Part shown: positions 1 to 33,547 of the stretch, one piece after another
Layout: each line of letters begins with the position of its first letter
Numbering within the stretch: the first letter of the stretch is position 1
From: a virus
Length of the DNA stretch: 33,547 nt
IMG/VR virus record: IMGVR_UViG_3300048587_000159
Location: 1 to 33,547 of that record
Direction: 5' to 3' (one strand)
The notes under the pieces: generated by a model
Database searches by the model: none
Told to the model about the DNA's origin: nothing
What the model saw: the letters and a program-made list of their open reading frames with translations, nothing else
Translations under genes and position numbers: made by a program

Positions 1-78
1 CACGAGATCGAGCAGGAGACGCCGTGGGTTCTTGCGTTGGTGCATACAGCCCGCCAATGGCCACCCATTCGCGAGTCA
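1..78. other. Probable host chromosomal flank
   Basis: This stretch lies beyond the CCA end of the tRNA fragment and is therefore on the host side if the tRNA is the integration site. I see no open reading frame, terminator hairpin or RNA gene in it. It is too short to identify the host. Confidence 0.5.
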
Positions 79-126
79 TGGTGGGCCCACCAGGATTCGA
101 ACCTGGAACCAAAGGATTATGAGTCC
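79..126 (-). tRNA. 3' fragment of tRNA-Met (CAU), probable attL core
   Basis: Read on the minus strand, the sequence gives an anticodon loop CTCATAA (anticodon CAT), a variable loop, a perfect T arm (CCAGG-TTCGAAT-CCTGG), the 3' acceptor strand TGGGCCC, discriminator A and an encoded CCA. The D arm and 5' acceptor strand (expected GGGCCCA) are missing. The base at 127 would give a U-U mismatch at the base of the anticodon stem, so tRNA identity appears to end near 126. A 3' tRNA fragment beside phage genes is the usual mark of tRNA-integrated prophages: the phage carries a copy of the 3' half that restores the intact tRNA at the other end. The intact copy should lie beyond the right end of the window. 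Confidence 0.85.
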
Positions 127-153
127 TAAGCGCCGCTTTTTTGGGTCGTTATA

Positions 154-166
154 AATCAATTACTTA
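154..166 (+). promoter_or_regulatory. IHF consensus site in attL
   Basis: AATCAATTACTTA matches the IHF consensus WATCAANNNNTTR at every defined position. It sits in an AT-rich patch about 30 bp from the tRNA-derived core. IHF bends att DNA for lambda-type tyrosine integrases, so the place fits. A chance match to a seven-base core is possible. Confidence 0.5.
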
Positions 167-190
167 GAAAACGGAAAACCGACCTAACCA

Positions 191-237
191 GCCATGACAC
201 GCCATGACCAGCTGTGCTTTGGCACAAATCTGGCACA
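191..237 (+). repeat. Paired direct repeats, candidate integrase arm sites
   Basis: GCCATGAC occurs at 191-198 and 201-208, and TGGCACA at 220-226 and 231-237. Each pair is spaced by about one helical turn (10 and 11 bp). They lie in the non-coding gap between the tRNA core and the last tail gene, on the far side of the IHF-like site. This is where arm-type integrase binding sites would be expected. Assignment is by position only. Confidence 0.4.
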
Positions 238-246
238 GGCGATCAC

Positions 247-1062
247 CTAGCGAATCTCCGTCACCGTCCACCGCTGCTGATAGAGCACGTCGTCGACGGG
301 CTTGATCGCGGTGTATTGCGAGCGCCGGCCGTAGATGCCAAGGCGGTGAATTAGGTTCTGGTTGTCGGAGCCGAGCAACTGCGTTCGGGGCCAGACGACG
401 ATGTCGCGGTGGTTGCCGACCAGGAAGTCGATTTGCTGCAGGTCCAGAGTGCCGTCGCCGTCGCCGTAGGCCCATGCGTGTTCGACCTCGAAGCCCAGCT
501 CGACCTGCCGGAGCCGGACGCCTGGTGTTGACCACATCTGGCCGCCGGGGGCGATCCGAACTCGGCTGGTGTCTACCTGCTCGACCGGCTGGTCGGATAC
601 CGCGCCGTCTGGCGGGGTCCACAACGGCCCGGCCCACAACCGGCCGGCCTCGTATGGGTTGGATCCGGTACTGCCAGAGAACACATCGATGCGACGGGCG
701 TTGTACTCCGCATCGAAGAACAGCCATGTGTGGTTTGGCATGCCGGTATTGGGTGGCGTCCACACCACCAGCGGCGTTTCTTCGGCGATCAGCGTCAGCG
801 CGTTGTTGTACAGCCGCGCCGTGACGAAGGCCTCCTCCATGTTGTGGCCAAGGATCCCGACAACCTGAATAGGCCTGGTTTGGCCGCTGCCGAAGTCAAT
901 GCGGTGGTTGAATGTAGTCTGGCTGGTCTTGCGGCACAGCTTCGACAGCCGCGGCACGCGTAAGTTCGACAGCGGCAGCGAATAGACGACGTCACCGTCG
1001 ACCGGGTCGGAAAGCGTGCCCTCGTCGGCGTAGTTGATCAGCGAGGCGCGGAAGTTGCTCAT
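247..1062 (-). CDS. Putative tail-tip structural protein
   Basis: The 271-residue product is the last gene of the late operon, with no obvious membrane or signal segment. Its ATG overlaps the stop of the preceding tail-tip gene as ATGA, so the two are likely translationally coupled. It is rich in beta-prone segments, Trp and Asn and has no repeats. Position after the tape measure and hub-like genes in a siphophage suggests a distal tail or receptor-contact protein. I do not recognise a named family with certainty, and the function is inferred from synteny. About 120 bp of non-coding att-region DNA follow its stop. Confidence 0.7.
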   Translation of the reverse strand: MSNFRASLINYADEGTLSDPVDGDVVYSLPLSNLRVPRLSKLCRKTSQTTFNHRIDFGSGQTRPIQVVGILGHNMEEAFVTARLYNNALTLIAEETPLVVWTPPNTGMPNHTWLFFDAEYNARRIDVFSGSTGSNPYEAGRLWAGPLWTPPDGAVSDQPVEQVDTSRVRIAPGGQMWSTPGVRLRQVELGFEVEHAWAYGDGDGTLDLQQIDFLVGNHRDIVVWPRTQLLGSDNQNLIHRLGIYGRRSQYTAIKPVDDVLYQQRWTVTEIR

Positions 1063-2963
1063 GGGGTGGGCCTCCAGGTCACGACCTGCACTTCGCCGCG
1101 GCCGAGCGTCAAACCGATTTCGATAGCGATCGCGAGCTCGCCGCCGGCGAGGTCGAAGCGTGGGTAGGTGATCTGCACCACATCGCCAGGCAATAGCGTG
1201 GCTGCAGCGGTGGCGTCGACCGCCACGGGCGCCGCGTTGAAGTAGGCCTGCGCGCCGAACAGGTCCGGCAGGCGGTCCGCTTCGTCCTGCGCGTCATCTG
1301 CGATGCGCAGCAATGTCGGGCGGCCAATGCCCAGGCCGCTGGTGCCGGGCCGCTGCGCACCCACTGCGCCGAGCGCGTGCGCGTAGACCTCCGGCGGGTC
1401 TGCACTTGGGCGCTTGCGGGCGCGGTAGGGTGATGTGAGGGTGATGCGATCAGCGTCAGACAGGCCGCTCGACAGCTCGCCGTCGCCGTACACGTACCAG
1501 TTCCGCTGCGCTGCGACGTGCCACGACAGTCCGGGGGCCGTGTCTTCGTCCTGCTGCAGCTCGCCCAGAATGTTCTCCGGGCTGATCTCCAGCACTGGGG
1601 TGCCGCTCGGCACCGTGAGGCGCCCAACGCGCAGTAGCCCGAGTGTGTCGGGGAAGTACCAGCCGCCGTAGCTGTCCATGCACGCCTGCAGCCAGTCGGC
1701 TACGGTTCCGCCCTCAGCCCAGAGCGCCAGGTCATAAGACGCGGCGGTATCCAGGGCGGTGATGCTCGCGGCGTGTAGATCAGCCTCCACCAAGGGGCCG
1801 CGATCGATGACCAATGCGCGCAGGACGTCCGGCAGGCGCCTGGCGACCGTTGCTGTGCGCAGCACGACGTCGTCGATCACCATATCGGTGGACTCGCCGC
1901 TCTTGGCTCGAATCGTGAGCGTCGTTCCGGATGCGACCCAGGCGAACGAGAACACGCCGGCGCGCGTCAGCTCGAAGGTGTTCGTGCCGTCGGTGATCTG
2001 GAGCGTGCCTGCAGTCGCGGTGATGACCTCACCGGTCAGAACGTAGCGGGCGCTGGCCGTCAACAGGGATGATTTCGCAATGCTGACTGTGGTCGAGCCA
2101 TCGGAGGTAAACCGGCACTGCCCGCCGGCGCCGGACTCCTGAACACTGTTGCCGCCAGACTCGACGACCGTCCAGCCGCTGGGATTCCCAAGCCCCCACG
2201 TCGTGAACGCGCCGATGTCGAGGAGCAGGTCGGTGGCGCCGACCCGCAGATCGCCAGACACGTCGGCTACATTGCGGCCGGTCAGTGCGGCCAGCCGCCG
2301 GAACCCTTGCCGGCCAGCCTGGTGGTATTCCTCCCACTGTGAGCCCTCGGTCATCAGCGAGCCGGACTCGCGCACCTGGTCGATGAAGTCGAAGGCGCGA
2401 TCGTTCACGTCGAACTGCGCGCTGGGAGAAGTCGCCACCAGGATGGCTGGCACGCTCAGCGCTTCGCCGATGCACACCGGCCTGGGTCTGCCGGATACCT
2501 CGCCAGCAACATCGCTTTCATAGAACGCCGTGACCATCGGCCGTTGGAGCTTTGCGAGAGGATCGGCCACGATCAGGGAGACGGACGTCTCGCCCTGGCC
2601 TGTCGCACGCTCGACGACGCCGGTGGCGGCGCGGGTCCAGGTGGTGAACGCTGCGCCAACGGTCCCGACGTAGTACTCGACCTGAGTGTCCCGGAGACCG
2701 GAGCCGATCCACTCGTCGAGTGCGCCATCGATGTTGTCGAGCTCCACCGGGCCCAGGCTGGTGCGCGCACCACCGCCTTCCCAGTGAATGCACGCCACAC
2801 GCCGCCGGACCTCGATTTCACCCACAAGGCGCGGTTCGAACTCTGTGTGCGCCGGCGTGTCGCTGCCGGCCGTCGTAAAGCCATGGTTCGCGAAGTACTG
2901 CGGCGGGGTCGTGCGGACGATGACCGCGACGCCTACCGGCGGGCGAGGATCGGCGACGCTCAC
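1059..2963 (-). CDS. Putative tail-tip/hub protein with inserted beta-sandwich domain
   Basis: The 634-residue product is encoded directly after the tape measure gene. Its GTG start overlaps the tape measure stop (GTGA), and its stop overlaps the next start (ATGA). The N-terminal third and C-terminal half look like a phage tail hub or baseplate protein. Between about residues 245 and 370 there is a Gly/Ser/Thr-rich stretch of alternating beta strands (WTVVESGGNS, YVLTGEVITATAG, VIDDVVLR) that resembles carbohydrate-binding-module-like jelly rolls found in phage tail proteins. This suggests an adhesion module inserted in the hub. The hub role rests on gene order; the domain call is from sequence pattern only. 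Confidence 0.7.
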   Translation of the reverse strand: MSVADPRPPVGVAVIVRTTPPQYFANHGFTTAGSDTPAHTEFEPRLVGEIEVRRRVACIHWEGGGARTSLGPVELDNIDGALDEWIGSGLRDTQVEYYVGTVGAAFTTWTRAATGVVERATGQGETSVSLIVADPLAKLQRPMVTAFYESDVAGEVSGRPRPVCIGEALSVPAILVATSPSAQFDVNDRAFDFIDQVRESGSLMTEGSQWEEYHQAGRQGFRRLAALTGRNVADVSGDLRVGATDLLLDIGAFTTWGLGNPSGWTVVESGGNSVQESGAGGQCRFTSDGSTTVSIAKSSLLTASARYVLTGEVITATAGTLQITDGTNTFELTRAGVFSFAWVASGTTLTIRAKSGESTDMVIDDVVLRTATVARRLPDVLRALVIDRGPLVEADLHAASITALDTAASYDLALWAEGGTVADWLQACMDSYGGWYFPDTLGLLRVGRLTVPSGTPVLEISPENILGELQQDEDTAPGLSWHVAAQRNWYVYGDGELSSGLSDADRITLTSPYRARKRPSADPPEVYAHALGAVGAQRPGTSGLGIGRPTLLRIADDAQDEADRLPDLFGAQAYFNAAPVAVDATAAATLLPGDVVQITYPRFDLAGGELAIAIEIGLTLGRGEVQVVTWRPTP

Positions 2964-5900
2964 GAAATGCTCCTGCTGGCGCCGGCGCGCTGCAGCGCGG
3001 AAACAATCGCTGACGCTGTCGCGGTGGCCACCTTGTCGCCTTGCTGGTCGCCGCTACGCTCGACAGATCGCCGCAGGTCAGTCAGCAGCGTGGGCAGCGA
3101 CAGCATGGCGGCGATAACCTCGCGGTCTTCGGCCGTCGTGGTGAGCGTGCCAGCGGTGAAGCTGCCAGTGGTGGTGCCGGGCAAACCGCCCGGCGATCCG
3201 ATCGGAAGTCCGCCACCGGTCGGCGGGACGCCAGAGCCGCCGGTACCGCCAGGCCCCGTGTTGCCGGCGATCTCTTCCAACCATTGGAGCGCGCCCAGAC
3301 TCGCTTGCTCGATGATCGACAGATGGCCGTTGCTGATCTCAACCTCGGTGCGGACGCTCACGCCGGCGAGGAACGGCGCCAACGCCGAAGCGGTGCTGCC
3401 GCCAATCGTGTTGACAGCCTGCTCCAGATCTGCAATTGCGGCGTTTGCGTCGGCGTCGGTCGTGGCGTCTTCCACCGCGCGGAACAGCGGCTCGAGTACT
3501 GCGCGGTCCGCTTCCGGCAGGCCAAGGATGGTCTGCTCCACCGCGTCGTTCAGGAGGCTTTGCCGATCGGCCAGCGCGCCCAGCTCGGCGCCCAGGTTAC
3601 GGGCCAGCTCGGATAGCTCGACGTCAAGGCGGCCGGCCAGTACCGCCAGAGACTGCACCGATGTGGCGGTCAGCGCGTCCAGGTTGATGCCCAGCTCCCC
3701 AGCGAGGTCGGACAACGAGAAACCGAGCGACTCAGCAACCGCACTCAGGCTCTGACCGGTCACGGCCAGCAGATCACGCACGATGCCGACCAGTGTGTCG
3801 GTCAGTGCGGCGCGGTCAATCGCGGCCTGTTGCGCCGCGCCGTCAACAGCCGTGGCCACTTGACCGACCTGCCCGCCGACGTCGCCGAACACAGCGGGGA
3901 TGCCAGAGCCGGCGCCGGGGTCTACCGATCCGGGGAACTGGCGCGCCGCCAGCGCGGCGATGGTGGCCCGGATGGCAGCCTCGACAGCCGGCAGGTCGTC
4001 CGGGTCGAAGTCGCGCTGCTCGCGCAACAGGGCGTCGGCAATGCGGGTAATGGCCTGCAGCGCCCCGACATCGCCCGTCGCGGCCAGTGCTGCCGTTTCG
4101 TCGAACTGACGCTGAGCTTCGGCGAGCCGCTCTTCGGGCGTGAGCGTGGAGAGATTACCGAGCGCTTGCGAGTTGAGATATTCGAGCAGAGACCGCTGCG
4201 CGGCGAGCTGGGCCGAGTAAAGATCATTGCTTGCCTGTGCTACCTGCCCGATGCCGGTCAGTGCGCCCTGCACATAGTCGTTTGTTGCTGTGACCAGGGT
4301 CTGGCCGCTGCCGCCGAACAACTGCTCGACGATGCCGCGACCGTCGCCAATCAGCTGCTGACGAATCGCTTCGATCTGCGCCGCGGCGATCGCGTGCACG
4401 TTGGCCAGGTCGGACTCGGCGGCGCCGGCCCTGCCGGCGGCAATAGCCAGCGCGTTCAGGGTGGCGATGCGCTCAGCCTCGGTCTGCCGGATGTCGCGCA
4501 ACTGGATTGCCACAGCGCTGAGGCCCAACCGGGCCGCCTCTTCGGCGATCGAGGCGGCAAAGGCGCTGTAGTCATCAGCGGCGCGCTGCATGTCGGCAGC
4601 CAGCTGGCGCGCCGCGGTCCGTAGCTGGTCCGTACCTTGCCCCAGCGTTTCGTTGTACGCAGCTTGCGCGGCATTGGCCTGCGCGATCGCATAACCCGCT
4701 TCGAGCCACTGCGCGGTCTGCTCAGGCGAGAGCGTCGGGAGGGCCGCCTCAAACGCCGACCGGAAATCTGCGTCCGTGATGTTGGGATCCAGATTTAGGC
4801 CGGCCAGCGCGGTGTTTCGCGCGGCGATGGCCTGGTTAAGCTGCATCTGTGCGCGCTCGGTTTCGGTGTAGAACGCGCCGTAATAGGTATCCCAGTAATC
4901 CGCGAGCGTCGCCTCAATCTGTGCGGCGGCCACCGCGCGGACGTTTGCCAGGTCCTCTTCGGCGGCGCCGGCCCTGCCGGCGGCAATAGCCAGCGCGTTC
5001 AGGGTGGCGATGCGCTCGGCCTCTTCCTGCCGAATACTGCGAAGGGCGACAGTCAGGTCGCTGAGACCAATTGTTGCGGCCTCCTCGGCGATCGAGGCGG
5101 CGAAGGCGTCGTACTCATCGGCCGCCGTTTGCATGTCTGCAGATAACTGCCGGACTGAGTCGCGCAGGTTGCCGGTGCTGTCGGTGGCCTCCTCAACCGC
5201 GGGCGTCGTTTCACCCAGGGTGGCGTTGTAAGCGGTTTGCGCGGCATTGGCCTGCGCAATGGCATAACCAGCTTCGAGCCACTGCGCAATCTCCGCAGCC
5301 GACAGCGTGGGCAATGCGGCCTCAAACGCGGCTCGGAATGCTTCGTTTGTGATGTTGGGATCCAGATTCAGCCCCGCCAGAGCTTCGTTGCGGGCGGCGA
5401 TGGCCTGCGTTAGCTGGATCGTGGCGAGCTCGGTGTCGGTGTAGAACTCGTCGTAGTAGGCAGCCCACAGGGCCGCGGCGCGCTCGAGTCCGCCGGCCGC
5501 ATCGACAACCTCGCTGGCAAAGCTGATGAACTCGACCCGGGTCAGGTCCAGCGCCACACCGGACAGCGACAGCGCTTGCTCCAGGAACGACGTTGCCGCA
5601 GCGGCGCGGACATAGGTGTCAATCAGGGTTTCGCCAGGGTCCTGGAGTGCAGTCAGGACGGGTAGCAGCTCGGACAGGGTAGGGAGCAAGGCGTCGCCTG
5701 CCGCGATCACCGATTCGAGTGTCAGGATTTCGCCAAGAGCTTCGACGCGGCTTTGCAAGTCTCCCGCCGAATTGACGAAGGCCTGGATATCCGCGCTGAA
5801 AGTACCAACGATGGCCGCGAAGCGCTGATTGAGCACCTCCTCGATGGTGGCTGAGTCGCCGCGGAGGCTGACTGTCCACGTCGACAGGGTCGCTCGGACC

Positions 5901-8752
5901 TCTTCAATGTGCTGCGCGCCCTCGGGTAACCGAGCCAGCATTCCGGCGATAGCGTTGTCAAACTCGGCAATTGCTTGCGCAAACCGCCCGGCGTCGCCTC
6001 GCTCCATCGTGCCGAAGCGCGCGGTGCCGATCGTGCCAAGTTCGGATGTGGCGCGGGCATCGTTGTACTGCGCGCCCACGGCGATTCTGGGCGTCTTCTC
6101 GAACAGCTGCCCCAAAGCAGCGCCCAGGATGGCGCCCACGATGGTGCCGACAACCGGCACGATCGAACCCAGCGATGCGCCAATGCCGATCGCAGACAGG
6201 CCTGACCCGATCAGGGACGCGCCAAAGGTCGTGCCGGCGAAGACGCCGCCAGCGAGGCCGCCGACCGCACCGCCGATCTGGTTCTGCCGCGAGCCGCCGA
6301 ACAGAACAGAGCCAATGCCCGCGCCTGCGGCCACCTGCCCACCCGGGCCCGCGAACATGCCCGCGAGCCCTTGACCAATCGACGCCAGGCCTTGAGATAG
6401 GCCGCTCTGCTGCAACTGTTGCAAAAGCATCTGCAGGCCGCGCTGAAACTCCGAGACCATGCCGTCGACGAATTCGTCGAATTTTCCGCGAGCACCAGTC
6501 ACAAAGCTGCTGAACGCCGAGTCCAGACCGTCGAACGCGCCCTCGAAAGCAACCTCGACCCGCTCGGCGCTGTCTTCGGCGGCGCTGGCGATGTCGTCAA
6601 GGTCGTTCCGGTAGACCTGCGCAGCATCGAGGCGGGCGTCGCGGATCTCGCGAATATTGGCGAGTGTCGGCGGCCCCAGCGCCAGCAGGGCGCGTTCGTA
6701 GGCGTCGATGACGGCGATCTGCGCGGCGTACTGCTGCGCCGCCTGCACGCCGGGCCCGCCGAGCTCGACCGCGAGCTGGTTGCTCAGGCGATGAAAATCG
6801 CTTGTAGCTTGCGATGTTTCGCGGGCTTGGTCAGCCATGCGCAGCAGGGCTTCGCGCTCGTCATCGGTGGCTTTCTTTGCGCCTTGGAGTGAGCCGTCCA
6901 GCCCGGCCGAAACAGTGCCCAGATCAACCATTGGTGGAACCGCGGCAGTCGCTGCCGAGCCGAGCCCCTCCGTGCCTGCCTTCGCTGCATCGGCTGACAG
7001 CTCATAGCTGATCAGGTCTTCGATCGTCTCGTCGACCGCGTTTTTCGCGGTGCTGTACTCAGCACCAAGACGGGCCAGCGCTTCTGCGAACGTCTCGGAC
7101 TCTTCAGCCGCGGCGACCATCGATTCACCGACCAGCGCGATTTCCTGAGCAATTTCTCCAAAGCCAGGAACCCGCGCCAAGCCGCTCGACAGACTCGACA
7201 GCAGCGCAGCAAACCGAGTCCGAACTTCGTTGATGACCGCAAACACGGCAGCCTTGACGCCAGCGAACGCTACCTGCGCGCCGTAGCGCACCGCCTCCCA
7301 GCCCTTGAGCAGGGCACCGACGAACGCCAGGCCTGCGACCCGCACCTCGACGAACTGCTCGCGCAGGTAAGTCCCGATCTGCCAGCCGGCGAACGCGGCG
7401 AAGAGCACCAGCGCGGCCGACCGTAGCGCGCTGACGCCCGTGGTAGCGGTGGCCAGCCCGAGCTCATCGGCAAGCGCCGCGCTCAGCCTGGCTTGCGTGT
7501 AGGCCGTCCAGGCGGCAGTCGTGGCGGTGATCAGCGCAGGCAGCGCCACGAACACGGCGATGTAAGCCCCGGTCACCTGCGCCGCCAGGATGAACCCGTC
7601 GACCACCGCATCGATGTTGTCGGCCAGGAAGCCAGCCGCCGGCGCCAGCACGGAGTTGATCGTCCCGCCCAGCTCAATCAGTTTGTTGCCGACCGCGGCG
7701 GAAAGGCGCCCGAACTGCACCTCGGCGGTTTCGGCGATCTTCCCGAACGCCTCATCGGTGGCGCCGGCCTTGCTACCCATGTCGTCCAGGATGTCGGCGA
7801 AGGCCTCGGCCTGCGGGCCGGTCAGGGCCAGCACGGCGTTGAGCGCTTCGACCGACCCAAACAGCTTGGCCATCGTCGCCTGGTTGCCGCCGGTCTTTGC
7901 GGCTACGTCGGCGAGGAATCCAGACAGGCCCTTGGCCTTGATCGCCTGGACGTCGAACTGCAGCCCGAGCGCCTCGGCCGTCTTCTGGGCTTCGCTGGTC
8001 GGCTTGATCACACCAGCGATGACCTGGCGCACCTGCGTGACCGCTTCGGCGGTCTGCGTGCCGCCCAGGGTGATGGCCGCGACGCTGGCGGCGAGCTCAT
8101 CCAGGCCCACGCCGGCGCTGTTGGCGATGGGCGCGACCTTGCCAAGGTTGCTGGACAGCTCGCCAATGGTGGTCTTGCCCGCCCGCATGGCCACGAACAG
8201 CGAGTCCGAGACATTGGTCGCGCTGCCGGCGCTGTCGCCGTAGGCATTCAGGAGCGATGTCAGGCCATCGGCTGCGGTGGTGACGTCCGTCAGCCCGCCA
8301 ATGGCCAGCCGGTTGGCGGCGTCGAGGGTCTCCAGTGCCTGCGCGGTGGAGTCGGCGCCAGCTGAAATGATCTGATAGAGGGCCTTGGCCTGCGCGGGCG
8401 CGCTGCCGCCGTACTCCGCGGCCACCCGCTTGACCGCTTCGGCCGTGGCGTCCAGACCGCTGGTGTCGTCCAGCAGCGTGGCCACCTCGGCCATGCTCGT
8501 TTCGAATTCGCGGGCGCGAGTCGTCGCCGAGCTCAGCACCGCCACGATCGAGCCGATGCCCGCGCCAGCGAGGATGCCCGCGCCAAACTGCTTCAGACTG
8601 GCGCCAACCGACCCCAGCGCGCGGCCGGTGGCGGTGGCTTCGTTCTGAACGCCCTTGAGCTCGCCGGAGACCTGGCGCCGGGTCTGACTCACGACCCGGA
8701 CCATGCCGGAGCCATCGGCCGTCAGCCGCAGTGTGACGATACTGTCGGCCAT
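2960..8752 (-). CDS. Tail tape measure protein (TP901-like)
   Basis: At 1930 residues this is the longest gene in the window, as expected for a siphophage tape measure, which sets tail length and passes DNA into the cell. The first ~350 residues match the TP901-type tape measure pattern (REFETSMAEVATLLD, AGKTTIGELSSNLGKVAPIA). Hydrophobic segments lie near 383-415 and 443-458, and a Gly/Ala-rich hydrophobic stretch near 825-890, all common in this family. Residues about 1095-1462 contain two copies of a ~180-residue unit. The usual ~0.15 nm per residue would give a tail near 290 nm. It follows the frameshifted chaperone gene, which is the conserved order. Translation starts at ATG 8752 with only a weak ribosome binding site. 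Confidence 0.95.
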   Translation of the reverse strand: MADSIVTLRLTADGSGMVRVVSQTRRQVSGELKGVQNEATATGRALGSVGASLKQFGAGILAGAGIGSIVAVLSSATTRAREFETSMAEVATLLDDTSGLDATAEAVKRVAAEYGGSAPAQAKALYQIISAGADSTAQALETLDAANRLAIGGLTDVTTAADGLTSLLNAYGDSAGSATNVSDSLFVAMRAGKTTIGELSSNLGKVAPIANSAGVGLDELAASVAAITLGGTQTAEAVTQVRQVIAGVIKPTSEAQKTAEALGLQFDVQAIKAKGLSGFLADVAAKTGGNQATMAKLFGSVEALNAVLALTGPQAEAFADILDDMGSKAGATDEAFGKIAETAEVQFGRLSAAVGNKLIELGGTINSVLAPAAGFLADNIDAVVDGFILAAQVTGAYIAVFVALPALITATTAAWTAYTQARLSAALADELGLATATTGVSALRSAALVLFAAFAGWQIGTYLREQFVEVRVAGLAFVGALLKGWEAVRYGAQVAFAGVKAAVFAVINEVRTRFAALLSSLSSGLARVPGFGEIAQEIALVGESMVAAAEESETFAEALARLGAEYSTAKNAVDETIEDLISYELSADAAKAGTEGLGSAATAAVPPMVDLGTVSAGLDGSLQGAKKATDDEREALLRMADQARETSQATSDFHRLSNQLAVELGGPGVQAAQQYAAQIAVIDAYERALLALGPPTLANIREIRDARLDAAQVYRNDLDDIASAAEDSAERVEVAFEGAFDGLDSAFSSFVTGARGKFDEFVDGMVSEFQRGLQMLLQQLQQSGLSQGLASIGQGLAGMFAGPGGQVAAGAGIGSVLFGGSRQNQIGGAVGGLAGGVFAGTTFGASLIGSGLSAIGIGASLGSIVPVVGTIVGAILGAALGQLFEKTPRIAVGAQYNDARATSELGTIGTARFGTMERGDAGRFAQAIAEFDNAIAGMLARLPEGAQHIEEVRATLSTWTVSLRGDSATIEEVLNQRFAAIVGTFSADIQAFVNSAGDLQSRVEALGEILTLESVIAAGDALLPTLSELLPVLTALQDPGETLIDTYVRAAAATSFLEQALSLSGVALDLTRVEFISFASEVVDAAGGLERAAALWAAYYDEFYTDTELATIQLTQAIAARNEALAGLNLDPNITNEAFRAAFEAALPTLSAAEIAQWLEAGYAIAQANAAQTAYNATLGETTPAVEEATDSTGNLRDSVRQLSADMQTAADEYDAFAASIAEEAATIGLSDLTVALRSIRQEEAERIATLNALAIAAGRAGAAEEDLANVRAVAAAQIEATLADYWDTYYGAFYTETERAQMQLNQAIAARNTALAGLNLDPNITDADFRSAFEAALPTLSPEQTAQWLEAGYAIAQANAAQAAYNETLGQGTDQLRTAARQLAADMQRAADDYSAFAASIAEEAARLGLSAVAIQLRDIRQTEAERIATLNALAIAAGRAGAAESDLANVHAIAAAQIEAIRQQLIGDGRGIVEQLFGGSGQTLVTATNDYVQGALTGIGQVAQASNDLYSAQLAAQRSLLEYLNSQALGNLSTLTPEERLAEAQRQFDETAALAATGDVGALQAITRIADALLREQRDFDPDDLPAVEAAIRATIAALAARQFPGSVDPGAGSGIPAVFGDVGGQVGQVATAVDGAAQQAAIDRAALTDTLVGIVRDLLAVTGQSLSAVAESLGFSLSDLAGELGINLDALTATSVQSLAVLAGRLDVELSELARNLGAELGALADRQSLLNDAVEQTILGLPEADRAVLEPLFRAVEDATTDADANAAIADLEQAVNTIGGSTASALAPFLAGVSVRTEVEISNGHLSIIEQASLGALQWLEEIAGNTGPGGTGGSGVPPTGGGLPIGSPGGLPGTTTGSFTAGTLTTTAEDREVIAAMLSLPTLLTDLRRSVERSGDQQGDKVATATASAIVSALQRAGASRSIS
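4363..5467 (-). repeat. Tandem duplication inside the tape measure gene
   Basis: Two adjacent copies, about 4894-5467 and 4363-4893, encode units of roughly 180-190 residues. Both start at a Trp followed by a Tyr-rich segment and share blocks such as QAIAARN, ALAGLNLDPNIT, AQWLEAGYAIAQANAAQ, AFAASIAEEAA and ATLNALAIAAGRAGAAE. Some blocks are almost identical at DNA level while others have diverged, so the duplication is not brand new. In-frame units of this kind can lengthen or shorten the tail. Confidence 0.85.
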
Positions 8753-8764
8753 CGGGTCGCGCCC

Positions 8765-9486
8765 CTATTTGCTGTTGGCGTTGCGGATTCGGGCGGAGAC
8801 CTTGCCCATGATGCGAACCCGGGCCGTGGTGTCTGGCCAGCGATCAGGATCGATCTGCATCAGCTGGCAGCCGGCGAGGATTTCCCGGGCTGATGGCTGC
8901 AGCCAAAGTGGCTGCTTGCCGAAGGTGGGCAGGACGTCGGGCTCGCAGATCTGCCACACCGCCACCGCGTCCCAGTTGGGCGCAAGGATCTCGAGCTCGT
9001 CGTCGTCCTCTTCGGCGTGCCGCGTCTCGGCGGTCGCGCGCATCCGCGCGGCCATTTCCTTGCCGGTCAGTTGCTCGGGCGGCGCCCGTTCCTTAGTGGC
9101 CGGGCGCCGCCTTCGCTTGCCGCGGGTCAGAACCTCCGCGGCTTCTTCGAGTTTCCCTGCTCTGCGGCCCCGAAGTGGGCGCGCATGAACTCGCCAGCAG
9201 CTGCACCAGCAAGCCAGGGCGTGTCGCGCACCAGGTCGCGGGCTTGCTCTTCGGTCAGTTGCTGGCCGTCGAGCTCCACCGGCTTGCCGTCTGCGCTGGT
9301 CACCCCGAGCAGGTACCGCTCGCACACCTGGCTGTTCGGTGTGCCTTCGTCGACCAGGGCTTCAAGCTCGGTCTTTTCGGCCAGCTTGAAGCGCGCGATG
9401 AATTCGACGGACTCGCCGGCAGGGTTGTTGCTCGGCACCGTTGCGGTGCACTTCCGGCGGAACTCTTCAACCTTTTTCAGTTTCAT
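8765..9486 (-). CDS. Tail assembly chaperone G-T, made by -1 frameshift
   Basis: The long chaperone form (about 240 residues) starts at ATG 9486 and shifts to the -1 frame at GGGAAAC (9157-9151). It then continues through GKLEEAAEVLTRGK to the TAG at 8765. The extension is highly charged, with a Trp-rich C-terminal region (NWDAVAVWQICEPDVLPTF, QPLWLQPSAREILAGC) resembling the DUF1799-type downstream partner of tail chaperones. It has no convincing start of its own at the junction. In lambda the G and GT proteins are made in a fixed ratio and load on the tape measure during tail assembly. The gene lies immediately before the tape measure, which is the conserved place. Confidence 0.85.
9127..9486 (-). 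CDS. Tail assembly chaperone, short form (G-like)
   Basis: Without frameshifting, translation from ATG 9486 ends at TGA 9127 and gives a 119-residue protein. I prefer this ATG, with GGGG about seven bases upstream, to the in-frame TTG at 9498. The sequence (KKVEEFRRKCTATVP, ELDGQQLTEEQARDLVRD) is that of a small acidic tail chaperone. It follows the tail tube gene and precedes the tape measure gene, as in lambda and HK97. The abundant short form would coat the tape measure and recruit tube subunits together with the rarer long form. Confidence 0.85.
   Translation of the reverse strand: MKLKKVEEFRRKCTATVPSNNPAGESVEFIARFKLAEKTELEALVDEGTPNSQVCERYLLGVTSADGKPVELDGQQLTEEQARDLVRDTPWLAGAAAGEFMRAHFGAAEQGNSKKPRRF
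9151..9157 (-). other. -1 ribosomal frameshift slippery site GGGAAAC
   Basis: The heptamer is read in the zero frame as G GGA AAC, the canonical X XXY YYZ arrangement, so both tRNAs can re-pair on GGG AAA. The zero frame stops 28 bases later and the -1 frame is open for more than 380 bases. The location, in the chaperone gene before the tape measure, is where such shifts are known in siphophages. Confidence 0.88.
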
Positions 9487-9586
9487 GTGATGCCCCAAGG
9501 TAAAGCGCCCGCCTGCGGTCCGTCCGATGGACCGGCCTGGCAGGCGTGCAGATGATGTGCGGCGCCAGGCACGCCGCTGGGGTGAC

Positions 9587-10543
9587 TTAGGCGGCCACCC
9601 CGAATTCGAGGATCAGCTCGTTACCGCCAGACCCGCTGGGTACGCAGCGGCCGACCTGCTCGATGATCTTGTCGCCCTCGAGGTCTTGCTCGGTCGGCTC
9701 TTCGAGCTGGACCTGGACCGTCAACTTGGCGTAGTGGCCACTGACCGGGTCGGTATGCGTGAAGACGGCAGGCACCAGCGTGCCAGCCTTCCACACCGCC
9801 CACGGGTTGAAGTCGGCAAGCGCTGGACGGTGGTAGCGCATCGTGACGGTGGGCTCGCGGCCGCGAATGCGGTTGCGGAGCCATTCGGTCGAGTGCGCCG
9901 CGCCCATGCGGTTCGACAGATCGGCAATCATCGAAATGCCTTCGATGGTTTCGCCGTTGATCGTCATGATCGAGGTGTCGGCCGTGATGCCTGACACGTC
10001 CTGGAAGGCGGTGTAGGTGCCACCGGGCAGCGTGTCTTCGGCCACCTCATCCGGGTCTGCCGTGCCTTCGATCCGGAACGACGCTTTCGGGAAGTCATCG
10101 ATGGCGAACGCGATGCTGGATAAGTTGCCGCGGCAACCGAGCAACGAACGGAACACGGTGTCGTGCACGAAGTACGCCGACGCCGACGGGATAGCCGCAC
10201 TGATCGGCGAATAGCGGGCGTAGTCTGGCGGTCCGCTCGTGACCAGCGTCTCGGCAAAACCGCAGATAAGGATCAGTGGCGCGATGGGTGCGGCGGTGCC
10301 TTCAGTTGCCGCACCAACCAGCTCGATCTCGCCCTCCACGAAGCCCCGGAACTGCGACTGTGCAAACTTGCGGTTGCCGAAGTAAGCGCGGTCGTTCTGG
10401 CGCGTGATCTTCTGCGAGGTGAAGCCACTGCGCCCGTTCAGGATCTGCAAGGCGTTCGTTGCCGCCACCGGCACCGAATCGGTGCCCTCCGTAACTTCCG
10501 CCTTAAGCAACAGTTCTCGGCGGTCCCAGCTTTCAATTGGCAT
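9587..10543 (-). CDS. Major tail tube protein
   Basis: The 318-residue product starts at ATG 10543, eight bases after a clear AGGAGA. An upstream extension in the same frame has Arg/Pro-rich, non-protein-like composition and is rejected. The sequence (ELLLKAEVTEGTDSVP near the N terminus, NRMGAAHSTEW, LTVQVQLEEPTEQD) has the pattern of siphophage tail tube subunits, which polymerise around the tape measure. It sits between the tail-completion genes and the chaperone gene. Its start overlaps the end of a small preceding gene by 11 bases. It should be among the most abundant virion proteins. Confidence 0.85.
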   Translation of the reverse strand: MPIESWDRRELLLKAEVTEGTDSVPVAATNALQILNGRSGFTSQKITRQNDRAYFGNRKFAQSQFRGFVEGEIELVGAATEGTAAPIAPLILICGFAETLVTSGPPDYARYSPISAAIPSASAYFVHDTVFRSLLGCRGNLSSIAFAIDDFPKASFRIEGTADPDEVAEDTLPGGTYTAFQDVSGITADTSIMTINGETIEGISMIADLSNRMGAAHSTEWLRNRIRGREPTVTMRYHRPALADFNPWAVWKAGTLVPAVFTHTDPVSGHYAKLTVQVQLEEPTEQDLEGDKIIEQVGRCVPSGSGGNELILEFGVAA

Positions 10544-10745
10544 GGTCGTCTCCTGGTAACTCCGCCGGCGGTGTGTCGGTCGGAACGTCGGCCGGTGGCG
10601 GATCTGCCGCCGGTGTTGGCGCCGGGTCGTCGGAGACGGCAACCGCCACCCCATCAACCCAGCGATATCGATACGTCCCGCCGGCCGTCGGGCACGGCGG
10701 ATGCGCCGGCGCCTGTGGCGCCGGGGTGGCCTTTTTCTTGGTCAT
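10533..10745 (-). CDS. Small Pro/Ala-rich protein, unknown
   Basis: This 70-residue protein begins MTKKKATPAPQ and is dominated by Pro, Ala and Asp (PAPTPAADPPPADVPTDTPP), so it is probably disordered. The ATG overlaps the stop of the gpZ-like gene by one base (TGATG), and its end overlaps the tail tube start. The coupling argues that it is real. A central segment GGTYRYRWVDGVAVAVSD could form a small fold. I do not recognise a function; a minor tail or assembly role is suggested only by position. Confidence 0.6.
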   Translation of the reverse strand: MTKKKATPAPQAPAHPPCPTAGGTYRYRWVDGVAVAVSDDPAPTPAADPPPADVPTDTPPAELPGDDHAN

Positions 10746-11338
10746 CAGCGGATCTCGGTCAGTGCGAATCGGATCTGCGCGACCAGCTCGGCGCGCAACT
10801 TGGTACGGGCGAAGCCCACGAGCGCGGGCTGCAGGGTCTCGAACACTTGCGAGACCGACGGCCCATAGAGCACTTGCACGTAGTACGTGCGGTTCCCGCG
10901 CCGATAGGCCCACACACCCTTGCTGCGCCCGCTGCGGTGAATGGCTATGCCGACGTTGGTCCCGGCCTCAGCGGCGCGCTTGCCGGCCTTGAGCGGCAGC
11001 AGGAAGGCGCCCTTCATGTTTCGGGTGCCGCCGGTCTTCACTGTCACGTTGATGCCGCGACGCTTGGCCAGCTCCCGGTACCGGAAACGGGTCAGCAGCG
11101 TGCCGCGGGTGGGCGTCTGGATCAGCGCCGACGGTCGGGACCGGTTGGCGTTGATGATGCGCAGGCGCGGCCGGACATAGCCCGCCGCCAGCGCCACCTG
11201 CCCGCGGATCTGGCGCACGCTCTCGGCGCGTACCGTCGTCGCGGTGCGGTTGATGGCCCGCACCCGGGCCTTGTCCATGATCGCCGGCGGGGTGGCGGCC
11301 ATGCGCCGCTCGAAGTCTTCCAGACCAACGATGTTCAC
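10745..11338 (-). CDS. Minor tail protein Z-like (tail completion)
   Basis: The 197-residue basic product resembles prophage minor tail protein Z, which acts at the head-proximal end of the tail. Visible family-like features are an N-terminal segment with AINRTATTVRAESVRQIRG, a central basic region, and the GVWAYRRGN/YYVQVLYGPSVSQVFE stretch in the C-terminal half. It lies between the U-like tail terminator and the tail tube gene, matching the lambda Z-U-V order except that Z and U are exchanged. The ATG overlaps the previous stop by four bases. Confidence 0.75.
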   Translation of the reverse strand: MNIVGLEDFERRMAATPPAIMDKARVRAINRTATTVRAESVRQIRGQVALAAGYVRPRLRIINANRSRPSALIQTPTRGTLLTRFRYRELAKRRGINVTVKTGGTRNMKGAFLLPLKAGKRAAEAGTNVGIAIHRSGRSKGVWAYRRGNRTYYVQVLYGPSVSQVFETLQPALVGFARTKLRAELVAQIRFALTEIR

Positions 11339-11784
11339 GCCTGCGGTTCGCGCAGCGGGCCGTTCAGCTCGAGCTGCACCGCGATCGCGTCCGGGTTGTC
11401 CCTGCCGCGTTGCACGATCCGCCCGTCGCCTGGCTCCAGCTCAAGGCGCGCGCCGCCGTCCAGATCGGCGACGAAGCGCGACGGGAAGCAGTCGAACAGG
11501 TCCTCGAGGCAGTCGTGCGCGGTGGCCTGCGCGTTGGTGCTGTCTGCGTCGACCTGCACCTCGACAATCAGCCGCATGTCGCGCTGGCGCCGGCGGGTGC
11601 TCAGCGTGCGCGGGCTGGCGCTCGCGATCACGACCACGCAGCGCGGCAGATCATCGCCGGCGCGGGCCTGCGTAAGCTCGGTCTCGACGGTGGCGCCAAT
11701 GTTGGTTCGGTAGCTCCCAGTGGTCAGGATCGTGCCGACCTGCGTAGCCACCGCGGCCACGGCCAGCGCTGTGAAGTTCGCCAT
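11335..11784 (-). CDS. Tail terminator-like protein (gpU family)
   Basis: The 149-residue product starts at ATG 11784, with GAGG seven bases upstream; an in-frame GTG at 11796 is less likely. The pattern VETELTQARAGDDLPRCVVVIAS, then a beta strand MRLIVEVQVDA, then AHDCLEDLF fits small minor tail proteins of the U/tail-terminator group, which cap the finished tail tube and join the head. It is the first tail gene after the plus-strand island, and only about 30 bases separate its start from the island promoter, which points the other way. Confidence 0.65.
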   Translation of the reverse strand: MANFTALAVAAVATQVGTILTTGSYRTNIGATVETELTQARAGDDLPRCVVVIASASPRTLSTRRRQRDMRLIVEVQVDADSTNAQATAHDCLEDLFDCFPSRFVADLDGGARLELEPGDGRIVQRGRDNPDAIAVQLELNGPLREPQA

Positions 11785-11815
11785 GCCGTGCCTCACGCAT
11801 TAGGGTAGAAAGGTG

Positions 11816-11844
11816 TTGACACCGCGAACATTGTTCGCTAGTAT
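11816..11844 (+). promoter_or_regulatory. Strong sigma70-type promoter of the plus-strand island
   Basis: A perfect -35 box TTGACA (11816-11821), a 17-bp spacer and -10 box TAGTAT (11839-11844) point rightward to the gene at 11888. This is the best promoter match seen in the window and is oriented against the late operon. Transcription should start near 11851. It would allow expression from the lysogen or immediately after DNA entry, independent of the late promoter. Confidence 0.8.
11824..11838 (+). promoter_or_regulatory. Perfect palindrome in promoter spacer (operator)
   Basis: GCGAACATTGTTCGC is a perfect 7-1-7 inverted repeat filling most of the space between the -35 and -10 boxes. A repressor bound here would block RNA polymerase. 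The small HTH protein of the same operon is the obvious candidate, by analogy with Aca regulators. GAAC-N3-GTTC resembles the Gram-positive LexA box, but that has N4 spacing. Confidence 0.65.
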
Positions 11845-11851
11845 TGTCACA

Positions 11852-11867
11852 CGGTCAACGATGACCG
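11852..11867 (+). promoter_or_regulatory. Second inverted repeat at the transcript start
   Basis: CGGTCA-ACGA-TGACCG is a perfect six-base inverted repeat, centred about 15 bp after the -10 box. It could be a second operator or a 5' mRNA hairpin. Its sequence differs from the spacer palindrome, so the same dimer need not bind both. Confidence 0.45.
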
Positions 11868-11887
11868 CAGGCAATAAGGGGAAAGAA

Positions 11888-12178
11888 ATGACCGTCAAGA
11901 TCGAAGCCGGTACGTTTGCTGAAGCGTGTTACGACCAGAACAGCGTTGACGAACTGATCAAGGCCCTGGCCGGACAGGCTGACGATGCCGATATGAAAGC
12001 GTGGAGCTTGATGCCGCACCAGTGGCGCTACGAGATCGGTCAGGCGCTTGCCGCAAAAGCGGAGGACGCTGGCATTGAGCCTGACCAAGACTGGGAAAAC
12101 GAGGCGACTACTTGGGCGCTTCCGAATGGGAACCATCTGGTTCTGAGCGGGATGGATGTTGAAGTTCGCCGGGACTGA
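11888..12178 (+). CDS. Small acidic protein, candidate anti-CRISPR
   Basis: The 96-residue product starts at ATG 11888, preceded by AAGGGG; an upstream in-frame start at 11813 would include the promoter and is rejected. It has about 19 acidic and 7 basic residues, a strongly negative net charge, three Trp in the middle and C-terminal part, and no membrane or signal segment. I do not recognise its family. It is the first gene of a two-gene operon on the opposite strand to the late genes, followed by an HTH gene and driven by its own promoter with an operator. Known acr-aca loci look like this, and many Acr proteins are small and acidic. Other early counter-defence or lysogenic-conversion roles remain possible. 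Confidence 0.7.
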   Translation: MTVKIEAGTFAEACYDQNSVDELIKALAGQADDADMKAWSLMPHQWRYEIGQALAAKAEDAGIEPDQDWENEATTWALPNGNHLVLSGMDVEVRRD

Positions 12179-12186
12179 TCCCAGCC

Positions 12187-12210
12187 TCAGCCCCTGCACG
12201 CGGGGGCTGA
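12187..12210 (+). repeat. Intercistronic hairpin
   Basis: TCAGCCCC (12187-12194) and GGGGCTGA (12203-12210) form a perfect eight-base stem with an eight-base loop between the two island genes. No T-tract follows, so it is not a typical intrinsic terminator. It may adjust the ratio of the two products by pausing or by protecting the upstream message. Confidence 0.5.
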
Positions 12211-12241
12211 CACGGGGACCACCCGAATCACGGAGAAAAAC

Positions 12242-12484
12242 ATGACCAAGCACTTCGACACCATCGCCGACCTGATCGCATACTCCCAATCCGCCCTGAT
12301 AGACCTCCTCGCCGAGGCGGGTCTATCGGCCTACGCTGCAGCAGCGCTGGTCGGTGTGTCGCCTCGCCAGATGCAACTCGCGTGCGCTGGGGCGCGGGAT
12401 CTTGGCCCTGCAGCGTGGCGGTTGCTCTGCGTCACGCTTTCCCGATCTGCCCGGCGTCGCCTACCGCCTCCGGTGGTGCCCTAA
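12242..12484 (+). CDS. Small helix-turn-helix protein, Aca-like candidate regulator
   Basis: The 80-residue product starts at ATG 12242 after a good GGAG. Residues about 25-65 (AEAGLSAYAAAALVGVSPRQ and PAAWRLLCVTL) have the spacing of an HTH: a helix with small residues, a GVS turn and a recognition helix, then a PxAWRLL helix common in small Cro/Aca-type regulators. It is the last gene of the island, as aca genes usually are, and would plausibly bind the palindrome in the operon promoter. The C terminus is Arg/Pro-rich. Its stop overlaps the stop of the convergent head gene by four bases, so the island fits without spare DNA. Confidence 0.7.
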   Translation: MTKHFDTIADLIAYSQSALIDLLAEAGLSAYAAAALVGVSPRQMQLACAGARDLGPAAWRLLCVTLSRSARRRLPPPVVP

Positions 12485-12801
12485 CGCAACCGAGCGCGCA
12501 GCATGACGCCGTCGTCGCTCAGCTGTTCTTCTACCGTCCAGCTTCGGCCGGTGCCGTCGTCCGCGGCGATCGCGTCGCCGCGCTTGAGCACACCACCGGC
12601 AGAGCTGGACAGGTCGCACACCGCCACGTCGGCCACGGTGATGGCACCCACCACCGGGCCGAACTCTCCGCCCTCGCCGGCCATCTCATCGACCAGGACG
12701 CAGCACGCCGCGAGCTGGGCCCCGTTGCGGGCGATGGTGCAGCGGATGCCGTGGCGCGAGTTGATCATCCGCGCGGCCCGCTTGAGCCGCGCAATGCTCA
12801 C
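12481..12801 (-). CDS. Putative head-tail joining protein
   Basis: The 106-residue product starts with GTG 12801, overlapping the previous stop (GTGA). Its place between small head genes and the tail terminator, its length, and the C-terminal beta pattern (AVCDLSSSAGGVLKRGD, SWTVEEQLSDDGVMLRARL) suggest a gpFII-like head-tail joiner, which docks the tail on the filled head. Sequence resemblance is weak, so this is mostly synteny. Its stop abuts the plus-strand island, which separates it from the tail terminator gene. Confidence 0.6.
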   Translation of the reverse strand: MSIARLKRAARMINSRHGIRCTIARNGAQLAACCVLVDEMAGEGGEFGPVVGAITVADVAVCDLSSSAGGVLKRGDAIAADDGTGRSWTVEEQLSDDGVMLRARLR

Positions 12802-13187
12802 GACCCAGCGACCGGGACTTCAAGCGCGCCGGTGATGGTCACGCAGCACGGGTAGGCCTCGGCCGTGCCGGCGGCGGTCAGCACCACGCGCAGATAGCGG
12901 GCGGTGGCGTCCATATTCAGGCCGGCGGACTGCACCGCTGCGGCGGCTGCGGTCGTCAGCTGGGTGAAAGTAACGACATCAGCCCAGCCGGTGCTGCCGT
13001 CGGCGCTGGCCTGGACCTTCACGTCGAGCGTCTCGTCGTCGTGGGAGCCGACGAACACGCCGGTGCTCAGCGTGACGCGCGCCCGACCGCGCAGCGCACC
13101 GCAATCCACCGCGGCGCCGTCCGCGCTCGCGGCGATGACCGCGGGCGCAAGCAGCGTCAGAATGGCAGTCTGATTCATGATGTTCAT
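12798..13187 (-). CDS. Small head-associated beta-rich protein
   Basis: The 129-residue product starts with ATG 13187, overlapping the preceding stop (ATGA). The sequence alternates beta strands and turns (ARVTLSTGVFVGSHDDETLD, VKVQASADGSTGWADVVTFT, ARYLRVVLTAAG), a pattern I know from small phage proteins encoded next to capsid genes, often annotated as hypothetical or head decoration proteins. A decoration or head-fibre role is plausible. No catalytic motif or membrane segment is visible. Confidence 0.65.
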   Translation of the reverse strand: MNIMNQTAILTLLAPAVIAASADGAAVDCGALRGRARVTLSTGVFVGSHDDETLDVKVQASADGSTGWADVVTFTQLTTAAAAAVQSAGLNMDATARYLRVVLTAAGTAEAYPCCVTITGALEVPVAGS

Positions 13188-13405
13188 TTCTTGCGACCTC
13201 GCTTGGTGGTGATGGGTGCGGCGCTGGTCGTGGTCAGGCCACCGCCTTCGTCGTCGCGCTGTTCCCGCATTTCAACCGGCTTCAGGCGACCACTGGCCAC
13301 GTACCGCACCGCGAAACCGCGATCCAGCGAAACCGTTTCGCCCTCAACGAGCGGCGCCCCGTCCTGGCCGTTGAAGCCACGAAGCACCTTGTACCTGTCG
13401 CCCAT
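13184..13405 (-). CDS. Small head-region protein, unknown
   Basis: This 73-residue protein (YKVLRGFNGQDGAPLVEGET and VRYVASGRLKPVE) has a short beta-rich N-terminal part and a charged, Lys/Arg-rich tail. It sits about 80 bp after the capsid gene and is coupled to the next gene by ATGA. Such proteins are common after phage capsid genes and are usually of unknown function. The VSLDRGFAVRYVASGRL segment resembles small head-completion or decoration-associated proteins. The call rests on position and coupling. Confidence 0.6.
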   Translation of the reverse strand: MGDRYKVLRGFNGQDGAPLVEGETVSLDRGFAVRYVASGRLKPVEMREQRDDEGGGLTTTSAAPITTKRGRKK

Positions 13406-13486
13406 GTCCTACCCCTTGCCTCGGAACAAAACCGGGCGAGGTCGCCCCCGCCCGGCTCATAGCTACCCGTCCAGATCGATCTGGGA

Positions 13487-15436
13487 TCAGGTGTCGTTGT
13501 TGTAGGCGAAGGCCTCGGGGTGACGGTTCGCGAAGTCCACCCAACGATTGGCGGTGACCTCGATTTCCGCGGTGCGCTTGCGGCTGTACGGGTCGACGAC
13601 CAGATCCAGCGCGCCCCACATGCCCATGAGCATCTGCGACCACACACCGAAGAACACGTCGCCGCTGGTGACCTGGTTGCTGACGATCGCCGGGTAGCCG
13701 TTCACGGTGTTGCCCTGCTCCCACACGAACTGAGCCGTACCGGTGGCTTTCTCGGTGGTCTTCAGGCTCCCGCGCATCGTGGCCTCGATGATGTAAGACA
13801 TGGCCCCAATGTCGGCGTTGTCGGCAGCGATCGCCGATTCCAGCGCGACCACCTCGGCATAGGTCGGCACAGGACCCGCGAACGCGGTGGGCTTGCCAAC
13901 CCCGGACACGTTGATGATGCCGCGCGGCTGGTTGCTGGAACCGGTGCCGTACAGGCCAGCGTGGTCGATCTTGATCGCCAGCGTGGTGACCAGATCCATG
14001 CGCAGCCAGGCCTCGACGTCGATCGACGCCTGCAGCAGCAGCTGCTTGGAATAGCGCCGCGTGGCGCCGGCGCGTTTCGGGCTCAGCGTCACTTGGTCGG
14101 CGGTCGGGTCGGTCTGGCCGTCTTCGTCGGTCTCGCCCTCCCAGTCGACGGCGCCGGTGGCGGTCTGTCGCGGAATGGAAACGTTGCCGTTCAGGCCGGA
14201 CATGATGAACACGCCGGCGTTCGCCAGGGCCATGCGGTTACGCAACAGCTCGATGAAGCTGGCGCCGAGCAGGTCGTCGCCGACCAGGTTGGCGCCGGAA
14301 CCGCTGGCAGCCACCAGGCCGCGCTGCTGAGCGGGCAGCGCGCGCCGCATTTCCGGATTGATCCACCCGCGCGAGAGCACATCCTCGGGCACGATCATGC
14401 CGACCTGGTCGCCGGGTGCCCGTTCCGCCGCGGCGCGGGCACACTCGAACTCGAAGCCCGCGGCGCGCTGCAGGCCGGTGTCGCTCGGGAACGCCATTGC
14501 GGCAATCAGCCGCGTCAGGCGGAACCGGCTCACGTCGCGATCGCTCATGCCGATTTCGGGACCGGCCGCAGCCGGCGGGGTGCCAGGGGTGCGGCTGGCC
14601 ATGCGATCCAGAATCGCGGTGCGGAACTCCGACACCGGCTGGTCGCCGTTCTCGAACTGCGTGCGCAGATCGGCCGGGACATTGAAGCGCTGCGACAGTG
14701 CGCGGATCTGGGTCTGGCGGTCGCGTTCGGCCCGGCGGGCTTCGTCGCGGACGCTCTGAACGTTGATGGTGGTAGCGGCCGGCGCCTGCGCCGGTGCGGT
14801 TGCGGCGGGCTGGCTGCGGTTCTGCGCCTGGCCGCCCTGGATGTCGTCTTCGTCCATTCTCTGCTCTCCAATTACAAACTGACGTTGGGCGCCGGCCTCT
14901 TCTGCCGCCCTGCCGATACCGACCGAGATATCTGCGGGAACGCTGACGATGCTGGCTTCGTAGGGCTCCCAGTCCGTGATCCTGTAGGTGTCGCCCTCCG
15001 TGTCGCTGGAGCGCTCGAGCTTCAGGTCGTGGATCAGGTAGCCAATGCTGACGTTGCGGCGGATACCGTCCACCACGTCCGTCAGGATCTCTTGCGCCCG
15101 CGCGCCCTTGCCGAATCGGACGCTCACCTCGAGGCGGCGCTCTTTCAGCTTGACCGACTCAATCACGCCGATCTGGTCGCGGGTGTTGTGGTCCATCAGC
15201 AGCGCAGCCGATGCGGAGCGGAAGCGCTCCAGGCGGATCGATCCGCTACCGTGGTCGAGGATTTCCGCGCCCCACCACCGCTGCACCGCCGTCTCGGAGC
15301 TCGCCGAGAACGTCACCGTCCGGGATTCGACGTCGACCGCTTCGCGCGAGAGCTCCAGCGTGCGGTACTGCTGCGGGTTGATGTTGAGCGCGCGCCGGCC
15401 GTCCGGCAGGCGAATCAGTGCGGTGCCGTCTGGCAT
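13487..15436 (-). CDS. Prohead protease - major capsid protein fusion (HK97 fold)
   Basis: One 649-residue frame holds two head proteins that are usually separate. Residues about 1-180 are an S78-type prohead protease: His83 in MDHNTRDQIG, Ser130 in RRNVSIGY, and Glu160 in WEPYEASIVSVPAD match the expected triad. A charged Ala/Gln/Pro-rich linker (about 195-290) may serve as the delta or scaffold region. Residues about 300-649 look like an HK97-type capsid protein (NRMALANAGVFIMSGLNGNV, YGTGSSNQPRGI, DLVVDPYSRK). Self-cleavage would free the capsid subunit after assembly. No internal stop or frameshift is seen. ATG 15436 follows a GAGGA at suitable spacing, four bases past the portal stop. 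Confidence 0.9.
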   Translation of the reverse strand: MPDGTALIRLPDGRRALNINPQQYRTLELSREAVDVESRTVTFSASSETAVQRWWGAEILDHGSGSIRLERFRSASAALLMDHNTRDQIGVIESVKLKERRLEVSVRFGKGARAQEILTDVVDGIRRNVSIGYLIHDLKLERSSDTEGDTYRITDWEPYEASIVSVPADISVGIGRAAEEAGAQRQFVIGEQRMDEDDIQGGQAQNRSQPAATAPAQAPAATTINVQSVRDEARRAERDRQTQIRALSQRFNVPADLRTQFENGDQPVSEFRTAILDRMASRTPGTPPAAAGPEIGMSDRDVSRFRLTRLIAAMAFPSDTGLQRAAGFEFECARAAAERAPGDQVGMIVPEDVLSRGWINPEMRRALPAQQRGLVAASGSGANLVGDDLLGASFIELLRNRMALANAGVFIMSGLNGNVSIPRQTATGAVDWEGETDEDGQTDPTADQVTLSPKRAGATRRYSKQLLLQASIDVEAWLRMDLVTTLAIKIDHAGLYGTGSSNQPRGIINVSGVGKPTAFAGPVPTYAEVVALESAIAADNADIGAMSYIIEATMRGSLKTTEKATGTAQFVWEQGNTVNGYPAIVSNQVTSGDVFFGVWSQMLMGMWGALDLVVDPYSRKRTAEIEVTANRWVDFANRHPEAFAYNNDT

Positions 15437-15439
15437 GGC

Positions 15440-16939
15440 TCAGTCCTCTTCTTTGACGCTGACCACGACCTGCGCGGGCGCGGTGACTTCGGGAAGCGGC
15501 ACGCCCAGGGCGGCCATCTGTCGCATGTCTTCGGCGTACTCGGTCCAGACCTCGACCGGGTCCAGGCCCTGGTCGCGAATGATCGAGCTGGGCGTCTTGG
15601 TGCGCCGGCGGACTGCGGCGTCGTTCGCGGCCTCTTCCTTGAGCGGGTCGATGGCCTGCCAGCCGCGCGGTTGGTGCTTTGCGTAGTCGTAGTAATCGAC
15701 TCCGCGCGAGAGCGGGCGGCCAGCAATCAGGATCACGCCAGCCAGGTAAGACGTTTCGAGCCACGCCGAACGGATCGGCTCGACCATCCCGTCGACGTGG
15801 TCCTGCTGCAGGATCCGCCAGTCCTCGCGCTCGGCGCTGGTGATGTGGCGCAGGCTGGAATAGTTCACGCCCTCGCCGTCGTTGGTCAGCGTGTTGTACG
15901 CCACGCCCAGACCGGTGGCGGCGCCTCGCTTCATTTCCTTGACGAACGCGGGCCAGGCTTGCGACGGGTGCTGTGGGTCCCACTTGAGCAGCTCTGCACC
16001 CTGCGGCAGCTTGCGGAAGATGCCGGGCTCGGCGGCGTCCAGGTAGCCGTCGCCGGTGTCCGGATCCTCTTCGTCGCCTGCGTAGTCATCGGCGCCGCTG
16101 ATGAAGCCCATCTGCGCGGAGCTGTTGCGCGCGGCGACCAGCTCGGCCTCCTCGGCGCCCTTGAGCATGGCCAGACGTAGCGATGCGGAATGCCCGATCG
16201 GCACGCCGCGGGTTTGGCTGACGAAGTCCTCGTCGTACAGGTGCAGCATGTCCCGCGCTGGCACGCGCTCGAACAGGCCGCCGTCGATTTCGTAGCAATC
16301 CGGGTTGCGGCGTTCGGTGGTCCGGATCCAGTAGGCTACCCGTCGGCCGGCGGCGTCGAACTCGACACCCATCCTGATTTGGCCACGCTTGCCCAGGTCC
16401 TGCCAGAGCGTCAGCGGGCAGTGCATCGCGTCGACCAGTTCGACCGCAAAGCGGTACTTGTTGCCCGCAAAGCCCCGGTGCAGACGCACGAAGCTGTCGC
16501 CGTCGGTGGCCTTGGTCTTGTCGGCCATGGACTGCAGCGCGCGCCAGTTGCGCCTGGCGTGGTAATCGCACCAGCCCTTGCGGCCCCAGTCCCACCAGGC
16601 TTCGTCGATCGCTTTCTGTGCCAGCGTGTCTGGTCGGCCGTTGCCGTCAGTCACCCGGGCGTAAGTCGTGATACCCGCCGGCCCGATCACGTTGCGCTTG
16701 CGGATGCGCAAGTAAGCGCGCACGTGGTCGTCGTTGCGGGCCTGTTCGCGTGCCCGCGCAACGAGTACTGCCAGCTCGGCACGCAGGAAGCTGTCGGGCG
16801 GCACCGGCGATCGCGCCAGGCTGGACATCAGCCGGCCCAGGTCGGCGCCCTGATAGCCTCCACGCCGCCCGCTGCGGCGGTGTGGCTGCGGCGCGCCTTC
16901 GGCCTGCCACATGCGTTCCCAGTCGGCGAGTGTGTGCAT
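15440..16939 (-). CDS. Portal protein (lambda gpB family)
   Basis: The 499-residue product forms the dodecameric ring at the capsid vertex through which DNA enters and leaves. Family features are seen along its length: ARNDDHVRAYLRIRKRNVIG near residue 85, DGDSFVRLHRG near 175, the PxxHAxHLY-type loop as VPARDMLHLYDEDF, and GVAYNTLTNDGEGVNYSSLR near 345. Length is usual for this family. ATG 16939 is preceded by GAGGGG at good spacing, just after the gpW-like gene stop. The C terminus is acidic. It lies between the joiner and the protease-capsid gene, as in lambda. Confidence 0.93.
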   Translation of the reverse strand: MHTLADWERMWQAEGAPQPHRRSGRRGGYQGADLGRLMSSLARSPVPPDSFLRAELAVLVARAREQARNDDHVRAYLRIRKRNVIGPAGITTYARVTDGNGRPDTLAQKAIDEAWWDWGRKGWCDYHARRNWRALQSMADKTKATDGDSFVRLHRGFAGNKYRFAVELVDAMHCPLTLWQDLGKRGQIRMGVEFDAAGRRVAYWIRTTERRNPDCYEIDGGLFERVPARDMLHLYDEDFVSQTRGVPIGHSASLRLAMLKGAEEAELVAARNSSAQMGFISGADDYAGDEEDPDTGDGYLDAAEPGIFRKLPQGAELLKWDPQHPSQAWPAFVKEMKRGAATGLGVAYNTLTNDGEGVNYSSLRHITSAEREDWRILQQDHVDGMVEPIRSAWLETSYLAGVILIAGRPLSRGVDYYDYAKHQPRGWQAIDPLKEEAANDAAVRRRTKTPSSIIRDQGLDPVEVWTEYAEDMRQMAALGVPLPEVTAPAQVVVSVKEED

Positions 16940-16949
16940 TCAGCGCCCC

Positions 16950-17483
16950 TCAGAATCGCAGCAGCAGGCGACCGCCGCCAGGGCGGCCAGTCTTCGCGCG
17001 CAGGTTGCGGCGCACTTCGGCCAGCTCGGCCCGGTAGCGGTCGCGCCACTCCATCAGCTCGGCGGGCGTGAGCAGCTCGATTGCCCTGGATCCGATCGTG
17101 AACGCTTTCTGGTCGTCGCTCGCTCGGTCTTCCAGCACCGCCTCGAGTGCAGCCAGCACCCGCTCGACGTGCTCGGAGTCGTACCCGCCCAACGGCGATG
17201 GCAGGACCTCGAGCACCCCCTGGTCAATCGTCGTCACGGCACCGGAGAGCGTCGCCTGCACCGCCCAGCGCCGTGGGCCTGGCTTCCAGCTCTGCGTTTC
17301 GGTGGCGGCGCCTGTGAGCGTCCAGTCGTCGCCAGAAGCAGCCAGCGCGATGGACTTCGCCACGCCCGCGCCCAGCGCGATCACCAACGCCAGGGCGTAG
17401 CCGTCGCCGCTGGTGTAGTCGGCATAGCTGACCGTGGCGGTCAGGGTGTCGCCGGCGATCAGGCGTGCGGGGATTCCTGCCAC
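16950..17483 (-). CDS. gpW-like head-tail joining protein with N-terminal beta domain
   Basis: I place the start at GTG 17483, because GGAGG lies seven bases upstream and the next residues read AGIPARLIAGDTL; an in-frame GTG at 17516 lies inside the terminase gene. The product is 177 residues. Residues about 1-95 look like an Ig-like beta domain. The remainder is helical (VERVLAALEAVLEDR, IGSRAIELLTPAELMEWRDR, YRAELAEVRRNLR) and matches the gpW joiner pattern: two helices flanking a beta hairpin. gpW closes the head after packaging. It stands between the terminase and portal genes, exactly as W in lambda. The extra beta domain makes it longer than lambda gpW (68 residues). Confidence 0.75.
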   Translation of the reverse strand: MAGIPARLIAGDTLTATVSYADYTSGDGYALALVIALGAGVAKSIALAASGDDWTLTGAATETQSWKPGPRRWAVQATLSGAVTTIDQGVLEVLPSPLGGYDSEHVERVLAALEAVLEDRASDDQKAFTIGSRAIELLTPAELMEWRDRYRAELAEVRRNLRAKTGRPGGGRLLLRF

Positions 17484-17484
17484 G

Positions 17485-19443
17485 TCATTGCCTCCAGCGA
17501 TCGACGAAGCCAGCACGCTTGGGCGGCCGGTCGCGCTTGTCTTTGTTCTGGTCGCCCGGCTTGTCGCCGAGCAGCTGCTCGCGCAATCGTCGCCACTGCG
17601 GCTGAATGTGCGTCAGGACCGCCGTAGCCCCTACCCGGCAGTCCCACGATTCGTTGCGCGCCCGGAGCTTCACCCAGGCCTCGGTTTCGCCGCGCGCGGT
17701 GCGTCGCGTGATCCGCGCCTCAGCGGTCAACATCTTGAAGTATTCCTCGCTGTAGGCCGGTGCCTGCGGCCAGTGGCACCGCCCTGGCTCGCTTGGACCT
17801 GCGCGAAGGCAGCTGTCGACCGTGGCCTTCAGGCCGTCGACGCCCATCACCAGGATTCGCGGCGGCTTGCGCCCTCGCACCTCCTTGCCCGGCTTCGCAC
17901 TGCGTACCGCAGGCACGCCCGCGCCGCCCTGGCCCTTCGTGGCGTAGATCCGTCGGGCGAAGCGTCCAGCTGTATATGCGTACACCTGCGCCGTGTAGGC
18001 GCCCGAATCGATCCCGACGCCGGCCAGCTCCATGTCGCGGCCGGACTCGTGGCGCCACTTCTGCGCCAGAAACTTGTCCAGCGCGGACCATGTCGCCTTG
18101 TCGGTCGGCGCGCCCTCGATCACCCGGTAGTCAACTGACCACGATTCGAGGTCATCCGCGAACGCGACGACCTCGCCTTCGAGCCTGTCGCCCTGAACAT
18201 CGAAGAACGCGACCAGCACCAGGCCGCCGGCGGGCACGTCGCACCCGGGTGGGTATTCCTCGCACCGCTCCATCAGCCGGTCGTGCTTGAGCGCGGCCTC
18301 GTCGAGCTCCGCCCAAGTCTCGCCCAGCGTCGTATTGGTGAAGCTCTTCAGCTTGCCGCGATCGCCCTTTGCCCGCAGGAACTCGCGCACGATCTGCGAC
18401 CAGGGCACGCGCCAGCTGTAAGCGGTCCAGTAGTTGTCGAAGGCTACGTGCTCCGGCGTGGGCACCAGCTCGTCGAAGCCGTTCCGCATCTGCCGGAAGT
18501 CGCCGAACTGGTCGACCCACACGCCCGCGTCGCTCTGCCAGCGGCACAAGCCGCCGTGCATCGCCGCCAGGTAGTCGGAATGGCTGAACAGTGCGGCACA
18601 GGACTCGCAGGCGTAAGCAGCCGTCGCGGGGTCGCGGTCGGTCCACTTGATCCCGCGCGGTTGATCCGGGCCACCCCACACAAGCGGCTGCAGGTGCCCG
18701 CAGTGCGGGCAGGGAACGTGGTAGCGCAGGACGATGTCGCAGTCCGCGACTGCATCCTCGATCATCGACACGCCCGCCAGGCCCGGCGTGCTGCCCATGA
18801 TCTGCTTCGGGAAGGTCGCGCCCTCAACGCGCTTGGCGCTCAGCGTGCGTGGGTCGCCCTCACCTTCGATGTCTCGATCGAAGCCGTCTAGCTCGTCGAG
18901 TATCGCCACGTCCTTTGTCAGGCGGCGATAGTTCTTGCCGGCCTTGCCGCCGCGAATGTCGAGCGTTGAACCCGTAAAGCACTTCTTGCGAAGCGTATTG
19001 TCCTTATGCTTTTTGCCAAAGCTCGGGAATACCCGCTGCACTTCCTCGCAGTCGCGGAGCATGGGATCGATTTCGTCTTTAACGAAGTCGTCCGCGTCTT
19101 CGTCGACCGGTTGCCAGATAGCGCAATTGCGGCGCTTGTGCGCTGCAAAGTAAGCCACTGCGGCGACAATGATCTTTGTATATCCGACGCGGGCACTTTT
19201 CTTGACGACAATGGTTTTAATGTCGTCGTTCGAAATGCAGACCATGATGGCCCGCTGGATTTCAAGCGTCGTCCAACGCCCTTCGATGTAGCTCGATTCG
19301 GCAGAGAGATAAAAGAACCGGTCGGCCCATTCATCCAGCCTAAGCGGCTCGATCGTCCGCAGCGGCTCAAGCCCGCGACGGATCGCCCTCTGGATCTGGA
19401 CCGATGTCTCCGGCGTCATCAGCGCCAGTGGGGATGAGCTCAT
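17485..19443 (-). CDS. terL: Terminase large subunit (lambda gpA family)
   Basis: The ~652-residue product cuts concatemeric DNA at cos and drives it into the prohead. The ATPase region has KSARVGYTK near residue 83, almost identical to the lambda gpA Walker A-like motif, and DVAILDELDGFD near 180 as Walker B. A Cys cluster (CPHCGH and CESC, near residues 230-285) fits the zinc-binding insert of this family. The C-terminal nuclease region includes GVGIDSGAYTAQVYAY. The start is ATG 19443 or the preceding TTG; both lack a strong ribosome binding site and overlap the small-subunit gene by about 75 bases. Confidence 0.95.
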   Translation of the reverse strand: MSSSPLALMTPETSVQIQRAIRRGLEPLRTIEPLRLDEWADRFFYLSAESSYIEGRWTTLEIQRAIMVCISNDDIKTIVVKKSARVGYTKIIVAAVAYFAAHKRRNCAIWQPVDEDADDFVKDEIDPMLRDCEEVQRVFPSFGKKHKDNTLRKKCFTGSTLDIRGGKAGKNYRRLTKDVAILDELDGFDRDIEGEGDPRTLSAKRVEGATFPKQIMGSTPGLAGVSMIEDAVADCDIVLRYHVPCPHCGHLQPLVWGGPDQPRGIKWTDRDPATAAYACESCAALFSHSDYLAAMHGGLCRWQSDAGVWVDQFGDFRQMRNGFDELVPTPEHVAFDNYWTAYSWRVPWSQIVREFLRAKGDRGKLKSFTNTTLGETWAELDEAALKHDRLMERCEEYPPGCDVPAGGLVLVAFFDVQGDRLEGEVVAFADDLESWSVDYRVIEGAPTDKATWSALDKFLAQKWRHESGRDMELAGVGIDSGAYTAQVYAYTAGRFARRIYATKGQGGAGVPAVRSAKPGKEVRGRKPPRILVMGVDGLKATVDSCLRAGPSEPGRCHWPQAPAYSEEYFKMLTAEARITRRTARGETEAWVKLRARNESWDCRVGATAVLTHIQPQWRRLREQLLGDKPGDQNKDKRDRPPKRAGFVDRWRQ

Positions 19444-19906
19444 CAAGGTGCACCGTCACGTCAGCCGCGGCGTTGCGCGCCTTGGCCAGCTCGCGCTTCA
19501 TGATCTCGACCGCCGAAGCGCTCAAGCTCGGGACCTGTCGCACGATCTGCAGCGGTGCGCTGTCGAGGATCGCGACCAACTGGCCGCACACCCGCCCCAG
19601 CACCTGCTCAATGATCGCCACCGGCGCCACCTTCGATTGCAGCTGCGCGTTCTTCAGTTCGTAGTTGATCCGCTGGGCTCGTCTGAGCTTCAGCTCTTCA
19701 AGCTCCAGGCCTTCGGTGTCGAGTTCGGACTCGCGCACCTGGCTGGTCGCCTTGCCCCGAAGATAGCGGATGTAGGCCAGCCGGCAAGCGCTTTCATCCA
19801 GCCCGCCATAACCCTTTCCGGCCGGCAGCACGCCCTCTTTTACAAGCCCTCGAATGCGGCGTCCGCTCAGATCCAGATGGGCGCCGACCTCATCAGCCGT
19901 GGCCAC
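19367..19906 (-). CDS. terS: Terminase small subunit (Nu1-like)
   Basis: The 179-residue product begins at GTG 19906 with GAGGTG upstream. The first ~55 residues form a winged-helix-type DNA-binding domain (ATADEVGAHLDLSGRRIRGL, VKEGVLPAGKGYGGLDESAC), like lambda Nu1, which binds the cosB R sites. A long helical middle (ELDTEGLELEELKLRRAQRI) would carry oligomerisation, and the C terminus would contact the large subunit. It is followed by the large terminase gene, and the non-coding DNA immediately upstream carries repeats suited to its binding. Confidence 0.88.
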   Translation of the reverse strand: MATADEVGAHLDLSGRRIRGLVKEGVLPAGKGYGGLDESACRLAYIRYLRGKATSQVRESELDTEGLELEELKLRRAQRINYELKNAQLQSKVAPVAIIEQVLGRVCGQLVAILDSAPLQIVRQVPSLSASAVEIMKRELAKARNAAADVTVHLDELIPTGADDAGDIGPDPEGDPSRA

Positions 19907-19924
19907 GTTCGAGCACCTCGAAAA

Positions 19925-20060
19925 CTAGGAAACGGAAACCGGTTTGGAAATGCCCTGCGAATAGAGCGGAAATGCGATTCCACGCCCCCGCAAGGGGACC
20001 CACCGGAAAGGACCCGCGAACTTTTCGAGAGTCTCGAATAGATGTGACCTATCGCGATAG
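19925..20060 (-). other. Candidate cos/packaging site upstream of terminase
   Basis: This gap before the small terminase gene is non-coding and dense in structure. GGAAATGC occurs at 19946-19953 and 19968-19975, 22 bp apart, and GGAAAC twice at 19928-19939. On the transcribed strand these read TTTCC, recalling the CGTTTCC core of lambda cosB R sites. Palindromes are AAACCGGTTT (19936-19945), TTCGAGAgTCTCGAA (20024-20038) and CTATCGCGATAG (20049-20060). In lambda, cos lies at this position relative to Nu1. The nick site cannot be fixed from sequence alone. Confidence 0.45.
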
Positions 20061-20087
20061 ATCCTGCGTTGAGGATTGCCGCGAGCA

Positions 20088-20660
20088 CTACTCACCCCAC
20101 CCCGGCAGCGCCGGCATGGTCCATGCGAGCAGTGCGGGGCGGTCCATCTGCGCCACTCGCGCAATCTCTTCACGCCCTGACGCCTGCACGTTCTGAACCC
20201 ATTGCCAGATCCCGAGCAGCTCGGTCACGCGCGCGGCTTGCTCAGGCGTCCAAAGGTCCGGCCCGAGATACTGCAACACGCTGAACTCGGCCGTCATCGC
20301 CTCGCGCATTCGCGGCGGCACCGATGCGTCAATGTGCGCGCTCACCTCCGCGTTAATGTCCGCCACAATCTGAGCCCGCAGCGTCTCGTCAGGGATCGGC
20401 GTCCAGACCTCGGTCCACACGTCGTCGATCAGCTCGCGCGTTTTCGTGGCGTGCTGCACCGGCGCAGTCTCGGCGAGGATGCTGTGATTGACCGTCCGCA
20501 GCTCCGCGTCCGTCGGCGGCGATGACCACGGCCCGCGAATGCCACGCGCGATGAAGTCCGGCGATCCGATGCCGGGATTGTCCGCGGCGCAGATGCTCGG
20601 GAATTGCGCGAGCAATGCGCGGAGGCTGATTGGCTGGCCGGTGGTGTGGTTGACAATCAT
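20088..20660 (-). CDS. Unknown protein at the end of the fibre cassette
   Basis: The 190-residue protein is coupled to the preceding LamG-like gene by ATGA. It is mainly helical, with no membrane or signal segment; the C-terminal part contains TPEQAARVTELLGIWQWVQN, reminiscent of short tail-assembly helper proteins. It follows the fibre genes, where fibre-assembly chaperones are often found, so a helper role is a reasonable guess. I do not recognise the family. It is the last gene before the candidate packaging site. Confidence 0.65.
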   Translation of the reverse strand: MIVNHTTGQPISLRALLAQFPSICAADNPGIGSPDFIARGIRGPWSSPPTDAELRTVNHSILAETAPVQHATKTRELIDDVWTEVWTPIPDETLRAQIVADINAEVSAHIDASVPPRMREAMTAEFSVLQYLGPDLWTPEQAARVTELLGIWQWVQNVQASGREEIARVAQMDRPALLAWTMPALPGWGE

Positions 20661-21412
20661 CCCGTGTACGCCTCCAGGTCAGCGTATAGACGCGCAGCCG
20701 AACCAGAGTTGTAGAGCCACGCCAGCTCATCAATAGCGTTTTGCGCCCCCGGGCCTTTCCAGACGCTCAGCGCCTGGAACCGTCCGGCATAGACGACGGA
20801 AGATGACGCAGACTCGCGCCGACCGAGATGCAGATCCGCAGTGCCGTTGGTACGCACATCAGGCAGGCTGCCAGTCTTCTTTAGGGTTCCGTCCAGGTAC
20901 AGTCGGATTTCCCCAGAGATACGATCAATCGCAAACGTGACCATCGTCCACGCATTGCTTGCATAGTCAGTAGTCAGCCCGGTGCCATAACGACCAGAAT
21001 TAGCGGCGTTGCGAGCCCACCCGCCCCAAGCGACCGCCGTGTTCTCTCTGTTCACTTCGTACTCTCCGCCAGACGCCTTCGATAAAGCCATCGCGTAACC
21101 GCCGCCGCCGGTGTGGTACTGCCACCAGTTCGCGACCCATAGCCCATCTGTCGATGGCACCAAGCCGGCATCGTGCGGGATCACCAGTCCGTTTGTGTTC
21201 GGGCTTGCGGTCTGTGAATAGGCATATTGACCCACTCCTACGCCAGCGGCCTGACTCGGCGTCCCGACTGGCACAGCGTGGAGGATGCCGACGCTGTCTA
21301 GCCGGTTGCCGGACGCCTCGCCCATATCCCAGTGCGCGACCAGATCGGTCAGCAATAGACCGCCACCACCAGCCGGGCCAATCCCCGCACGATGCACAGT
21401 CAGGCCCATCAT
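20657..21412 (-). CDS. LamG/concanavalin-like tail adhesin
   Basis: The 251-residue product has the jelly-roll pattern of Laminin G-3 (concanavalin A-like) domains: WDMGEASGNRLDSVG near the start, ATHEAM-like strands, then NAWTMVTFAIDRISGEIRLY and DGTLKKTGSLPDVRTNGTAD, ending with a FQALSVWKGPG strand and an ELAWLYNSG motif typical of this fold. Such domains bind glycans, and in phages they sit on fibres or tips. It overlaps the collagen-like fibre gene upstream and the unknown gene downstream, so the three are co-translated. It likely contacts the cell surface. Confidence 0.75.
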   Translation of the reverse strand: MMGLTVHRAGIGPAGGGGLLLTDLVAHWDMGEASGNRLDSVGILHAVPVGTPSQAAGVGVGQYAYSQTASPNTNGLVIPHDAGLVPSTDGLWVANWWQYHTGGGGYAMALSKASGGEYEVNRENTAVAWGGWARNAANSGRYGTGLTTDYASNAWTMVTFAIDRISGEIRLYLDGTLKKTGSLPDVRTNGTADLHLGRRESASSSVVYAGRFQALSVWKGPGAQNAIDELAWLYNSGSAARLYADLEAYTG

Positions 21413-22071
21413 GATCCAGTGTCTCCGCTGAGGTAGACGCTGTTTGCCGCCTGCACGGTCAGATTGCCAGCGGCATACTGGCCTGCGGTTTTCGTGTGGC
21501 CTTGGCGATTGCTCAGGACCATTGAGCCGCTGACAGCAAACGTCGATTGCGCATTTCCGACTTGCAGCCAGCCGACAGACCAGCCGCCGCTGAGACTGTC
21601 TGGTACGGTCACGGCAGCACCGTCAAGCAGCCGGTACACCTTGCCATCATCCGCCGCGGCCGCTGTGTGCGTGGTCGTGACATCGAGGAACGTAGTCGTG
21701 ATCGTGTCGGAGCCCTGGTCGTGCGAAGTCGGCGTCCGCGCATCTGACAGCCTCGCATCGTCGCCAGCGGCTACCGTGCCGGCGGTTGTGCCAATGGCCT
21801 TGCCGACGACCGTAGTCCCGACTCGGGCGAGCAGGGCGCCGTCAGCGATCGCGGCGACAGCCAGCGATGTAGGCCCGCCGCTCTCGTCAATCTGATTGGA
21901 TGGGCCGGCGGCTCCGGTCTCGCCCTGCTCGCCCTGCGGACCCTGCGGCCCTGTCGCACCTGTAGCCCCCGCCGGCCCAGCCACGCCAGCAGGCGCTGAA
22001 ACCACGATCGGGTTTGCGTTTGGCCGCACGACCAGCGCAACCTGCTCAGGTCGGACTACAAGCACGCTCAT
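21409..22071 (-). CDS. Collagen-like tail fibre protein
   Basis: The 220-residue product has ten consecutive Gly-X-Y triplets at about residues 29-58 (AGPAGATGATGPQGPQGEQG), a trimeric collagen-like stalk often seen in phage fibres. It continues with GDDARLSDARTPTSHDQGSD near residue 105, a motif frequent in tail fibres, and a beta-rich C-terminal region suited to a trimeric tip. The N-terminal 25 residues would attach it to the virion. Starts and stops overlap neighbours by ATGA. It is encoded before the packaging genes rather than after the tail-tip genes, which is unusual. Confidence 0.8.
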   Translation of the reverse strand: MSVLVVRPEQVALVVRPNANPIVVSAPAGVAGPAGATGATGPQGPQGEQGETGAAGPSNQIDESGGPTSLAVAAIADGALLARVGTTVVGKAIGTTAGTVAAGDDARLSDARTPTSHDQGSDTITTTFLDVTTTHTAAAADDGKVYRLLDGAAVTVPDSLSGGWSVGWLQVGNAQSTFAVSGSMVLSNRQGHTKTAGQYAAGNLTVQAANSVYLSGDTGS

Positions 22072-22463
22072 GGCGTCGGCACCGGTGGGGCGCCTGGCAG
22101 CACCTCAATCTCGCCTTGGATCTCAGGATCAACCCGCCCCGTTGCGGTCGTCGTGCGCTGCAGCTCGAACAGGTACATGCCGGCGCCGGCGTTTTCCAGG
22201 TCAGAAACCGAGATAAGCGCGTCGACCTGCGTCCCGTTCTGCGCTGGCGTCAGGCTTGGAATGGCGACAGATCCGCCGATGGTCAGGCCCGACCCACTGG
22301 TCAGGTTGAACGTGCGCGCCGTGGCGCCTGGCTTCCAGATCGCAAGCGCCAGCGTCTGGCCGGTCAGGTCGCGGGCGGTACCGTTGTTCTGCAGGTAGAA
22401 CGTGCGCGCGAAGCTGTGGCCCAGGCGTGCCTGAATGCGGACTGTTTGCGTGTTGCAGCTCAT
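22068..22463 (-). CDS. Baseplate/fibre-anchor beta-sandwich protein
   Basis: The start is ATG 22463, with GAGGT eight bases upstream, giving 131 residues. The sequence is an Ig-like or BppU-N-like beta sandwich: ARLGHSFARTFYLQNNGTAR, then LTGQTLALAIWKPGATART, and ENAGAGMYLFELQRTT toward the end, a pattern seen in baseplate upper proteins that anchor fibres. It is the first gene of the fibre cassette and overlaps the Rz1 stop. The assignment is from pattern and context, not from a clear family match. Confidence 0.6.
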   Translation of the reverse strand: MSCNTQTVRIQARLGHSFARTFYLQNNGTARDLTGQTLALAIWKPGATARTFNLTSGSGLTIGGSVAIPSLTPAQNGTQVDALISVSDLENAGAGMYLFELQRTTTATGRVDPEIQGEIEVLPGAPPVPTP

Positions 22464-22777
22464 TGGTCGTACCTCTGCACACACTCAACAAGCCGGCGGT
22501 GTCGATCAGCGCAGACCGTGCAAGCCCCAAGATCCGACGCGCCCTCTGCCAGCTCTGCAGCGCAGCTCAAGCGCTCTTCGGTGCCCATCGGTGGGCACAG
22601 CTGCATTGCGTCAGCGTCGCACTTCAGCGTCTTGGGTGGCGGCTCCGGTGGCGGCGTTGTAGGCACGACGAGCTTCGACAGACTGTTGCAGCTGCTCAGG
22701 AGGAACAGGGCAACGATCGACGCCCAGACCTGCGGCCTCAAGAATCGGTTGTATCTGTTGCGATGTGGCGCGGGCAT
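22460..22777 (-). CDS. Rz1: Outer-membrane spanin lipoprotein (Rz1-like)
   Basis: The likely start is ATG 22777, giving 105 residues. A hydrophobic segment with a lipobox (ALFLLSSC) is followed by a short Pro-rich stretch (PTTPPPEPPPK), both typical of Rz1, which is lipidated, held in the outer membrane and bridges to Rz. Most of its first half is read in another frame inside the Rz gene, the classic nested arrangement. The mature protein is longer than usual for Rz1 and ends in a Cys-rich tail (CTVCADRHRRLVEC), which is unusual for the family. Confidence 0.8.
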   Translation of the reverse strand: MPAPHRNRYNRFLRPQVWASIVALFLLSSCNSLSKLVVPTTPPPEPPPKTLKCDADAMQLCPPMGTEERLSCAAELAEGASDLGACTVCADRHRRLVECVQRYDQ

Positions 22778-22991
22778 TGCGCAGCGTCGCGGCGCTTTGC
22801 TCGGTCGCGGTACGCGTGGCTTCGAGCAGCGCATCCTGAGCCCCTTTTAGCTCCGCAAGCTGATCGGTTGCGGTCTCAGCGACTTGCGCGCGGTCCCACA
22901 CGCCACGCGCGTGCCAGCCGCAATAAAAGATGATCAGCGGCAGCAGCACATAAAGGGCTTGCGTCAGTACGTGCCTCAGTGCCGCGAGCAC
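22611..22991 (-). CDS. Rz: Inner-membrane spanin (Rz-like)
   Basis: The 126-residue product starts at GTG 22991. One N-terminal membrane segment (ALYVLLPLIIFYCGWHARG) is followed by a periplasmic helix-rich region (DQLAELKGAQDALLEATRTA) that would form the coiled coil of an Rz spanin. With Rz1 it joins the inner and outer membranes for the final step of lysis. The start overlaps the previous membrane-protein gene, and Rz1 begins inside it in a different frame. Confidence 0.82.
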   Translation of the reverse strand: MLAALRHVLTQALYVLLPLIIFYCGWHARGVWDRAQVAETATDQLAELKGAQDALLEATRTATEQSAATLRNARATSQQIQPILEAAGLGVDRCPVPPEQLQQSVEARRAYNAATGAATQDAEVRR

Positions 22992-23320
22992 TGCTCGCCC
23001 TCACCCCACCATTGCCGCAGTTGCGCCGGGGCGGTTTCGGCGTGCTGGTGCCTGACGCACAAAAGAACTGCCACGCTGCTGAAAATATTGCAATACAGCA
23101 GGATATGCAGCAACTCACGAACGCCGCGCGATAGGGTCGGGCCTTGCATCGCCTGCGCTGTCGCGTCCGCAGCAAGCGCAAGTAGCACAATGATCAACAC
23201 GCCGAAGTTGCAGCGCGTCAAAAGCCCGGATTCAAGGTCCAGGATCAACCAGACCAGAACAGCTGCTGCGGCAAGGCCAGCGGTCCCGGCCTGCAGCCAA
23301 TCGAAGACAACCGGATCCAT
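22976..23320 (-). CDS. Holin-like membrane protein 2
   Basis: The 114-residue protein has three predicted membrane segments at about 11-29 (AGLAAAAVLVWLILDL), 38-56 (GVLIIVLLALAADA) and 69-89 (LLHILLYCNIFSSVAVLLCV). It sits between another small membrane protein and the spanins, in the lysis cassette. Holins and antiholins are often paired this way. The start ATG 23320 overlaps the previous stop (TGATG). Which of the two is the holin cannot be told from sequence. Confidence 0.65.
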   Translation of the reverse strand: MDPVVFDWLQAGTAGLAAAAVLVWLILDLESGLLTRCNFGVLIIVLLALAADATAQAMQGPTLSRGVRELLHILLYCNIFSSVAVLLCVRHQHAETAPAQLRQWWGEGEQCSRH

Positions 23321-23700
23321 CAGCGCTTACTCCTGCGTGTTGCCCAAGCTTTCAGCAGCGGCCAGCCATCGCGGATGGCTTTCCAGCTGCCGGTTGCGAG
23401 GATCAGCGATCCTGCGGCGACGAATTCGGGCGGGTAAGGGCCATCCGGCTTCCAGAGCATGATCAGCGCCGGCGCCAGCAGGAAGCCAAAGGCCAGGCCT
23501 GTCCCGAACTGTCCAAGTATGGCCGCCACTGACGCCAGCCGCCCCTGGCCGCCCGCGCGCTCCCACAGGGCCACACAGGCGACGGAGCCGCCGATCGATC
23601 CAGCGGCAAGCCAGATCATGAGCAGCGGGTCGCTGAAGATGCCGACACTGCCGGCGCTGGCTGCACCCGCAAGCGCTGCTGTGGTCGTCTTCGTATCCAC
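23320..23700 (-). CDS. Holin-like membrane protein 1
   Basis: The 126-residue protein starts at GTG 23700, six bases after AAGGAG. It has three hydrophobic segments at about 24-46 (LLMIWLAAGSIGGSVACVAL), 55-82 (VAAILGQFGTGLAFGFLLAP) and 90-106, and a basic C terminus (ATRRSKR), as in class I holins. It lies just after the endolysin and a small protein and before the second membrane protein. It would form lesions in the inner membrane that release the endolysin. Confidence 0.65.
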   Translation of the reverse strand: MDTKTTTAALAGAASAGSVGIFSDPLLMIWLAAGSIGGSVACVALWERAGGQGRLASVAAILGQFGTGLAFGFLLAPALIMLWKPDGPYPPEFVAAGSLILATGSWKAIRDGWPLLKAWATRRSKR

Positions 23701-23720
23701 CCGGGACTCCTTTTGCAGAC

Positions 23721-23744
23721 CATTTTCGTGACGCCACGAAAATG
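23721..23744 (-). repeat. Perfect intercistronic hairpin in the lysis cassette
   Basis: CATTTTCGTG and CACGAAAATG form a ten-base stem with a four-base loop between the gene ending at 23763 and the holin-like gene at 23700. No T-tract follows on the transcribed strand. The holin-like ribosome binding site starts about 12 bases later, so the hairpin may affect its translation or act in RNA processing. Confidence 0.6.
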
Positions 23745-23762
23745 ATGCGGTTGGCCTTTCTC

Positions 23763-24044
23763 CTACTTCTTGGCGAACAGTACCGGCGCCAGCCGCGCCA
23801 CAATCCGTTCAATGAACGGCCAGGCGCTCTGGAAGTCGCCGAAGCTGTCCTGAGCGCCCTGCCAGAACTCTTCAAGGAAGCCGCGGAAGGTCGCGAGCTT
23901 GATTTCCCCCTTCGTTCGGGTGTCTCCGTTCTCCGGGGTGTAGTCGCCCGGGATGGCTGCCTCGGTGGCCTGCATCAGGATGATGATCATGGGCAGCAGC
24001 TTCGCGAACTGCAGCGCGCGCGCAAAGATCTGGAACACGTTCAT
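23763..24044 (-). CDS. Small lysis-region protein, unknown
   Basis: This 93-residue protein starts at ATG 24044 with GAGGGG upstream. Its N-terminal 30 residues are hydrophobic or amphipathic (FARALQFAKLLPMIIILMQA), the middle is acidic and polar, and the C terminus is a short basic helix (PFIERIVARLAPVLFAKK). It lies between the endolysin and the holin-like genes. A membrane-associated lysis regulator is possible. I do not recognise the family. Confidence 0.6.
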   Translation of the reverse strand: MNVFQIFARALQFAKLLPMIIILMQATEAAIPGDYTPENGDTRTKGEIKLATFRGFLEEFWQGAQDSFGDFQSAWPFIERIVARLAPVLFAKK

Positions 24045-24053
24045 GTTTTCCCC

Positions 24054-24572
24054 TCAGATAACGCGGATAAACGAGCGAATCAGGCGCGGTGAGTGCTCGC
24101 GTTCCTTGATCCAGACGCCGTCGCCGCTGTTGCTGTCGCGAAGTCCGGCGGGCCCGGTGTTGCCTTCGATGGTTTCGATGGACTGCCCCGACTTCCCGCC
24201 GATCGACACGATGCCGATGTGCGAAAAGTCGAACAGCACGAAGTCACCGGCCCTGCAGGTAGCCGTCTCGGGCAGGATCTGGACGCCGCGAGCGCGGGCC
24301 CACTCTTCCCACCGGAACGCGCCGGCGTACTTGCAGCGCCAGCGCTCCGCCGCGGCTTTGTCGGGCAGCTTGAGCGCCTCGCGCACGTCAGCAGCCGACA
24401 ACCACGCGCGCAGCACCCATGCGGTGAAGGCAGCGCACCAGGGCCAGGAACCGGGATTCAGGTTCGTGGCGCCTTGATAGGTGCGGATGCGCGGCCCGTT
24501 GTTGTTGCCGCCCTGTTCGAGCGTGCCGACCTCGCCGTGTGCGATGTCGACCAGCTTGCGGGCCAGGCTCAT
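24054..24572 (-). CDS. Endolysin with CHAP-like amidase/peptidase domain
   Basis: The 172-residue product shows the NlpC/P60-CHAP arrangement: Cys46 in GSWPWCAAFTAWVL, His118 in FDFSHIGIV, and Asn138 in ETIEGNTG. The whole protein is one catalytic domain, with no signal peptide or separate wall-binding module, so it would depend on a holin to cross the membrane. It degrades peptidoglycan peptide or amide bonds; the exact bond cannot be told. ATG 24572 overlaps the previous stop (ATGA). Confidence 0.85.
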   Translation of the reverse strand: MSLARKLVDIAHGEVGTLEQGGNNNGPRIRTYQGATNLNPGSWPWCAAFTAWVLRAWLSAADVREALKLPDKAAAERWRCKYAGAFRWEEWARARGVQILPETATCRAGDFVLFDFSHIGIVSIGGKSGQSIETIEGNTGPAGLRDSNSGDGVWIKEREHSPRLIRSFIRVI

Positions 24573-25216
24573 CGCTGGACGCAGGTTTCTGGACCGGCCC
24601 CAACCTCGCCCAATTTTTCGCCAAATAGCTGGACCCAGCAGTAGCTATAGGGCCCAGGTGGTGCGATCTGGCCTTGTGCCAAGGGCGCAGGCAGGCAGTT
24701 CGCTGGGTTCGGGTCGGCAGGAAACAACAGCTTTGCCCCGAACCGGGCGCGGGCCTTGAGTCGGCCGCAGGGTGCGCCAACGGTCGTCGAGCCCACCTTG
24801 ACCTCGCCGACGACCTCACCATCGGCGTACAGGTCGAAAATGGCCTGCGCGCCGGTGACAGGGCCGGAGCCCTCGCCCCAGCGCCCATCGAACAGCAGCA
24901 CCTTGACGACCCCGACTCCGTTGCTCAGGTGTCGATAGTCGATCTGTGCCCCGCTGCCGCCCAGGTCCTGATACACGCCACTGTGGGCGCGCTGCAGTAC
25001 CGGCGGGCGTGGGGTGAGCGTCGGGTGGTCCATCTCGACATCGATGATGGCTACCTGCGGCGGGCCGGGGTCGGCCGGGCGCTGGTGAGTCTGGATCGGG
25101 CCCCAGATGTCGGCCGGTGGTTCGTTGCCGGGCTCGTAGGTGATCGGCTGGGCATAGGAAACCGGCGCGCACGCAAACAGCGCCAGCGCAGCCGCGGCGA
25201 AGAGTAGACGTTTCAT
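24569..25216 (-). CDS. Secreted protein of unknown function
   Basis: The 215-residue product starts with a clear signal peptide (MKRLLFAAAALALFACAPVSYA), probably cut after residue 22. The FAC motif could be read as a weak lipobox. The mature part is Pro/Gly-rich with a central beta-rich region and six or so Cys. It is the first gene after the candidate late promoter and is coupled to the endolysin by ATGA. A periplasmic or cell-envelope role during infection is likely; the activity is unknown. Confidence 0.7.
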   Translation of the reverse strand: MKRLLFAAAALALFACAPVSYAQPITYEPGNEPPADIWGPIQTHQRPADPGPPQVAIIDVEMDHPTLTPRPPVLQRAHSGVYQDLGGSGAQIDYRHLSNGVGVVKVLLFDGRWGEGSGPVTGAQAIFDLYADGEVVGEVKVGSTTVGAPCGRLKARARFGAKLLFPADPNPANCLPAPLAQGQIAPPGPYSYCWVQLFGEKLGEVGAGPETCVQR

Positions 25217-25310
25217 GATGGGGCCTCGCGAGGGATGTCAGAAGACTGCGCCGGGCCGTGGCTGCGTCAGGGGGGAGTCGTTGGCAGTCACGACCGGCGC
25301 GAGCGTAGCG

Positions 25311-25340
25311 AAAATAGCCCCCAAAGCGCGGCAGCTGCAA
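25311..25340 (-). promoter_or_regulatory. Candidate late promoter after the Q-like gene
   Basis: On the minus strand, TTGCAG (25340-25335), an 18-bp spacer and TATTTT (25316-25311) make a fair sigma70-type promoter starting 11 bases after the Q-like stop. The lambda late promoter pR' occupies the same place between Q and the lysis genes. I found no clear terminator or antitermination site downstream. Confidence 0.5.
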
Positions 25341-25350
25341 TGCCGCACTT

Positions 25351-26073
25351 TCAGGCGAACGCCGACCCTCGAATCTTCGAGCTCAGCGCGTGCGCCAGCT
25401 GCCGCTTGGCTTCGATCTCTGCCTCGGTGCAGGTGTTGAACAGCCAGTCGTAGGGCCTGGCCCAGGTCCGGCGCCAGCTTGACTCGTTGATGCCGCCCAT
25501 CAGCTCAGCGCAACGCCGCGAGCTCCAGCGGCGGTCGAGGGTGGACTCCAGGCCGCTGCCGTGGCAGTGCGGGCAGCCCTGCCCGGCGCACCAGGCGCAG
25601 ATCCGCGACCCGGATAGCTCAGCACTGCAGATCCGCACCAGCCGTTCGTACTTCGGGCACAGCTCGTCAGCTCGCGGCGGCTCAGGCACAGGGAACAAGT
25701 CGTCCCAGTCCCTGCGGCCACGAATGCGCGCCTTCAGCGCTTCGAGCAGTCGCCGCTCGGACTCACCCACCAGCACGTCGTACATCAGCCGCAAACGCTC
25801 GAACCGGCACAGGGCGCCGGCGTCTGGATTGCCACGCAGGATGAGCACCTCGCGCCCGAGTGGATCCGATATCGTGGCCAGCGCGTGCGCCACCTCCGGC
25901 CCGCCGATCCCGCCCGATCCGCCACCGCCGCCAAAGTCCAGCCGCTGGGCGCCTGGAGACAACAGCGCGAGCACTTCGGCCACATCCTTGCGGATGATCT
26001 GTTCCCCTGGCCGTTGTGGTGGTCTGGCCGAGTAGCCCAGCGCCGCGCCGAGTGTCGCCTTAGCCTTCCCCAT
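25351..26073 (-). CDS. Putative late antiterminator (Q-like) with zinc-ribbon
   Basis: I take ATG 26073, which gives 240 residues (MGKAKATLGAALGY start); a longer in-frame extension overlaps the upstream gene and is rejected. Residues about 160-185 have a DnaJ-type Cys cluster (ICAWCAGQGCPHCHGSG). The gene is the last of the early operon and precedes the lysis cassette and a candidate promoter, which is the classic place of Q antiterminators; several phage Q families have Cys clusters. Sequence similarity to a named Q family is not certain. Confidence 0.6.
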   Translation of the reverse strand: MGKAKATLGAALGYSARPPQRPGEQIIRKDVAEVLALLSPGAQRLDFGGGGGSGGIGGPEVAHALATISDPLGREVLILRGNPDAGALCRFERLRLMYDVLVGESERRLLEALKARIRGRRDWDDLFPVPEPPRADELCPKYERLVRICSAELSGSRICAWCAGQGCPHCHGSGLESTLDRRWSSRRCAELMGGINESSWRRTWARPYDWLFNTCTEAEIEAKRQLAHALSSKIRGSAFA

Positions 26074-26326
26074 GACTGAACCCCCGCTGCAGCAGATCAG
26101 AGAGCGCCTGCGCCATGTCCGCGGCGATGGCAACCCGGTTGGCCGTGTCGTACACGCCGACCGATCGGTCCAGGTCTCGCTCGATCCGACCCTGTGCCCG
26201 GCAAGCGCTGACCAGCTTGATTTCGCCGGTGTCTTCGAGGAACACAGCAACCGGCCCGCCGCCATGGCTATTCAGCTGCGCGCAGACCGCGCGGACGTAG
26301 GGCGCCAGGAGCGACACGGCGTTCAT
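26060..26326 (-). CDS. Small early protein, unknown
   Basis: The 88-residue product is coupled to the methyltransferase gene by ATGA and overlaps the Q-like start by 14 bases. It reads as a compact alpha/beta protein (GGGPVAVFLEDTGEIKLVSA in the middle) with no membrane or DNA-binding motif that I can see. It is probably a nonessential early gene. No function is assigned. Confidence 0.55.
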   Translation of the reverse strand: MNAVSLLAPYVRAVCAQLNSHGGGPVAVFLEDTGEIKLVSACRAQGRIERDLDRSVGVYDTANRVAIAADMAQALSDLLQRGFSHGEG

Positions 26327-27114
26327 GCGGTGGCCTCGAACAACTGGCCTGCCACCGGCGCGATTGGAAACATGCCGGCTTGCGACTGGACACCCAGCAG
26401 GCGATCGCGTGCCAGCGTGTAGGTATCCGGCACGATTTCAGCGCCGACGTACTCGCGGCCCGTGATGATGCACGCCTCGCCGATCGGGGCCGTGCCCATG
26501 AACGGATCCAGTACCCTGCGGCCGGCGATCTGCAGCAACTCGACCATCAGCCGCGCAGGTTTGGCCGCGATGTGCTCTTTCTGCTCGCAGTTGGCTGACA
26601 TCCGGAACAACCCGGGCGCAACCGGGCCGGTCAGTGGCGCCAGCCCCTTGGTGCCCCAGACGATGTATTCGCACTGGTGCCGATATCGCCCCAGCTGCGG
26701 CCGGCTGGCTTCCGTCTTGTCCCAAGGAACGATCCCGCGCCAGACCACGCCAGCAGCCTGCAGTGCGTCGGTCGTCGCTGGTAGCTGGCGCCAGTCCGTG
26801 AATAGCCCAACCAGCGCCCCCTCGCGCAAGAACGGCAGGGCGCGGGCCAGCCACAGGGCCGTCCAGAGCGTGTAACCGCGCTGGTCTCGGGTGTCGCCGG
26901 CGAACTCGGCGTAAATACCAGCGTGCGTGCTGGTCTGGTACTTCGCTGAGGTCTTCTGCATCCGGTCGCCGCGCGTCATGCCGCCGGATGAGTAGGGCGG
27001 ATCAGTCAACAGGCAGTCGAACGGCTCCTGGCCGGCGCAGTACTCCGGCAGATCGGTGAAGCTGTCAGCCTGCAGCACCAGCGCGGCGCCGATCTGTTCG
27101 CGCTGCTCGATCAT
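26323..27114 (-). CDS. Solitary DNA methyltransferase (DPPY, amino-methylase)
   Basis: The 263-residue product has the catalytic motif DPPY at about residue 38 and the AdoMet-binding motif DPFMGTAPIGEAC at about 202. This order (catalytic first, SAM motif second) is that of beta-class amino-methyltransferases acting on adenine N6 or cytosine N4; DPPY favours adenine. It has no adjacent restriction enzyme. ATG 27114 overlaps the VRR-NUC stop. A phage methylase of this kind may protect from host restriction or mark phage DNA. The recognition site is unknown. Confidence 0.82.
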   Translation of the reverse strand: MIEQREQIGAALVLQADSFTDLPEYCAGQEPFDCLLTDPPYSSGGMTRGDRMQKTSAKYQTSTHAGIYAEFAGDTRDQRGYTLWTALWLARALPFLREGALVGLFTDWRQLPATTDALQAAGVVWRGIVPWDKTEASRPQLGRYRHQCEYIVWGTKGLAPLTGPVAPGLFRMSANCEQKEHIAAKPARLMVELLQIAGRRVLDPFMGTAPIGEACIITGREYVGAEIVPDTYTLARDRLLGVQSQAGMFPIAPVAGQLFEATA

Positions 27115-27509
27115 TGCCCCACCTCAGTCTGCACCGCTGCCGGAATTCGCAGATAGCCGTCCAGCGCTTGCCACGCCGCTTCCCAGCCCACACACACCGC
27201 CACGCGCCAGCCAACCGCCTCCAGGTGTGCCAGCCAATCTTTCTGCTCGCTCGACGCGGTGCCGCCCTTGGCCTTGAGCTCGATGGCAAGCCCCACGAAT
27301 CCCACCCGCGGCACGGGCAGCAGGTAGTCAGGCACACCAGGGCGCACCCCTTCGGCCTTGAGCTTTCCAGCCGCCGCCTTGCCCCTCGCGCCGCCGTTCG
27401 GCACATGGAAGAACCGCTGCAGCTCAGGGCGTCGGCGCTCTTCGATCCTGACCCGGTTCATCAGGGTTTTGGCCTCCAAGTGCTCGCGATCGATTCGGCG
27501 GGTTTTCAT
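27111..27509 (-). CDS. VRR-NUC domain nuclease
   Basis: The 132-residue product starts at ATG 27509 (MKTRRIDREH), with its start overlapping the helicase loader stop. The VRR-NUC (restriction-endonuclease-like) core is visible: PGVPDYLL with Asp61, then LAIELKAKGG with Glu77 and Lys79, then the SSEQKDWLAHLE helix. These nucleases cut branched or Holliday-type DNA and in phages are linked to replication and recombination. A longer reading of the same frame would extend into the preceding gene and is not supported. Confidence 0.85.
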   Translation of the reverse strand: MKTRRIDREHLEAKTLMNRVRIEERRRPELQRFFHVPNGGARGKAAAGKLKAEGVRPGVPDYLLPVPRVGFVGLAIELKAKGGTASSEQKDWLAHLEAVGWRVAVCVGWEAAWQALDGYLRIPAAVQTEVGQ

Positions 27510-28261
27510 GCCACGTCCCGATCGATCGCGCCGCCACGGGTCGGGATGGCCGGCCATTCGCAGGCCACCATCGCCGCGCGTTCCTTGACCCGCCGCCAGG
27601 CCCGGTCGCCCAGGCCTTTCTGCAGCTCGGGTAAGCTGCAGTTCGTGACCAGCACCACCGGCCGCGCGTTCTGGTAGCGGTGGTTCAGCACTTCGAACAG
27701 CAGCGCCGCTTCGGCTTCGGATCCGCCGCCGGCGCCTATCTCGTCGATGATCAGCAGCTCGCGGTTCCGCAGATCGTCGCGGGCCCGCCCGGCGCTGCTC
27801 TGCCGGTCGCGGGCGTCCCACACCCAGCTGCACATGCCCTGGACCGTCCAGTAGCCCACGCGGCGATCGCACTCGATCAGCGCCGCGCCGATCGCGCAGG
27901 CAAGGCCCGTCTTGCCGGTACCCACCCCGCCGTGCATCACCAGCCAGGCGCCCAGATCCCGCGACACTCGGCGCAGGTCGTAGGTAGCCACCCACCGCCG
28001 GCAGATCGCCAGGGCCCTGCGCTGCAGCTCGCCCGGCGCCCCGTCGGCGATCGGGAAGCTGTCCAGCGACAGGTCCCGGTAAGCGGCTGGGATGTGCGAT
28101 CGGCGGAACCGGTCGGCCAGCGCCTGGCGGGACTCGAACTCTCGCTGCTTCTCGATCGCATCGGCCGTGCACTTCGGGCAGCCGCGGCGCAGCATGCCGC
28201 CCGGCCAGTCGATCGTTTGCTGCTCGTAGTCGCCGTGCTTGTCGCAAATCGCGGTGGTCAT
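27506..28261 (-). CDS. DnaC-like helicase loader
   Basis: The 251-residue AAA+ protein starts at ATG 28261. It has an N-terminal Cys/His cluster (CDKHGDYE and GCPKCTAD), Walker A GGVGTGKT at residues 111-118 and Walker B LLIIDEIGAG with Asp173-Glu174. The length and the VTNCSLPEL sensor region match DnaC/IstB-type loaders. It would place host or phage helicase at the origin, in partnership with the initiator encoded just upstream. ATGA overlaps join it to both neighbours. Confidence 0.9.
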   Translation of the reverse strand: MTTAICDKHGDYEQQTIDWPGGMLRRGCPKCTADAIEKQREFESRQALADRFRRSHIPAAYRDLSLDSFPIADGAPGELQRRALAICRRWVATYDLRRVSRDLGAWLVMHGGVGTGKTGLACAIGAALIECDRRVGYWTVQGMCSWVWDARDRQSSAGRARDDLRNRELLIIDEIGAGGGSEAEAALLFEVLNHRYQNARPVVLVTNCSLPELQKGLGDRAWRRVKERAAMVACEWPAIPTRGGAIDRDVA

Positions 28262-29214
28262 GCGTGCCCCCTGATTTCCTCGGGTGTCGGCCGCAGATCG
28301 GCCGGCAGTTGATCGTCTGGCGTGGATTCGTAGCGCCGTGAACCGTCGCCCATGACGGCGTTTGCAGCCGGCCAGCGTCGACCGCCGGACGTTGCCGCCC
28401 GCTTGTTCAGGCATGCCGTCAGCCAGGCCACCGGCGAGGCGATGCTGTCGCGCTCGATCTGGACCAACAGCGCGAGTGTTTCCCCGTCACCGAGCTGCTT
28501 GCGGCAGCGGCCGAGCACCGACCGGGCTTGGGTCTCTTGGCAGCCGGCGGCGGTGAGCAGGCGCACCCCAAGCGACCAGATGCGCGTTTCGGTCTCGGTC
28601 GGTGGCGGCGGTGGCGGTTGGCCCAGCAGGTCGGAGGTCTGGCCTTGCCGGGCTTTCCCGGGAGGTGCAGACGATTGGACCGGCCCGGCGGCTGCGTCAG
28701 CTGCCGCGTTCCGAAGGAACGGCTTTTGCTCTTGCTCTTTCTCCTGCTCCTGCTCCTGTATAGACATAGCCTTCGCCAAGGCTTCCCGGAAGGCTTCCGG
28801 TAAGGCTTTCGCAAAGCCTCCCGACATGCCTTGCAAGTGATTGATGGCCCTATGAATTACAGTGCTTTTAAGGGCGCACTCAGGAAGTAGATCAAGGCAC
28901 TGAACCCACGCTTTTACGACGTTCGGAGACTCCGGCGGGTTGTATTTCAGGAAGCGCGGAATGGCCACAAAACAAGCCTTTTCGTCATGCTCCGCCATAC
29001 CCTTCGCGAAGGCTTCCCGGAAGGCTTCCCGGAAGGCTTCCGTGCTCCAACCTAGCTCAGCGGCAAGGCCTGGCAGCGTGGCGCGCATCGCGCCCAACGC
29101 GGTCATGTTCGGATGCGTGAGCAGCAGGAACCAGACCAGCTTGGCGCTGTCGCTCAGCTGCGCGAACCGTGCGTCGTTCCAGATGCGGGTGTCGATCTTC
29201 CGGTAGCGGCTCAT
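28258..29214 (-). CDS. Replication initiator, O-like
   Basis: The 318-residue product starts at ATG 29214 (MSRYRKIDTRIWNDA). The N-terminal half resembles phage replication proteins with a winged-helix region (ARFAQLSDSAKLVWFLLLTH, RFLKYNPPESPNVVKAWVQC). Two helical patches, TEAFREAFREAFAKGM and FAKALPEAFREALAKAM, are encoded by the 12-bp iterons. A Gln/Glu-rich and Pro-rich linker then leads to a C-terminal domain that would contact the DnaC-like loader. The arrangement O gene - loader, with the origin inside O, is that of lambda. Confidence 0.8.
   Translation of the reverse strand: MSRYRKIDTRIWNDARFAQLSDSAKLVWFLLLTHPNMTALGAMRATLPGLAAELGWSTEAFREAFREAFAKGMAEHDEKACFVAIPRFLKYNPPESPNVVKAWVQCLDLLPECALKSTVIHRAINHLQGMSGGFAKALPEAFREALAKAMSIQEQEQEKEQEQKPFLRNAAADAAAGPVQSSAPPGKARQGQTSDLLGQPPPPPPTETETRIWSLGVRLLTAAGCQETQARSVLGRCRKQLGDGETLALLVQIERDSIASPVAWLTACLNKRAATSGGRRWPAANAVMGDGSRRYESTPDDQLPADLRPTPEEIRGHA
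28770..28817. repeat. Origin iteron cluster 1 inside the initiator gene
   Basis: Four adjacent 12-bp units, CCTTCGCCAAGG, CTTCCCGGAAGG, CTTCCGGTAAGG and CTTTCGCAAAGC, each a near-perfect palindrome, occupy the initiator gene. A stretch richer in AT (about 28831-28880) lies between this cluster and the second. Lambda also has iterons in O next to an AT-rich unwinding region. Confidence 0.7.
29001..29040. repeat. Origin iteron cluster 2 inside the initiator gene
   Basis: Units CCTTCGCGAAGG (29001-29012), CTTCCCGGAAGG (29013-29024 and 29025-29036) and a partial CTTC follow each other exactly. They match cluster 1 and lie about 185 bp away from it. The repeats are perfect at DNA level although the codons could vary, which argues for selection as binding sites. 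Confidence 0.7.
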
Positions 29215-29705
29215 TACCCGCACCCCCGCCCCACCTGGCCCCGCAGATCGTCTGTCGTGCCCGCGGTGAACTTCTCCCACGGCACCCAGCCCTGCGGGCA
29301 GTGAAAGCCCCACTGGCGCAGCCGTGGGCCCGTAAGGAACAGGGTCCAGACCGGTCCGGCGTTCTCGTCGAGCTCCAGCCGGTGGGCCAGTCGGGCAGAT
29401 CGCAACCGCCAGCCGCCCGCGGCGATGAACCGCCGGTGATGCACGCCGCCCGCGGCGATGGTGTGCTCCACCATCGACCCGGACAGGCACAGGGACAGCG
29501 ACCACCAGGGATGATCATGCAGGGCCCGGTCGTCGTCGCTGCGCCAGAACTGGTGCAGATACGCATTGCACCAGCGGTTGCGCGGCAGGATGTACCACCG
29601 GCACAGGTAGGGGCGCCCACGCTCGCCGATGACCAGGTCAGGCAGTCGACGGCCGGCGACGCGGCGAACCAGCAGGGCGTGCAGAGTTCGGGCTAGGGCG
29701 CTCAT
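29214..29705 (-). CDS. Cupin-like protein
   Basis: The 163-residue product has a cupin-type metal-site pattern: His63 and His65 in ALHDHPWWSLSLCLSGSMVE with Glu80, then a later His in SARLAHRLELDEN. The surroundings (YILPRNRWCNAYLHQFWRSD, PVWTLFLTGPRLRQWGF) are beta-rich and aromatic. Similar small proteins are frequent in tailed-phage early regions, with unknown substrates. The start ATGA-overlaps the upstream methyltransferase fragment, and the stop overlaps the initiator start. Confidence 0.65.
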   Translation of the reverse strand: MSALARTLHALLVRRVAGRRLPDLVIGERGRPYLCRWYILPRNRWCNAYLHQFWRSDDDRALHDHPWWSLSLCLSGSMVEHTIAAGGVHHRRFIAAGGWRLRSARLAHRLELDENAGPVWTLFLTGPRLRQWGFHCPQGWVPWEKFTAGTTDDLRGQVGRGCG

Positions 29706-29968
29706 GCCGCGCGCTCCATCGCAAACAACTCGCGCGGTGACAGCATGTCCGTCTGCAGGTGTTTCGCGTAGGGGTGATTGGCCGAGTGCAGTCCGATCGC
29801 CGCGGCGTCGTGGTTGATCGCCACGTCCGGGTCACGACCCAGGGCCTGCATGAGTGCTTCGGAGGCGCCACCACCGCCCGCGAACAGGTCGACGACGATT
29901 TCACCGGGCCGGAGTGCCGAAGTCGTTGCGGCTGGGCGCCAGCCGAAGGCTTGTTGACCGTCAGCCAT
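29702..29968 (-). CDS. Truncated cytosine-C5 methyltransferase (AdoMet motif only)
   Basis: The 88-residue protein contains motif I (IVVDLFAGGGGASEAL, residues 24-39) and the following VAINHDAAAIGLHSANHP segment typical of phage C5-cytosine methyltransferases, then ends at QTDMLSPRELFAMERAA. The catalytic PC motif, ENV motif and target-recognition region are missing, so it cannot methylate DNA on its own. The frame is intact, starts with ATG 29968 and overlaps both neighbours, so it has not simply decayed into noise. It is either a remnant or a retained AdoMet-binding mini-protein. Confidence 0.75.
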   Translation of the reverse strand: MADGQQAFGWRPAATTSALRPGEIVVDLFAGGGGASEALMQALGRDPDVAINHDAAAIGLHSANHPYAKHLQTDMLSPRELFAMERAA

Positions 29969-30305
29969 TGCGCGGATCCATCTGTCGCATGCACTGACGC
30001 CGCACCAGGTCGAGCGCGTCTGTGTTCTGGTCCACCGCCCCGTCGGCTATCAGCGCGATCATCTCGCCGCGTGGGTGCGACACCCGCACCAGCTCGACCC
30101 AGCCGCGCCACTGTCGCCGCGGCTGGTAGCCTGGCGCGTGTGGCGGTCGGCGCAGGCCCTGCGTGATCAGGTCGGCGACCTTGACCCAAAACCGCTGGTC
30201 GTCGGTGGTGCGTGGGCCGTCGGCGATCATCAGCACCGCCGACCCGAAGGTCAGCCCGCAGGATTCGGCGATCGCCTGCACTGCTTCGGCGCGTTGCTCG
30301 ACCAT
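29961..30305 (-). CDS. Small early protein, unknown
   Basis: The product is 114 residues from ATG 30305 (MVEQRAEAVQAIAESCGLTF). It contains an alpha/beta pattern with VLMIADGPRT, DDQRFWVKVADLITQGLRRP and VELVRVSHPRGEMIALIADG. No known motif is seen. The start overlaps the CII-like stop and the end overlaps the methyltransferase fragment. It is a conserved-looking member of the leftward early operon without an assignable role. Confidence 0.6.
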   Translation of the reverse strand: MVEQRAEAVQAIAESCGLTFGSAVLMIADGPRTTDDQRFWVKVADLITQGLRRPPHAPGYQPRRQWRGWVELVRVSHPRGEMIALIADGAVDQNTDALDLVRRQCMRQMDPRNG

Positions 30306-30649
30306 CACTTGCCACCGCCCGCGGTCGCCATCAGCGTCTGCAGCTGCGCAATCACGCCGGGAAGCTGGGCCATGGCCTGGCGCTGTACGGCGTCGGCGTC
30401 CTGGCAGTAGCGCGCGGCCAGCCACAGGATGGGCGTAGCGTCGCCGGTGGCCTGGACGATCTTCTCCAGGTCATCGACAGTCAGCCCGCGAGCGCCCGAG
30501 AGCTTCTCGGACAGCTTGCTCGGCGCCAGATCCGCCTTGGCGGCGATCCGGGCCAGTCCTGTACGGTAGACCACAGACGCACACGCCTCGGTGCCGCTAG
30601 CGTAGCGGCCTAGAATCCCGGGCTCGAAGTTGATCGATAGTTGCTGCAT
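30305..30649 (-). CDS. CII-like HTH regulator
   Basis: The 114-residue product starts at ATG 30649, behind GGGGGAG. An HTH is seen at about residues 28-65: RTGLARIAAKADLAPSKLSE, then KLSGARGLTVDDLEKIVQAT. The downstream helical region (AMAQLPGVIAQLQTLMATAG) could be a tetramerisation segment. It is the second gene of the leftward early operon after cro, the place of cII in lambda, and the MQQLSINFEPG start is familiar from phage CII-type proteins. It may activate the repressor or integrase promoter. Confidence 0.7.
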   Translation of the reverse strand: MQQLSINFEPGILGRYASGTEACASVVYRTGLARIAAKADLAPSKLSEKLSGARGLTVDDLEKIVQATGDATPILWLAARYCQDADAVQRQAMAQLPGVIAQLQTLMATAGGGK

Positions 30650-30686
30650 TGCTCCCCCTTCACGTTTCCTTAACCGCTGGGAACGC

Positions 30687-30716
30687 GTGGGAACTTCTCG
30701 TCCCAACCGTTCCCAC
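30687..30716 (-). repeat. Inverted repeat between cro-like and cII-like genes
   Basis: GTGGGAAC (30687-30694) and GTTCCCAC (30709-30716) form a perfect eight-base stem with a 14-base loop; a further GGGAAC lies at 30679-30684. It is in the untranslated gap after cro, where lambda has nutR and tR1. No U-tract follows, so I do not call it a terminator. Confidence 0.5.
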
Positions 30717-30766
30717 CCACCCCTGCCAGCCTGCGCACACCCCAAGCGGAGTGTGGCCAGGTGGCC

Positions 30767-31048
30767 TCAGTTCGAAGCCAGTTCTCGCGGGGCGGCGCCC
30801 TGTTCGAGCCGCACCGTGTACCCGGTCACAAGGCCGGTTTCGTCCCTGATCCAGCTGATGTCAGGGCGCAGCGACTCGCAGCGCACGGCCCGATTTGTCG
30901 CGCGCTCGATAGAGACCGCCATGTCTTCGCTCGGGCGTTTGCCGCGCCAGCCTGTAGCCATCTGCCACAGGTAAACCGGGCTCGTGCCGATGAGCCTTGC
31001 AAGCGCCCGGCGCTTGTCGATGTCAGAGATGTAGCTAACCAAGTCCAT
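30767..31048 (-). CDS. Cro-like HTH repressor
   Basis: The 93-residue product has an N-terminal HTH (RRALARLIGTSPVYLWQMAT, GWRGKRPSEDMAVSIERAT) of the small Cro/YdaS-like kind, followed by a beta C-terminal segment (VTGYTVRLEQG). It is the first gene of the leftward early operon and divergent from the CI-like repressor, with operators between them. The ATG 31048 lies six bases after the -10 box, with no ribosome binding site, so the message may be leaderless. It would repress the repressor gene after induction. Confidence 0.82.
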   Translation of the reverse strand: MDLVSYISDIDKRRALARLIGTSPVYLWQMATGWRGKRPSEDMAVSIERATNRAVRCESLRPDISWIRDETGLVTGYTVRLEQGAAPRELASN

Positions 31049-31054
31049 TGGCAG

Positions 31055-31083
31055 AGATTAGCGCGTGGCTATTCGTAGAGCAA
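31055..31083 (-). promoter_or_regulatory. Leftward early promoter (cro promoter)
   Basis: TTGCTC (31083-31078), a 17-bp spacer and TAATCT (31060-31055) point to the cro-like ATG at 31048. The -10 box is covered by the operator at 31057-31073, so a repressor bound there would silence it. Transcription should begin at or within a few bases of the start codon. Confidence 0.7.
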
Positions 31084-31122
31084 TAGCCGTGGGCACATTG
31101 CACCAACTAGCCGCGAGCTATT
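31057..31122. promoter_or_regulatory. Three-part operator between cro-like and CI-like genes
   Basis: TAGC-N5-GCTA occurs at 31059-31071 (TAGCGCGTGGCTA) and 31108-31120 (TAGCCGCGAGCTA), and a half-conserved site at 31084-31096 (TAGCCGTGGGCAC). Centres are 25 and 24 bp apart, like lambda OR1-OR3. The first covers the -10 box of the cro promoter, the last covers a likely -10 (TATTCA, 31119-31124) of the repressor promoter. A weaker middle site suits cooperative binding. Confidence 0.75.
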
Positions 31123-31133
31123 CAATCGACGGT

Positions 31134-31835
31134 ATGCGCACGATAGACGACATACGGCACTCGAACCTGCTCGACCTGATCAGCAAGTACGGTGGTCAGC
31201 GGCAGCTTGCCGACACCATCGGCAAGGCGCCGGCGCAGATCAGTCAGTGGGTGACCCGCGCCCCAAACCACCGCACCGGCACGCCGCGGGTGATTGGTAC
31301 CGCCTCAGCTCGCGACATAGAGACCAGGTGCGGACTACCGGAAGGCTGGCTCGATCAGGAGCGCGCCTCCGACTTCGTGGTCGTCAAGTCATTGGGAGAG
31401 ACCGCACCACCGTCCTACGTGGAAGAGGTTCTGGTCAGGTTTTACCCCGGCCTTTCTGCGTCTGCGGGCCCCGGCTTCATCAACGAGAGCAACCAGAGCC
31501 CGTTGGGGCTCAAGTTCCGCGCGGAGTCGCTACGGCGCAAGGGCATCGACCCGGCGACAGCCTTCGTGGTCTATGCCCGCGGCGATTCGATGGAGCCGCT
31601 AATATATGACGGCGACTCGATCCTGCTGGATGCGAGCAAAACCACGGTGAAGGATGGCTGCTTGTACGTGGTGGAGGTCGACGAAGACACGCTTGTGAAG
31701 CGCCTCCACAGGCGCCCAGGTAATCGATTGCTGGTGCAGTCGGAGAACCAGTCTTACCCGCCGTATGAAGTCGCGATGGATCAGCCTGGCTTCCGAATCG
31801 CGGGTGAAGTTCTTTGGCGGGCTGGGTGGGTGTGA
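31134..31835 (+). CDS. cI: CI-like phage repressor with S24 peptidase domain
   Basis: I choose ATG 31134 (MRTIDDIRHS), giving 233 residues; a GTG at 31065 would place all operators in the coding region. An HTH spans about residues 22-45 (RQLADTIGKAPAQISQWVTR). The self-cleavage peptidase follows: Ala111-Gly112 in SASAGPGF as cut site, Ser152 in ARGDSMEP and Lys189 in DTLVKRLH as the dyad. RecA-stimulated cleavage after DNA damage would induce the prophage. No ribosome binding site precedes the ATG and a likely -10 ends ten bases upstream, so a leaderless message, as in lambda cI, is plausible. Confidence 0.9.
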   Translation: MRTIDDIRHSNLLDLISKYGGQRQLADTIGKAPAQISQWVTRAPNHRTGTPRVIGTASARDIETRCGLPEGWLDQERASDFVVVKSLGETAPPSYVEEVLVRFYPGLSASAGPGFINESNQSPLGLKFRAESLRRKGIDPATAFVVYARGDSMEPLIYDGDSILLDASKTTVKDGCLYVVEVDEDTLVKRLHRRPGNRLLVQSENQSYPPYEVAMDQPGFRIAGEVLWRAGWV

Positions 31836-32228
31836 CTACTTCTGCTCAAGGGCGGCGACTACCGCACTTCGCGCCGCAGGGTCGTAGATGCACGTGTACC
31901 GCATGTTCTGCCAGGCACCGAACCCGTTCTGAGCGCGTAGTCCAGCGCCTGACAGCACAAGGGTTGCGGACGGCCCCAGCCGCGCCTCGGGGAATCTGAA
32001 GGCGTCCCACTCATGGGCATACCGGAGCTGCGCCTCAATCGCTGCGGTGCAGGCCGCCCTGCTTGCGCCAGCGTGTCGGTTGTTCCAGCACGTCGGGTCC
32101 TTTGAGCATTGATCGTCACTAGGCGGGCGGTCGGCCGCATCGTTCCACATCCACCAAAGCAAGAGCGGAAACCCTGCCGCCAACAGCAGGGCGCCAAGTA
32201 CTGTGTCGGCTTTTTTGCTCATCGCCAT
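31836..32228 (-). CDS. Membrane-anchored protein, likely expressed in the lysogen
   Basis: The 130-residue product is convergent with and abuts the repressor. After a short basic N terminus it has one hydrophobic segment (TVLGALLLAAGFPLLLWWMW) and a soluble part with several Cys (QCSKDPTCWNN, RAACTAAIEA, MRYTCIYDP). The C-terminal pattern (LRAQNGFGAWQNMRYTC) is known to me from small envelope proteins of unknown role in proteobacteria. Its upstream region holds the second pair of CI-type operators. A place beside cI suggests a lysogenic-conversion or superinfection-exclusion gene. Start is ATG 32228 or 32222. Confidence 0.65.
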   Translation of the reverse strand: MAMSKKADTVLGALLLAAGFPLLLWWMWNDAADRPPSDDQCSKDPTCWNNRHAGASRAACTAAIEAQLRYAHEWDAFRFPEARLGPSATLVLSGAGLRAQNGFGAWQNMRYTCIYDPAARSAVVAALEQK

Positions 32229-32279
32229 GCCGGCATGCTGGCACCAAAAAACCACACAGACAAGGCTGCGTACAGAAAT

Positions 32280-32317
32280 TAGCTCAGAGCTATTGTCATA
32301 GAATTAGCTCTGCGCTA
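32280..32317. promoter_or_regulatory. Second CI-type operator pair
   Basis: TAGCTCAGAGCTA (32280-32292) and TAGCTCTGCGCTA (32305-32317) have the same TAGC-N5-GCTA form as the cI-cro operators, 25 bp centre to centre. They lie between the divergent gene at 32228 and the rightward operon. This resembles lambda OL and OR, where one repressor controls two early promoters. Confidence 0.78.
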
Positions 32318-32321
32318 TTGT
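32293..32321 (+). promoter_or_regulatory. Rightward early promoter overlapping the operators
   Basis: TTGTCA (32293-32298), a 17-bp spacer and TATTGT (32316-32321) point to the gene at 32350. The operator at 32305-32317 covers the spacer and -10 box, so the CI-like protein should repress it. Confidence 0.72.
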
Positions 32322-32349
32322 TCGGCCACCAGACTGCCGGACGTTAGCC

Positions 32350-32685
32350 ATGCAACCCTCCCCAATCTTCGAAACCCGCCGCAAGAACCTGGCCGCGCAA
32401 GCAGCCATCCCGCAGCACAAGTACCTGATCGAGTCCGTCGTCGGCTTCGAGCCCGACGGCGAGACCTGGCTCTCCAATGTGCTCGACGGCACTTGGCTGA
32501 TCAGCCGCGACGACGCCCGGCGCGTCGAGCAGCTGCTGGAGCTGGAGCCGGGCGTGCTGAGCGTTCTCGAGCGCGCGGTCACGCCAAAATGCGAGATGAC
32601 GCGGCTGCGGGTCGCGCTGTCCGACATCGTGGCGCTTGTGAATGCCACGGGTCGGCAGGTGGTCGCAGTGAGCCGCCCGTCATGA
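32350..32685 (+). CDS. Rightward early protein 1, unknown
   Basis: The 111-residue product is the first gene of the rightward operon. It is predicted soluble, with an N-terminal helical stretch ([20 protein letters not shown]), a central segment ([20 protein letters not shown]) and helices toward the end ([20 protein letters not shown]). I recognise no motif. The next gene overlaps its stop by ATGA. In lambda-like phages this operon carries recombination, anti-restriction and integration genes, so an early nonessential role is likely. Confidence 0.65.
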
Positions 32686-32885
32686 CCGCCGCAAGGATCT
32701 GGCTAACCGTCACCGCACTGGCGTGGGCGGAAGGCTGCGACAGCAATTCCCGTCGGCACGGTCGCCGCTTGGCGTTGGGCCTGTGGCGCGGGTCTTTCTT
32801 TTCGCCGCGCCTGGCGATCGCCACCGGCCTGCAAGTCGCCCGCGACTACCAGGCCTGCGCGTTCCGAATCCGGAGGGCGCCATGA
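32682..32885 (+). CDS. Small basic early protein, unknown
   Basis: The 67-residue product starts at ATG 32682, overlapping the previous stop (ATGA), and its own stop overlaps the next start in the same way. It is basic, with [20 protein letters not shown] and [18 protein letters not shown] helices. Small genes coupled in this way are typical of phage early operons. No function can be assigned. The tight overlaps on both sides are the main evidence that it is real. Confidence 0.6.
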
Positions 32886-33547
32886 CCATCACCAGCTACA
32901 AGGGTTTCGACAAGGATTTTTGCTGCCGCGGCTTCCGGTTCGTCGTCGGCGAAACGTACACGCACGACGGCGAAGTCAAAGCCTGCGCCTCCGGCTTCCA
33001 CGCCTGCGAGCACCCGCTGGACGTGTTCGGCTACTACCCGCCCGCCGGCAGCCGCTTCGCGCTGGTCGAGCAGTCCGGCGATGTGGCCCGCGAGAGCGTC
33101 GCCGACGACACGAAGGCCGCTAGCCGAACGATCACGATCAAAGCTGAAATAGGTATTCCTGGCCTGGTCTCGGCCGCAATCGAGTATGTCACCAGCCGAT
33201 GCTTGCCCATCGATCCGGAGTCACCGGCGAGCGCGACGGGCTACCAGGGCGCGGCGAGCGCGACGGGCCACCGGGGCGCGGCGAGCGCGACGGGCGACCA
33301 GGGCGCGGCGAGCGCGACGGGCCACCGGGGCGCGGCGAGCGCGACGGGCTACCGGGGCGCGGCGAGCGCGACGGGCTACCAGGGCGCGGCGAGCGCGACG
33401 GGCTACCAGGGCGCGGCGAGCGCGACGGGCTACCGGGGCGCGGCGAGCGCGACGGGCCACCGGGGCGCGGCGAGCGCGACGGGCGACCAGGGCGCGGCGA
33501 GCGCGACGGGCCACCGGGGCGCGGCGAGCGCGACGGGCGACCAGGGC
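32882..33547 (+). CDS. ASATG-repeat early phage protein, 5' part only
   Basis: The frame starts at ATG 32882 ([20 protein letters not shown]), coupled to the previous stop by ATGA, and is open to the window end (222 codons). The N-terminal ~115 residues match a widespread phage family, possibly the one called DUF7666 in Pfam: [20 protein letters not shown], then [20 protein letters not shown], then [20 protein letters not shown] and [15 protein letters not shown]. From residue 116 it becomes repeats of ASATG-X-X-GA, nine residues each, twelve units before the edge. This kind of regular Gly/Ala/Ser repeat could fold as a beta solenoid. The function of the family is unknown to me. The 3' end lies outside the window. 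Confidence 0.85.
33227..33547 (+). repeat. 27-bp tandem repeats in the early gene, running off the window
   Basis: About 12 units of 27 bp follow each other without a gap (the last is cut by the window edge). Each encodes ASATG-X-X-GA. Within units only two positions vary: the first base of the sixth codon (TAC, CAC, GAC giving Tyr, His, Asp) and the second base of the seventh codon (CAG, CGG giving Gln, Arg). The order is YQ, HR, DQ, HR, YR, YQ, YQ, YR, HR, DQ, HR, DQ. All other bases are identical. Confidence 0.95.

Follow-up and report, generated by a model that had tools for sequence, protein, structure and literature searches.

A probable autorepressed anti-CRISPR-type operon encoding a modular acidic AcrIF2-like protein, set backwards among phage late genes

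Two small genes inserted backwards between the head-tail connector genes of a phage probably form an autorepressed anti-CRISPR (acr-aca type) moron, whose first product (ORF1) is predicted to act as a modular, acidic, AcrIF2-like inhibitor. Since ORF1 shares a piece with AcrIF2 and the second protein (ORF2) resembles the repressor Aca10, the pair very probably constitutes a new anti-CRISPR cassette; judged from its sequence, the locus very probably both works like acr-aca and is acr-aca. An earlier note on this DNA had proposed such an operon, and the proposal gained support from the AcrIF2-homologous module, the Aca10-like ORF2, a 13-bp operator core common to an unrelated phage (L124), and the presence of the other ORF1 module in an Aca10 operon (L014). 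We do not claim strict AcrIF2 or Aca10 membership, because ORF1 lies below the Pfam cut-off and lacks the AcrIF2 C-terminal helices, and the operator departs from the exact Aca10 operator.

The stretch analyzed, referred to here as the window, is a 33,547-base virus record from IMG/VR. Its source looks like a temperate phage: one end encodes an S24-type repressor together with YdaS-like and CII-like regulators. Packaging and tail genes of lambda type occupy the minus strand, and all late genes around the ORF1-ORF2 pair lie on that strand; the flanking late proteins include a lambda-type portal, a fused protease-capsid protein and Neck1/Minor_tail_Z. ORF1 and ORF2, on the plus strand, sit between a minus-strand gene ending at 12481 and one starting at about 11784-11796, confirming the earlier description of two plus-strand genes within a minus-strand late operon. 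The same operon, with 2 mismatches, is present in a nearly identical 8.1-kb contig. No inverted genes were found between the capsid and tail genes of the related phages S-LBS1, CRP-811 and Arya in the matching stretch. The pair (96 and 80 aa, same strand, 63-bp gap, small HTH gene) falls within the AcaFinder description of co-directional genes of <200 aa with gaps of <250 bp and a small HTH gene (PMC9765179). Elsewhere in the window, positions 26323-27114 encode an N6/N4 DNA methylase, a possible anti-restriction gene, which adjoins the gene for a VRR-NUC protein (27111-27461). An open frame at 1-129 reads ...WWAHQDSNLEPKDYES, a sequence of the kind expected where a tRNA end is read on its reverse strand, and could mark an attachment site; neither ARAGORN nor Rfam detected a tRNA at 1-129.

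Upstream of ORF1, a predicted sigma-70 type promoter (TTGACA-17-TAGTAT, 11816-11844, plus strand) matches 10 of 12 consensus positions, as the earlier note had read it. Three promoter-like sites occur in 1.6 kb, compared to 0.1 in shuffled sequence. Most of the promoter spacer is occupied by the perfect inverted repeat GCGAACATTGTTCGC (11824-11838; 7-bp arms, 1-bp centre), also seen earlier, which is a putative operator for repressor binding. Such palindromes alone are not rare: 19 occur in the window with arms of at least 7 bp and a centre of at most 1 bp. A promoter with a perfect repeat inside it appeared in at most 0.3% of shuffles of the region upstream of ORF1. A second inverted repeat, CGGTCAACGATGACCG (11852-11867), lies downstream of the -10 box. 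The 13-bp core of the window operator, CGAACATTGTTCG, recurs in the L124 promoter, where the same palindrome reads CGAACAATGTTCG on the other strand (reverse complement). A reading of the GAAC...GTTC pattern as a LexA/SOS box was considered and set aside when this core also turned up in the Aca10-like operon of L124. The window operator does not match the published Aca10 operator, ATACGCTCATTGAGCGTAT: core and placement are alike and half-site positions 3 and 4 differ. The Aca10 operator was rejected as evidence on its own, because most of its 75 matching stretches lack a surrounding promoter and an Aca10-like gene is present in only 13. Between ORF1 and ORF2 lies a strong stem-loop with a 10-bp stem and no T run (12187-12210, plus strand; z -3.1 for the segment 12180-12225), which might set or tune the ORF1:ORF2 ratio.

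ORF1 (11888-12178, plus strand; ATG at 11888) encodes a candidate anti-CRISPR protein of 96 aa. It is strongly acidic, as previously noted (pI 4.25; 19 D/E and 7 K/R); the range first given for it begins upstream of the ATG. Its AlphaFold model (pLDDT 90.8, pTM 0.80) shows four helices followed by four strands. ORF1 consists of two modules whose relatives form two different sets, one for the N-terminal 60 aa and one for the C-terminal 34 aa. The earlier note had recognized no family for this protein. Direct family searches of ORF1 and ORF2 agreed, finding nothing significant in databases that included Pfam, NCBIfam and PADLOC, and PADLOC models matched neither ORF1 module; the view did not hold for the C-terminal module, which was linked to AcrIF2 through its relatives. 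Single-sequence scans of viral contigs with ORF1, ORF2 and Neck1 returned little beyond the near-identical contig, with ORF1 additionally reaching L003. The ORF1 single-sequence scan of genome contigs and plasmids returned nothing.

By sequence comparison, the N-terminal module (aa 1-60; 11888-12067, plus strand), an acidic unit of four helices with the motif FAxACYDxN..W......W, is a new phage family, usually free-standing. Besides the window's locus, the family has members at 13 distinct phage loci, making 14, and on one genome contig. Most are free-standing acidic proteins of 60-90 aa, and many of their genes stand alone on the strand opposite the packaging genes, with no HTH gene. That genome contig is the single locus obtained when 84,980 bacterial and archaeal genomes were searched from the N-module alignment with one exact peptide pattern. 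A text search of the literature for the motif found no paper. Perfect repeats were present in N-module promoters at 5 of the 14 loci, against 0.3 expected. The unrelated contigs L010 (5851-5979) and L017 (4916-5035), both carrying N-module genes, have a common operator palindrome, GGGCCATTGGCCC; an HTH gene is visible only in L017, which extends far enough, and L017 repeats the layout of the window.

The C-terminal module (aa 63-96; 12074-12175, plus strand), a beta module with the motif DQDWENE..T, is homologous to AcrIF2 over this one module only, as indicated by the profile of its relatives and by structure overlay. The link runs via these relatives: ORF1 alone is weak against AcrF2 and under the Pfam threshold. 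Comparison with known anti-CRISPR proteins, which the earlier note had recommended, thus succeeded for the C-module and not for the whole protein, which scored below the curated cut-off (27 bits) of the AcrIF2 family PF25704; no AcrF2 match appeared in the Pfam or own-genome search. Relatives of the C-module are L003, Persinger gp37 and KLER1-1 gp52 and, from the last scan, L124, L126, L127, L128, L130 and L131. The alignment for that scan included AcrF2, and the members gained carry DQDWENE or DQDWDAE, not the letters of AcrF2. Alignment A8 was used, and A5 and A6, with misplaced C-modules, were discarded.

The L003 protein is 64% identical to ORF1 over 25 aa. AcrF2 was the sole Pfam match to its module (E 0.02) and headed its phmmer search of the PDB (E 0.02; next match unrelated, 0.8). 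Profiles free of AcrF2 matched AcrF2 in the PDB with E-values of 0.36 (3 sequences), 0.05 (4) and 1.1e-4 (10), and for the ten-relative profile, A10, it was the only significant PDB match. Matches to Tako8 in the four-sequence profile search were repeat artefacts. Among 18,545 phage ORFs, AcrF2 was the sole significant non-member for the C-module profile (E 1.4e-5). Shuffle z-scores against AcrF2 were 10.0 for L124, 8.1 for L128, 8.0 for L126, 7.9 for L003 and a weak 2.5 for ORF1.

Profile A10 places the homology in the helix and beta core (AcrIF2 residues about 10-50), and the structure overlay agrees. In Foldseek, AcrF2 ranked sixth by E-value (1.3) for the ORF1 model and had the top probability of those listed, superposing at 2.1 A over 44 columns; in VIA-align it came second, with a Z of 3.4 (55 residues) that an unrelated chain equalled. 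This model-based match is weak, yet consistent with the sequence result. The acidic interface residues of AcrIF2 are D30, E36, D76, E77, E82, E85, E91 and E94 (PMC7913775). ORF1 D66 and E72 line up with two of these eight, D30 and E36 (numbered D24 and E30 when the D3112 protein is read as 90 aa); the other six are located in C-terminal helices absent from ORF1 and have no ORF1 counterpart.

The genes for C-module proteins differ in their surroundings. L124 and L126 have promoters with 10 of 12 consensus matches and 8-bp-arm repeats in the spacer; the KLER1-1 promoter matches 8 of 12, and its repeat starts just upstream of the -35 box. The Persinger, KLER1-1 and L127 genes lie in runs of non-late genes with no adjacent repressor, which counts against the acr-aca reading. 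In L128 (3665-4126), a 153-aa protein carries the AcrIF2-like module fused to a domain like D3112 orf31 (homologue, 1e-12); orf31 is the neighbour of acrF2, and the protein is an apparent fusion of acrF2-locus neighbours.

ORF2 (12242-12484, plus strand; 80 aa, pI 9.4) is the small HTH protein that had been described, and is a putative autorepressor. In the suggested search against Aca families, a profile of fifteen Aca10-like sequences found ORF2 with E 6.6e-5 among 18,545 ORFs, and its best PDB match was 7xi5 (E 0.026), a structure reported as Aca10 (PMC9410881). From these matches, ORF2 is placed in the Aca10-like group. It is 41% identical to the Aca10 copy in L063 over 51 aa (the HTH part). 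The residues compared were the Aca10 DNA contacts Q22, R34, Q37, Q38 and R44 and the dimer residue G49. R34, Q37 and the critical R44 are kept in ORF2 as R42, Q45 and R52, while Q22, Q38 and G49 are replaced by A30, L46 and A57. The Pfam HTH match of ORF2 (HTH_31, E 0.005) misses the AcaFinder threshold of E <1e-3 (PMC9765179), and ORF2 was assigned as HTH because its Aca10-like relatives establish the domain. Fold searches were set aside because the single-sequence AlphaFold model was poor (pLDDT 64). ORF2 is called Aca10-like, not Aca10 proper, because of the difference at half-site positions 3 and 4. The recognition helix carries QL in both ORF2 and the L124 repressor and QQ in Aca10, and both operators depart from the Aca10 site at those two positions. 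The QQ to QL change appears to accompany the operator change, a two-case correlation and not proof; this pairing makes Aca specificity directly testable.

Related operons were seen in other phages. In L124, an AcrIF2-like gene (3932-4120) is followed by an Aca10-like gene (4155-4376), and the shared palindrome lies within the promoter TTGACA-16-TACACT. In L014, another unrelated phage, an N-module gene opens the operon and is followed by an 80-aa ORF, an AcrIC6 homologue and, last, a homologue of Aca10 (E 6.6e-16); the operon lies behind a TTGCAA promoter with CGCTCATTGAGCG, the Aca10 core of the published operator. The third L014 protein is 53% identical to the second gene product of the published-type acrIC7-acrIC6-aca10 operon in L063, and its AcrIC6 identity is inferred from gene order. 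The sister phage L055 shares the AcrIC6-type and Aca10-like genes of L014 and lacks the N-module gene, the sort of gene turnover known at acr loci. In both phages these shared genes adjoin lysis genes. The viral contig L063 (8073-9150) carries what looks like the acrIC7-acrIC6-aca10 operon of the literature; its promoter and both inverted repeats match. L070 (2455-3695) contains two tandem copies, the second 666 bp on, of an entire small operon made up of an Aca10-type operator, a 60-aa gene and an Aca10-like gene.

The operon could serve a counter-defence other than anti-CRISPR; ORF1 would then be an acidic decoy for restriction or for some other defence that binds nucleic acids, and ORF2 its autorepressor. 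Ocr exemplifies acidic phage proteins able to block several systems (PMC7913775), C-module proteins are found outside acr-like operons too, and the PADLOC models are silent on both modules. We nevertheless consider this unlikely: AcrIF2 is the closest characterized relative of the C-module, and an AcrIC6 homologue accompanies the N-module. In published work, just 15% of Aca-like genes were close to a known acr gene (PMC9410906), which counts against the acr-aca reading. That most Aca-like repressors are found without known acr genes, and that many N-module genes stand alone, would also suit a moron with a lysogenic or host-takeover role unrelated to defence, such as superinfection exclusion, with a repressor that merely resembles Aca10. 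Taken one by one, both ORF1 modules point to operons that contain anti-CRISPR homologues or regulators resembling Aca10, making such a role improbable.

Aca10 resembles the HigA2 antitoxin (PMC9410906), and two small genes with the HTH protein second could be a toxin-antitoxin pair in which ORF2 is antitoxin and autorepressor. The acidity of ORF1, its lack of a toxin-family match in Pfam, NCBIfam and PADLOC, and the usually free-standing state of its family render this highly improbable. Chance ORFs or remnant DNA would account for the modest coding score of ORF2 and a GC content equal to that of the region; the conservation of the ORF1 family across divergent phages contradicts this, the fold is confident and the operator is common to L124, leaving a negligible probability.

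Under the preferred acr-aca reading, the strong host-type promoter would produce ORF1 at once upon phage entry. The AcrIF2-like beta module would dock near the DNA-binding groove of a type I surveillance complex, I-F or I-C like, and the N-terminal acidic helices, in place of the acidic C-terminal helices of AcrIF2, may complete a DNA-like surface or add a second target. An ORF2 dimer would then bind the palindrome overlapping the promoter and turn the operon off. By analogy with AcrIF2, ORF1 is plausible as a DNA mimic. We also put forward, tentatively, that ORF1 joins two distinct anti-CRISPR modules into a dual inhibitor made by domain shuffling: the FAxACYD family, which many phages use by itself and which also occurs in operons under Aca10 control, may itself be a new Acr family, and the AcrIF2 core a portable docking module. 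Most anti-CRISPR families look mutually unrelated; here the core of AcrIF2, an inhibitor that has been studied in depth, is a module in about 10 phage proteins with different partners, suggesting domain shuffling as a route of anti-CRISPR evolution. The free-standing N-module family, at 14 phage loci including the window's, offers a ready list of anti-CRISPR candidates.

Compared with AcrIF2 (AcrF2, D3112 orf30), ORF1 carries an unrelated N-terminal helical module, has no C-terminal acidic helices and scores under the Pfam cut-off. The two share the helix, the DQ.W..E motif and the beta hairpin, acidity, a total size of 96 aa and equivalents of D30 and E36. The Pseudomonas citronellolis acrIC7-acrIC6-aca10 operon (PMC9410881), with its matching copy in L063, differs from the window in operator half-site positions 3 and 4, in a repressor that shares only about 41% identity with ORF2 in the HTH part, and in its AcrIC6 and AcrIC7 genes, which the window does not have. 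Both have the HTH gene last, with an Aca10-like product in the window, and an odd palindrome with a CATTG core overlapping the -35/-10 elements. The acrF2-orf31-aca1 locus of D3112 differs in having Aca1 as repressor, the same strand as the late genes and no N-module. Like the window, it places an AcrIF2-type gene in an autorepressed operon (predicted for the window) inside the late region; acrF2 directly follows the Neck1 gene in D3112, and the window has its Neck1 gene two genes away. The D3112 Aca1 operator and the window operator also share an ACATTGT centre.
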